Below are positions 1-64,000 of a stretch of DNA of 64,000 nt, one piece after another. The stretch lies in the NCBI RefSeq assembly GCF_002443255.2, contig NW_019211454.1:1687936-1751935 (forward strand), read 5' to 3'. This DNA is from Varroa destructor. Taxonomy: Eukaryota; Arthropoda; Arachnida; Mesostigmata; Varroidae. The notes beneath the pieces were generated by a model. It saw only the letters and a program-made list of their open reading frames with translations, had not been told where the DNA came from and did no database searches. Numbering within the stretch: the stretch's first letter is position 1; every line of letters starts with the position of its first letter. Position numbers and translations under genes: made by a program.

Positions 1-1959
1 CGAAAAGTGTCGCAGAGGAAAGCTTCAATTGTAAACGTAAAGACTGCAAAAACAGTGCCTCTATGTAGGTGTGTTGCCTACACATTTTAACAAGGCACAA
101 CCTGGGCTATACAGCTATCTTGCACTTTCATCCGCAGCAAAAAAAAGGCTTGAAAATTTTATAGCTATGCAGCATGGTAGCAGTCTGAGATGAATTTGAC
201 TGCAATATTCAGGTATCAGGAACAAGAAGTAGGGCATACTACCATCGTACCTAGGGTGCGAATGTATGTCATGTCACAGTGTGGAAAAAAATCCTCGCAG
301 AAATGAACATTGATATAATATGTAACGAACGATGTAGATTATTCAAAGTTGTCCTCTATTCATTGTTTAGTACTTGCTCAGAGGGGTCGGAGAAGAAGGC
401 GAAATGAATCCTTTTACCGCTGCGAAGCTCACCCCATGAACTATGTTACAAGCGACAATTTCATCCATTCAATTATTAACATGGCTGATTATTAACTGCA
501 CAAGTCTAGAAACGAACTTCTGTCCGATGGACACAACGTGGGGTAAATATGACAGGTAGTCTCCACGACCCACATTCTATCAAGCCTGTGTTATTAGTTT
601 GTAGAGGGCGATAGTAATAATGTATTCTTATAAATCGAGTGTTTTGATCGAGTCATTATACCACGTTACAAAGTAGTGGACTCAGTAGTAAAAATCATGA
701 AATAACAGCACAGTTAATCACCATAACTATAATTCTCAACCGGAAAAAAGTCCTTAGGGAATACGCTCATGCTGTGAAATATGCCGTACCTAAAATTGCA
801 ATTATTTATAAAAAAAAAAATGTAATTTAAGCATACGTATTTTACATAGACAAAGAGAGTTTAATGTAGGGATCGAAACTATTACATTTAAGCATTACGT
901 CCGACGTCTATATACCAATGATTTACGAAGCCCTATAATATGGTATGCTTCAAAGATACTTCTGTGACAGAACGAAGCCGCATTCCGCGGCAACCATCTG
1001 CTGATAGAGTCCCTTACTCCTCCTGCTTTTTCGCCTGCCTGGTCGTCCCGCAGTTTCTCTTTCTACCGGCGTATCTGTGCCATTGAACAGGATGATGGCA
1101 CGCACACCCATATACAGATGTATATGTATACAAATGTATAGCTACATATATAAATATGTATTTCGCAGGCAGCTGTAGTAGGTGGAGTGGGTTTTTCATT
1201 ATTTCTTTGGCTGTCTTCTACTCGCACTACCGAACTCAGGAGAGAACAAGGTGCTGAATGGTGGAGACGAACTTCGGGAGCCGAGTACTACAAGAAATGA
1301 TCTAGACAGCGGGCGAATTGGGGGAGCAAGGCAGCTTTTTCCTATAACAACCACCCGAAGTACAAATGGGGCTTACGCGTATATAATGCAGTCTAAATGT
1401 GCTCTTTGCATTTATTTGGAAAAAGGGCGCGCTGTCTGAGAGCTGCGGAGCTGGGTCGACGAGGCCAAGACAGGGGCTATTGGGACAGTCGAAACAGAAT
1501 TCGAAAAGAAGAACGCCAAGAGACTCCCAGGTTGAAATTGGGGACAGGGCGACCCGAGGGCATCGGAAAAGGAAACGGGTGTTGAGGGGTCATCGAGCAA
1601 GACGACAGTGAGGAATAGGGGCCTGCCTGCGCGTCGCACAGGAAAGGGGGACTCAGAAAAACGAAGACCTCTGTAGGAAGCAATGACGGCACTTTGAGCG
1701 CGACGCTTGCTTGCTTGCTCGCTCGCTCGCTTCGGTGACCGAGATCGAAGACATCGATGAGCTTGTCGAAAGAAGGAACTGGGAGAGTTCTCTTGCTCCT
1801 GGGAAATCTGGACGCTAAGATAGGGGACAGCAGACATCCGTATACTCCCGATAATAAATTCCCGTAACGCCTTCTGCTGGTGCTGCTGCTGCTGCTATTA
1901 CTACTAGTACTATGACTGCACCCTAGAGCTATGGTGTTTCCATGGTCTCAAAATTTTCC

Positions 1960-2145
1960 CGTCCTTTTCGAAGCAATCCGATGGGATACTATCGTGTTCT
2001 TTTCCGTGCCTGTGATGTCCCTCGCGCATTGTGACGTCGTGATGTCCTTGCAAGAACACTTTCGAAAGCTTTTTTGGGGCGGAGAAGACTGGACGACCCC
2101 TTCGAAACTATAAATCGCCGCTGCCGCCGCCGCCTTCACGTGAAT
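1960..2145 (+). promoter_or_regulatory. Candidate promoter in a GC-rich island
   Basis: TATAAAT lies at 2109-2115. Upstream is the CRE-like palindrome TGACGTC (2032-2038), and three TTCGAA palindromes occur at 1967, 2061 and 2101. An E-box CACGTG is at 2137. The combination is compatible with a polymerase II promoter firing rightward near 2140. The only frame downstream (85 codons from 2170) has no recognised product, so the target gene is unknown. Confidence 0.3.
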
Positions 2146-3732
2146 TGGCAAGGGAGATAGAGTTCCCTTATGCCCGAGGTGCACGTAACGATGCCCGATT
2201 CCCTCTCTCGAATGAACCGTTTGGGCGAAGCGCAGAGTCTAAGCGAGTTAGGTCTGTCTGAGTCGAATGAAAAAGTAATGAGAGGGAGCTCCGACGTCAG
2301 GGACCATTCTGGTCCGCCCCTGCTTAGTCTCGGCCAGGCGAACCGCTCGTCCTGTAGATACGGACCGTGGTTTCACGACGTAGAGAGTCAGTTTTTCCGT
2401 CTGCAAAATCTCAACAGCTTGAGTTAATGTCCGCGACATTAAAGAACGCCTTCTCTTGGGCACATGCAGCCTGATGTACGCTCCAGAGCTAGTCGAGGAC
2501 TTTTAGGAGCGAGCCGCCGAAAGGGAACTTCAGTCCCCCTCGTTTCCCAAGCGACCGACGGCTTGGGGATTTCCGAGATTTCCGTTCATGTTTGCCACAG
2601 CTTCGACCTCTACCCGATCCGATAACCCTCGTCGACTCACAGCTTACCCTGGAACAGTGCCAACCGATCTAGCGATTTTTTCGTCTAAACCTCAAACGTC
2701 TCACATGTTAATGAACCCACAGATATTCATCAAGCTTTTTTTACATAAACAGATTTTGAGTTTGATTATATTCGCAGTCACTGTCCAGATACCTAGCTTT
2801 TTGAAAAAAAATGAAAACAGACATTTTGACCATAGATCATTAAATACAGTAAGCTGTGATGAAACGCAATGTGATTAGTGAATATACGAGACATGTCGTT
2901 ATTACGAACGATCTCACGATACCCTGTTCACTGACTGACTAGCCGGATCAATGGATGAAGAGGTGAACGCCTTAGACGATCACTTTGTATAAAGTAGTAG
3001 ACTTGACTAATTGCAGAATTAGAATAACATACAATGGTAGGTATATTGATGATTTAAGTTCGCTTATAATTTGGTTATACTAAAGATAGCATTTAGCGTA
3101 GAAACTGATACTAGAAGCTGTTTTAAAGCAATCTGTTCGCACGAGTTCCCTTAACACAAACGCTGAGTGTTGCCACCCGCCAAAAACGATAACTCAGGCA
3201 TGCTGTTTTAAAACAATCTAGGCTTACCCCATAAGCGAACAACGGCGTGCTATCTCTGCGTGTTATAGTAATTATTTAGGATAGCTGAAGCGGAGCACCG
3301 CTAGTTTACATCTCAATGTTGGCTGAGGACTAATGAAGAAAAGGAAAAATGGTGAATATGGTAATGGATACGGAAATCGCAATTTCATAGGTCTGTCGAA
3401 AATACTTCAGGTAGCTCTTGTGAGGCCCTCTTCGGCGGTCTCCAAAGGAAAATAAAAGAACTTCTCATAAAGAACGATATTCCAAGCTACACATGCTCGT
3501 GCTACACTTTCAAAGTGTCTTTTACCTTGCATTGCTCTTAAACATTTAAACCTCAAGGGCGTTAAAATTGATCTACGTGAGGCCGCTGAGACCTATGGTA
3601 ATGTAACACAGTATGAAAATGAGCTACTGCATCTAAGCAACCCGTGAGAAGCGGGTGCATTTCAATACCGATATAGCTTTCTCGTAACTTTTGCATAGGA
3701 AACATTCTGCTGCAAATGACTACACAATTTCA

Positions 3733-3760
3733 TCATCTGTTGGCGCGTCATCTGTTGGCG
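3733..3760 (+). repeat. Two-copy direct repeat, 15-bp period
   Basis: TCATCTGTTGGCG occurs at 3733-3745 and 3748-3760. This is a small tandem duplication of no evident function. Confidence 0.85.
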
Positions 3761-4204
3761 TCTTCCAAGTTGAGAAGTTTCCGTATAACGTCTGATATTA
3801 GTTCTCCTTGTATAAGCTAGCTATCTTCTTTTTGAGCAAGCTTTACTTCTAGAAAAGTGGCATTCGAAGAGTTCTGACAATTACTCTTACATTACTCTGA
3901 CAATCAGTCTTAAATTAACGCCACTTTCGAACAGTTTTCCAATGCACGGTACAATAAAACTATAAATAGAAACGCTTCTTTGGTTCAGACGTCAGTTGTA
4001 AAATTATTTATGATATTTACAAGCCGGTAATAGCGCAGCATTTTCTGGTTAATCCAAATAAAGTGTTCTTTTTTGTCCTTACCTCGCTAGGAGATCCGTC
4101 AAAACGTTCCATACCGATCAGCTGATCAGACACGCTGTTTACCACGTCCGGCCAGTAGGCGGTGCTTTATGTTTACGTTAGGCAAATCTGCTTAGAAAGC
4201 GGTG

Positions 4205-4423
4205 ATGAACACTAGCAAAAATATGCTACTCGATAAGAAGCCAGTATGGGCGTCAAAAGATGGCAAAGCCTTGAAAGCGAATCGTTCTCGTGCTGGGCAG
4301 ACCCTTGTGGGCCATCGTAAAATTAAGAAAAATCTAAGAGGCACCGCGACACTGAGATCACCCAGTAAACACAAAAGCTTCAATAAAAGATTAAGTCAGC
4401 CAGTAGTGGAAGCAATTTACTAA
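4205..4423 (+). CDS. Hypothetical small basic protein or exon
   Basis: A 72-codon frame starts at ATG 4205 and ends TAA. The product is Lys/Arg/Ser-rich (GKALKANRSRAG, GHRKIKKNLRG, SPSKHKSFNKR). Codon third positions look balanced, unlike random AT-rich DNA, which is why I list it. Its composition recalls the basic tail of the pseudokinase, but it is 12.8 kb upstream and no splice chain could be traced. It may be a lone exon or chance. Confidence 0.3.
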   Translation: MNTSKNMLLDKKPVWASKDGKALKANRSRAGQTLVGHRKIKKNLRGTATLRSPSKHKSFNKRLSQPVVEAIY

Positions 4424-4597
4424 ATAAACGCCATATATGACTGTTCCAGGAGGATATGCAAACCATACGGAGTATCATAGGGATAGAACCTATTAGTGGC
4501 TAGAATTTACCTATGCAACACTAAGCAGGTAGTTAACCTTTAACACGGGCACCATACAGGTATTTACGGTTCCGCATACAAATCGTTTTTAAAACGA

Positions 4598-4801
4598 ATG
4601 AAGATGAAAAAAAACAAATTTAATCGTGATTACGACCTATCCTCAGCTAACAAAAAAGGTTCAGATTCTAAACTAGGTACGAGCAAGGTCGCATGTTCCA
4701 TAATTCATCTTATTATGCGATTTTTTCCACGCGTCTATCGAGTCATGGAACTACTAGAAACGGCAGAATTGCATCCTAGCTGTCGTTGGGTTCGTACCTA
4801 G
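4598..4801 (+). CDS. Hypothetical Lys-rich exon or small ORF
   Basis: The frame is open from a possible acceptor (CATACAG at ~4558) through KSFLKRMKMKKNKFNRDYD and SANKKGSDSKLGTSK, with a plausible donor AGCAAG|gtcgca near 4689; unspliced it ends at TAG after 67 codons. The first half looks coding, the second half less so. It could be an exon of the same unidentified gene as the 4.2 kb frame. No domain is seen. Confidence 0.25.
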   Translation: MKMKKNKFNRDYDLSSANKKGSDSKLGTSKVACSIIHLIMRFFPRVYRVMELLETAELHPSCRWVRT

Positions 4802-7592
4802 TTGAGCGCCTTAGATACGATCAGTAGATTAAAAGGCCCATTGTAGAAAAATAAGTGAAACTTTATTGTGTAAATATTATGACATAGCACATTGTTGAAG
4901 CATACAATTTTCGAAGATAAGGTTATATTACCAGAAGGAACAAGTAAACCAGTGCTCGCTTCACTTTTCCAACATAGACAAAACAGAGGACGCGAGAAAG
5001 AGATTAGGATTTGGATTAAAAAGATTAGATTCTGAAACATTAGAAACAAAGTATAGTGCTAGGTTGATACATAAAAGAAACACAAACAGAAAACGGAAAC
5101 AACGTTTGCGTCAATCTAGTACATTATAGACAATTAACTAGGGTTCAGATCTCTGTTCGTGTAAAGGAATATGCTAACGCCTTACTAGAACTACAACGTT
5201 TGATAAAAGCCCATACGAGAAACCTTCCTAACATAGGCCCAAAATATTCCCGTTAGGCAGGGATTTGATATAGATGAGATTTACGTGGATGTAGAGAATT
5301 TAAGTTAGCAGACTAGTGTCATCCATGTATAGAACGCCTTACCTGCCTTCAACAAATTCAACCTGCTCTTCTAACACGTACTAAAACAGCTACACATGGT
5401 TCATATGCATTACTAGTATTATAGCAGAGATATGAGGACCAATTCTGGAATACGCAAAGGAAATTGCATATAGCGTTTCGGACAACGACTCGGAATTACA
5501 CAAAGCTATCTGCTGCCTCTGTAATAGCCCGTGATAACTGTAAATTTATACATACTTATATATTTCTACATACAACATGGATCAATGAAGCAACATGAGA
5601 ACAAGCTAATGAATATAAAATTAATTTTTTTATCACCTTGTTGTACCTACAATATGGGTCGGCCATACATGTGACCATAAACACACTCACGTTATCACTA
5701 GATCACTAAAAAAAATAATTACTCTATATCTATCTCAATCAGATATGCCTATGTTTTTGTACCCACTAGTAACTCGTTAATATTGTAGTTATTGCGTTCT
5801 GACGTGAAATATTAATTAAACGGATTTAGATATGCTAACGAAGTATAATGTTTTTTCGTTATCTTAGTTGTATCTTGTTGGCAGGACGTTTCTTTGGGAC
5901 AGGGGTCCTTTTTGTTCCGCTTCAAGTTGCTTATTAACCATTTAAAGTTTAATGTCCTCCTTCAACTTAGTTACTGAACACTTAGAGAACTTAAGATTCA
6001 TTGAGAATCATGGATGGACGCATAGATACGTACACTACATTGTCTCACATGGCTTGGCTATGTAAAGTATTTGTCTTCGCGCTGATGTTGTTACCCCTAT
6101 TATTTTATGTTAAGTACCAATAAAGGAAATCGTTTCTAGATTGACTAGATCGCTGTCACATTAAAGAACGTGGACCTGGTCTTTTTCCTTGCCGTATAGT
6201 TGCATGAAGATTGCTTCTGCTGCAGTCCTTCGACCTGCATTCAATCCTAATTTTTCCTCGTAGTGATCAAATGGCGGGCAAGTTTCCAGCAAGATTTGGC
6301 CAAGCTTTGCCAACCCACAGCTGCTGTTAAAAGGTCGCTCGTTGATCGAAAACCGCGATAGACTGGCGGACGCTGCATGAAGTCGGGGAAAATGGAAACG
6401 GGAAAAGATGGCGAGGTCAAGGCGGCATCAGCGAGCAAGTCGACAAACTGCCAAGGATTAGGATGGCTAAATATGATAAAAAAAAAAAAGCATTCCCCTG
6501 GGATATTATGAGTATACATACGCATATACTCTGTGAAGGACTTGTGTAAAACCGGGTGGGTGTTAGCGGCTGAATGCGGTGGCCGTCGGGAAACCAGGAA
6601 GAGGCGCACACAAGAGGTGAATGGGAGACCGACAAACTGGGACCGAGCAACCAAGTAATCGGGATGTTGTTTTGGAAGGCAATGGTATTGGACAAGACGC
6701 GAGCCTAAGGCAGCCTCAGCAAAAAGCAGTAGAAGAAGAGACATGGCGCTGGAGAGGAAAGAGCTCGCCGGATTTGGGTAAAACACCGCGCTCGTTTTTA
6801 TAGATAAGGAACAGCAGCAGTAGCAGAACCAGTAGCAACTCGCGCGGATGACCCGTTTCCAAGACTGGGTTCCAAGGAAACGAGCAACGACTACTGGACC
6901 AGCTGCCGCCACTAGAGATGAGAACTAGCGCTGAAAACTCGACAGCTTTCTGCTTGGAAAGAAAAAATGAACCTCACCCAGCGGGGCGAACAAAAAAAAA
7001 AAGAGAGGGGAAGAGACAAGTTATAAAGAATACCAAAATTCACTTTCTTTTTCTCCCAACCTTTAAAGAAGGAACAAGTTTTAGTTGTAGTGCATTCTAA
7101 ACAGATGACATCATTGCGCAGTATCTATATATATATAATGTAACTGATAAAATCCATGTACAACCTTCAAATTTTCGTATTGTGCGAAAACTGTATTACG
7201 AGCTTAGAGGTGTGATAAAGCTTCTGAATGGGCAATAGGCTGAAGATGGGGAAAGCTTGGTTGACACAACTGTCTCTAGTTGGCCACACGCTATTTTACA
7301 TTTCTTGTCGATTTCGGTAATAGAAAGCTATGAACCGTCTGTATACTGTTTGTATTCGCTTTCCATCTCATTCGTTCACCATCAACTTCTGCCTGTTCAA
7401 CAATGCCAGTACGTGAGCCGTGGCCTCAACTGCCGGATACAGAACCGAGAGCGGAGGACGTAAAGAGGAGATTAATGTTTGTGCATGTGCCATTGCTTTG
7501 TTGTTGTTGTCCCACAGCGCGATGGACACCAATTGAGTAATATACGTCGTTGTATCTGTGTTTAGCAGCATCTCTACGTATTAGCATGGGGC

Positions 7593-7607
7593 GGGGGGGG
7601 GGGGGGG
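7593..7607 (+). repeat. Poly-G run (15 G)
   Basis: Fifteen consecutive G preceded by GGGGC, inside a moderately GC-rich island. Long G runs are rare and could form quadruplex or mark a sequencing-error hotspot. Confidence 0.95.
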
Positions 7608-9216
7608 TACGAAATCAAGTTCCTCCAAGTCGTTTCCGGCTTTTGCCAATGCCTCGTTCCTTCTTTCACCTCCCGCAACCCCTAGTGCCTCATCTCGCGC
7701 TCCACAGCAAACCAAATATGAATGCCCGTCTCCTGCTCGCCGGTGCCAGCACTACCACAGATGTTCCTGGGTGTGCTGTGCGTATTGCCTGGATCTCCGA
7801 TCGACTGCTGCAGCTCAACGCGGAGTCGTGCCACCTGTGACGTCCACAACTGCCATCTTTTCCTTTTTCCATCCCTAGCATATACGTACATGTGTGCCAC
7901 CATCGCAGAAAGCGAGCTGTTCGTTACCAAATGTCACGGAATGTCCAGCGGCCCCCTTTAAACCGCTCACAGCGCTTCCTCCTAAACCGACCCCCGGCTA
8001 TGTTGCTGCCGCTCTGAATATGGCGCAAGTAGTTCTCTTTGCTACTTCTCATTCATTCTTTTGCGACCTACTACCGTGATGGCGCTCCGCTGATGCTGAC
8101 ACAGTACAATCGACGGGCGCGCGATAGAGAAAGCAGTTTTAGAACTTTTGCATGACACTAGATATCCTAGCCCTGTTCCCCAGTTTCCTCCGCAGTCTGC
8201 CCAATTCGGCTATTTCTGAAGGCCTGTTACTCTGGCCTCGCCAACAAACCTACTATTGTTCTATATTGTTTCTACTATTGTTCGCATCGGACCAGGCAGT
8301 TCCGTCATTGTCGCTCGCTTCCATTATGCCACTGCCGCAGTCCTCTTTGAACAAACTCAACGCGACGGTACTGACGTGTGCGGCTCGCCACGATGCAAGA
8401 CAATGTGATGAAACAGGGTGGCAATGATTGTAGCGATGGCGGTCGTACAGTGGGTGCTTAAGCAGACTGAACGACGAAAAGTAATGGGAAGGGAAGTGGT
8501 TTAAGGGGAGTAAACGCAAGCCAAGCGGTGGAGACCAAGCAGTTCAGGCCCTAGACGATGTTTCTGACCGTTGAGGGTTGCGCAATCTAGTAAGACGCAG
8601 GTTAAACTAGGCAGGCTACTGGTTCTAACTACCTGTATGCTCTAATATGGTCTGCGCGTTAACTTGTAAGGCTTGCCTCTTCACGGTTCTCTTCAATGCG
8701 AGGTACCTTCGTATGCGCCTCATGTCATTATTCTGTTGCTTTAACCAGTGTCCGGCAGCTAGTATACATTTATTTAATCTCTTCTTTACCACTTATTGTA
8801 TGCCTACTGCGTACCTGCGCCAGCAGTATCTCCGACGACTGACTAGTGCCTCTTACTGCTTACTGCTGATAATTTTTATACACAAATATAAGTTGCTATG
8901 GGTGTGAGATAATGAATTTCACGGCGGCTGAAAAATCGAAACAATGATCAAGAGTGCTTACTAAGTCAAACTGCATGACATTTACTTTAATTAACTTACT
9001 CGCATTTTTTTCGTTACTTAAATGCGAGGGCTGTATGTTTGCAAGTACGGGATCCTTTTGTGTTAACGAATAGACAGCACATGGTAAACGTTATTACAAA
9101 CGTGGCTTCAAGGCCAACTTAAAATGGGCGTTTGAGTTAAACGAGTGTGCAATGCGTACTTTTTGGTAAGGCCTTAATAAACCTCTCATGACGAATAAAT
9201 CGAATATAATTTTTAT

Positions 9217-9234
9217 TTATTATTATTATTATTA
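9217..9234 (+). repeat. TTA microsatellite
   Basis: About six TTA/TAT units in AT-rich intergenic DNA. Confidence 0.85.
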
Positions 9235-9651
9235 AGCTTACCTTTATTAGTTGACATTTCTATTACAACCACGTGGTTTATTTTTATATGATATCAGAGT
9301 ATCGAATTAAATATTAGATCAGAATAGTAGGTTTAAAGCACTCTAGAGATATCCAGATGGCTTTGACACATTTCAAGAATAAAATATCCTACACCCAGAC
9401 CGATGTAGGCATGTGTTATAGAACTGAACATAAAAGCCACATTACTTTTTGCCGTACCTTTCATTTCAACCATGTAACTATTTAAATTAACCGGGGTGTG
9501 ACATTATAAGCGCTTTCGATTTCATCCTATTGCGCAATGAAGCTAAAAGTGCCAAAGACCCATTTATGTCAGCAACCCAAGCAGTATATACACACATATA
9601 GCATGTTATCCCCAGCCAATAACAACGATCGCGACAACCAAATCCCCGATC

Positions 9652-10023
9652 ATGTCGAACGTATTCGACTTTTACAGAGAACTGGAGGCGACGATAGCTC
9701 CCTTTAGACCATCCCGCGACACTCGTACCGGCGGAGCTATATTTACCATGAGGGAGCTAATAGACCGATATAAAAATCATACAAAATATCGTCAGGGAAG
9801 TTGCATGCTATGGCGTGGTAGCGATTGGCGATGCAATGTCACACTAGCAGGAAGCAGTCCAAAGTCTCGTCGGCCGTTGGACAACGTTGGCGCAACGAAA
9901 AAAAGACGGAAACAGGAGACTCGTACTGATACGAAGGCGCGCATCAGAAGACACCGGGGAACGGTAGAGGAATCTCGACGAGATGAGCTTGAGGGTTGCA
10001 GTGGGATAGACGAAACGCGTTAG
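9652..10023 (+). CDS. Hypothetical ORF in a GC-rich island
   Basis: A 123-codon frame from ATG begins MSNVFDFYRELEATIAPF and becomes very Arg/Lys-rich (KKRRKQETRTDTKARIRR). A TATATA element lies about 70 bases upstream (9586-9591). The first ~45 residues look more protein-like than the rest. It might be a first exon with the remainder read-through. No family is recognised. Confidence 0.25.
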   Translation: MSNVFDFYRELEATIAPFRPSRDTRTGGAIFTMRELIDRYKNHTKYRQGSCMLWRGSDWRCNVTLAGSSPKSRRPLDNVGATKKRRKQETRTDTKARIRRHRGTVEESRRDELEGCSGIDETR

Positions 10024-12469
10024 GATGTTCTCTTTTATAGCGGAGGCTGCCAGCAGTCGTTGCAGTCGGATGGTCGGTACCGGCGCACGGCAGCATGAGA
10101 CGTTGTCCGCTTGTTGGTGATGCTGCTGGTTTTGACTAGCTGTACTGGTCGATCGTAAATGTAGCCAAGAAAAGAGAACGACAGATACCCAACGTGGTGA
10201 CGCGGTAGCTCGCTCGCATTGGTCTCCTCAGTAAGCTGGCGTGTTGGCGTCAGCGAGCTCGCTGTCTCGGCGTAAAGAGACGTTGCTGGCTCTATCCGAC
10301 GAGAGTGAAAAAAAGATACGTCCATCCCTTCGTCATTGTCGTCGTCTTATTCTTTTTCGTCTCCTTCCTCATCTGCTTCTTTTAGGATCTTTCCGTTTTC
10401 GATGCAGCTGATCGATTTCGAGATGAGATCAGCTACCGTAGACCGGTTGTCTGGTCTGCATCTAGGGATAGCTCATGGCTACACTATAAATAGGGAAAGG
10501 AGACTTCAAAGTTGGCAGCACGAGGGACCCCGCAGACAAAAAAAAACGCGAAAAATTTGAAAAACGAATAGAAAAAAATATGTAGGCCTTTTGACTAGCA
10601 ACTAGGCAACCAGCCAATAATAAAACAGGCTCGAGAAGGTTTCTTAACCTTATCTCCGTTTGCTCCTTCAAACGAATTGTTTTCCTTGAGCCTCCACTAA
10701 ACAAAATATTTCAGTCATGTGCAAAGAGCCCATGTTCAAAGAGAGTCAATTGTCGTCAGGAGGCTGTCACGTTGTTCGCTTGAATTTCCCGGCCTGAAAT
10801 CAGCTTAGTGACAGCGTTTGCAGCATGGAATGTGTATTTTCGTACAGAGGTACAAATACTGTTTCAGTTAGAACTGACGCTCTTGTCGCTACTGTAGCCT
10901 TCTGAAGGCCATGACCTTTTCAAGCTACTTTGAGCAGGCAGCGAACAAAGAATGTAGAATAACATTGAATCGCAGATGAGAAACCAAAGCTCACTTTGTT
11001 TTATAGTACCGGATCAATATGTTCGCATCCTTGCGTCATGACATTCTAGTTTCCATTTGGATGGACAAGATAGGAACGAAATATATATTATCTTATGTTC
11101 GGTCTCTTGGTGCATGCATCGTACTTTACAAAATCTAATGAATAAGCAGACATTTCAAATAGAACGTATAGGCAAATCTCTCTCTTTTGCATAAATGTAA
11201 CTTATCTCATGATAGCACAAATTTCAGCAAGTCTTATCATAATTTCGTATTTAGGTTACATATCTTTTTCTACAAAAAAAAAGTCTATTTTATGATTAAA
11301 AAGATCTCTCCAAGTTGCCAAAGTCATGAAATAAAATTACAAAAACGTACGTAAAGTGAATGTATTTATTTATACTCAACTTTCCAAGGTAAATATATAA
11401 TAAAACTAGCGGGACAATGAATGCGAGAACTTCAACAGTTCTTCTAGGAAGATAAAGGAACAATGAGTATAGTTGGATAAAAGGTACATAAGGCACAACA
11501 AAGTCAAAGCAAGCACAAGCTTACTTCAAGTGATTCAACTTAATGATTAAAACTTAGGGAATGTTTGCCATACAGAGTGTGCCAACTTGTTCTAAACAGA
11601 TAAACAATAGCGTATCCTTTTATCTAAGGCTCTTAGAACGCTAAAATAATAGTATATTAAGAAAAGCCGCAATAAATGAATCCTTTGGTCGTTAGGACTA
11701 GTATTAAAGATTTAACTGCTTAAAAACAGCAGATGGTTATTATGTCCAAACGAAGAAAGAACGGTGGGCGTCAAAAGAAGGATCTATGAGATAAATGCAT
11801 ACACACAATTTCAACTCGAAAAACCAAAAAAAAAAAAGGTCCATCATTAAGCTATAACGTGAAACGCTGCAAGTAACTATCAGTAACCTAAAATAATAAT
11901 AGGCATTGGTATTGTAATTACAATAAACGATTTTTCTAGTTAATCATAGACAAAAGTTCAATGCCATTACAAAAAGAGGCTCACATGAAAGTTACTTTAG
12001 CACAGTAATTAATAACTTCAAACACGGCCTGTATGTGGCATTTTTAAAAATCTTTTCGAGAAGTTATTGACAGTTTAAAACTTACTCATACCGTCATGTC
12101 GTTCCTAACCAACTTCGTCATTCATAACCTAAGTTGGTTTTGCGTCAAATCAGGTTCTTAGTTTTAATGGGGCTTTACTAATTCTGTTGAACTTGGAAGC
12201 CATTGGCCCTTCTTGGAACCGGTTCACACTTTTCTTGGACGCCCGCAACAATCCAACAACATCGAAGCGATAGACAGCCTAGAAAATTTGCTTGAGCAAA
12301 GAGAAGTTTCTCATTCCACGGCGTGATTAAACGTGGCCCTCCAATCGGTAACAACAGGCAAGTATATGTGCACTAGCCGTAGGTGGACGGCCTGTTGAAG
12401 GTAACAAAGATCCTTGGTATTGTATTCCACAGAAGTTCAGTGCTCAATTGTGGAGCGGAACGGGGGCAG
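10024..12469. other. No assignable gene
   Basis: The GC-rich island ends near 10.33 kb, and AT-rich DNA follows. I see only short frames without coding character. Confidence 0.5.
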
Positions 12470-12715
12470 ATGGATAGGGGCGGCTCAGAAACCGATGCCA
12501 GTGTTGTCGCTCACTACAAAATGCGTCTCAGCCATCGTTTTCGTCAATGTTTGTTGAAAGGCGATCCTGAAAATCTTCACACCTTACTCCGTGCAGTAAA
12601 TAACCAGATCCAGCTAGCCATTGTCAAGAAAGGAATTTTACTGAATCGAAAACCTCCAGTTAAGGGCAAGAGCTATACCTCGTTTAAGCTACGCACTAAT
12701 ACGTGGACCAGATAG
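12470..12715 (+). CDS. Hypothetical small ORF, coding-like
   Basis: An 81-codon frame from ATG 12470 (open further upstream to 12383) includes YKMRLSHRFRQCLLKGDPEN, LHTLLRAVNNQIQLAIVKKG and KSYTSFKLRTNTWTR before TAG. Codon choice is mixed and the surrounding DNA is AT-rich. The middle could form helices. No family is recognised and it may be an exon of an untraced gene. Confidence 0.35.
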   Translation: MDRGGSETDASVVAHYKMRLSHRFRQCLLKGDPENLHTLLRAVNNQIQLAIVKKGILLNRKPPVKGKSYTSFKLRTNTWTR

Positions 12716-15700
12716 GACAACTCAATTTCACGTGATGGGTAGTTAATAGGTGACTAAGATCGTTGGGTCTACGTTCTCACGTAGTGTTCCATGATATGGC
12801 CATGCTCCTTATTGTATAATTTTTCCATAAATCACATCATCACACATAATTACAACATCAGTATCACAGCAGTTTAAACTAACCTTAGAAAGTATCATCA
12901 GGATTTAGTTATTTCATTAATAAAACCGTGCGTGATCTCCTTTATGGTAGCATTAGGAAGAGAAGGGCCGTTGTGATTCAATCAGAGACTAAGTGACTAA
13001 GGCATGGAGGCTGTTTAATTGATGTCATAGATGTTTTCGATCGTAGTCTTATCTTTCGCTATCATAAATTTACTAAAATACGGATGTATTATTTAGATTA
13101 ATTAATTGTGAAGTTAAAAAATAATAGTCTTTATTAACAGAGGACAGGGGAACTTGAAGCGGCGACCCATGGGTTTTTTCAAGTTCGAGGAAGTTATGGT
13201 GGCCATTGTATGAGATTGATCAAATGTTCATAATTAACGATATTGAGTAGGTTAGCCATTACGCTTACAAGAATGTTTAATAAACTTTTCAGCGTCTGTG
13301 AAAATCATGTCTGGACTGTAACCCAATTATTTTCTTGAGTTAGACGCCCTCGTAGATGCTACGTTCGTCTTAACCAGATCCTCTGCGATTGCTCTCGACT
13401 ACTGTTTTTCTTGTGTTAGCTTCCAGACATTTTTCGAAGTTTTCCATAGTGAACCTTTCTGCCATAGCCTTATTTTGACTATACCTGAACCTGAAAAGCT
13501 ATAACCAAACCAATTAGATGAGGGCAGAAGGTTCCGGCCTTAGCATGTATTTATCTCCCGCGTGGTTCCAAGTTTGATCACTAAAAAGCGTTCAGTAATG
13601 TAATTTTTCGAAACGTATCGGAGTCGTAACATCAGATCACTAGATTGTGCTCTTGTTTCATCCGTGTGAAAACAATGACCAGATTGGCCACGTACTCGAA
13701 ATTCGGAGTCGGCCAACATCGAGTTGATATATAGGGCTTGAAAACGGACCATTTTGTCTGCAAACTTCCGACAAATATTAGCTGTGTTTCATACATTGTG
13801 ATTATTATTAATGAACAGTCATCGTTCCTCATTTATTCTTCGGTGGTCGACCATATTTATCACCTCAAACACGCGTGCATGTAAGATGGGGCATTCAAAT
13901 TTCGGAATTTAGTCAAAAAACAGTCATCTAACTAGACGAAATTCTACCGAGATAACTTCAGTCTTTGCCAGAGATTGACGGTCTACTTAATTGCCGGTTT
14001 CTACGCGGCTTCTAAAAATCCAAAGAAGATAGGACCTAGACCTTTCGGGTGTCTTCAGTCCCTGCGTTCTTGAGAGTCTTGGTATGTTACCGACTCATCG
14101 AAATTTTCTGTATATAGCGTATTTAAGTGACACTTTGACGAGTCTTTGTCTAGCAATATCGCTTGACGCATTGTTACTACTATTATAATCTATCCACAGA
14201 GTAAAGGAAAAAAAATCTATAGAAAATAATTAGTGATTAGATCTAATTTAAGAATTTAGACTAAGAAATGAAAGCTGTACATACGAAGTATTTTATTGGA
14301 ACATTTGTTTTGTTTAAACACGGCCTCAGAAACAACTGATAGGAGTAAGATCGGATTTAGGTACCGCGCCTTTGACCTACATCTATCTATACTGCTAATA
14401 AGCTATTTATACTACCTGTCTGTTGGTTTGTCGTGTTGATGGTCGAATCGGGTCGTCGGGGTTTCATCTTGAAAAGAGTTGCTCAGAGTTTTTCACTAAG
14501 CGCTAATTTGGCTGGTCGTAAACGAAGGCCAGCGTTTTTCTTAGTCCTCCATGTTTGAATGTAATTTTACCGTACCGCCGTATACAAACGTCAAGGTGGC
14601 CACTGCATCATCATTGCTAATGCATCCTCAAAATGTCTTCAAGATGTACGGATGTATGCTCCTGTGAAAGTTGTTCTATGTAAGCAAGTGTCCGACAAAC
14701 TGTTTAAGTTATTTAGTGGAAGAAGCTATTAAGTTGTATCTGATTGCCACTTGACGTTATATATTTTAGCTCTGCACAAGCGATGTGTTTTGTGGCAAAA
14801 CGGAGCTCGTTGGTAGCACTCTAATACATAATATGAAGAAAAGAAGATCGCCAAACGTATCGTGTACGATAAGTATTATCACGTACACAGGTGGAAGTGA
14901 CCGCTAAAGGAGATGAACGATTAGTTTAATGAACGGACGAAGACGGTCACACACCGTCTGATAGCCATCACTTGGATTAATTAGTGTTCGTTTTTAATGA
15001 TATTTTTAGTAGAGACAATCTAAGTGCGGCGGTCGAATTTATTCCGGCGAAATAAATCGATGGGAGAAGCTTAAATTTGGGACAAGGATATCGATAATAT
15101 GTGCATAGCTGTTCCCAAAAAAAAAGTGTCTTTCCGGGTTTGTTTTGTAAATTATTCTCACAATTCGGTTTGCTTTGTTTGATACTCAATTGACCTACAC
15201 CGCCATGTTAACAGTATAATATTGCTTATTTTTACCTAATTAAATTTGAAAAACACATAGGGTCCCATCTAAGTATACGAGTTATGGCGGATACGAATTG
15301 TGCCACTTGTTATACGGGTCAGCTGGATCAGGAGCTGAATATTTGTTTGACATAGAGCCGCAGGTCTCTATCTCTACGTAATGACATTGCTGTGAACCCA
15401 TTCAAGTACATGTAAATAGATGCTACAGTCTGTTATGATCTTTTCGAGCGTTATTTTTTCAATCGATCAGGAATTTCAATCGGATCACCTAAAGATTAGC
15501 TAGCCTAAAGATTGGATAGCTCCGTTAGTTGGAACATTTTCGTACTGTCGAATCAGGTTCCCAAGAATTTAAACGCAGAGGCAATTTGCGGATATTCCGT
15601 CGCCCGCCTAAATGATGCGGGATTTACTATACCCCGTCCAAATGTGAAACTGACATCCATTCCATACGATCCTAATATTATCTAGATTTGTTATTACTAA

Positions 15701-17001
15701 CACTGCCGTTTTAATCATCGGTCAGCCGCCCAGATGATGTGATCTATGTCTCTCTCTAAGGGATGCCCTCATCGTTCCTGAAGATCCATATTAAACACTA
15801 TAGTCGTTAGCACAGATTAAGTTTATATATATTTAGTTTATAACATAATCCCTATTACCGCTTAATTAAGCCATCATTGAAGCTATACAAGGGTTGCTGT
15901 TAAATAGTAAAAACAATAGTTAATAACTAGCGAAACGTATCTGTCGGTCGAGGAAAATTGATTTTCGTATTACTTTTTTTTAAGCAGCAAGCGTGTCATG
16001 GAGCCATTTTCGACTACGTATCGCATCATACGTTGCTTGTCTGAAAACGCAATGAAGAATCTAATCTGAGAGCTTGTGCGCGTACCACAGTCGCCTATGA
16101 TCTAAACAGTAGCGCAGTGTCCCCTGAACGTAGATAGCCTATGCGAGTTGCTCCGCTGTTGTTTACGCTTTGAAGGTTCTTCGTAGACGACGGATCGCTG
16201 CAATTCCGCGCAGATGCACGCCAGCGACTTTTTCGGCGACAGCGCATCGAAGACGTGTGAAAAGCTCTACAACCATTGACTGACGCTACTACGACTAGTT
16301 TCTCGTTGTCTTCCCAAAATCATTGAAACAACTTATAGAAACGTGGGCGAGTACGTATCTTCTTTTAACGATAACATTGCCTCAACTCATTCTCACCATT
16401 GTTCTAGCATTTTAGAAGGGATTGCTTCTTGGTATTTGAGGAAGGAGATAGGCGAAGAACATGTGCAGAAATCAGCTAGCGAAAGTGGTGGAGTTGTTGC
16501 AGTTTGACCACTTATTCGGACGTTGTAAAAACGCTCATATATAGTACGATAAAGGAGCATTAAATATGAATTGATTCAACTGTTATCAGTTACGCGAGGT
16601 CAAACTAGATGTTTCATATAGATAATGAAGTTATTGGCTAGTATTGTCGTCGAACGAGGCTTGTGTGTCACAATGCATCGAGTTCGAGTTTCCTCCGTGA
16701 CAGATAAGCCTGAACAGCACGGCATCATACTTTGTAAGTGTGAGACAACTGAACCCTTCTATCTCGACCCCTAGTAACTATTAGATATCATCTTCATTAG
16801 CGTGTACGGAACTTTATACCAGACAGATAGGAACAGTCCAGCTATAAGCACAGTTGCGCACCTATATAGCAATAAAAGAAGCAAAGATTCCTTGCGTATA
16901 ATCAATATTGCTTAGCTGTTTTCCTAAACAATGCTATCTGGATAGGTTATCAGAGTCAGCCACCGATCTATTCGTGCTCTCGCCCTAATTACCTATTTTA
17001 G
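12716..17001. other. No assignable gene upstream of the pseudokinase
   Basis: AT-rich DNA with no recognised domain. A TATA-like CTATATAG lies near 16.86 kb and could serve a transcript starting just before the tentative first exon. Direct support is lacking. Confidence 0.45.
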
Positions 17002-17021
17002 CAGAGATTCAAACTGTCCAG

Positions 17022-17333
17022 ATGAAACAATGTGACGACCATTTAAGTGAAGACCGCGTAGCTTTTCATCAACGAATCAGCACACCGATACATTTGCGAT
17101 TTGGTGCGTACCTGCAGTTTTACGACCTCGAAAAAAGACCTTTCGACAAAACAACACATTCTGACCCTTTGTGGCGTGCGATGAATGCCATCGTTTCACA
17201 CAGAAAATTACAACCGAACCAAGAAAATGCAGAGACTCAACAAAGAGCTACCAAAAAAGTTATTGGCGTTAGCCTTCAGCCTGTTGTCCTGAAGTCGGAT
17301 AACGGAGTAAACACATTTCGAGCCATGCGGAGA
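17022..17333 (+). CDS. Tentative first coding exon of the pseudokinase gene
   Basis: This 104-codon open frame lies just upstream of the glycine-loop exon. It has coding-like codon use, a mixed-composition product rich in Gln, Lys and Arg, and no recognised domain. The frame is opened by a TAA near 16988. A possible acceptor (TTTTAG or TTTTAGCAG) sits at 17001-17004, so it could be an internal exon; otherwise the ATG at 17022 may be the true start, though its context is weak. Two weak donors keep phase 0: AGA|gtaata after 17333 and GGA|gtaaac after 17306. Either would join in frame to the next exon at 17604. Membership in the gene is inferred from phase and proximity only. Confidence 0.5.
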
Positions 17334-20300
17334 GTAATATGTCTATTCAGTACGACATCATAATGTTATGTTATATGGTTGTTGTTAGTGCTATGCAAAG
17401 GAAGGAAGGAAGGGAGGGAGAATGCGCTTCATCCAAGCAGTCAATCAATTTGGACAAGGTCAAACGACATCATTTGGCATCCTAAATTTTTTGGCTGAAT
17501 TGTTGGTGAGAAGATTTATGTCTAAGAAACTTAGGTTCCGATTTTATCTTCTCTGCATATGTGGCTTGTAACAGCGTTGCCTGAACTTGCAATACGTGGA
17601 CAGCAGTGGTCACAGAATGACTTTATTCTACACAAATCGATCGGGAAAAGTCGATTTGGGTCTGTACACCTCGCCACCAATCGCCGTTCCGGAGAACAGG
17701 TCACCGTGTTCCTTTAGCTGTTTAATTGAGAATAATTGTATGCAACTGTGATTGGCAGCCTCTATCATAAATGGCATTATATAAGTGGTTAAATGCTATC
17801 CATTCATTTAGATGGGTACTATTCGTATATTGAGGTGATTGAAGACCTGAGCAACTGGGTTATTTCAGGTGGCCCTAAAGATTCTCGATAAAAATAAATT
17901 AACCGAGCAGCGGCGTACATGGCTGGAGGAAGAGCTCTATCTGCTACAGAAGCTCTGCCATGAGAATATCATTAAAATACGTGGCTGGTTTGAAGATGGG
18001 CCCAGCCTTTTTATCATGCTTGAATATGCTGAATGTCTCGACGTTTCACAGGTAACATCAAAAATACATACGAAATATAACATCGTTACATGTGTGCAGC
18101 CTTTCGATGAGTAGGCTCTTTTCGTACGCCTCACTACCATCTATTGTTGTCACACACATCTATTGTTATCTTGCACCCTATCTATCACACAGCTAAGGGA
18201 GATATACGGAGACGCTTTTTTTGATGCTTGTTATAAACGTAACAGACCATAATGACTAATTAGATTCAGTTTTCTCACAATCACAGATTGAATACTTATT
18301 CAAGCTCAGCACTTATTTCCAACTCCATGGCTTCAAATGGTTTCTAAAATTAGTGGGGGTACTTGTATAGTTATGGAAGCCCTAGCCCCTAGCCACGACA
18401 GATCCATCAAAAGTCATGTTTCTGGTGCGTAAATTATCCTATTCGTGTCATTCATGATGACGCCATAATTAGGAAGAAGTCGTCTATTATCGGCTGAGTT
18501 TAGTATTTTTTTGTAAGCATTGAGTTAGTTTAGTTACACCGAAAGCGATTGCGTTTAAATTTCGTTAAAATACTGAGTAACTGTATGCAAGTTGAACATG
18601 AATATAGCTGTCTTGGGATTTATGATTAAATAAAGCTTGGAATGTACATTACAATATCTGTTAGAGAAAAATAAGTTTCTTTTGTCGCTTCTTTCTTTTA
18701 TTAAAATAAATCGAAAAATCCACAAAGGTTATTCAGACTTCAAACACGGAGGCGAAGTTGCATCGTGCCCGGTCAAGCACGGCAAATGTGTGATCATAAC
18801 AGAGAAATATTAGCAACTTGATGGTCGTTAAGTTCATTGTTTCGTAAAGCAAAATGGCAAAACAGTTATCCGTCGTATTAGTTTTTATGGATTCTTCCAG
18901 AGTGAAGTCTCAGAGTCGCCAAAACCAGGCAAGTTAAACGCCTCTACCAGAGCAGTAAATTACTACGTGCATAGGTTATGATAGTATATCGCTGGATTAC
19001 ATTAGGTGATAAAGCGAATTATATTTGCGCTTTGTTACTTCTTTCTGATGTGTGGTTCTGGCTTGTTCTCGGGAACGCTCTTCGTTTAGACACTGTAACT
19101 AAGTAGACAATCGGACTTGATCTTGAATCGTTGAAGTAATACTTCGCTGTCTTATCGTAGCTCGGTACTGCACAATTAAAAGGCAGCTTTCTGTGTTAGA
19201 GTCGAAACACAGTCAGAACGTTGCTTCCGCTCTCAAGGAATGCAACCCAACATCAGGATCAGTCTATCTTGGCGAACCTTTAAGGGCGACGTTTATAATA
19301 GAAGTGTAACGTGAAATCCTTTCGCGATAAGGTTCCTTTGGGGTGGAATGGCAAGACAGGTGCTCATTTTTAGACACCGTGGCTCTAACCGTTGTACACA
19401 GCCAATGAAACACGAATAGAGCTTCCTATGGCAGATAATGTTTCATTCTTGTCAACGTGAAGCGCGTCAATAAACTTCAACACATAGTTCTGTTTAAACC
19501 GGCAGTCACCAACGATTGGTCACCCTTACGAAGGTAAACATGTTTGCTGATAGACACTATTTTATAAGAATTTTATGGACGAGCTCTGTTTAAAATTGAG
19601 CGAGGTTACAGTATTATCAACTGGAATGAGCCAGTGTTACTTAAGTCTTATAATTTTATACATAAGTAGTCGCGTTTTTTTTTTAAATAACCTAATGCTC
19701 TATTGGAAGTAAACGTTCTCTGTTGCTCTGAAATTGATGCAAATTAGGGTGTCCGTTTCAAAACAGGCACACTTCTCAATATATTAGCTCTATGTTTTAA
19801 TATTATCTGATAAAGATCATTCGTAACGAGGTGTTTCGACTTTACCACCAGAGTAGCACACGCCGAAAACCAGTGAATCTGTACTTTTGAGGTAATTTGC
19901 AAAATCCCTGCGTTGTCTGATAAGGGAAACGTTTATTTTGGGTTGAAAGCCTTACAGGCTTTAAAAAAAAAATTCTGCTATTCGAACCTTATCTATGAAG
20001 GCACATTGTATATCTTTCATAACCAGGTTGCATTTTTTTTTACCGTCTCGTTCAAGTCTTTTCACGCATATCCGTACTCAATTGAAAAGAGACGTCGTTT
20101 GAACAAACGAGGTCATTCTCTCGAACCTAGAATGGAATTCACGTTCCGTAGATTCAGCTTATCATCCGAAATAGACCTTTGGAGTTGAATTATGCAATGG
20201 AGCTTCAGATTTACCTAGGTCCCGCCACCAGCTGACCAGCTTATCGTCACGTATGGCTTTTTAGATAAATATCTTGTTTAACGAAAGACATTACAAACTA

Positions 20301-23300
20301 TAAAAATGTAAATATAGATTAATTAAATGTTACTTGACAAATGATTGATGCTGTAGGCATGTTAATTACGATAGCGTAATTAATGAATGGCAATATTGAT
20401 GAGACTTTTGTGGATGTTTTGGTTGGTAGGACTATTAGCGCTTTTCGAGCAGGCAAAATAGGTGTCCTGAAAAAATGTATAGACATACTATGTGAACATT
20501 GGATTTAGCTGTTCCTAAGTGCTATGCCACTAAGTATGTCATTTTCAAAGGTTCATGCTTTAAATCGCTGGGAAGGAGTAATCCTTTCGGAAATCTTTTC
20601 GGAGGAGAACTTCCAAATTGGGTGCTTTCTTTAAGATACTCTAGATTTTTCCTAGTATCTTATCACAATATGTTTGTCGTTAGGTCCTTGAGAGCTTAAA
20701 TTTAATTCGTAAATGCTTTCAAATGCACTTTGTAAATAGTAAATAATAAAAGTGAGCCAAAAAAATGCCAACATAAGCTTATTTTAAGTGAATGCGGGTT
20801 TTTTTCTTCCCAATATACTCGAATAGGAGGTAATGCGATAATTAGCGATATATATATATATAATATAGCGGTATATATAATATGCGATCTTACGAAGATC
20901 ATCTTCACTAGATGTTTGGGGTTTCAGATTTGCAATTAAAGCTAGAATAGCGTTGGCAGACACATCGATTAATAGTTACGTGTTGAACTTATGCGCAAAT
21001 AATAATGGCGGAAAAAAGAATTATTATTTTACAATGAACGTTACCATGCTGGGAAACATATAGAGATAGTGAAGAGTATGTATCCGTATTCTTTCTCAAA
21101 ATCATTAATTGCCAGTGTTTACCTCATGGCGGTACATTTTAATACGTAATCACTAACTTTATCTAGGAACTAGCAGGCGCATCCGCTAAGTTAGTGTCGA
21201 AATAACTAGGTGGCTCCGTCCCATGTAACAATTATAAGCAGATAAGGTTTGCTTTTCGTAATTTATACCAATGATACGCAGAGTTACACAACTCTGCGTA
21301 TGTCGACAAATCCCAATTCCAATATATGTAAGCGTGCGAAGTTACACGTTCTATGTGTAATGTCAAGTTAGCTGAATAGTAGGCCGTTGGATGGCCTAGA
21401 AACTTAGCTGGAAATAATACACTGTGTTCGACAAACGCAAATGGGCCAATTTTGAGAAATAACATTGCGCATGCTTAGATCAAATAGGAACACCAAGCAC
21501 TCGTTGTTGTAGAAAGAGGAAAAAGCATGGTTTAAATACTTGCCTACACCTGCCTGTCGAGAGTGAGTCACAAATGTTGAGGCTCAAAACCGTAAACAAA
21601 TAAGTAAGTCAGCGACTTAACTTTTCTGCAGTATGTCCGTTCCGGCCGGTTTCGCGCGATGAAGGTGCCGGATGCAATAGGTGTGACCCGACAGATACTG
21701 AACGCATTGTTCCATCTACACGAGAGGGGTATTTTACACCGAAATATCGTGGCTAGTACAGTTTTACTTAAGCCGATATTAGGTAAGCATAATTTAAGGT
21801 AAGAAAATTAAGCATAATCTACACATTTATGTGACACAAACCTCGAGTTTGTGTGTTATGTCCATTGCGTCAAGAGGAGCCCAGCCACACCCTGAGGTCA
21901 CTAACCATGTCTTCTTTCCACTTAAACGACTGATCAAGCTTTATTGGGATCTAGCAGTAATTATAGCTCCGGATCGGAGTCAGGTGTTTGAATCTATTAG
22001 ATAATATGCAAGTAAATTTATCATCTATTTTAGGTGAATTAGGTACGGGCCGTCCATCGCTTTTCGCACTCCTATCGGGATTTAGTTGTACCATCGTGGT
22101 TCGCAAGACGTCGCGCAGGTGCAAGAATGTCGTAATATTAGTCTCTCTATTGCGTAGCTTTTTGTACATGTAATAGCGAAATGCTTGCAACAAGCGTTGA
22201 GCGGTTGAGGCTATAGTGCATAGTGCCCGTAGCTTGAAGTGACTTTTTCGATAACCAGACTTCGAACAAACGCTTTTTGATTAAAGACATCTAGGTTCGT
22301 GGTTTCCCTGAAATTTTTTGTCTGTCACTCTCGTGAGGTTACTATACGTACAATGCGATAAATAAGAAGTTTATCATTTGGTACTTTTTCCAATGTAGTA
22401 ATGCCTTTGCAGATGCTGCTCACAACCAAACAATGAAACATGTGGCTTCAGACCGGCGACGTACGCTGAGAACCTTAGCGGAAAGGTATTAAACAGATTT
22501 TGTTATCGGGCTTGGACGTTGAGTCGGACTGTTTATATTTTGGCATCAGCTTTTGCATATGTGTGTATTAGCATGCGTTTTTTATGTAGTCCCTAAGCTT
22601 CTTTTATAACATCTTCTATATCTTATTTCGATTCTTCTAACCGTGCACTGGTTATTTTAGGAGCTGAGGGGCCGAAATTTCTTTTATAAAGCTCATAATT
22701 TAATTAACATGCGTACAATTCACAGCGACGGTAGCATTTCTCCCTCGACTTCAGCCTGCAATAAACAAATGCGTTTCTTAGCTTTGTCTCCCTTTTTTAC
22801 TACTTAACAACCGATTGAGCTCTTTCATCGTAACTGGAGTCAATTAGGTAGTTTCGCTTTGAAATTACCTTATTTCTCCCCATTCTATTTTCGCCATAGA
22901 CCTTTGCTTCCGGACTACAGCTCTGGCAATACCGCGTAAAGCTTGCTGATTAATACTACATTACTGAGGATAGGGTTTCAGTTCCAGTCCTCCGCAGAAT
23001 GGTTATTTTCATGGATTAATCATATATATATAAAGATTTACATGGGCTTACTTTTCCAGCCATAGGACATTGCATATAAGTCATTTCCAGCTGATGGCAC
23101 ATCTCGTCTGTTGGAATGAAAAATAGCATATTGAGCCCATCAATAAGGTTTAGTAAGATGTCCTAGCGGTTACATAGGCCGCTATTGTCAAAGCGTTGAA
23201 TTAGATTTAACGATAATATACAGGTTTGTGAAAGACCGTTTTTAGTGTACGCGGAAATATACGCCAAAGTATACCCTGCTAATATACTGGTAATGATATT

Positions 23301-26300
23301 ATACGGTATAATAAGGTATTCCGACGCATCAGTACTATTTTTGTAGCACTTAATTGTTTAAGTCATTTTACGGTTTTCGGCACACGTGTACATGAACATT
23401 TTCAAATTATATATAGTGTATGCTCAGTTTTTGTGGAGCTCGGCTTCATCTTGTCGGCTGGCATCATAACTTCTTTCTTTTGCGTTTTATATTACCGAGA
23501 TACAGATTATTACGCAGATCACTACGAGAGCCTGAAAAGTCTTCATTGCAACATGAAAAATATTTCCTTTCTTATAATTTAATGCTTTACTAAAAGTTTT
23601 AATCAATGCCTTAGAAAAGTTTTAAAATAAAATCATAGATTGGGCTTAAGAAGGACTTCCGCGCAAAGAGGCCGAAGGACTTTGGTTAGAAACGAGAAAG
23701 CCGACATTTCTTATATGAAAAATTAATAATAGAGCTTTCTTTGTCGTAGAGTTTTTATTGAATATGGATTCTTCTTCTTCCTTCTAGCTTACCTTTGGAA
23801 TGCTTATGTTTCTCTGACATTTGTCGAGGGCATCTAGGAGCGCTCGAAAAACAGATGAAAGCCTTTTTACAGAAGGCTTCTTATTTCAATCAGAAGGTCG
23901 GTTTTCAATTTTTTTTTAAATGCAACAGTTGACTGTATTGCACGAACGGTACTAATTTTCCCGATCAGCCTATGTGGCACATCATTAAATTTCGTATAGT
24001 CATAGTAGCAGTCTGTGTAATTCTGTGCTAAATTAGGTATTTAAGGAAAAAGGATAGAAAAATAAAAAAAAATAACGGTCTTCGATTCCTTGCTATCCTA
24101 CCTGTATTTTAACTAATAAATATAAAGTTCGTTTTCGGCTGGGCCTGCAGATAGACTCCTGGTACGTTGGTGTTCTAATGTTCCACATGGTGACGGGATA
24201 TCTACCATCAGTTCTTCCAATGGCTCACCGCCTGTCCGATCAGCTCGCAGCTGCTGCACCTGGTGAGTATGTGCAGCTGGCTATATCGTTGGCCAATGAA
24301 AAGCCACTTGAGCGGCCCAACATATCCGATGCCCTCCAGGAATGCACCAGGGTAACTATCCAGGAACGTTTTCATTTGGACCATTGAAATGGCTCTGAAT
24401 TTATATAGCAGCCTGCGGAAAGCCCCTCACAGACCATGACATTTTGAATGAAATATGAATAGTTGTATATACAAGTATATTATTGTTCTAACGAGCATTT
24501 AGTCAAGCCGTAACAATTCATAGATCTAAATCTATTTGTTATAACCCGTCTTAGTATATATCTAGATTAGATATAGTCATGGTACAGCATAGAGCATAGC
24601 ATAGAGGCTATTGGTTGTAGGTGAAATATTTGGGTAAAGAAAACAGCATGAAGGAAAGAAAAAAGTTTTTTTTAGTAACCCCCCATTTTTCACATAATCC
24701 CGTTTTTCCAATCTCCTTTCGACGCATTGTATTACGTACTGATGTAATGCTCATTTGCATTGTTTTAGATTTTGTTAACGAAAATGAGGGACAAGCGGGA
24801 AAAAATGGGTTCATATAAGGCGGGTTTTGCTTGAGACACCGTAAACGCATACTTTTCAAGCTATATACTGGATGAATGATCGTCAAGCCATGCCGCACAC
24901 GCCAGAAAGTCTATAGTGTCACAAAATAAGACCAAATTAAAGTCACCGACTTGTCTTCAAGTTTACGTAAATGCGTTCACCGCATGTTATTTTTTCATCA
25001 TTGTCTATCTATCATCCAGTAATATATCGTGACCTCTGTGTATAGTCAATCTCATTCGATTTTCGTATTCTTCAAGTTTGGAGTTATATGCATATTTTCA
25101 TTGATCTAAGTAGTTCATTTCCAAATTGATGTATTTAAAAGCTGGTACTGGTGTAAATTGAAACACCCTATGGAAGGGGTAAGTCGAGATACCTCGTGAC
25201 TAGGCATTCGGGGCAACTGTTCCGACCCGCTTCGTGTTTTTTGTAGTAGTAGTTAAACTATTTTAAACTAAGTAGACCACATTATAAACGATTCGAACAT
25301 TTAAGAATACGAAACGTGACCATCCTTGTTCCAAAGGCTAAACATGATCCGGTATACGATATGAGTAGTGCTAGGTTGACAGGTGCGATCACTCGGTAAT
25401 ATGTCGTAGTGCTGCAATTATTTTAGTTTAGTTTTTGTTGTTTATAAGTTGTTAATCTTCATATAAGACAACAAGCCCGAAAAAGCTACGATGGCAACTA
25501 TCTTAGGAATATGATGACACGTACTCGTTCTGCGGTAGTACCAGTAAACTTCATTAGTCAATCAATAATATAGTAATTATTAATAATAATAATAATAACA
25601 AAAAGTCGTGGTGAACTGATTTCGAAATATATGCGGGGTAAGTCTCTCATAACCCATACCATGTGATGCCTTAATTCACTGGACTGAATTGAGATACTTT
25701 ATTTTAGTAGTAATTCAAACGGGGCCTGTCACATAATAGCCAGATAGCAGGACGATTACACCATACCAAAGTCGGATCAGTATATTCCGTACGCCAAATT
25801 TTGTAGGCCCTCAAATACTTCATCCTAACTCACTTTCCCCTATATTGTCCTTTGTTCTTGTCGGGTTTGCAGTGTGAGGAATGTGTATCTATTTAATTTA
25901 ACTATACATGTTCATCTCACGACTTGAATGGATTTTCATTATTTCCAGGTGTTGAAGGTCATTTGTCCTCAAGAAACTCGCATCGAAAAAGCTTTGAAGC
26001 CTACGGGAACTACACCGAAAGAGTCTCAAAAAATTATGAGAAAGCCCGAAAAACTTTCCAAACCGCCAGAAAGCTCTTCGAAAGTGTTCGAAGCCTCGCT
26101 ACCAGAAAAATCAACGAAGGTGTCTGAACCTCTCGCGGTGCAACTGATGGACCTCACAAAAATGCCAGAAGCCCCTTCAAAAAAAGCTGTTTTGGCTATA
26201 AAACCATTTAAAAAACTTTCTGAGACAGTTGAAACGACCACTATAAAGCCTGAGAGCATAAAACAAGCTGAGGACAATATAATGGATCAACCCCAAAATG

Positions 26301-28123
26301 TCATATCTATGTATCATGAATCTATGAAACGATCTAAAGGTCCTATAAAACAATTTGAAAAGCCCCCGAAACCATTGAAAAGCCCCTCGAAGGAATCAAC
26401 GAAGCCATTAGAAAGCCCCACAAAGGAAGTTATGAAACCATCGGAAAGCCTCGCACGTAAGTCCCAGCGTCCAGCTATTGAGCTCCAAAGATTTTCTAAA
26501 TTACTAAAGAGTACCACACTAAAGTCCGAAACTTTCTCTAAGTTGGCGGACAATTTCACAAAGTCTCAGGGCATTACTAAATCTATGGACAGCTCCAGAG
26601 GCAAATCCCAGACCTCTACTAAAAGTATAGATAGCCCTACTGGAAAGTCCCAGGGTCACATTAAATTGACGGACAGCCTTACGGGGAAGTCTCAGATGGC
26701 TGCGCCAGAACCCGAGCACATGAAACATTCTAAAGGGGTTTCTAAACGCCATGAAACGTTGGGGGTACATCCTATAAGCAATGCGAAACAACCTGGATTG
26801 TTTTCAAAAGAACCTCAGAGTCTAGTAAATGTATCAGAAAATGGCAAAAAATTGCTAGTGCTAACAAAGAAACCTGAAAGTTCAAAAAAACAACCGAAAG
26901 TGCTCGAAAAACCGTGTCAAAGACCTAAAAGACGGCTTCAAAGCACCGTGCAATCGATGAAAAGCGTTATTACAAAACCTTTAAAGCAAGTTTGTTCAAT
27001 AACGTCCAACGGAAATTCCCAGAATCTTATGAACATAATTGAACACTTCAGGAAACAATCGCCGAATCTCACAAGTCGATCTGAAAGACTTAAAAAAAAA
27101 TCGCGTGACAGATCGCGTGACTCTACGAAATTATCGGAAAGCTCAAGTGAGATGTCCCCAAAGGCAATGGGACCATCTGACCGCCTAGCAAAAACTGGGA
27201 ATCGTAGAAAAGTAAAGAGTCACAGAAAAGCCCTCAGCCCTCAGAAACAAGTTCAACCAGCTCCCAGAAAATCGCAGAACTTTGCGGAATTAACGGACAG
27301 ACCTAGCAGATTCTCCAAACCAGCTAGAAAATTACAAAGCTTTAAAAAAATTCGAAGACGCTCAAAACAATCTGAAAGATCCATAAAAAAGTCACCAAGC
27401 CCTGTGAAATTTGGGGTAGCACGGAAATTGACGGCTCGAATCGGAAAACCTGAAGCTCAAAATGAAAAATCCCCAGCTGCAATAAAAAAAACGGATATTC
27501 GTGTAGGGAAAGTGCAATATCTTTCGAAAGCAGTAAAAAACTCCGTAATAAAATCTCAAAGCTTCGCAAAAAAGTCCGCAAGCTTAAAATTGCAGGATTT
27601 TACTAGGGCCTCAAGCCCGTCCGCAAAATCTCGAGATTTTATAAGAAGGCCGGGAAACCTTTTTATTAAATCTCGGAACTTTGCAAGAAGAGCTGCACAC
27701 TCGGCCATGAAGTCTCGGGTTTCATCAAGAAAACCTGAAATCACAAGCATAAAACCTCAAAATTTTGCTAAGAGCAGCGAAAAAAAGAACATGAAATCTG
27801 AAGGCCTAACAACATTTGCCGAAACACCTAGTAGATCTAATAATTCAAAAAGATTAACTGAAATACCGATAGGGCAATCTCCGAGTCTATCAAAGTTGAC
27901 TACCAACCGGAATGGAAAATGTGCAAATTTGATGACAACCCCCCAAAACACTACGAAATGCAGTGAAAATTTTGTGGGTTTTTCTGTAGATGCAGGGAAG
28001 CAATCCGAGTATACCTTGAAAGAAGGTAAATGTTCTATCCCGAAACAAGGAGAAAAATTCGCGAGGCAACCTGAGCGTGTATCAAAAGAAGCTGAGGAGG
28101 TTTCAAAGTCTGAGCAGGATTAA
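17022..28123 (+). CDS. Predicted Aurora/PLK-like pseudokinase with long basic repeat tail, multi-exon gene
   Basis: Exons joined by eye: 17022-17333 (tentative), 17604-17699, 17869-18051, 21632-21782, 22034-22118, 22413-22485, 24151-24351, 25949-28123 (TAA). Intron phases match at every junction (0,0,0,1,2,0,0) and all introns are GT-AG, which is the main support. The product is about 1091 aa, with a kinase domain at residues ~110-367 and a tail at 368-1091. Kinase landmarks seen: glycine loop GKSRFGSV (118-125, middle Gly is Ser), VALK with Lys140, helix-C Glu near 157, FIMLEYA hinge, HRN at 233-235 in place of HRD, SGF at 262-264 in place of DFG, CGF...TYAENL in the activation-loop/APE position, IDSW at 301-304 (subdomain IX) and ERP in subdomain XI. 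The catalytic Asp and metal-binding Asp are absent, so phosphotransfer is unlikely. Hinge and subdomain VI-IX wording resembles Aurora or PLK4 kinases, but I cannot decide between them. Function is not known; the role is inferred to be scaffold-like. The start codon is uncertain. Confidence 0.8.
17399..17421 (+). repeat. GGAA/GGGA microsatellite in a pseudokinase intron
   Basis: Short purine tract of AAGGAAGG units turning to GGGAGGG, between the tentative first exon and the glycine-loop exon. Confidence 0.85.
17604..17699 (+). CDS. Pseudokinase exon: glycine-rich loop
   Basis: The exon encodes 32 residues beginning QWSQNDF and including IGKSRFGSVHLATNRRSGEQ, the kinase subdomain I beta-hairpin. 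The acceptor is the CAG at 17601-17603 (a second CAG follows at once, so the start may shift by one codon). The donor is CAG|gtcacc. Without splicing the frame hits TAG five codons later, so a splice is required. The second glycine of GxGxxG is serine. Confidence 0.82.
17869..18051 (+). CDS. Pseudokinase exon: VAIK lysine, helix C and hinge
   Basis: A TATTTCAG acceptor precedes GTG GCC CTA AAG, giving VALKILDKNKL, the beta-3 strand with the ATP-binding lysine. LEEELYLLQKL supplies the helix-C glutamate, and FIMLEYAECLDVSQ is the hinge and start of the C lobe. The donor CAG|gtaaca is in phase 0. The spacing between lysine, helix C and hinge is that of an ordinary protein kinase N lobe. Confidence 0.85.
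20362..20383. repeat. Perfect 9-bp inverted repeat, 4-base loop
   Basis: TTAATTACG, loop ATAG, CGTAATTAA, in the same intron as the 12-bp hairpin at 21.3 kb. It is short and may be chance. Confidence 0.8.
21274..21301. repeat. Perfect 12-bp inverted repeat, 4-base loop
   Basis: ATACGCAGAGTT, loop ACAC, AACTCTGCGTAT. It lies in the 3.6-kb intron upstream of the catalytic-loop exon, about 330 bases before its acceptor. Confidence 0.9.
21632..21782 (+). CDS. Pseudokinase exon: helix E and degenerate catalytic loop
   Basis: The acceptor CTTTTCTGCAG precedes YVRSGRFRAMKV. The exon continues VTRQILNALFHLHERGILHR and then NIVASTVLL. This is the helix E plus catalytic-loop pattern in which HRD has become HRN (codon AAT at 21743-21745) and the Asn that normally binds metal is Thr. 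The donor TTAG|gtaagc leaves phase 1. Confidence 0.85.
22034..22118 (+). CDS. Pseudokinase exon: degenerate DFG region
   Basis: Acceptor TTTTAG|GTGAA restores phase 1; a second AG nine bases on (exon start 22043) would also keep the frame and remove three residues. The exon encodes TGRPSLFALLSGFSCTIVV, where SGF (22075-22083) stands in the position of DFG. The donor GCAG|gtgcaa leaves phase 2. Loss of the DFG aspartate removes the Mg-binding residue. Confidence 0.78.
22413..22485 (+). CDS. Pseudokinase exon: activation segment
   Basis: The acceptor CCTTTGCAG is strong and the donor AAG|gtatta is in phase 0. The exon encodes 24 residues plus the split Arg: CCSQPNNETCGFRPATYAEN then LSGK. ETCGF...TYAEN parallels the TLCGT...PPE segment of Aurora and PLK kinases, with the APE motif reduced to AEN. 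There is no obvious activation-loop Thr in canonical context. Confidence 0.8.
24151..24351 (+). CDS. Pseudokinase exon: subdomains IX-XI
   Basis: The acceptor GGCCTGCAG leads straight into IDSWYVGVLMFHMVTGYLP, the subdomain IX helix F with its conserved Asp and Trp. The rest forms a shortened C lobe ending in NEKPLERPNISDALQECTR, which matches the ERP arginine of subdomain XI. The donor AGG|gtaact is phase 0 and joins the tail exon in frame. The C lobe is a little shorter than in active kinases between helix F and subdomain XI. Confidence 0.85.
25580..25598 (+). repeat. TAA microsatellite in the last pseudokinase intron
   Basis: About six AAT units roughly 350 bases upstream of the tail exon. 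Confidence 0.85.
25949..28123 (+). CDS. Terminal exon: basic repeat tail of the pseudokinase
   Basis: ATTTCCAG|GTG opens 724 codons ending in TAA at 28121-28123, the longest open frame in the window. The product is very rich in Lys, Ser, Arg, Pro and Gln with almost no aromatics or cysteines, so it is probably disordered and strongly basic. Degenerate 14-residue units starting KSQ or KSR recur. Several SPxK-like sites (KSPSKES, ESPTKEV, KSPSPVK) resemble CDK or histone-H1-type motifs. Such tails often bind DNA, RNA or microtubules, but here that is inference. The first residues (VLKVICPQETR) flow directly from the kinase C lobe. Confidence 0.85.
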   Translation: MLKVICPQETRIEKALKPTGTTPKESQKIMRKPEKLSKPPESSSKVFEASLPEKSTKVSEPLAVQLMDLTKMPEAPSKKAVLAIKPFKKLSETVETTTIKPESIKQAEDNIMDQPQNVISMYHESMKRSKGPIKQFEKPPKPLKSPSKESTKPLESPTKEVMKPSESLARKSQRPAIELQRFSKLLKSTTLKSETFSKLADNFTKSQGITKSMDSSRGKSQTSTKSIDSPTGKSQGHIKLTDSLTGKSQMAAPEPEHMKHSKGVSKRHETLGVHPISNAKQPGLFSKEPQSLVNVSENGKKLLVLTKKPESSKKQPKVLEKPCQRPKRRLQSTVQSMKSVITKPLKQVCSITSNGNSQNLMNIIEHFRKQSPNLTSRSERLKKKSRDRSRDSTKLSESSSEMSPKAMGPSDRLAKTGNRRKVKSHRKALSPQKQVQPAPRKSQNFAELTDRPSRFSKPARKLQSFKKIRRRSKQSERSIKKSPSPVKFGVARKLTARIGKPEAQNEKSPAAIKKTDIRVGKVQYLSKAVKNSVIKSQSFAKKSASLKLQDFTRASSPSAKSRDFIRRPGNLFIKSRNFARRAAHSAMKSRVSSRKPEITSIKPQNFAKSSEKKNMKSEGLTTFAETPSRSNNSKRLTEIPIGQSPSLSKLTTNRNGKCANLMTTPQNTTKCSENFVGFSVDAGKQSEYTLKEGKCSIPKQGEKFARQPERVSKEAEEVSKSEQD
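26561..26686 (+). repeat. Coding tandem repeat, three 42-bp (14-aa) units
   Basis: Three consecutive 14-residue units inside the tail exon: KSQGITKSMDSSRG, KSQTSTKSIDSPTG and KSQGHIKLTDSLTG, with a fourth KSQ starting at 26687. The consensus is KSQxxxKSxDSxxG. The units differ at many positions, so the array is old or under relaxed constraint. Confidence 0.85.
27626..27835 (+). repeat. Second coding array, five diverged 42-bp (14-aa) units
   Basis: Units start at 27626, 27668, 27710, 27752 and 27794: KSRDFIRRPGNLFI, KSRNFARRAAHSAM, KSRVSSRKPEITSI, KPQNFAKSSEKKNM and KSEGLTTFAETPSR. The same 14-residue period continues weakly downstream. A related unit, KSQSFAKKSASLKL, starts at 27551. Shared length and KS-initial motif link this array with the one near 26.6 kb. 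Confidence 0.8.
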
Positions 28124-28541
28124 AGTTCATAACTGTTTAGTCCAGAAATAATCGCGCATTGTTGATCATCAGTACCACACACGTTTAGTACACATGATTA
28201 TTATACATTTTGAAGGGGCATAAGAAGGAAAGGACCGTAGAAACTACGCACTTCAGAGTAAACAGACGTATGAAAATTAACAAAATTATTGTGCATGTAT
28301 CTGATACTTAACTAGTAATGGTACTTCTAAAAGGAGAAAAATCACACATACATTTATAGATGCTCGGAGTTATTTGTCCGGTACAGCCGTTAAACACATA
28401 TGATGCCCACTTTTCACTCGTTTTAGATATAACCTATGGCCTTTGCAACAAATACGTTACATATAGACACCCAAATTACTAACTAACACTTTGCATGTTA
28501 GTCGAGATCGAGATTCTCGTTTCTACTGAACGGAAAGCAAT

Positions 28542-28569
28542 AACATCTACTATTGAAATGGTAGATGTT
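28542..28569. repeat. 9-bp inverted repeat 3' of the pseudokinase gene
   Basis: AACATCTAC, a 10-base loop, then GTAGATGTT. It lies 420 bases after the pseudokinase stop codon. It may be part of the 3' UTR or chance. Confidence 0.7.
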
Positions 28570-29051
28570 GGCGGATTTTGGCGTCTTGCGTTGCTTTAAA
28601 AAGGTGTCTTAAATCTATTTTCTTTTCTCACGCAGGAGAGCCCGGTCGCTCTGGTCCAGCTTTACCGAAAGCCAATTGCTCAATACAATACTACATCAAA
28701 GGCTCAAAGGAGCATAAACTAGGCCGACGACTATTATGTATAGGTTATCAGTTGACGGAAGAAGTTCTGACGTTTGGGTTTGTAGGCCCTCATAGTTGTG
28801 CGTACGCCACAAGCTGACTACCAACTTTGGTCAACGAGCTTACGCCTATTCACCAAAGCGTGTGGTCCCCACTGTCATAGATTAGAATGCAGTCAAGCCC
28901 ATCTCAAAGACGGTTACGGTGATTGCAGTCGCTGGCACCATGAGCAGTTAGTAATAAATAGAGGCTACCAAGCAGACAAGCATACTTTCCAAAGTAAACT
29001 ATGAGAATCAGTTGAGCAATTAAATATAGCCTTGGTTGACGCAGTACTTCA

Positions 29052-29057
29052 AATAAA
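29052..29057 (+). terminator. Candidate polyadenylation signal AATAAA
   Basis: This is the first AATAAA I find on the plus strand after the pseudokinase stop (929 bases away); another is at 29170-29175. The 3' UTR end is therefore uncertain, as variant signals such as AATAAT at about 28145 could also serve. Confidence 0.25.
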
Positions 29058-29589
29058 GGTAGGTGCTGAGCCTACGCTGATATAGTTGCAAAGGTAAAAG
29101 TAGCATACTTTCAAATTCGAGCGTTTTCCTTTGAGAAATCGCTCTTTTAGTACCTCGGCATTTGTAATTAAATAAAAGCATAATTTATAATGATATATTA
29201 TAATATAATAAATAAAAACAATTTATTTAAATTAACCCATATTACTTTCTTTCAGATTTTATATCTTTCTTGTGCAGATAGGGACACGATGTTCATGAAT
29301 TTCCAATATTTAAGCAGTTCGTATTTTGGCCGTATTCACAGCAGTTCTGTCTCGTTACGCACCTCACATCCATTTACAACAGTTATACACCTCGTATCCT
29401 TTCAAGTCGCGGATAACGGGAACAACTTCCCCTGCAGAAATATTATTTTACAGTTTGGGCCATTTCCGCGTTATCATGTTTTTGCTAAGCAGTGCGCTTT
29501 TTCGGATATTAACGAATACTCATAAGCTACTTGATCGACGTAGGCTATTTTAGAGTGCCATTCAAATATAAATTGAAAATATTTTTTCA

Positions 29590-30935
29590 AGAGTAATATA
29601 TCTACATAATCCGATCTTTAGCCCTGCCGAAACTGATACTGACCAATTCTCAATTTTTTCTTAACGTAAAGTTCAAATCAGCCCAGATCTTCACTTAGCA
29701 ATATCAAGGGCCGATAGGATGGAGTCGCTTGTGCCACCAGATTATCCAGTCGGGGTCCCCCAGGTCGAGTTCTCCACCTTCGCGGACACGCTAACTTCCT
29801 GGATAAGAGTATGATCTTCTCGTGTGTTTTCTAGATATAGCAAAGCATTGTCTGCCATGTTGCTCAAGCCGTTCCTTTTTCTTTAAGAGTTACTTTGGTG
29901 GAGTCTCACTCGCTCTCCAACACTCCCGTGATCAAGTATCGAAGCATGTTGACTTCTTTATGCTGTTTTCTAAAAATAATTCCTCTTGTCATGAGATTTT
30001 CGCTAGTGGAGGTGAGTACCTGACAGGTTGCTAATGTGTCGTGTGTGTAACGTAGATCTCCGATAAGGCTTTATTAGTTTTTTGAAAACACCTTTGAGAC
30101 GCTTCGTGACATACGGGGGTCTGTGTGAGGTAGTGTCTGCATTCTGTACAGGGACGTACAACATAAGCCTATTTGTACCTTCTGCTGGTTCTGAAGCAAA
30201 AAGCATGCGCTTTTCTTGAATTTTTAGATTCCAGGGGATAATGCCTGCCAGATTTAAGGCCACGTTTTTTCTAACAGTGCAGTTGGATCGGATAACCCTT
30301 CAAGCAAACATTTGCTGAGTACTTCTAAGTAGCTTCTTGACCGTGACCTCCATAGGTAAAAGTGGTATCGAAATAGGTGCCCCGAAAAGCGCGATCGACT
30401 CTGCTATTGCTGTGCGAAGTCTCCTCGTTCTCTCCTATAGACTATTGATTTTTGTCAGTATTCTGGTAATTTTCGTAGAGACTCCGGTCGCCTTTGTGAC
30501 GGGTTCCTGGATGTTGTGCACTGCCCCATTGCTTGATCGAGTTAGATACTTAAGTATCTCGCCGTTCTTGCTATTTTCATTTTCTTCCCATCTGAAATGA
30601 GAAGCTAGCGTTTTTTTGGAAATAAGAATTATAAATCTTGACTTTGCAAAGGCAAAGATAACCCTTGTCCTTTCACCCATGTAAAGACTCCTTTGAGAGT
30701 CTGGTTTTCTTTTCCGGGCTTGAGCTGCGTCTCCTGCATGGGCAATGATTTTCTTTTCCGAAAAAAAATTGCTTAGCCTTAACACCCCATCATGTGCAAG
30801 GATATACGGTAGAGGATTCAAATAGACTACTGCAAAACCCCTGCCGCCATAGGAAGGACAGTTTCTCCGTTGACAACCGATCTGTCTCACGGGTAGTTAA
30901 AAGACCGAATATATAAACTATTTAGCTAAGGACGG
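29590..30935 (-). mobile_element. Decayed LINE (I/Jockey group), C-terminal part of ORF2 reverse transcriptase
   Basis: On the minus strand one reading frame runs from 30890 to 30003 with only two internal stops (TAG 30435-30437, TGA 30300-30302). It contains DGVLRL, then IAHAGDAA in the position of the RT catalytic YADD box (30729-30740), KYL, then KITRILTKIN, ERTRRL, IALFGAPI, VKKLLRSTQQMFA, RVIRSN and AGIIPWNL. These are the ordered landmarks of the post-palm and thumb region of Jockey/R1-type LINEs. Upstream, in another frame, VVNGETVLPMAAGVLQ matches RT motif B, so a frameshift lies near 30.88 kb. Weaker C-terminal similarity (PSYRPL, DLG-FELYV) continues to about 29.6 kb. The element is a dead, truncated copy. 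Confidence 0.8.
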
Positions 30936-33900
30936 GTCAGCTCTATTAGCGCCACATGTGGATATGATTCTGTTGACAATTCCACTCTGCACTCATTCAA
31001 TATCATCTGTGTCTACTCAAATAGATACTCAGATACTCGCCAAGCGTCGGGATAATGATAGCATCCGGGAATCACGAGTCTTCTACAGAATCTGATGTAA
31101 AATTCAAGCGTTTTGAAATAAAACCACATAAAAAGATATTATCTATTAGTGATGTAATTTATTTAAGTGCTTTTTATAGGGATCGAACTCAAACTCCAGC
31201 GTAATTGTAACTTCTAGATGTTTCATCGAGCTAGCCATAGCAATGATCATGTTAAACGAAGTTAATTTACCGAAGTACAAACCCGTACATTTTTGAACAG
31301 AGATAAATACTCCACATGAACACAGCGTCCACTGTCTGCGGAAGCAATGAGCGATCGCCCTCACGGTCAGAAGGACCGTGTAGGTTCACGTGATGAGCAC
31401 CCTATGTTAAGCCCTATGTTGAATTGCAGTTGAAAGAGGACCCTATTTATTTCGAATAAACATTGGGTAAAAAAGGACTGAGAAGGCTCTAAAACTGACC
31501 ATAAAACTTATTTGGATATAAAATCCTCCATTCGTCAAATATGATTCTATCCAGGTTGTGGAGCACTGATGAATTCTCAATTAAATAAACTTTTCAATCA
31601 ATAGCTAACAACTGACGCGTTCTACAATTTTGCCAGAACTGAAAAGACTACAGTTAAATATCTCGATGATTTTGAAATATTTTCGCTGCTAGGCTTATTG
31701 TAACTGACTGTGTTGTTATGGGCTTATACTTCGCTTTGACGATTCATGTAGATCGGCATCAAAAAGTTGCTCCGATGCTAAATTAGCTAGTAATGAAAAA
31801 TATTTCGTCTTAAACTGGGCAAGCTATGGACTTTCGAACTGCCTGGTAGGTGCCCACTAAGAATGTACACTCTTTTGCGGACCAACATGGTCAATGAAAC
31901 TTAAAGGAGATCGGGGACAGACCCATTCGTACAGGCTCGGATCATTATCATACAGAGGGGCTCGGCAAGAAAAAGGGCAGGCTTCCCACGAAAAATAGAT
32001 ACCACATGATTAGAGGCGAACTTAAATTTGTGGAAAATACCTTAAGCTTGCGAATGATGGGAGAGGTTTAGGAATAAACACCTACTTGTACACAATGCAA
32101 AAATTTTCCTTCATTGAGGCGCCACGGTAAATATAGACGAAGCCACAGAGGTCTTTAGACGCTTAAACATTCGCCAAGTCATCGGAGATTAAACAGTTGT
32201 CGCCTAGCCCTAAAGACACGATAGCCTCCTTATATTTTGCTTGTTAGTTTTCGCATCAGCTATATTCCTTATTTCAGTGTGTATGCGGTTGCGCAGCTAC
32301 GTATGTTGAGTCCTTCCTACAAAAGTTCAATGTGAAGTTTGATGACTGTTATCGTAATGATCGGGGCCTAAGGACCTGACCTGACCGCCAAGAGATAAGT
32401 TAGACTTAACCAAATCATTATTACACGCAAAAAATGAATTCCTTTTTCGGCGTCGGTAGGTTCCCCCAAGTCAACAATTACCTTGAATGAAGCTCCTTCA
32501 TAGAGCACATGCGCAAATGAATTACAGGTGGATTGTCGATGACAGGAATGAGCACTAACACTAACGCTTTTGTTGCCTATGTTTTAACAGTGAGAGCTAA
32601 CCGAACAGACTGGGCAACTTGGAAGGGTTCCTTGGTTTTACGAAGTTCGAGAAATGGCTTTCTTAGAAAAACGCACTCTATCTGCATTCTATCAAAAGCT
32701 AATCAGTGTTGTGGAAGTTAGTTTCCGTATATGAATCAGGGCTCTACTGTACCACTTGGATAATTCTTTAACGGATCATCAATTGCACTGAAGGCATCAC
32801 GACTCCTCGACCCGTGCTCTCGCCGAGAGTACTATTAACAGTTGCTGAATGAAGGCTCTCTGCCAAAAATACCACCATTGACCCACTTCCCCATAAGCCT
32901 CAGAATATCTGAATAGTAGAGACGCTCTGACCGCACGAGTGGTCACACCTGGCAACCTTGGAAAATGACCACGCATTAAGGGGCAAATATTTAAAAACAC
33001 TTCAACTATTCGGCGATAGTTTTGTGACATTTAAGCAAAAACCTGTTAGCGATCGCAAAACATCTTGATGATTCGCGACTGAGCGGAGTTTCGCTACTTG
33101 GAAATACCTATGACCATGCGAGTTTCGGAAAGCCAGACGCTATTGCTGTATTATTTACTTTACTGAACGGCATAATCATAAGAACGGTCATTCGGAAGTT
33201 AAGCGAGTTCGTCTGTTATCGAGGGCCCCCGACGTAGCCTCTCGATTGCCGACTTCTGAAGTCTCGTCCGCAGAGACGACGGCGGAGTTTGACTGCAATT
33301 GCGTTTAATACTGGCTCTAACGCACAAAGACAAGTTAAATATCAGTAAGGGATACTCATACTCGGTGTTTAGTTATATTGGCCGTGTTCTGAATGAATAG
33401 TCATTGAAGTGCATGCAAAAGACTTCATTACCTTTTCGCAACTGCGAAAAATCTGAGCTTTTCTTCTTTCTGAACAAAAACACCTACACAGATCATATTG
33501 ACGTAGTTCCATGGTAAAGAGACATCTTTTTATCGATTAGAAAACAGAGTAAACACCTACGTGGGCAACCACGTTGAGGCGAAACATTCCATTTTATTGC
33601 AGCGATTTTTAATGGGTGTGCAACTACAACATTTAATATCCCCCGTTAAGTGTAGGCGGGCCTCACGAGGCTAGAAATGCAAAAAAAAAACACCTCCAAA
33701 GAACGTGCATAATCTTACAGAGTTGCGTCCTCTATATCAAAAGGGGACAATTATAAAGTAGAATTCGGATTAAATATTTAATAAATTACACAATACTAAA
33801 TGTAGTCGGCTTCATATTTTAGTATTCTACTCTTTCTCCGGGTGAACATATCATCTCGATTGTAGTTGTTCCAAGAGATCGTCTAGTTTTACCTACGTAT

Positions 33901-36768
33901 ATCTAAATTGTCCGATAAATACGAAGATCCTAGATCTATTAAATCTATATTGCCACACGCCGAATGAATTTGGAACGTGCTTGCTCGAGGGTTTCAATAT
34001 GTCGTTAAAATGAGACTGCCAAGCTTTGTAGTAGAGTTTATATTTGGGTCAAGCAAAACGCGTAGGAATATTTATAATAAAAAGATAATGAAACAATAAA
34101 AGGTAACACTTTGTAGTATAAGAAGCCGAAGGGACCGAATTGCTCATCTAATGTGAAATTATAACTCAAAGTTTCTGCTACCAGACCAGGGGAATGATAG
34201 CTCTATTAAGAACATACTGATGATAAAATTTTGAGCACAGAAATAATCATATTCTTCTGCTTAGATTTTTAAAGCACATTAATTACGCCCCATTCATAGA
34301 CTGAGTCGTTCCTCAGCAAGACAAAAGAGACAGTATAAATTGGGATTAAAAGGATCTGTGTTCGAAGTTCCTCTACGTGCAAGAAACAAAGCGTCTGTTA
34401 AAATCAAGGAAAATAAGTGTACGCATGCGCCGTACAAAAAAACTAAGGTGCATACAGTCGCCGTTGCAGTTTAAGTTTATCCACATGCCGTGTAACTGTG
34501 GAGCTTGCTTTGGTAAACCACATTGTGCCTTTTATGGCCCGTAGCTAGTTCTCCAGACGACTTAGGATTGCTAACATTGCTTTTTTAAGAAAGATAAATT
34601 GCCGAGGAATATAACTGAAAATACCAACATTCGGATATAAAATGCGACATTTTCTTTTAAAATATCGAAACGATAAAGTATTTTTCACCGTTTTCATGTT
34701 TTTTTTGTCTTTAGAAAGTTGAGCCGAAGTGAAGGACAAGAGGAAATAGATAATATTCTTATATATGATATATAAGGCTTCCATTAGAAAAGCTTTCGAA
34801 ATATCTAAAAATCTCCTCTTTTTTAGGCGTTTATTAAAAAAAATAATCTAAATTCTTGAAATCTAAATTCTGCTGTTTACAGCACCGATTCACCCGATTT
34901 TCAACGATTATTATTTACCATTTTTTAGGAGGACGTGTCGTATTTTGAGATGTGCCATGTACAGGATCATAAAGTCGACGCACATATCATTAATGTTAGT
35001 CACATAATTAATGCAGAATTTCATAGCTATACCGTGGTAATATGCTTCCAAAATTTCAATCTTTTATTATCTTGTTCAACGTTCGTATGTACTTCAGATA
35101 TGAGTGCTTTATGATCGATGGGGTAGTTTCGATTAAATATTTTCGGCCAAAAATTAGCAAAGCGTTAATAATACGACCTAAATCTAAACTGGAAAGGTTG
35201 CAATCAGTTAAACTAGATTATCTTTACCCCGCTGAATAAACAGAAGGTTTTTTTCTACCAGTTGAAATAGGTCATTCAGCTAAGTATATTGACTTAAAAA
35301 AAAAATACTTATTTGTTATTAGAATCCGAGAAAAAAAAAAACAATTCTTTTTACCTAGAACTTGTTCTCATAAAATTTGTTTAGGAAAATACGCCAAATG
35401 TGATAGCCTTTATATTTATGCCAAAATTTACTCCACTGTAATTACCTTTTTGACTAAATTGCTGACTAAATTGAATTAGAGCTGAAAGCAATATGAAAGT
35501 CTACCACAGATATGCATAAAAGACTTTATTAGTCGCAGGTGCCTCTATTGGCAATTGAATGTGTGGTAACTGTTTATTTCAAGGTACTGCCATAATAGTC
35601 GTAATCTAGGACCCCTGCGCTGTCAGACAGGAATATCGAACCAGTTAATTAAGCTTACGTTGAGCAAGTGTGCTTCACTTTTAATGAGCTTATTTAAGAA
35701 AGTAAATAAGATTAAACCTTCAAAGTGACTACTTACAAAAATATTAGGAATAATAATTGATCCAAAAGAAAGCCTTTGATGTCGTCGAGCTTCAAATGAA
35801 CCGTGTCTGTATCCTTTTCTCACGCCTTCACAGGTCTCGATTTCTTTCGCGCGACTTCCGAACGAGGTAAGCGCACCAGAGCTTCTCAAGAGAATGTCAA
35901 TTGAAAAAGGCCTATATAAAAAATATTGAATATTAACTTAACCTGATTCTCAGCGAAGCGACTGATTGTGCCGACTAGAGGTATCACTCATCTTTTTGTG
36001 GTAGTGGACATAGAATGATACTGCTTTCCAGCCGCTAAACGCCGGACTGGCTTAATTTTAAAAAAGAGGCGGATTTTAAGTGTGGGAGTAATTGCTGAAT
36101 CCTATCCGTAGTAATAAAGGAGGCTGAGTGGCTCCGCGGCTGGGACGGTCAATCGTCAAGGCGATATCCAAGCTATATCCCTTGACAATAAATGGCGTTC
36201 GATCAGCCAAGAATCGAAGGTAACATGCACTAGTACCTAAAGTGACGCATGAATGTACGCTGGTTGAAGTTGTTTTAAGTTTCCAACCGTTAACATCTGT
36301 ATATAAAAAGAAGAGATAAAAATAGGTTCACAGTTAAAAAAACGTGACTGTACAGTGCGTAAGGCAGTAGTAGGTTTTCAGTAAAGAAAAGACGGAGTTA
36401 AGCTTCTATGATGGTGCGGTGGCCTACTAATAAATAAAAGGCATTTAATGTGGACTAGCACGCAAAAGTAGACGTAGTAGACCGGCCTAAGCGGGTGTTT
36501 GGGCAAAGCTCGAATTTCTTTAAGTATACACTGCTGGTTCATTTGTTAGATCAAAGCTGTTCGGTTCGTCAGCTTTCGACCGCCATCGGCTACTTTTGAC
36601 TCAGCGTTAAACGCTACGTTAGAAGTGACATGACAGATTATACATTATAGCATTTTGTAACTTAATGACAACCACCAATTAAAGTAGATGAAAAACACTG
36701 CTTCCTCATGCGCCGCCAATATTGAATATACCTATATCTTGTAAAACTCATTCCAATAGAATACATTT
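30936..36768. other. No assignable gene apart from a possible LINE scrap
   Basis: The first part may contain more of the minus-strand LINE, too decayed to read. Elsewhere it is AT-rich with scattered short frames (for example 32533-32721 plus and 35623-35889 minus) lacking recognisable domains. Confidence 0.45.
32797..33030 (-). mobile_element. Possible further LINE ORF2 scrap
   Basis: An open minus-strand frame of about 77 codons contains NICPLMRG, TTRAVRASLLF, YSEAYGEV and WQRAFIQQL. Their order and spacing recall the R1/Jockey post-RT region (MPNxxGP, VVRSxLLYGAxxWGE, QRxxL). The same strand and similar region as the element at 29.6-30.9 kb make a second fragment of a related element plausible. 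The match is weak and could be chance. Confidence 0.35.
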
Positions 36769-37020
36769 GTGTATCGTTGTGCAATGGACAAATATCATCT
36801 GACAATGCAGGTAGGTCTAAAGGTTTCAACACGAATGCCAATTACTCAAAGAATGAGCGAACCTGACATCAGTATATCTTCTCATATGATGACCTTCGAT
36901 ATTCGGAAACCTGACCAATTATCTGATAAAATGCAGTTTAATCACACAGACACACACAGAACGTTTACTTGTATCTTACCCGCTGGAGCGGAAGCTGGTT
37001 GTTCGCTAACTTACCAGTAG
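36769..37020 (+). CDS. Hypothetical ORF with a strong internal splice donor
   Basis: An open frame of 83 codons contains MDKYHLTMQ, STRMPITQRMSEPD, MTFDIRKPDQLSDKMQF and TCILPAGAEAGC before TAG. A near-consensus donor, ATGCAG|gtaggt, lies inside at about 36810. Either the frame is an exon ending there or the whole is a short gene. No domain is recognised. Confidence 0.3.
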   Translation: MYRCAMDKYHLTMQVGLKVSTRMPITQRMSEPDISISSHMMTFDIRKPDQLSDKMQFNHTDTHRTFTCILPAGAEAGCSLTYQ

Positions 37021-37582
37021 CTTATTTACAGGACACCAGAACGTAGAAATGTAGGGGTCAAAGAGGGCCGAGTCCATTTATTGGTTGGTACTCTTCGTGA
37101 TCGTTACTTCGATAACATTGCTCGTAGATTGGTTCAAACTTTTTCTAAATGATATACCGAGAGCTTATGCAAAGGAAGCTACTTAAAACAGCCACAGTCA
37201 AGCTCCATAGCGGAAGGAAGGCGACACAAGATCAATTAAGCGTGTAAACATTGTTTTGAAGAACTATGGGTATTAAATTACCTTTTGCGCGAACTCTTGC
37301 CTGCCCCTTGTCTCTTATTTACTTATCTTTGAACGAAACGCCAAACCCTACGCAAGGCTTAACGCTGTAGATCGCTAACGCTTCAATGGCCTATTTGGGT
37401 TCTAGCACCCATACGCATGACAGTGCTAACCTTCTCGAAATGATTGCAGGTGACCTGATCTCGCAGACGTACATAGGTACATAGAAGCTCCTGCAGCACC
37501 GAGCCCTATTCGCAGAATCCTATCTGCGCCTCTTCCGAATTTACCTCGTCGATACTGTGTGTCGCTGGCTTCGACCTTAGTC

Positions 37583-38377
37583 TCAGCGAAACCTCATTTT
37601 CGTATCGTGGAAAGCACTACCACTAGCGAGGCCTATGCCATGCGCTAGCGTGCGCTTGATTCGCGTTGTCAGAGAGGCGTCTGGCGAAGGCTTGTTGAAA
37701 TGGGTTTATGCTGCCCTCCAAGCCGCGGAGGGAGTGTCGTGATCGAGATAAATGATTGGTAATTGCCCCGAGAAATATTCCAAAGCCGTTTCCCGACGCC
37801 CGAGCAGAGCGAAGCAATTATGAAGCGATCCCGGCCAACCCAGCAAGTTGGCCGCGGCGATGGTAGCGACGGTAGCTAAGGCTCCGTTCGCTGCGGAGTT
37901 AATCATACGCCCCTTGCCCGTATTTCCCACCGCTTTTATAGATTTATGAATCGAACGTTTGGAAGTGAACTGAAGCGCCTTTCGGAGCGCCGGAGGCAGT
38001 AAGCGGGGATCGCTTGTTCGTTGCATACCCCTACCTACCCACATGCCTTCGGCCTTGGCCGTATACGCTGCACTAACCCCTGAAATAACGCCATGCACCA
38101 AATCGGCACCGTCGATGCCACTACCTCCAATGACACCCTCCTTCAGCCCATTGTCCACTCATGGCAGCATGTCTTTGTTACGTGTAGGGCAGCGTGCGAA
38201 GACTTTACCTGGCTGCCGTAGAAAGCTGCCGGGCGGCACGAGGTTAGGGTACCGCATATCAAGGTCACCTGTATATACAAGGACTTCCCCTCCTACGTCG
38301 TCGTGTGTGCTATAGCCTGAGCATACAGCGGGCAGCTTTATGTTGCTAAACTTGCAATAATAACGTTTGATGAACTA
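37583..38377 (-). pseudogene. GC-rich unidentified reading frame with two in-frame stops
   Basis: Reading the minus strand from 38377, a single frame of about 265 codons stays open except for TGA at 38159-38161 and TAA at 37706-37708, and ends with TGA at 37583-37585. A possible acceptor (CACTAG) precedes it. Pieces: LPAVCSGYSTHDDVGGEVLV, GDLDMRYPNLVPPGSFL, GGSGIDGADLVHGVISGVSA, MINSAANGALATVATIAAAN, EYFSGQLPIIYLDHD and TRIKRTLAHGIGLASGS. Gly/Ala-rich hydrophobic stretches suggest membrane or packing helices. GC content is clearly above its AT-rich surroundings, a sign of foreign origin or strong constraint. I recognise no family. The stops suggest a pseudogene; the opposite strand has only a shorter proline-rich frame. 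Confidence 0.55.
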
Positions 38378-38572
38378 GTGAGCGTTTTCCTCTTCGCCTT
38401 TCAAATCATTTAACACTTCGACTGTTGCATGAAAGGAAATCCTGCTACACGAGATCTTATAACGAGGAATATTGACTGATTTTTTCTGGCTGACTACGGA
38501 TAGTCAACCTATTAAGACTAAAACAATGATTCGTACTTCTATTCAGATAAAATATACGAGATTATGATTTAG

Positions 38573-38758
38573 ATGCTATCAAGTTCAGGAAGGTCAATTC
38601 ACGACAAATCATCTGCATACCGAATCAGGCCGTCATTCCTTGCCGGTCTTTTCCATCGAAAGGACTTACCTTACATCTTATCCGATGATATCTTCAAGTA
38701 CGTAATAACCACTAGAGGTCGGAAGAGGGGCTATTCAAAGAAAGTAGTCGATGGATAA
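38573..38758 (+). CDS. Hypothetical small ORF upstream of a membrane ORF
   Basis: A 61-codon frame (beginning LSSSGRSIHDKSSAYRIRPS and ending GYSKKVVDG) has no recognised domain. Its tail overlaps the next ORF by eight bases in a different frame. The overlap could mean a frameshifted single gene or chance. Confidence 0.2.
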   Translation: MLSSSGRSIHDKSSAYRIRPSFLAGLFHRKDLPYILSDDIFKYVITTRGRKRGYSKKVVDG

Positions 38759-38987
38759 ATGGGACACATTGTATCGTACGGCAGACGGTACCGTGCTATA
38801 TGTAGCAGAAGACGGCTGGAAAAGGTCTTGTAGTGGACGGAATACCTTTCATGAGACTAAGGAACCTTCAGGAAGTCTCATTAATGTATATATAGATGCA
38901 TTTTTGAAGTTATTTGCAGTGCTGATAGTTATACTGTTTTATTTGATACAGTATGTCTTGATTTCTCGAGTGAGAAAGCCTAGATAA
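38751..38987 (+). CDS. Hypothetical small single-pass membrane protein
   Basis: 78 codons from ATG 38751 to TAG. The N-terminal part is hydrophilic (MDKWDTLYRTADGTVLYVAE), followed by one clear membrane segment near residues 50-71 (FLKLFAVLIVILFYLIQYVL), then a short basic end (RVRKPR), as expected for a cytosolic stop-transfer. The start context GTCGATGG is acceptable. No family is recognised; promoter and splice context are unknown. Confidence 0.3.
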   Translation: MDKWDTLYRTADGTVLYVAEDGWKRSCSGRNTFHETKEPSGSLINVYIDAFLKLFAVLIVILFYLIQYVLISRVRKPR

Positions 38988-40185
38988 TAGAAGTGCGAAT
39001 GTTAGAAGTTACAACAACTTTATAAAGCACTGTCCGTTTAATATTGGGTAAAGTTTCGAGCAGACCTTTGTGTAGTCAAGCTAACGTATAATAACCTTCG
39101 AGCTAGGCGCCAGTTTTACCTTTTCGTGAACAAACACATTTGCAATGGGCATCCCTAATATACGGATAGTTTTTATAGTTCTCTCAAACGAGCCAAAGGA
39201 AGCGCGTCTGAACCCAATTCAGAAAACCTCATTGCTGAACAATTGCTGGACCACACGGTAACCCAGATCAACGCATGCGTAGTTCCTGCTTGCTGAAGAT
39301 ATAATGCGACATATTTTGAATATACGTGTTTTCAGGCAAAAGCAAAAAGCTAACAAAATGGCATACATATGTTGGTAGAATGCATGTTCAGGACAAGCGA
39401 TTAATCTTAGTTCAGGCCCCGAAGATGTTCGCCCTTGACTTTTTCGTTCCAAAGAAGCGCCGGATAATGCGCAGTTTGTAATATAGCTAATAACACTCGA
39501 AGATACATATATACAGTTGGAACTTATCAGATCTGAGTGCGGGTTATATAATTGCTGCGAGAACTTGTCTAATTCTTGTCTAGGGATTGAATTTTGACAA
39601 TAACATTCACATTTGAGTTATCGACTTTCAACGGAAGCGTATTCAATAGAATCGCTTCGACGTGTTCGATTGCGGAACGGTGAGGCGACATTTGTTGATA
39701 AACGAATAGCACCGTGAGACAGCATAAATAACCGTTTCGCTATAATTGGGAACGGCATCCCAGTGCAAAAAGGAAGCAAACAACGATGCGATCAAAGTGC
39801 CCGGTCTTTCGTTTCCCATCAGCCGCTCGCCTCCCGCAGCCAGTTACCATCGTCATTTTGCTGGTCCTCCTTCGTTATACGGTAATATCATAATCCTAAC
39901 AGTAGTTGTAAGAGGGCCTCCGTAAGAAAGCCGTAAAGGAGCACGGCTCGCTGAAAGGACCAATGGCCCCCGATGCTGCCGTCATTAGCTCGCCTCATTA
40001 GAACAAGAAGCAGTAGCGGTAGGTGGACGAAAATCTGGGCTAAACGTAAAAGTAAAGGTAGAAGCCAGCATCGGAACGGAGAAATCTTGCCAATCAAAAA
40101 AATATTTAGAACCACATACTTAATTAACTAATCTTAAGCTGTTTACGCTGTATGTACTCTTGCATTGTGATAATATAAACAATAG

Positions 40186-40404
40186 TCACGCGTCCATTAC
40201 GAATTATTTGGCCGCACCATCGTTGATGAACATGTCTTAAGACTAGCCGGAAGCAACGATGCGATAGCCCATATTATCATTACCAGATCATCTAAGACCT
40301 ATATGCGATTACGGGAACAAGGAAAATTGATGTCTTTGCAACAATATGGCTGTTCTGCGAAAAAAACTACCAAATCAAGACTCTGTACCTTTTTGATATC
40401 GTAA
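40186..40404 (+). CDS. Unassigned coding-like frame without start codon
   Basis: Seventy-two codons are open between TAG 40183-40185 and TAA 40402-40404. The product includes YELFGRTIVDEHVLRLAGSN, DAIAHIIITRSSKTYMRLRE and QGKLMSLQQYG. Composition looks like a globular protein. The absence of an early ATG suggests an internal exon or remnant. No family is recognised. Confidence 0.28.
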   Translation, partial: SRVHYELFGRTIVDEHVLRLAGSNDAIAHIIITRSSKTYMRLREQGKLMSLQQYGCSAKKTTKSRLCTFLIS

Positions 40405-43400
40405 AATGCGGTATGGTAGCAAGACGATGTCCTACTCAATCGATATGGGACCGAAAAACATGCTTAGATGCAAATCCACAGATCTTACGAAATCACCCAC
40501 AGTTCGAGTACGTGCCCTGCATTGCAGTGAATCGTTATTAGGAAAAGTGACAGTTAGTAATCTGAGTCAACGACCACGATGGTAAATCACTAAATTTCTT
40601 AAAACGCAGGACGACCCTAGCGCTTTCATTTATAGAGAAAATGCACGACGCCATTGATAGTTAAAGATCGGAATCTACCAAATAGAAATTAACCTACTCA
40701 TTCAGGCCTATTCAACGACAAATATAGAATTTCGATACAATCTTTGTTTAAAGAAATACAGGCTTTGATTATGTGTTTAGCGCATAAGTGAGATCATTTT
40801 TGAAGCTATTTTGAGAGACCACAATCTGTCAAAAAGTTCCAGTGCTGCAGACGTATCGTAATCGTGTTACGTGGATTTCGGCCTACGATCCATTTTTTTA
40901 TAAGATAGTTTGTCATTTTCTTCAGGCTAAATCACTTAAAGTAGCACCTATTGTAACAAAACGTTTGTCTTTTGTTTTTCGAAACTGTGATTTCAATCCT
41001 ATTTTTAGTGTATAAAGCACGTGTAATGATTTAGACTTCTCACAAGTTAATTAAAATGCGCAATTAAGTCAAGAAACCAGCCAGCTGACAGATCTAGTTA
41101 CACGACCATAATCCCAGTAACTGAGGTAAACGCCTTAATGATCCTGATCAGCCCGTATCAACTTCACAGTATAAGCGTCGTAGCAGTCAAGCGCAAAGCG
41201 GCGAGTTTACAGTAGCAGCCCCCAACGTCTGAGAGCTTTTACTTATAATGTTAGTCGTACTTTTGCATGACCACGTCGTCGTCTTTGCTTCTATCAGGTC
41301 CGCAAATGCAAGCCCCCTGTGTCGTCTTTCCCTGAACGCAGGAGCAGCCATGGTCCTTGCGCTTTCCTTTTGCCTGCGGGCCAGTGCTATTCCCTCCCGT
41401 CGGAGCTACCCTACTAAACTCTCGTAGTTGCGGCGTGCTCACTGGTTCGCCCGCCGACTCCACTGGCCATTGGTTCCTTGAGGACTATGGCTTGGTGGAC
41501 AGACGCACCTGTGACAAAACAAACACATTACTTTCCACAATCTCCACCGTGGCTACAACGCGCATGCTTATATACGTCTAGAGCCTAGCTCCTTCTTTTG
41601 GTACGACGGAACAGTGACAAGAAGCCCAGAAGGCCATCGTCGCTATAGCCACTAGGTATAGCTGACCGCTCCCTTTACCTTCCGTTTGCCAGTCTGCCTG
41701 CTGCGTCTGCTACCTTTAAGTTTTGGACGCTTGAGAAGCGGACGGGTAGAAACGGGAGCGGTCTATTTGGCTAGCTTGGAAAATGGCTACAACAAAGAAA
41801 ACGGCCGACTCGACTTGGGGCTCGTCTTAAGACCCGTCTTCCGCTTGAAAACGAAGGAGAAGACACAACGAGGAGGTGGGTGGTTGGATTGCAGAGGGAA
41901 CCTTTACATTAACGTTGATGCATTGCTGCAGTAGCAGCCGGAGACTCGACCCCCTCGTTGTTGTTGCTGTCTCCCGCTTTGTGCCACCTCGACCACCATA
42001 GTTGAGTAAGCTGACGACGCTTTTCATTGTCGCCGGCACCGTCAGAGAAGCTCGGGTAGGACGAACGAACACAGGCAGTAGCGAGAGGAAGCGGTGAGGC
42101 AGGAAGCAACGGCAGTGGGTGCTACTTAGACGACGACACCAACGCGAACCGCTATCAAGCTTGCGCGCCTACCCACCCCACCTTGCATTCCGGCCACGTC
42201 CCAGATAACTCCTTCCCCAGTAGCGGCTCATTGCCAACAACAGAGGAGGCGTCGTTTCCATCTGCTCATGTCTGCAGCTGCTTCTCAAGCTGCCGCGCCG
42301 TCAACAGCAGCGACGAACAAACGAAAGCGACCAAGTGACCGAGATTGATCTGTCGATGAATGCTACTGCCAATTCTGTGCCTTTTTCGGGTTTCACCAAA
42401 CACTTTTCGTCTGTTTTGTTTCGTAGTAACCACTCAGTACTGTTACCTACTGCTATTGCCATCAGGACTATTACTAGGCCACCACTGCCAGTAGCATTGC
42501 CGCCACTGGCTCCAGGCGCATTTCCTTTTTTCCTGATGATGTTTTTGTACATTTTGCCATTGCTCATCTTAACTCCCCTGAACACTCTCAGCTGCATCGG
42601 TTTCTTTCTGGCCCAAAATACCGCTCAAATGATTGTCTTTCTGCTTACGCATTCGCTAATTCGCATTACAGGAAAGCACAAGTAGGACACGCAGAAGAAA
42701 ACTGCCCCTTGCCTTTGCTGCCGTCATTGTGCAAGTTCCGAACAGTTCTTCACGCTTTTTGGTTTGTTCTTACGATATTTTTCCGCTGTTTGCTTACGCC
42801 TGTTTTGTTATTGCGTGTTTTTTTAGGTCCTTGGTATTCTCTTACCATTGGCTCAAAAATTCTTCAACAATATCCTGCTGTACTGCCGTCGTCTTGTAGA
42901 CTTGTGAGCGCTCGTGGCGCCAAAACCTCCTTTCAGTCGTCCGATGGGGCTCCGTTCCGTTTTCTCTCATGGAAACGAGGTCTAACAATTTAACCAAGTC
43001 GAGAGTGAATGCACGCTTCAAATATTGGCTGGTCGGTACACATACTAACAACACAGGGAGGAACGAAAGATAAGCGTACCAACGAAACAGTCGCGGTAAC
43101 GATGCTGCCTACGTCCGCCCCCAAGTCGACCTTCTACTAGACCTGTCACCGCTGGTACATCACAATAGCAAGAGTAAATCTGCAACTCGGCAGCCGGTGC
43201 ACCGTAAGCTAAGTACCTAAGACGAACTTCCACCGAAAATTCAGCCAGTTTATATACAGGTTTACAGAAGCGCATGTGAATCTTCAGACTAATACAGACT
43301 GCGCGGCTGCGATGCCTTGCAAATATCAAAATGCTTTGTTTTTAATGGCTCTTGCCCTTCGTCTCGTTTGGCTGAGCAAGCTATCACAAACAATACACGC

Positions 43401-45273
43401 TGCCATATGAAAAAATCTATGCAACTCATTAGCTGAGAGTTGTTTTTGTTTCCCTCCCATCTCTTAGAGGCCATCACAAGGGCACATAAACACAGCAAAA
43501 GAAGATAAGAGATACAACCGCGCATATGTTCGTATTCTGTTTAACCTGTAGACTGTCGCCATTCAATCCAGCGATACAAAGGCGAATAGGTAAAAAACGC
43601 GCTAGCAAACCGTGAGGTTTCTAAGAAAAACATGATTCTAATTATAATGATAGCGTTAATAATGGTGATCCTGAAATACGTACGTACCGATAATCATGTC
43701 ACGCAGATGTATGTACATGCGTCTAACGTCATAAAAGTGTGTCCTGAGTTAATTTCTGTACAATAAATGCAGAGAGTAACGATTGAATTGGCAAGAGTAA
43801 GTGCTATTCCGAACGCTATCACATAACTTAAAGTCGATATAAGTCGTAGTTGGTGCACTCTCGTTATTAACTAACTTATTATAATTATACGTTTATCAAT
43901 GCGAGGATTGTTAAGATGCTATCACGAACACGACGGACTGACTACAGCCTGCTAAGGATATTACTGCACAATTTGTTTTCTATTGTATGAATTCTATTAG
44001 ATCTAATTGTGATCCATGTTAACTGTCAGTTAGCCAAATTATCTTTTACTCTTGATTACGCAGACATGCCCGCCACTTATATAATTCATTATTGGGGTTC
44101 AGATTCTTCTCGAATTCAGTCTGCCCGACGTGACACATTAATTATCCACCTCACGTAACGATAGAATGACGTGGTTCACATCACAATGAGGCCGTAACTG
44201 CTTTGCCATGCGTTTAGCTGATTATTCAGTTAGGATAATTATTTGAGGCGCTTAACTATACAACGTTACTTAACGCAGCTTATACATTTTTGGGGCCAAA
44301 TAACTAAAATGTAGAAGACCAAACACAAGAGGTGTTAGACAGACGCGTCAAAAAGCCATGTATGTTTTTTGAAAATCTAATGGTGGCTCGATCTATCTTG
44401 GTCGAGCAATTCATCTTCTAAGACAGCGGTCGAATGATTCACTCAGAACTATAAACAGGCGGGTTCCATACAGGAATACGTCTAGAGTGAGGTCAATTGA
44501 ATCACATGTGCCTTGCTACCTTCACGAATTCCTGCTCGCTTTACTGTGTTGTAAACAATAGGTCACATATAACAATAAATTATTAATAATACATTCAAAT
44601 ATATAGTTCTTTTGAGAAATCCTTATCCTCAACGTCTACCTACAGACCATATAGGATTCGGGTGTTCTGCTATCACGACACGGCACAGTCTCAATCTGAC
44701 TACGAAGCTTAACACTACCTCTCTACATGAGCGCGCCTAGTTTAAGACGTCTCGTAATAGACGCAGCGCCCTTGCGTAAATACCATTTCGGTTCGAGTAC
44801 CGCGTCAGTTCAAATAGAAACTGGCAGCATTTCAACCAGTGTGTAGATTCGCTACTTTGTATGCCAGATTGAACGCAGAAATAAACATGAACAATTAAAT
44901 ACCGCAGACCGCTACCAGTACGGCAAATGTTCAAGGGCGTACAAAGCCTATCAAAGCATTTGGAACATATGGTGGAAGCACATATTGAATCAAAATAGTA
45001 TTCTCATTTTTGAACGAATACGGCCCTAAACTCAAGTACATGCAAGCATAAACCTCAACACTGTTATTTTATTAACCGATAAAAGGGCTATTCTTAGCCT
45101 TTGTTTTCTGTGAGGAACTGAATCAATATACCTATTTCGTACATACATGCCTTTGGATAGTATGAATGCAAGCCAGCATAACTATTGCTGAACCATCGTC
45201 TGGATCAGCAGCATACGCCGTTAAGCAAAGAACCGTATCCAAGTTTTTTAGTGAATAACACTTGGTGTAACCA
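40405..45273. other. No assignable gene; GC-rich island 41.3-43.3 kb
   Basis: GC-rich DNA with short frames on both strands, including a hydrophobic 116-codon plus frame (42335-42685) and Cys-rich minus frame (41251-41463). None shows a domain or a splice chain. The rest is AT-rich. Confidence 0.45.
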
Positions 45274-45290
45274 CTATATATATATATATC

Positions 45291-45334
45291 GCTGAGTGAT
45301 GGCGGCTATATATATATGGCCGCCATCACTCAGC
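45291..45334. repeat. Perfect 16-bp inverted repeat with TA-rich loop
   Basis: GCTGAGTGATGGCGGC (45291-45306) and its exact complement (45319-45334) flank a 12-base loop TATATATATATG. A TA microsatellite lies directly to the left (45274-45289). The arms are GC-rich in an AT-rich setting, so the hairpin would be very stable. Confidence 0.9.
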
Positions 45335-45492
45335 TCACCAAAGTCGATGCGAGGCGAAGCGTAGTACAACGCCTAAGTTATGGCGCGATCGAAGATTTGG
45401 CTCCGGCCTGGCGGGCTCCAAGAAGTCCGGGAGACACGACGTTGGAGTCTCTTTCAGGAGGAAAATAGACAATGAATACATCGCCCATTTTG
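45335..45492 (+). other. GC-rich patch with a short open frame beside the hairpin
   Basis: The 150 bases right of the hairpin are much richer in GC than their flanks. One frame is open through the right arm and the patch (KLWRDRRFGSGLAGSKKSG, HDVGVSFRRKIDNEYIAHF) and stops soon after. No family is recognised; it could be part of an inserted element whose edge is the hairpin. Confidence 0.35.
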
Positions 45493-48400
45493 CCACTTAC
45501 GATCTTTGATAAGTAACCAACCTTCGAAAACAATGGAATAGTTCACTTATTTCTATTTCGACTGTCATTTTTGGAAGATTGAGCCGCTTTCGTTATTTGA
45601 TTTTCGTGTAAATTTTCAAACAAAAAATGTAAGAACTAAAAGCAGCACAGCCATTTTCGGAATACACTTTTCAAAATAAAGTGGGAAAATGATTTTTCCT
45701 AATATTAGCTTCGAATATTGAAATCTGTAAGTCTGCACACGTTCCATTGATGCATAATTAATTGCATCAAACTATATGACCGTTTAGCTTTTTCATGCAC
45801 ACACGTCTGTTCTAGTTTAACCCTTAAAAAAGCCATGCTCAAGCTAAGTGTACATGCGCATATATCATGTGCCATAAAGTACTTGTTAAAGGCTATGATA
45901 CAACAACAACCACTGTTCATCATCAAGGATATTGTCAAGAAAAACAAGTGGCCTACACAAGCGAAGCGTCAGCTTTTTTTGGTTTGTTGTGAGCTTTCTT
46001 AGACTGCAATCCTTAGGGCACTTCCCAAACATTTTTTGCTGTTTTGGTTCCATTTCCACTTTTACGTGGCTTCGCAGGGGCCTATCTTGCCTCTATAGTA
46101 AGAACTAGTGAGTCGTGCCAACCGATGAGGGAAGACGAACTACCACACGGATTGTGTGCGTTTTACCGTGCCAGTCACCAACAACGAGGACGAAAGAAGA
46201 AACCCGAGATTTATGATGTCCCGAACGGCAACGGCACCGTTCCCTGTGACGCCTCTTGCGGTTACAACCTCGTCCTCACTTCGTCTTCTGCTTTTCGACG
46301 GCCGCTTTCATTCCTTCCACGCTTCGTCTTGCCTCGACCTGAGCTAGCGTGCCACGGCGCCCTGCAGCATCAAGCAGATAAAGAGAGAGCAGGGAACTTA
46401 CGAACAGTTCTATAAAGAGTCAGTGAAGGAGCGCGCCGCGCACGCCCTTTATGGAGCACTGGAGGAGTAGAAAACTGGCGAAAGACTGGTCCTCCGAGAG
46501 AAAGGCAGACAAGCCGCCACTATCATCACTAGTCGGTGCATCGCAGAACCGAGGAGTACCAAGCCATCGGCCAACCGACATCGACGGCGGAGCTGCGTCC
46601 CCAGTGTGATTAATGTTCCATTTGTGCACCCTGCTTCCCTTCCACGGGTGCGGCCTAGTGGACGGCGGCTGCAGAACTACCAACAGCATCATCACTTCCA
46701 ACGGCACACATCCGACAAAATGCTGGACGAACAACTGAAAAAAGGAGAGTGGATCGAGGCGCCGAGAGACTGAGTGCGAGGAGCGAGCGGAAAGAAAGAT
46801 AGAGAGTACCCAATAAAGGGAACTGGTCTCCCTTCGTCCGTTCGTCATATCCAACAAACCAACAAACCGAGGCTTAAAGCACATATAAGCAACACAACAG
46901 GCCAGGGCCGAAGTCAAGGGTATAACAGAGGCGGTAGCCCTTTTGCAGACGCAATCTGCTCTATCCTACAACCATTTCTCCTATTCGGTAAACACAAGCA
47001 TCGCATTCAACATTATTATCACCCCGCTTGCCATTACCACATCGGATTCGTCAACGCGGATCAACCAGCATTAGTCAGTCACGAAGGGCCAGCCATCGGT
47101 GACGCACTTACGGAGTTAGCGAAGTCATCCTCCTTCCATGAAAGCGATCAGAGTTATGTATCATCCATTTAGAACGATGATTTGCTATGGCGCAAAAGAA
47201 GCTCAAATAAAAGAGAGGCGCAAAAGGCGAGAAGCAAGGACACCATACCATCAATTGGTCCGGTGCCACCGGTAGACATTGATGCGATGGAGAGCTCATA
47301 GTGGTGCACATATGTACGTGTTTTTGCTATGACTCGGACATCAGCTTGTTTCACTGTGTTTTCTTTTGCTTTTTTGTGTCCTTCGTTTACTTTTCGACCG
47401 TTCTATAGTCGTTTGCGCCTTTGCTGCTGTCCGTCCGCTGCTGGTGTCCATCAAAACAGATTTCGCACCGTCTGGCCATTGAACAATTGGCATTGATTAG
47501 GTAAAAGCAAATTTAACTAGACACATTATCGACAGCGGAATATTAGTAAAATTGGTTCCCTACTGTTGTGCTTCTTAACTTCAAGCAACAAATACCTTAT
47601 GTAAAGGATACATCAATATAAGACAAAACATATGTACCGTTCTAGGCGGATAATAGCAGAGCGGGCGCCGTTCGAATCCCTTATTCCACTAAAAGCTTTC
47701 ACAAGCTATTAATATATCAGTCATAAATATCAGAGCCTTATAAAATATGCATGACTTAGACGATATCAACAATTGGCTAATTGCTTGTATCGATTGGTGT
47801 GCGCCAGACGATTACGAAACGCCTCCGTAGTAAAAAAAAAAGGCGAGGAAGGAATAGAATGCACAGTACCTTGGTCACAATCTCCAATGGCAATGCAATA
47901 TCGGTGTTCTTTTCTACCCCGTAAATACCCCCCTTCCACCGTCGACAGATGACCACTACCTTATTGTATTTGTTGCTAGTTGTTCGATTGCGTCTCCCAC
48001 CTTCAAAATGTATTCTTCTTGCTTGAATCGTGTATTATGTTGCGAGATGTTTTCGGTGCTTATGAAGTGTGTGCGCGAGTTTGTGTCTCCATGTGAACCT
48101 GTCTATGGGTACTCGGGCACATGGGCATGCAAGTGTACTCCCTCCGGCGTCAGCCATATTTATTCAGTCCTGCAGTTTCATCTCGATAATTAATCACTCC
48201 TCGGAGTTGAATGAATGAATACTTAGCCAGCTATAGACACAGCGAAAGACTCAGAGCAAAGAAGAACATCACGGAAGGAAAGAAAGGAAAACGAACGAAA
48301 TTGCAGCAGCAGCAAGCAGGTGCAGCACGAGATCCACCACTCCAACGGGTCGCAAATGCAGGTTGTAGGTAGATAGAAAAGAACGAACCGGGAGAAATGA

Positions 48401-51400
48401 ACAATAAATGTAGTAGCGTAGGAAAATGGAGAGGACGGGCAAGGAGAAAGCAAAAGAACAAGAAGGTAAGAGTAACCTCCAGAACTTTCTTAGCTAGATG
48501 CTCAGCCGAACAAAATAGTCACTATGTATGTACCGAGTTCTTAATGGGGTTGATTTCCCCTCGTAGAAACGACCGTCACCATCACTGCTGCTACTGCCGC
48601 AAGGATGTTTCGTCGTTCTGATCCTGGTTCTGTTCAAGCCTGGATACGAGCCCCGTGCACCAACAGGTAGTGATACATATAGTTCTTATATACCTGGTAA
48701 AATCGGATCCCTTAGAAATGTTGCGATGCCAATCTGCGTGTTGGAGTTTGTCACTGGGTGTTACTTTGAAGTACGTATACGTATATTTTGTAACCCCGTC
48801 TCTTTCCCAGGGCCAGGGCAACTTTACTCAGCAACAACAAGGAAACGAACAACATTGCTAGCAAGTCGCATTACTGCAGTCGTCGCAACCGCCGCCGTGG
48901 CCTTAACTCTGTGCGAACAGAAGGCGGAGGCAGAACGGCGAACTAAAGAAACCCAGAAGATCTGCGTCAGAAACAACCTCTGCACTCGAGCAAAGCAGAA
49001 CTGCTGGGCGGGGCGCACCGGGAACAGGACGACGATAGCCGCCGGCGTGCGCAAGTCGTGATTGTCGAAGATGAGGTGTTCGCCCCTCTCTGAATGACCA
49101 GCGGGATTCGAGCTGTTGGGACTGGAGCTGTAGCACGCACGCAGTGGGCTGTAGTCTGCTACGAAGCTGCCACCGTTGCCCTACCACAGCTACCACGAAC
49201 AACAGCAGGAAGCAACTAATAGTGGTGAGGAATATAAGTTACAACGTGAGAGAACGAGGCTTAAGGGGGATGAAGAGAAGCGCAGGTTGGTTGCTCAGCG
49301 GTTGGCGTGACCACAGCCAATTGGCTCAGCTAAATACCTTGGCATAGCAGCCAACTACCTACCACCCCCTCCCGTCTAACGCGTCCAGCTTGGGAACGTA
49401 CAAAGGCGTCCAAGCAGGAAGCAAAGGACTAGACAGAATGTACGGCTAAAACCTCGCTTACTTCAGGAGCCATAGCAAAGCTCCAAGAGGAAGGGGGTTA
49501 CGGAGAGGAAGATAACTATGGGCTCATAGTTGGTGGGACAGCCACCGCAGCTCCGGCATAGCTCGTTCTCTACCAGCAGCAAATGCTGAGTGCTAACGAT
49601 CGTAAATAACGATCGCAGTAGCGAGGCTGATTCACCACGGTGGGCTCTTTGTTGGGCGTTCGTCTTTTAAAGCCATACAACAACGTTTTGAATTGAAATG
49701 TGCTTTGTTGATTGAAAATCGGAAGAATATGCAGCACTGATTACGTTGCTATGATCGGAACGACAAACCCTTGAGAATATTTACAATGGAGTAAATAAAA
49801 TCTTCTTCGCGCGACGCAATAACTACCGTAGCGTTGAAAACATGCAAACATCTCTTTCGATAACAATAATAATGATGCGCGCACATTTTCCATTAATCTT
49901 CACTTACATACTTCAGTCATTTCTTATGATAGATTTTGCTATAAAGCTCACGCTATGTTTAACAAATAAAAGATCAATCAATACCAAATCAAATTTACCT
50001 ATGATTAGTTATGTGATAGTTTCTTCTAAAGACACTGTTTCTTAAAGAAGATTATTATCCTAATTAATAAACTATTGAATGCAGGTAAACATGTTTAAGG
50101 CATTAAATTTACCTGCCGCTTGTCCTCGTGTATTTCCTCGTAAATAAATAAACATTGCAAACAAAACGTTTGGCAACGTAAACGACGTTTATTCATCCTT
50201 GCTCATTAGAAATATTTCCAAAGGTTTTTTTTTATTTTATTTTCAAACATACGAAAATTGCACCATTAATCTGGAGAAATTTACTTTGAAAAAGTTTCCA
50301 CGAATCGAACAAGGTAATATTGTACATTGCTATGAGATTAATTAAACATAGGGAACGTGTATATCCTTGGCTACGAATAGAAAGATTGACTCAACCAGAC
50401 TTCCAAGACTTCGAAAGTGGATTGTGTCCATGAGGTTTCTAATTGGCATCCAATCTTGAAGGGAATGACTTTCCAATTTAAGAAATCTCTACCAATTACC
50501 GAACCTGTATATCATACTTTACCCATTGCTGATCACCGATGAGTATATCACTGGACACTAGAGTGCTTTTAACAATCGTGTTCATAGTTTATCGTGCAGA
50601 TGTATGACACGTGTAAAACTGCGCTTGTTCCTCTTCACACCAATGAGGGAGACTTTGTCGAGAGGGGGACCGGCACATCATCAATATTCTGCCGCTAGTT
50701 TTAACTGAGAGATAGAAACTATCGAATAAGTCTCCGAGCCGGCAGCATTACCGTTTAGGAGCCGAATTGACCGCCCCCGACCGTTAAGGTGACGTGGGGG
50801 TAGGAGAGAATGAATGGTATGAGGCTTTATTCTTAGCTCTATTATTAGATAGTCACCCACGTGGAGGTGTAGGGGTGGTTAACAGGCGGGGGAGCCTGTT
50901 GCTTGACTGTCTCTCTGATTCACCTCTCTGCCATCCCCTTGCCGTTCACTGCTATGGTGGCCAACAACAGGCCATCAGAAACTACAACAGAACAGCTTCC
51001 TTCTGAAGCCCTACATATGCTGCCCTTAGTACCTGCGTTGCTATTCAGTTTTCCCCACTGTTGTGGTGTTAGTGTTATTCAGCGGCGCGCAGTGACGTCC
51101 AGGGCGGCTACATGAAGAACTGTAATAGCAGCAATACCAGCTCCAGCTCTATCGATATAAAATTGATACAGCCCGGCACAACAATAATAACGCTAATGAT
51201 AATGATGGCTGCTTTTAATGTTGATTGCTGAGTGCCACCCGTTTATTAATCGAGGCCATAACACACACACGAACGCAGCCTCACAGCACGAACAGCGCCT
51301 TGAACAGCAGACGAGGTGCAGCTCAGCCACACTACCTCTGCTACTACAGCGGCTACGTACTATTACGTGGGCTGCCACTACCCAGTACCACGTGCTACCA

Positions 51401-54400
51401 ACCCATCGACTTCCAGTCGGGCTGGCCTACTTGTCCGTCTACCGCCAGGCATATACATCCGGCCGCTATTGCCATAACTCCATAATCTGCAATATAGTTT
51501 TCTTGGTTTATACCAGGCTTAATTTCAAAGGAGTGCTTGTCCATTGTGAGGGAACGAGCGTTCACTGCGTTGCGTCCAGTTCGCACGACTGCCACTGGCG
51601 CAATGCGGTTTATGTAATAATGCGTTGGATAATAGTCATAAAAAAGTCGCATTTATAGAATACATACGATCAGCAAATCGACTTTAACAACAGAAGCCCT
51701 ACAAACCGTCTTTGGATAGGTGCCGAAACACAAAAAGCCTACTACTGGCGGCCGATGTATCCTCTTGCAAATTTTTACTTATTTATACGTTGTTACAGCG
51801 TCATCGAGATCCATGCTATCCAATATTTACGTTTCGTTACAAAGTCGGCCATTTTAACTGGGCACAGCTAGAATCGGTATACATAGCGAATTTAATATTA
51901 CGATGAAGGTTCCGCATCAAAGGGTACTTTTAGCCCAAACAATTATGAGACTCTTCTATGAGAGGAAAACAGTTACGATAAAGAAAACGATGTGCCTTCT
52001 GTTACAAATCAGGTTATTTCCTCATATTTTTAGAATCGTTAGTTTTGTATTCATCTGTCGCACACGAATGACCTTTTTCAAGTGGACAACTTTAGGAGAC
52101 ACGTATCAGAGTGCTTTCCTACGAAAATAGTTCATAGAACTAACCGTATTTTGCTGCTAGAGTGTGTACGAGTTGTGAGTAGTTGTGAGTGGAAGTTGAT
52201 GCAAATCATCTATGTACGGTCTAGATAAAAGAGCAATATGAAAGGCAATGAGGAGCAGATAATAGAGAAGGCTGTTACTATTGAAAATTGTATAAGTTGA
52301 TGTTTCGTAGAGTACCTGTCTAAATCATTTATCAGTATCCACATGCCCGTTTCGGTTCTTAAATTCTGGCCATAAATGCATATATTTTATGCCCGTATCA
52401 CTTGTAAAGTATCTATCGATGCGCGTCGCACACAGTATTTTACGGAACCCAGACAACCCACCATCCCAGTATTTGCCTGTACCATTAAATCATTCGTTCG
52501 TTACATCATAGCTAAATTCAGTAAAGGACTCTTGCACACATATATATGCTATCGATTTTTATCGGTTAGCTGGGGCCTCTGCACAAATCTAATAAATTTT
52601 ACTCGATCGGGCTAATCTACAGCATCGTTACAAATCCAATTGTAAACAAGATAGATTTTTATTTTGCTATAGCCTGCTTGATATACAAAATAATGTAACG
52701 CCAGAGGAATGACGGCATAAAGAACGATCTGACGATAGAGGCAAATATTGAAAGTAGATTTTCTCAAGCACAACAGCTAACCCGTATCGATTCTTGACTT
52801 ATTAGTAGATATTTTCGTAGGCTTCGTAATTTACTAATGATACATACTTGATATTGGGTCGATAGATTTCTCACGTGTCCTCCTTTATACGATAATTAAT
52901 ATACTTAAAAGTGGTGGTCATACGTATGTTAGTGAATTTAAACGGCCAATGCGCGTTCGTTATTACATCTCCGTAGCAGATATAGGCCACAGAGGATTAG
53001 AGGGACGAGGGCAGAACAAATAGCAGTGGATTCGTTGAAATAAGTTCGCCAACGTAACTGGGTGATTCTCGTTCTTGACAGGACCGTGTTCTGGCCACAG
53101 CAACGTCGAGGCCGCTATATAGCCCGGCGGCAGAAAATGTAAAATCAATATGTGGATGGCGTGAGACGATGCTATCAGATGCACAGCATTAGGAACGCTC
53201 GCGATTCTCACTGCGGCTACGAATAAAAAGGGCCTCGTATAGAGACACAGGAATGGAGCAAGCCTGCGGGCGCCACAACCACCACAGTCTCCTGTGTCTT
53301 GTCGAAGAAAGCCAGCAAAATAGGAAGAAATAGAGAAGGCCAGTCTTGTCGGGCGGGGGAAAGGATGGGATATAGGGTGAGACTAGCGACTAACCAGGCA
53401 ACCAGGCGGACAGACAGGCAGACAGACAGGGCGTCAGAGCGTTGGCTATGACGGCCACACACAATCAGCCCTCTCGTAGATATTCGTCCGCCTCTTATGA
53501 AGTACGAAGCAATTCCCTCTGGCCCCATTAAATCATTACGGTCTCGTCTCTGAAGGTAACATGCGGCGGCAGAGGCTGCCGCTTTCGCCGCAGCCTCCGC
53601 CGCTGAAGGAGGAACGGAATGTAACTAAGGAGCATCGAAGGAAGGGGGTCAGTAGATCCGCTACTATTCCTGCCGCTACCAGTATCACTGCCGCTTCCGT
53701 TGCAGCTGGTGCTTTTCCGACCATCAATTTTAGAAATTATATGCCATGTATAGTCAATAGCGCAGCAACTGTTATCGAATTTTTTACCTGGTCATGTTTA
53801 TTTGACATGATCCAAAAATATTCAAATTAACTTGCGAATAAACAGGCATTGAATCGCGCTATTCACTTTACTTAGTTCGAGGCACGTGACGATTAGAAAA
53901 AGTCTATGTGAGGTAATAGTGAGGAGCTGAAGTGGGGAGTAACGAAAAGTGGGTTCGCGAACTGGCCATAATTGGTACTTATTGAGCTGCAGAACAACGG
54001 ATACCCGAATGAGCGTTTGAATCTGCAGCTTAAGATGCGGCTTTTCAATCGCCTAAACGATCAGAATACAAAACTCCTCATCCCCCCAGTTATTGCAAGT
54101 ATTTGTAAATAAGTGATTAAATGACCAGTCATATCATAAAATGCCAACAATAGCAGGCTTCTTCATGGTCGGTCGTCTATCGGGACAAGCTAACGAGTGA
54201 GCCTGGCAGAAAAAAATATGGTAGAGGACAGGGTGCATTGTTGATTATTATTATTATTATTATAGGTTAGATCAGTTGTTCAAAAGTGCCTGATAAAAAT
54301 AATCGAAAGTAAAACAATTGCCCTTTGTGAACGGATATTATAATTAGCTGAACGGCTTCGTTTGGCCAAGTAACGCTAATAAAGTAACGCGGGTCACCTA

Positions 54401-56304
54401 ATTACCATAGATGTCATACTTTGATTGGAGAGGCATTCATGATTAATTTCATGAAACTCATATGATAATTTCTCGGTCTTCAAAGCCTCCAATAGCGTCT
54501 AGCTAGGTCCCTCGCAAGGTTTTTTTAGACAGAAAGACTTAATTAGTTCACTGTGAGTGCATGTTTTTGTATAGGCCACCTAAGTATCTGTGTACGACAT
54601 TTATAGCCCTTTTTTTGAGTCTAACTAACGACAAACTTTGAAAATGAGGCTAGCTAAATTACTTATGACACGCTATATTATAAAATTAAGCACATCATCA
54701 TTGACCGAGGCGATGAGAATTGGTGAGCCCACAAAAGGTTTTTATGAACTGCTATAAAATACATGGGAATAAGCGAAGGCAACCCGTTAACAATTTTTAA
54801 ATTGTTTTAATCGGCAGATTATTGCCTACGTCTTAAAATGGGTCATACTGCAATAACCCTCACATCGTGCGGCACGTATTTGCCAATCTGTGTTAGTGAC
54901 GGCGTAGAGCCTAACCTGAAATCATTACAAAAGCTATGTAGGTGTCAGTCACAGACGCATCTGGTTTCTCTAGCTCAGTTTCCTATGGCGTTGCTTGAGG
55001 AAACTTTCTCTACAGTATGTTAGTCGTAGCAAACCGGCGACTATTAGGCCAAAATTTGTTATCTCGACACCTGTTAGAATTAAAAACTGCTTTATTTTAG
55101 TAAAAGTTTATTTATTATTAGCACACAATTGCTTGGTAATTTGTACTTGTGGACCTGCAGCTAGCGATGATCCCAATTGTCTACTTTCGAGACGACGATG
55201 ATCAAGCGAAGTTCACAGACATTTTTCTAAATGTTGTTAAATTCTTTTAATATGTTTTCCTCCTCCAAACACCAGCGATGCAGCTGAAGGAATTATAGTG
55301 CTTCATGGAATGTCGCACCTTGATACTCGCTGAAGGGCAGATTTTCTCGCCGGGATCGACTAGGTCAAAGAATTATTTAAAAAGGAACTGCAAACCGTAG
55401 GTAAAAGACTGGTAGCATTTTCTATTTAAGCGTCTTGTGACTCAATGCCGATAGGATGGAGAAATCCAGTAAGCTTCAGCTGCACTAAGTGCTAGCAACA
55501 CAAACAGACGCATAACAATCGTAAAGCATCTGTTCAGAATATCGCACGTTGAGCCTCGAAGAAGTTCAACGGTAACTGTAATAAGGTAATAAAAGGTACC
55601 GTAAAAACTTTCTTTGTCGTAATAGACGTTCACCGATATGCTCCACAGAATTTATCCACGATTTCACAAATCGTACCAAAGTAAGCAGCTCAGAGTGTGC
55701 TTCTATGTGCAGATGTAATGTGTACTGCCACACACAATACTATACATCCAATGGAAATTCAGAATAGAAGTTAGTGACATATAATAACACTAAGAGCTCT
55801 TAACCAGTCATTAAAAAATTATCAAATAGGCTTTCTGGCTTGCTTTTAGTGCAAGTATGAACCACCTGTGCTGATCCATTTTTGCCAGCAGTGGCTTTCC
55901 TTCGTCTTTTGCACCTGATACAACAAAGATCAGAGAACCGCTTACATGAAACGATTATCTTGACGCATCGCTTCAAAAGCCGTTCCCATGCGCAACAACG
56001 ATATAAAAGAAGTGAAATTGACCTATAATTCCTTTTCAGTTACCTGAAGGGTTTTTTTTCTAATTTTCGCTGTTTTTTTGAGATCGTCGACCATCAAATT
56101 TTCTAACATGGTCGATACATGCGCGGATATTTACCTATTTAAAGTATAGGAGAAAGTCTTCTTAAAGCAGACACGATACTCTGAGAAGACGTCAGTTTCG
56201 GAATTCGGTAGATATATCATGGACTTGACTAGACTTGAAGGACAATAGGTTTGAACGACTTTGGAGAATCAGCTGGCTGCGAGGAAATGTCTAACTGATA
56301 ATTT
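45493..56304. other. No assignable gene; GC-rich islands
   Basis: Islands at 46.0-47.3, 48.2-49.6, 50.6-51.5 and 53.0-53.7 kb carry CAG/CTG/GCC-like triplets and mutually overlapping frames on both strands, the mark of GC-rich non-coding DNA. No domain was recognised. AT-rich DNA lies between them. Confidence 0.45.
54244..54263 (+). repeat. ATT microsatellite
   Basis: About seven ATT units in intergenic DNA. Confidence 0.85.
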
Positions 56305-56404
56305 NNNNNNNNNNNNNNNNNNNNNNNNNNNNNNNNNNNNNNNNNNNNNNNNNNNNNNNNNNNNNNNNNNNNNNNNNNNNNNNNNNNNNNNNNNNNNNNN
56401 NNNN
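56305..56404. other. Assembly gap (100 N)
   Basis: Exactly 100 N, the usual placeholder for a gap of unknown size. Any gene or repeat here is missing. The DNA immediately right of it is a long inverted repeat. Confidence 0.99.
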
Positions 56405-56508
56405 ATTAGGAATAGCATTTGCCGCCCTCTAGTTTTCTTATGCTTATGGAGTCCATGAACAAAAAGTTGGCATAAGAAAACTAGAGGGTGGCAAATGCTA
56501 TTCTTAAT
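56405..56508. repeat. Long inverted repeat (39-bp arms) at the gap edge
   Basis: Left arm 56405-56443 and right arm 56470-56508 are reverse complements over 39 bp with two mismatches, separated by a 26-base spacer. The left arm starts at the first base after the N run. This could be a foldback or MITE-type element, or a snap-back sequencing or assembly artefact that caused the break. Confidence 0.9.
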
Positions 56509-57989
56509 TGTACACGACAGTTACCGTGTTCTGGTTTTTCCAATATTATGGTTAATTAAGAAGAAAAAAAAATCACTCTTGAATATTCTTCCTTGTCGAA
56601 TAGACTCATTGCAGGCATTTGAAAGTGACTAACCTAACGTCACTTACACTTCTCTTTAATTTGAAGTTGTCTCTCTGGTGAGTGAATCTGAAAGCGCTCC
56701 AAAATGGCATACGAAATATTTTCGGTATTAATCTGCTTACTATGCGGTACATATATGGACTCATAAAGGTCTCGGTTGAATGCTATTTCTTATAATTTCG
56801 AAAATTGAGCTCTCTACTCAGGTACTACGTTAAGCTTCTGTGGAGCTACTCGGTTAAATTCATTGTTTTCTGCTGCTTATGTCTGACGCTTTCATCACTG
56901 TTTTGTCTACTGAAAACCTATGTGAACATATCGGCAAGATTAGGCGTTACCATATAAAAATGAAATATTCGTTATTCGATCCCGTTTAGCACCTTTTAGA
57001 TTGAAAAATGTTCTATTTCTAGAATGAAGAAGGTCTGACACGCGCCTCGAAAGGACCCCAACCACGTTATGTCCGATTGGATTTGTTTTGTTCTGCTTTA
57101 TACTTGCAACAAATTTGGGGAAAGACACACCGCTCAATTTACCAAAATTTTACTATATTCTTGTCAGCTACACATAAAGCGTTTCGAATAAATAGAATGT
57201 GACAAAACAACTGCGATAGTTATATTATACCTTCAGGGTAAATTAGGAGTGAGCATCTACTTTACGAAACATTTATAGAAGGCATCTGGGCGCCGCTAAC
57301 AGCGGGCGTTTAAGGTTACTGCACAAATATACAGATCCGGCGATTGACCTACGAGGTTCGTGAATTAATAAGCCTTTTTAGTGCTTAGATGGTGACAAAT
57401 AATGAACGGGAAGCTGAGCGTCCTTTTACAGGGTATCATCATGAGTTTGCTCTCTCACTACTGATGCTCCATGAACGACTGATGTGTGGCTCTCCTGTAT
57501 GACAAAGCCATTGTAGCTTTACCATGGCGGCTTGCTCAAGTATACCGGATGAGTGTGCAAAGGCCCCATAAACTAGGCACTGATCTAGTCGACGCTTGTC
57601 CTGCATCAGCGGCTGACAAATTCTTTATTTAGCTACAAATCAGGCACGTGAAAAGCTAAGGAAGACAAGCTACTCGACCTGTTATATTGCAACATGCAAT
57701 TGATAAAGAAAAACGGGAAGACACCTTTGGGATAGCTCCTAAAGTACGATTCACTGATTGATTGAAAAAAAAAATAGAAAGATATAAAATAAATCTCGTT
57801 AATAATTGCCTTCGCGTTTGTCCAGCACCTCAGAAAATACCGACGAACGCCGTGAATGGTGCAATCGTCTAGACTATATCGCTTACACGAAATCATTCAC
57901 TTTATGGAATTGAATAGTAACTTTTGAGCTGAGTTTACCCAATCCATAAGGATGTTCCTCCCCTTTCGTCTAAGAACTACATTCGTCTA

Positions 57990-58226
57990 TTAGCCATATT
58001 TAGAGGAGCACGGAGAAACTCTCTGGCAAAGACGGTCTAGCGGGATGAAAGTGAAAGCGTGGGTGTCCGTTAAAGAATCGGACCTATCACATTCTACACG
58101 TTTAGTATGAAGTGAGCGGGTTAGTCGATGACAGGCTATCCTGCGTGATGGCCCCGTCCACAAATCGGTTTGCTGACTTCGTACTAGCATATGGCCACCA
58201 TGCTGAAGTGTTGCATTTCTAAACAT
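57990..58226 (-). CDS. Hypothetical small ORF
   Basis: A 78-codon minus-strand frame from ATG at 58226 is Arg/Ser/His-rich and mildly GC-richer than its surroundings. There is no domain, membrane segment or signal peptide. It may be chance; it is kept only because it is the best open frame between 56.5 and 59.7 kb. Confidence 0.15.
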   Translation of the reverse strand: MFRNATLQHGGHMLVRSQQTDLWTGPSRRIACHRLTRSLHTKRVECDRSDSLTDTHAFTFIPLDRLCQRVSPCSSKYG

Positions 58227-58736
58227 TAGTAGCAGCGGTCGTCGAAGACTTCATTATCAGTGGTTGAATTCGAAACGCTTGGGGAGAATTTGCATGTGGT
58301 GTCACTTCTGTTGAGGAATAAGGGTCTAGAGGAACGAATGGACAGGGTTAGGCTTGAAAATATCGTGTTTCCATGGAAGATCCACACCGTACGGGGGCGA
58401 TCTGAGCTCTACAAAGAATAATTCGGAGTAGCAGTAAATCCTCTATATTAGTGTCTCTGTGAAATCCGTGTACGATACTGTACTTCAGCTAATAAATAAC
58501 AGGTGAGGCACTATAAGGATGGTCTAGCATCCCGTAGCAACTGATATTTATATTGGCGAACAACAAATTTTCCTTCAACCGTATCTTTGAATCCTAACAA
58601 GGATCAATATGAGGTTATGCAATATGATGAACCCACTGTTGACGCTAAGATAAAAAAAAAGTATGTTCTTCAACAAACAGTTCAAGTATAGGTAGTATAT
58701 AATTTAAACTATGTGCCAAAAAAACTTTACATACAT

Positions 58737-58783
58737 GTATATATATATACATAATGTCAATAAAAAATTATGTATATATATAC
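58737..58783. repeat. AT-rich inverted repeat
   Basis: GTATATATATATACATAAT (58737-58755) and ATTATGTATATATATAC (58767-58783) pair over 17 bp around an 11-base spacer. It is a TA-microsatellite-derived palindrome with no visible function. Confidence 0.8.
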
Positions 58784-59184
58784 TCGTTCGATTTTCGTAG
58801 TCATCTGTGTGAGAAGTTGGCCTGACGGGAAGGTACCATTATAGAAATCTATTCACAAACTTCGATATAGAGCAAAAAAAAATATTCAATGAAGTGGAAT
58901 TGGTATGTGGTTAAATCTAGCTAGCGATCGACAATTTCTGTAAAATATCAGTGCTTGTATATTGCTTGCGTGAAACGGCTTAATATTCACACGCTGTTTT
59001 TGAAGTTGCATAACTTACAGCCTTAATAAACATAAAAATACTTGGTAATTAACCAAGAAATATGGGATGACGACAGTGAGCTGAATTAGGGTAAGTGAAC
59101 AATTGACACAAAGTAACGAAATGGCCAAAAACCGTTCGGACTGTGTAATAGGGTCACGTAGTGAGTAAATCGAATGATTCGAAC

Positions 59185-59255
59185 AATAAAATGTGTCTAC
59201 TTAACCTAGTTTGATTGGGAAATCGTAACGAAAAAAAAAAAAAAAAAAAAAAAAA
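59185..59255 (+). other. AATAAA followed by A25: retrocopy-like 3' end
   Basis: AATAAA at 59185-59190 is followed 40 bases later by 25 consecutive A (59231-59255). That geometry is that of a polyadenylated transcript, so this may be the tail of a retroposed copy (LINE, SINE or processed pseudogene). No coding remnant was recognised upstream. Confidence 0.4.
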
Positions 59256-59746
59256 CTGCAAAGGAACAACAGCTGTCACAGGCTATTTCGGAAGGGTGAT
59301 AAAACGACTGCAAAAAGTTAGGGTGTAAAACTTGGATTGAGACCGAACAGGTCTGGACCTGGCTGAAGTTAGATTGGAAGGCTTAATCAGAACAATATAG
59401 GGTAGCATCAGCTACGTGCGCCCTCTAGAGATATACGACAGAAATAAATTCGTGAGGCTTTGTGCTCAGCAATTAATATGGACAACAGAAATCGGAAAAA
59501 AAACAGGATGACTGTCATGCCCTTTGATAACATGCAGGCAGCTTGGCTATAACCACTCGGAACCGATATTTATTATTATTACATTTTGAGCTGCACCGTT
59601 CCAGAAAAGCTAAACTAATCTCCATACTATCTATTATCCGCTTATAATCTAGTACCCTTTAAACGCTCGTTGTGCTACATGCAAAGAACTTTAGAAGTAA
59701 CAAGGAAAGTGAGTGAAAAGCCGATTATAGGTTGTACAGGAGCAAA

Positions 59747-60019
59747 ATGAACTTGCGTGTAAGACAGACTGCTGACAAACTTCAAATAAGGAAAATTAAC
59801 CTAATTATTTTAACCATCGAAGTCCTACTTTCAAATAGCCGGCACTGTACACTGAAACACGAGGGCAAGTTTCCCGAGAATCGAAATTACACAACTAACA
59901 TGTGGGGATTCAATCGAAATCTAGTATTTTGCGTTTCTGGTGAAACGCGGAGTTACGTTTATCTAAGAGACGGAAAATGCCTTAGTGGCCCTGAGAACCA
60001 CGTAGTACCGCCACTATGA
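59747..60019 (+). CDS. Hypothetical small, possibly secreted protein
   Basis: Ninety codons from ATG 59747 to TGA. A hydrophobic stretch (INLIILTIEVLLSNS, residues ~19-33) is followed by a Cys-containing part: HCTLKHEGKFPEN, LVFCVSGETRSYVYLRDGKC. A late signal sequence or a missed splice site at the start would fit. Three cysteines and small size faintly recall single-VWC-domain arthropod proteins, but this is a guess. Confidence 0.3.
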   Translation: MNLRVRQTADKLQIRKINLIILTIEVLLSNSRHCTLKHEGKFPENRNYTTNMWGFNRNLVFCVSGETRSYVYLRDGKCLSGPENHVVPPL

Positions 60020-60299
60020 AAAGGTATTTTATCACCTCTAAAAGAAAATTGATATCTTGCATTTCCTCCAAACTGTACGTTTTTTTTCGATGTCAGAAAC
60101 GATCAGCTGGTTGATCCGAGGGCAAATCCATCAGCAAGCTTCCAAATTGAAGTAGGCCATTGAAGAGGCCAAGAAAAGCCTCGGGTGACCCAATAAAGCG
60201 AATGAAACCTGACTTGTCAATTTTAATGGAAAGTTTTGTTACTGATGACACAGAAGAAAAGTAGCAGCAAAGGGTCGAAAGGTCACCCCTGGCTACCAA

Positions 60300-61811
60300 A
60301 ACAGATTAGATTAATTCAACAACAGGCGAGGCTGTTAAAGATGAGTTTGCAATGGACAATTCTAACGTTGGTACGTTTAGAATATGTAGATTATTAAGGT
60401 CACCCTCTCTCGGATGAGACATTAAACAAGCATGTCAAAAGAAATTAGAGGCCTTTTACAGGATATGCTCAGAAAGTAAAGGGAAATTACAATTACAAAG
60501 AAAGACGTGCCGGCTGTATTGGCAAGCAACAAAGATGCTTTTGTGGGACTTCAAAAAGGTAAACAAGTCATTTAAGTAAACACGGTAGGTTACGGTTAGT
60601 GACACTTAAAATCAAAGACCTTAGCACCACTACTAAAGGGGAGCTCAAAATGCAACCTCAACCGCAGCAGCAACTTCAATCCAACTTCAAGAAAAACATG
60701 GGGAAGGGGAAGGCGAAGGATAATGTGAAGGATAACACGAGAGTGTGAGCTCGACAAAATCAATAAAGACCTTGAAGAGTAACTCCAAGACACTCAAAAA
60801 GGAACGGAAACAGGACAACCCAGATACACAAGGAAATACTAAGCCAGAACATATGAGGCGGAACGTACATGGGGATACACAAAACATGCGCAAATAGAGT
60901 AGGACGAGTGGAGCGGCCAAAATATTTGACATAGGCCTAAGGATATAAAGAAAGTAGTAAAGGTTGGCCACAAGAAGTATACAGGGGCACGCTAGTAAAT
61001 ATGTCAAGACTCATAAGAGACAGGGAAGTTAAAGCAGTACTAATCTAGAACGAAAATTCCAAAGACATGGATCTAATTCCGTAGCACGACGGCTGCGCAA
61101 TATGAAAGCAAGCGGGGTCGCTATGTTAAAGGGCCACCGCGGTCCCGCAAATGCCGGAAAGTCCCGAACGATCGAAGACACCCCAATGCAGATATGCAAG
61201 GCACTAAAAGATCGGAATATAAAAAAATGCCTATGAAATCGTTATGATAATACTAACAATAATTGGAGAATGGAGGTGAAACTAATTAGAGGATAAAAAA
61301 AACAGAGGAAGTGAGACAAGCGGCGACCCTTTACTCCACATAACGGGGTGACAAAAGCCACTGAATACGACCCACTGGGGGCGAGCAACTCCTTGGACTT
61401 CTGCAACACAAAAGACCTGTCAGAGCGGAAAGGTAAAGAGGTGAACTGTTTAGAGACAACATCATATCAACAACAACCACCAACGATAAGGCTAAGAAAT
61501 ATAGGAGGTGGAGTACGACGCACTGTTGGCGGACAACAAAGAAGGCCGTCACGGTGTAAAACACTGTAAACCTACACGAGGGAAATACCAAAGTGATATT
61601 TAAGGAACGCAAAAAAAGTCTTTGGAAAGCATTAAGGCGCAGATGTAACTGGACGCAACATACAAGCAAAACGTTAAGACCAGCATCAGGGGCTCAGAAA
61701 AGAAAGGGTAACAATTTTTTACAAGATAAACTCTTAGGGACTCTAGTAGATAAGCATAGGTTAAGGATAAGGTCGGTACATAACTCACTAAATAAGTAAA
61801 TTATGCCTCCG
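60300..61811 (+). other. Purine-rich stretch, possible LINE ORF1 N-terminal part
   Basis: The plus strand here is conspicuously rich in A and G, unlike DNA before 60 kb, and this bias continues through the LINE. Short coding-like bits such as ELDKINKDLEE (near 60.75 kb) and a Lys/Gly-rich segment suggest a decayed coiled-coil-like gag N terminus. No domain can be named and stops are frequent. The assignment rests on continuity with the zinc knuckles that follow. Confidence 0.35.
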
Positions 61812-61911
61812 CGCTGCTTCAACAGTCAAAAAATTGGCCACGGGGGAGACCGTGAAAAGGAAAGTAAAATGCCGTGGATGCAGAACACTGGGCCACAGGG
61901 TTAAAGGTTGA
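61812..61911 (+). pseudogene. LINE ORF1 (gag) zinc-knuckle remnant
   Basis: The first knuckle reads RCFNSQKIGHGGDRE (from 61812), a Cys-x2-Cys-x4-His-x4-Cys knuckle with its second Cys changed to Ser and its last Cys lost. The second reads KCRGCRTLGHRVKG followed by TGA (61909-61911) exactly where the last Cys codon is expected. The two knuckles lie in different frames (61815 versus 61870 register), so at least one indel separates them. Paired knuckles of this kind are typical of Jockey/R1 gag proteins. Confidence 0.8.
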
Positions 61912-62336
61912 GCAAGAGGAGCAAAGGCTACAACTAGGGGAACCTAACCCAGGAGAGCTAAGTCACCCGGTTAACTACTTGGAATGTCTCGTATTCAGAC
62001 AATGCATCAAGAAAAAGAGATTAAAAAAAGTCAGTTAACCGCCGACACAAATCATGAGAGAAACGTTTACACTAAGAAGCAGCCAGCAGAAAAAACGGTC
62101 TGCGACAGCGAGAAAAAAGAGCCGCTGAATAAAGCTCTCGCAAGGTGAAAGTCACAAAAATGATGATGATGATGCTGTCAGATATAACAAGACAATAAGG
62201 AACAGGATCGGCAATAATATTTCTAAGGAGCGAACATGCCAAAAAACCTTAAGCTAGGAAATCCAAACCGGTACTAAGTAACTTGCACCTATTCGCAGAA
62301 AGAGCATAATGTACTAAAAAAGCAGGGGTAAGCAAA

Positions 62337-62790
62337 CTACTAATGCTAGGGAACAGGAAGTGATTCCATACAGGAAGACTGCTTTAGAGACGAAAATGGT
62401 GCTCCGATTCAGGCCGGACCTGCGGCATAAAGGAAAATAGCGCGGAACAAATCTGGGTAAGAACTGAATACGGGTTGATAGCATATAGCTGTTATACATC
62501 GCCAAACGCTAGGGTAGAAGCGTTTAAAGATTTTCCTGAGGACTGCGGATTGATTTTCTGGGAGTGAATAAAATAGAGGACACGAAGGAAACAAAAAGAA
62601 ATTGCTGAGTGGGGATTCGAATGCGCTATTGACCGAATGAAAGAGGGCTAGGGCAACTGGAAAAAGCAAAAGATGGAAAAGTGGCTAGTCCAACAAGGCA
62701 TGACCCTCTTGAATGCCAGACGCTCGTAAACGTTCAAGAGAGCTGATCAAGTCCTTTATATGGACCATACATTTGAAAACGACGAAACAG
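62337..62790 (+). pseudogene. LINE ORF2 endonuclease-domain remnant
   Basis: Readable pieces in order: KWCSDSGRTCGI, AEQIWVRTEYG, then SCYTSPNARVEAFKDF (from 62487), the YxSPN block of LINE endonucleases. In a second frame, GDSNALLTE (62611-62637) stands for GDFNAH, then WLVQQGMTLLNARR and FKRADQVLYMDHTF stand for the C-terminal LLN...S-x-x-DLTF block. In-frame stops TGA 62638, TAG near 62650 and a TAA after NARRS interrupt it. The catalytic-loop His of GDFNAH is lost. Confidence 0.8.
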
Positions 62791-63721
62791 TAAATGCAGT
62801 TTAAAACTCAAATGTTCTAGAAAAAGCAAGGCGACCACAAGGGTATTTTGTACGGATATAAGAATATTAGGTGCGAGCAGCGAGGCACCGATTTACGTGG
62901 CGTGCCGATACTCTTGATGGAAACTCACTCAAGGCAAAAGCAAGCTCCGGAGAACGGAAACTACTCCACTCAGGGAATTCGCATTCAATTACATCGTGTA
63001 GTTGACTTGCAAAGAAACGCCTGCGAAGCGGTCCCTCCCAATCAAACCAGAATATTCTATAGGTGTTCTGCGCAATACTGATGGAAGGTAAACACGGCGA
63101 TTGGCAGAAGGACATGCAGAAAAGTATGGACCAACGCTAGAAAAATACACAAAAAGATTTAGATGAGTGAAAATAGAAATTGGAAACCGTGCTAAGATAT
63201 GCAAAATCACACTTGCGAAATGTTGCAAGATAGTTTTCGTTAACTAAAAGGCCACGGCCAACGCTGCTGCAAGAACTGGTGAAACGAGCTGTTAACCACG
63301 CCAACTAGGCCTTATTCACTCAGTCAGGAACATTTCAGGTAACATCAAAGGCGCAAATTACTTTAGAGAAGTAAATCAACGAAGGTGTACGGCCCACAAG
63401 AGACCCACAGAATATGAGATGCTACTAATAGCAGCCAAAACTCGTTCTCACTAAACAGATTAAAGATAGAAATCAAGGAGTCAACCTTATTTACCTAGGC
63501 CGATTGAGTGTCTACAGCAGGAATTCCTATGGAGAAAGTGACTAGGGAATGCAGTGCAGATGTCAAATAGCCTTACGAAAATTCTCGCGAGCGTTAGCGA
63601 CATTAGTAGCCCGTTGTGTAATACCTAGCGTTCGCAGGTTTGCCGCGATGAAGCAAAAGCGAAACTCTTGAAAGGTGAAGAAACTTCTAGCAATAAGGGT
63701 GACAAGAACCTAATAGAACAT

Positions 63722-64000
63722 CGAAAACCTATGCCGTTTAGCTAGCACGGCTGATGCTCTGGCCAAGATCCATTGAGAAAGGAACTGAGCTGAAGAACAA
63801 TGCAGTACTAGGCAAGGAAGCAGTAAAACAGCAAACCATGAGATAATAGCACCAGGAACAGACCACTCTAGTAAAGAACTCATCAGAGGGCGGGCCCATG
63901 GTCTGGCTCCTAACTTGACTAAAAAATTAATCAGGAATCATGAAGCCGCTACCTACAACCTGACACGTCTTGACAGGGTATGGAAGTTTTTAAAAATACT
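63722..64000 (+). pseudogene. LINE ORF2 reverse transcriptase start, truncated by window end
   Basis: RKPM followed by a frameshift and RLASTADALAKIH matches the YRPICLLSTAGKLLEK block that opens the RT fingers. Then CSTRQGSSKTANHEIIA (from 63801) stands for the GFRxGRSTxxAI block, and LTRLDRVWKFLKI at the edge stands for the helix after motif A. After the stops at 63774 and 63786 the last ~65 codons are open to the window edge. Motif A aspartates are not preserved. Confidence 0.78.

Follow-up and report, generated by a model that had tools for sequence, protein, structure and literature searches.

The window analysed here is a stretch of 64,000 nucleotides of the Varroa destructor genome. 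It contains a gene of eight coding exons on the forward strand, which runs from position 16673 to 28123 and encodes a protein of 1017 residues. All seven introns are of the GT-AG type and join the exons in phase. The exons are as follows:

Coding exon 1, 16673..16733, + strand: start Met, MHRVRVSSVTDKPEQHGIIL; donor GTAAGT; best match to the Tropilaelaps N-terminus.
Coding exon 2, 17575..17699, + strand: WSxxDF lead-in and glycine loop GKSRFG; 39/41 residues identical in the metagenome protein P0002.
Coding exon 3, 17869..18051, + strand: VALK Lys, helix C with its Glu, hinge LEYA; matched by the 18-kinase profile at E 1.6e-11.
Coding exon 4, 21632..21782, + strand: helix E and the degenerate catalytic loop HRNIVAST; 18-kinase profile, E 6.7e-5.
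Coding exon 5, 22034..22118, + strand: degenerate DFG region LLSGFSC.
Coding exon 6, 22413..22485, + strand: remnant of the activation segment; YAE in place of APE (AEN in the first-pass annotation).
Coding exon 7, 24151..24351, + strand: F-helix Asp (IDSWYVG), C-lobe, ERP Arg and the start Met of isoform X3; 18-kinase profile, E 0.0053.
Coding exon 8, 25949..28123, + strand: basic tail of 724 residues rich in Lys, Ser and Pro, with a 14-residue repeat, and the stop codon; same as the matching part of P0004.

The first-pass annotation had joined seven exons in phase from position 17604. The joins it described are real, but the first exon was missed, and 17604 is the start neither of the gene (16673) nor of exon 2 (17575). 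Exon 1 was found by means of the N-terminus of the Tropilaelaps mercedesae protein BIW11_10388 (P0001), which reads MHRVRISSTGHRSDQYGMIL-S-LPELAIRG. In a scan of the three forward frames of the window upstream of approximately 17.6 kb, this N-terminus scored 60 at 16673, with a runner-up of 27. Spliced to the acceptor before 17575, exon 1 gives MHRVRVSSVTDKPEQHGIIL-S-LPELAIRG, in which IIL-S-LPELAIRG is as in Tropilaelaps. The eight-exon structure supersedes a seven-exon model that began at an in-frame ATG at 17559. This ATG, just 5' of exon 2, might serve as an alternative start, giving a protein of 1002 residues without exon 1.

Intron 1 also holds an open reading frame of 124 codons (16989-17363, + strand), in which an acceptor immediately precedes 17002 and donors lie in frame, e.g. 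at 17350. It is possible, though unproven, that it is a cassette exon adding 116 residues ahead of the kinase head; an ORF of such length can be due to chance. None of the ten window ORFs tried, this one included, had a Pfam match at E 0.01. Over the window, Rfam at gathering cut-offs and a tRNA search gave no match. A run of 100 N at 56305-56404 is probably an assembly gap, and the last 4 kb (60001-64000) show a strong excess of A over T (AT skew 0.304).

The N-terminal part of the protein (hereafter the head) belongs to the protein kinase superfamily, as had been claimed from the sequence at first sight. Pfam Pkinase matches it with E 2e-26 (93.4 bits, the cut-off being 31.7) over residues 24-232 of the 278-residue query and positions 3-198 of the 263 in the profile, the last quarter of which is unmatched. 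A profile built from 18 other kinases, with the gene itself excluded, detected four of the exons (E 1.6e-11, 6.7e-5, 0.0021 and 0.0053) among 2917 six-frame pieces covering the whole window, and nothing beyond them at E < 1; the remaining exons give no score alone. The AlphaFold2 model of the Tropilaelaps protein has a mean pLDDT of 73.6, with an average of at least 90 in the ten-residue blocks from 31 to 120, and all 50 PDB matches listed in the fold search were kinases or pseudokinases.

A MAFFT alignment with 20 kinases shows that the Varroa head keeps the hinge and, in agreement with the first-pass annotation, the VALK (beta-3) Lys, the helix-C Glu, the F-helix (subdomain IX) Asp and the ERP Arg. 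On the other hand, the proton-acceptor Asp, the catalytic-loop Lys and the DFG Asp are lost. HRD is replaced by HRN, and the catalytic loop reads HRNIVAST in Varroa and HRNIVASN in Tropilaelaps, compared with HRDIKPEN in Aurora A; the catalytic-loop Lys of the Varroa head is replaced by Val, and the Asn, retained in Tropilaelaps, by Thr. Similarly, Tropilaelaps retains the second Gly in its glycine loop (GKGRIG), where Varroa has Ser (GKSRFG).

The register of the DFG region is unsure: it reads GFS in the MAFFT alignment with 20 kinases, LF followed by a four-residue insert and G in the phmmer alignment with MARK4, and SGF in the first-pass annotation. However, the segment that separates HRN (residue 159) from the F-helix Asp (228) contains no Asp, therefore the DFG Asp is lost whatever the register, and the earlier claim that both Asp residues are gone holds even if its SGF might not. 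The compared part of the Tropilaelaps protein after HRN is also free of Asp. The APE position, earlier read as AEN, is YAE in the MAFFT alignment, with the Glu retained. Aligned with Aurora A, the head is about five residues short between this Glu and the F-helix Asp. A pseudokinase is recognised by sequence from the loss of at least one of the VAIK Lys, the HRD Asp and the DFG Asp; in the Varroa head the second is Asn and the third is absent.

Alternative exons restoring HRD or DFG, which the first-pass annotation had named as evidence that would speak against a pseudokinase, were sought in the three forward frames over approximately 17.0-28.2 kb, a scan that intron-split motifs would escape. 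No HRD was found, and the only DFG is directly followed by a stop codon. The same frames contain four APE/SPE motifs and four YRD, one of which, at 22073, overlaps exon 5 in a different frame; none of them stands in a visible kinase context.

The Tropilaelaps protein appears to be an orthologue, as it shares with the Varroa gene the same start, HRN and LLSGFSC. It differs in that its public model has only 229 residues and in keeping both GxGxxG and the catalytic-loop Asn. Its last 25 residues, which do not match and which we attribute to a wrongly predicted gene end, were excluded from the comparison. Among the 203 residues compared 142 are identical, with one single-codon gap and no stop, and the two mites agree fully over the last 19 of them (ALLSGFSCTIVVRKTSRRC, in which exon 6 supplies the final Cys). 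Varroa (Varroidae) and Tropilaelaps (Laelapidae) are both members of the Dermanyssoidea. As the matching part of P0001 ends just past exon 5, no counterpart of the C-lobe or the tail was found outside Varroa.

The 61 differences between the two mites are mild. Their mean BLOSUM62 score is 0.15, compared with a mean of -0.59 (sd 0.22, maximum 0.08) in 2000 neutral simulations, each continued until 61 differences or more had accumulated. Positive-scoring differences, of which there are 27 (simulations: mean 16.5, maximum 29), are a less extreme measure. Stops are absent, while 3.3 were expected in the simulations (none in 2.9% of them, P 0.029); unlike the mildness of the changes, this lack is partly built in, because P0001 is a gene prediction, which hides stops. 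Judged by these substitutions, the head has been constrained since the split from Tropilaelaps.

A further trace of conservation comes from the metagenome protein P0002, which carries the exon-2 residues (see above), whereas its in-frame flanks have only 3/66 and 5/47 identities. One of the flanks still shows faint similarity (score 35, with the 95% point of the shuffles at 29) and the other none (20, with the 95% point at 28). Because V. destructor and its sister species V. jacobsoni are given as 99.7% identical in the consulted part of PMC6773775, P0002 probably originates from another mite.

The occurrence of the same motif losses in Tropilaelaps, together with the 142/203 identity and the mildness of the differences, suggests that the gene is probably a live, constrained pseudokinase. 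Both elements of this conclusion had been put forward in the first-pass annotation, and a live gene is also supported by an entry in the public databases for V. destructor that equals the last 782 residues (see below). The close relatives listed by protein searches, which needed shared five-residue words and were limited in length, came only from Varroa, Tropilaelaps and the single metagenome fragment, therefore the gene may be special to this mite group.

The label "Aurora/PLK-like", initially given to the domain, is not established, as Aurora and the MARK/CAMK-type kinases obtain similar scores, with PLK below them, and the tree does not decide. In pairwise comparisons the Varroa head gave 76.7 bits with the kinase P0005, 70.9 with MARK2, 67.5 with the Aurora-type P0021, 65.3 with Aurora A and 53.0 with PLK4; the corresponding values for the Tropilaelaps head were 66.4 (P0005), 58.6 (MARK2), 64.9 (P0021), 60.2 (Aurora A) and 51.1 (PLK4). 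Family profiles, a rough guide because the family sets differ in breadth, scored 99.3/81.7 (Varroa/Tropilaelaps) for the five-member CAMK-type set, 74.5/71.7 for Aurora and 62.2/57.7 for PLK. With the N-lobe only, CAMK was ahead for Varroa (60.4 vs 55.0) and Aurora for Tropilaelaps (50.6 vs 47.2). Among solved structures, MARK4 was the top match by single sequence, and by profile RAD53 reached 76.2, MARK4 75.1 and Aurora A 68.4.

In the 20-row tree the mite pair has a stem 4.2 changes per column long and a placement without support: in the best tree, the branch that sets the pair apart together with Aurora and PLK has support of 54/0, i.e. none. When the pair was held with Aurora (p 0.2), the CAMK rows (0.17), the PLK pair (0.16), NEK2 (0.09) or PKA (0.44), none of the groupings was rejected. 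Grouping it with PLK4 alone gave p 0.016, which says little because PLK1 and PLK4, a well supported pair (98/95), are thereby separated as well. No C-terminal polo boxes of the PLK4 type were found, as no Pfam family reached its cut-off in the 724-residue tail. Descent from either Aurora or the CAMK-type kinases seems most likely.

The gene might nevertheless be a true Aurora paralogue that keeps the N-lobe docking surface and binds the partners of Aurora or competes with it. The WSxxDF lead-in and the LEYA hinge are as in the aligned Auroras, the Tropilaelaps head prefers the Aurora-type kinase to MARK2, and 37 of the 50 PDB fold matches listed for the Tropilaelaps model are Auroras, which are, however, very numerous in the PDB and contributed five Aurora-type sequences to the alignment of the model. 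Against this, the Varroa head scores higher with MARK2 than with Aurora A, both MARK and RAD53 precede Aurora A among solved structures, the mixed CAMK profile exceeds that of Aurora, and the tree offers no supported placement. We regard such a paralogue as a real but minority possibility.

A PF00069 search of the Varroa genome, in which 123 of the 558 candidates were scored, gave at least 138 matches; the exons of this gene were not among the matches listed. Eight kinase loci from this search scored 25.6-47.9 bits with the Varroa head, compared with 70.9 for MARK2. At least seven kinase matches fall within about 0.7 Mb of contig C5 (approximately 15.26-15.97 Mb), and two of the C5 loci, L007 and L008, are nearest to PKA among the 18 kinases compared. 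This clustering suggests a local kinase expansion on that contig.

The most extensive part of the protein, absent from the finding of the first-pass annotation, is the tail, which makes up 724 of the 1017 residues. It contains 15.2% Lys, 14.6% Ser and 7.6% Pro, and has a pI of 10.4 and a net charge of +90. Its repeat has a period of 14 (mean BLOSUM autocorrelation 0.117, against a maximum of -0.192 in 1000 shuffles over lags 2-60); lag 7 (-0.038) also lies above every shuffle, but lag 21 (-0.235) does not. A charge-hydropathy plot classes the tail as disordered, and in the predicted fold of isoform X3 670 of 782 residues are at pLDDT < 50, which is weak evidence of disorder because the fold was made from a single sequence. 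On these predictions the tail is probably disordered. Pfam found no family at cut-off over the tail, the kinase families being confined to the head.

Residues 236-1017 are identical (782/782) to a public entry named "neurofilament heavy polypeptide-like isoform X3 [Varroa destructor]" (P0004), which confirms the junction of exons 7 and 8. Isoform X3 is a product of the same gene without the N-lobe and the catalytic loop, and its name reflects the tail only. No intermediate-filament rod domain, as in neurofilament heavy protein, was detected by Pfam in the head or the tail. KSP triplets in the tail are few (3 vs 1.2 expected, sd 1.1), thus the neurofilament name would reflect composition more than true KSP repeats. 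This label is misleading, as the full-length form starts with a kinase-fold head. The existence of isoform X3 suggests that the tail is also made without the N-lobe and can act on its own.

It could even be argued that isoform X3 (782 residues, i.e. the tail and part of the C-lobe) is the main product, a structural basic repeat protein, and that the kinase head belongs to a minor or vestigial isoform. The sole V. destructor entry among the protein matches listed does begin in the C-lobe, at residue 236. However, the head is the very part seen conserved in Tropilaelaps, and the designation X3 implies further isoforms, X1 and X2; we therefore find this explanation improbable.

Even less probable, in our opinion, is that the head is an active, though atypical, kinase in which other residues serve metal and base, as happens in certain kinases with unusual motifs. 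In its favour, the head retains the beta-3 Lys, helix-C Glu, hinge and F-helix Asp, Tropilaelaps has an intact glycine loop and catalytic-loop Asn, and, according to the part of PMC9988210 consulted, very low activity can remain in HRN domains such as those of HER3 and JAK2. Against this stand the simultaneous loss of the proton acceptor, the catalytic-loop Lys and the DFG Asp, the lack of any Asp between residues 159 and 228, and the shortened segment between the APE Glu and the F-helix Asp.

A decaying kinase pseudogene with a frame still open by chance would account for the missing catalytic motifs, the weak C-lobe scores and the low-complexity tail, but on conservation and substitution pattern we give it hardly any credence, given 1017 codons open over seven GT-AG introns, the recurrence of the losses in Tropilaelaps with only mild changes and without a stop, and a P0002 exon that is conserved while its flanks are not.

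Based on these observations, we consider it fairly probable that the locus is a live gene whose product carries a catalytically dead kinase domain on a long repeat tail, disordered and strongly basic, and acts as a scaffold or anchor. Most likely, the head is a non-catalytic docking module placed on a basic, polymer-binding tail. Such a head would transfer no phosphate and would serve in protein docking, perhaps still binding nucleotide without metal. The tail, in turn, might bind an acidic polymer, e.g. microtubules or nucleic acid, and this binding could be tuned by phosphorylation. The whole protein would then act as a scaffold or anchor, and to regard it as a binding or scaffold protein seems reasonable.

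One may go further and imagine a dermanyssoid-mite pseudokinase whose dead active site is a conserved working surface, ALLSGFSCTIVVRKTSRRC being unchanged in two genera. The head would then be a metal-free switch, sensing nucleotide or a partner and controlling a 724-residue basic tail that binds microtubules or nucleic acid. We offer this more specific version as a speculation that is rather unlikely to be correct in full. Among the titles listed in searches of the literature, none concerned this gene. Our analysis adds a conserved pseudokinase in parasites of the honey bee, and the gene might constitute a natural case for asking why a dead active site is retained.

How does the Varroa head compare with known proteins? 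MARK, RAD53 and Aurora kinases are among its best sequence matches in solved structures. In the alignments the catalytic motifs of MARK and Aurora are intact, unlike those of the Varroa head; RAD53 is likewise a kinase with intact catalytic motifs.

Closer parallels are found among pseudokinases. The pseudokinase domains of PSKH2, HER3 and JAK2 have HRN in place of HRD, as does the Varroa head; however, PSKH2 is described as keeping the other ATP-coordinating residues, including DFG, whereas the Varroa head is devoid of the DFG Asp (PMC9988210, in the part consulted). In EphB6 (HRSLSAHS/RLG) and EphA10 (HRGLAARH/GFG), as in the Varroa head, the HRD and DFG Asp are both replaced and the glycine loop is largely intact. 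EphB6 (HRS, RLG) binds nucleotide without metal, which is the property tentatively extended to the Varroa head above. These two belong to the receptor tyrosine pseudokinases and have an altered VAIK Lys, while the Varroa head keeps this Lys (for both proteins, PMC7586955, in the part consulted). In its combination of motif losses, the Varroa head thus resembles EphB6 and EphA10 more closely than PSKH2.
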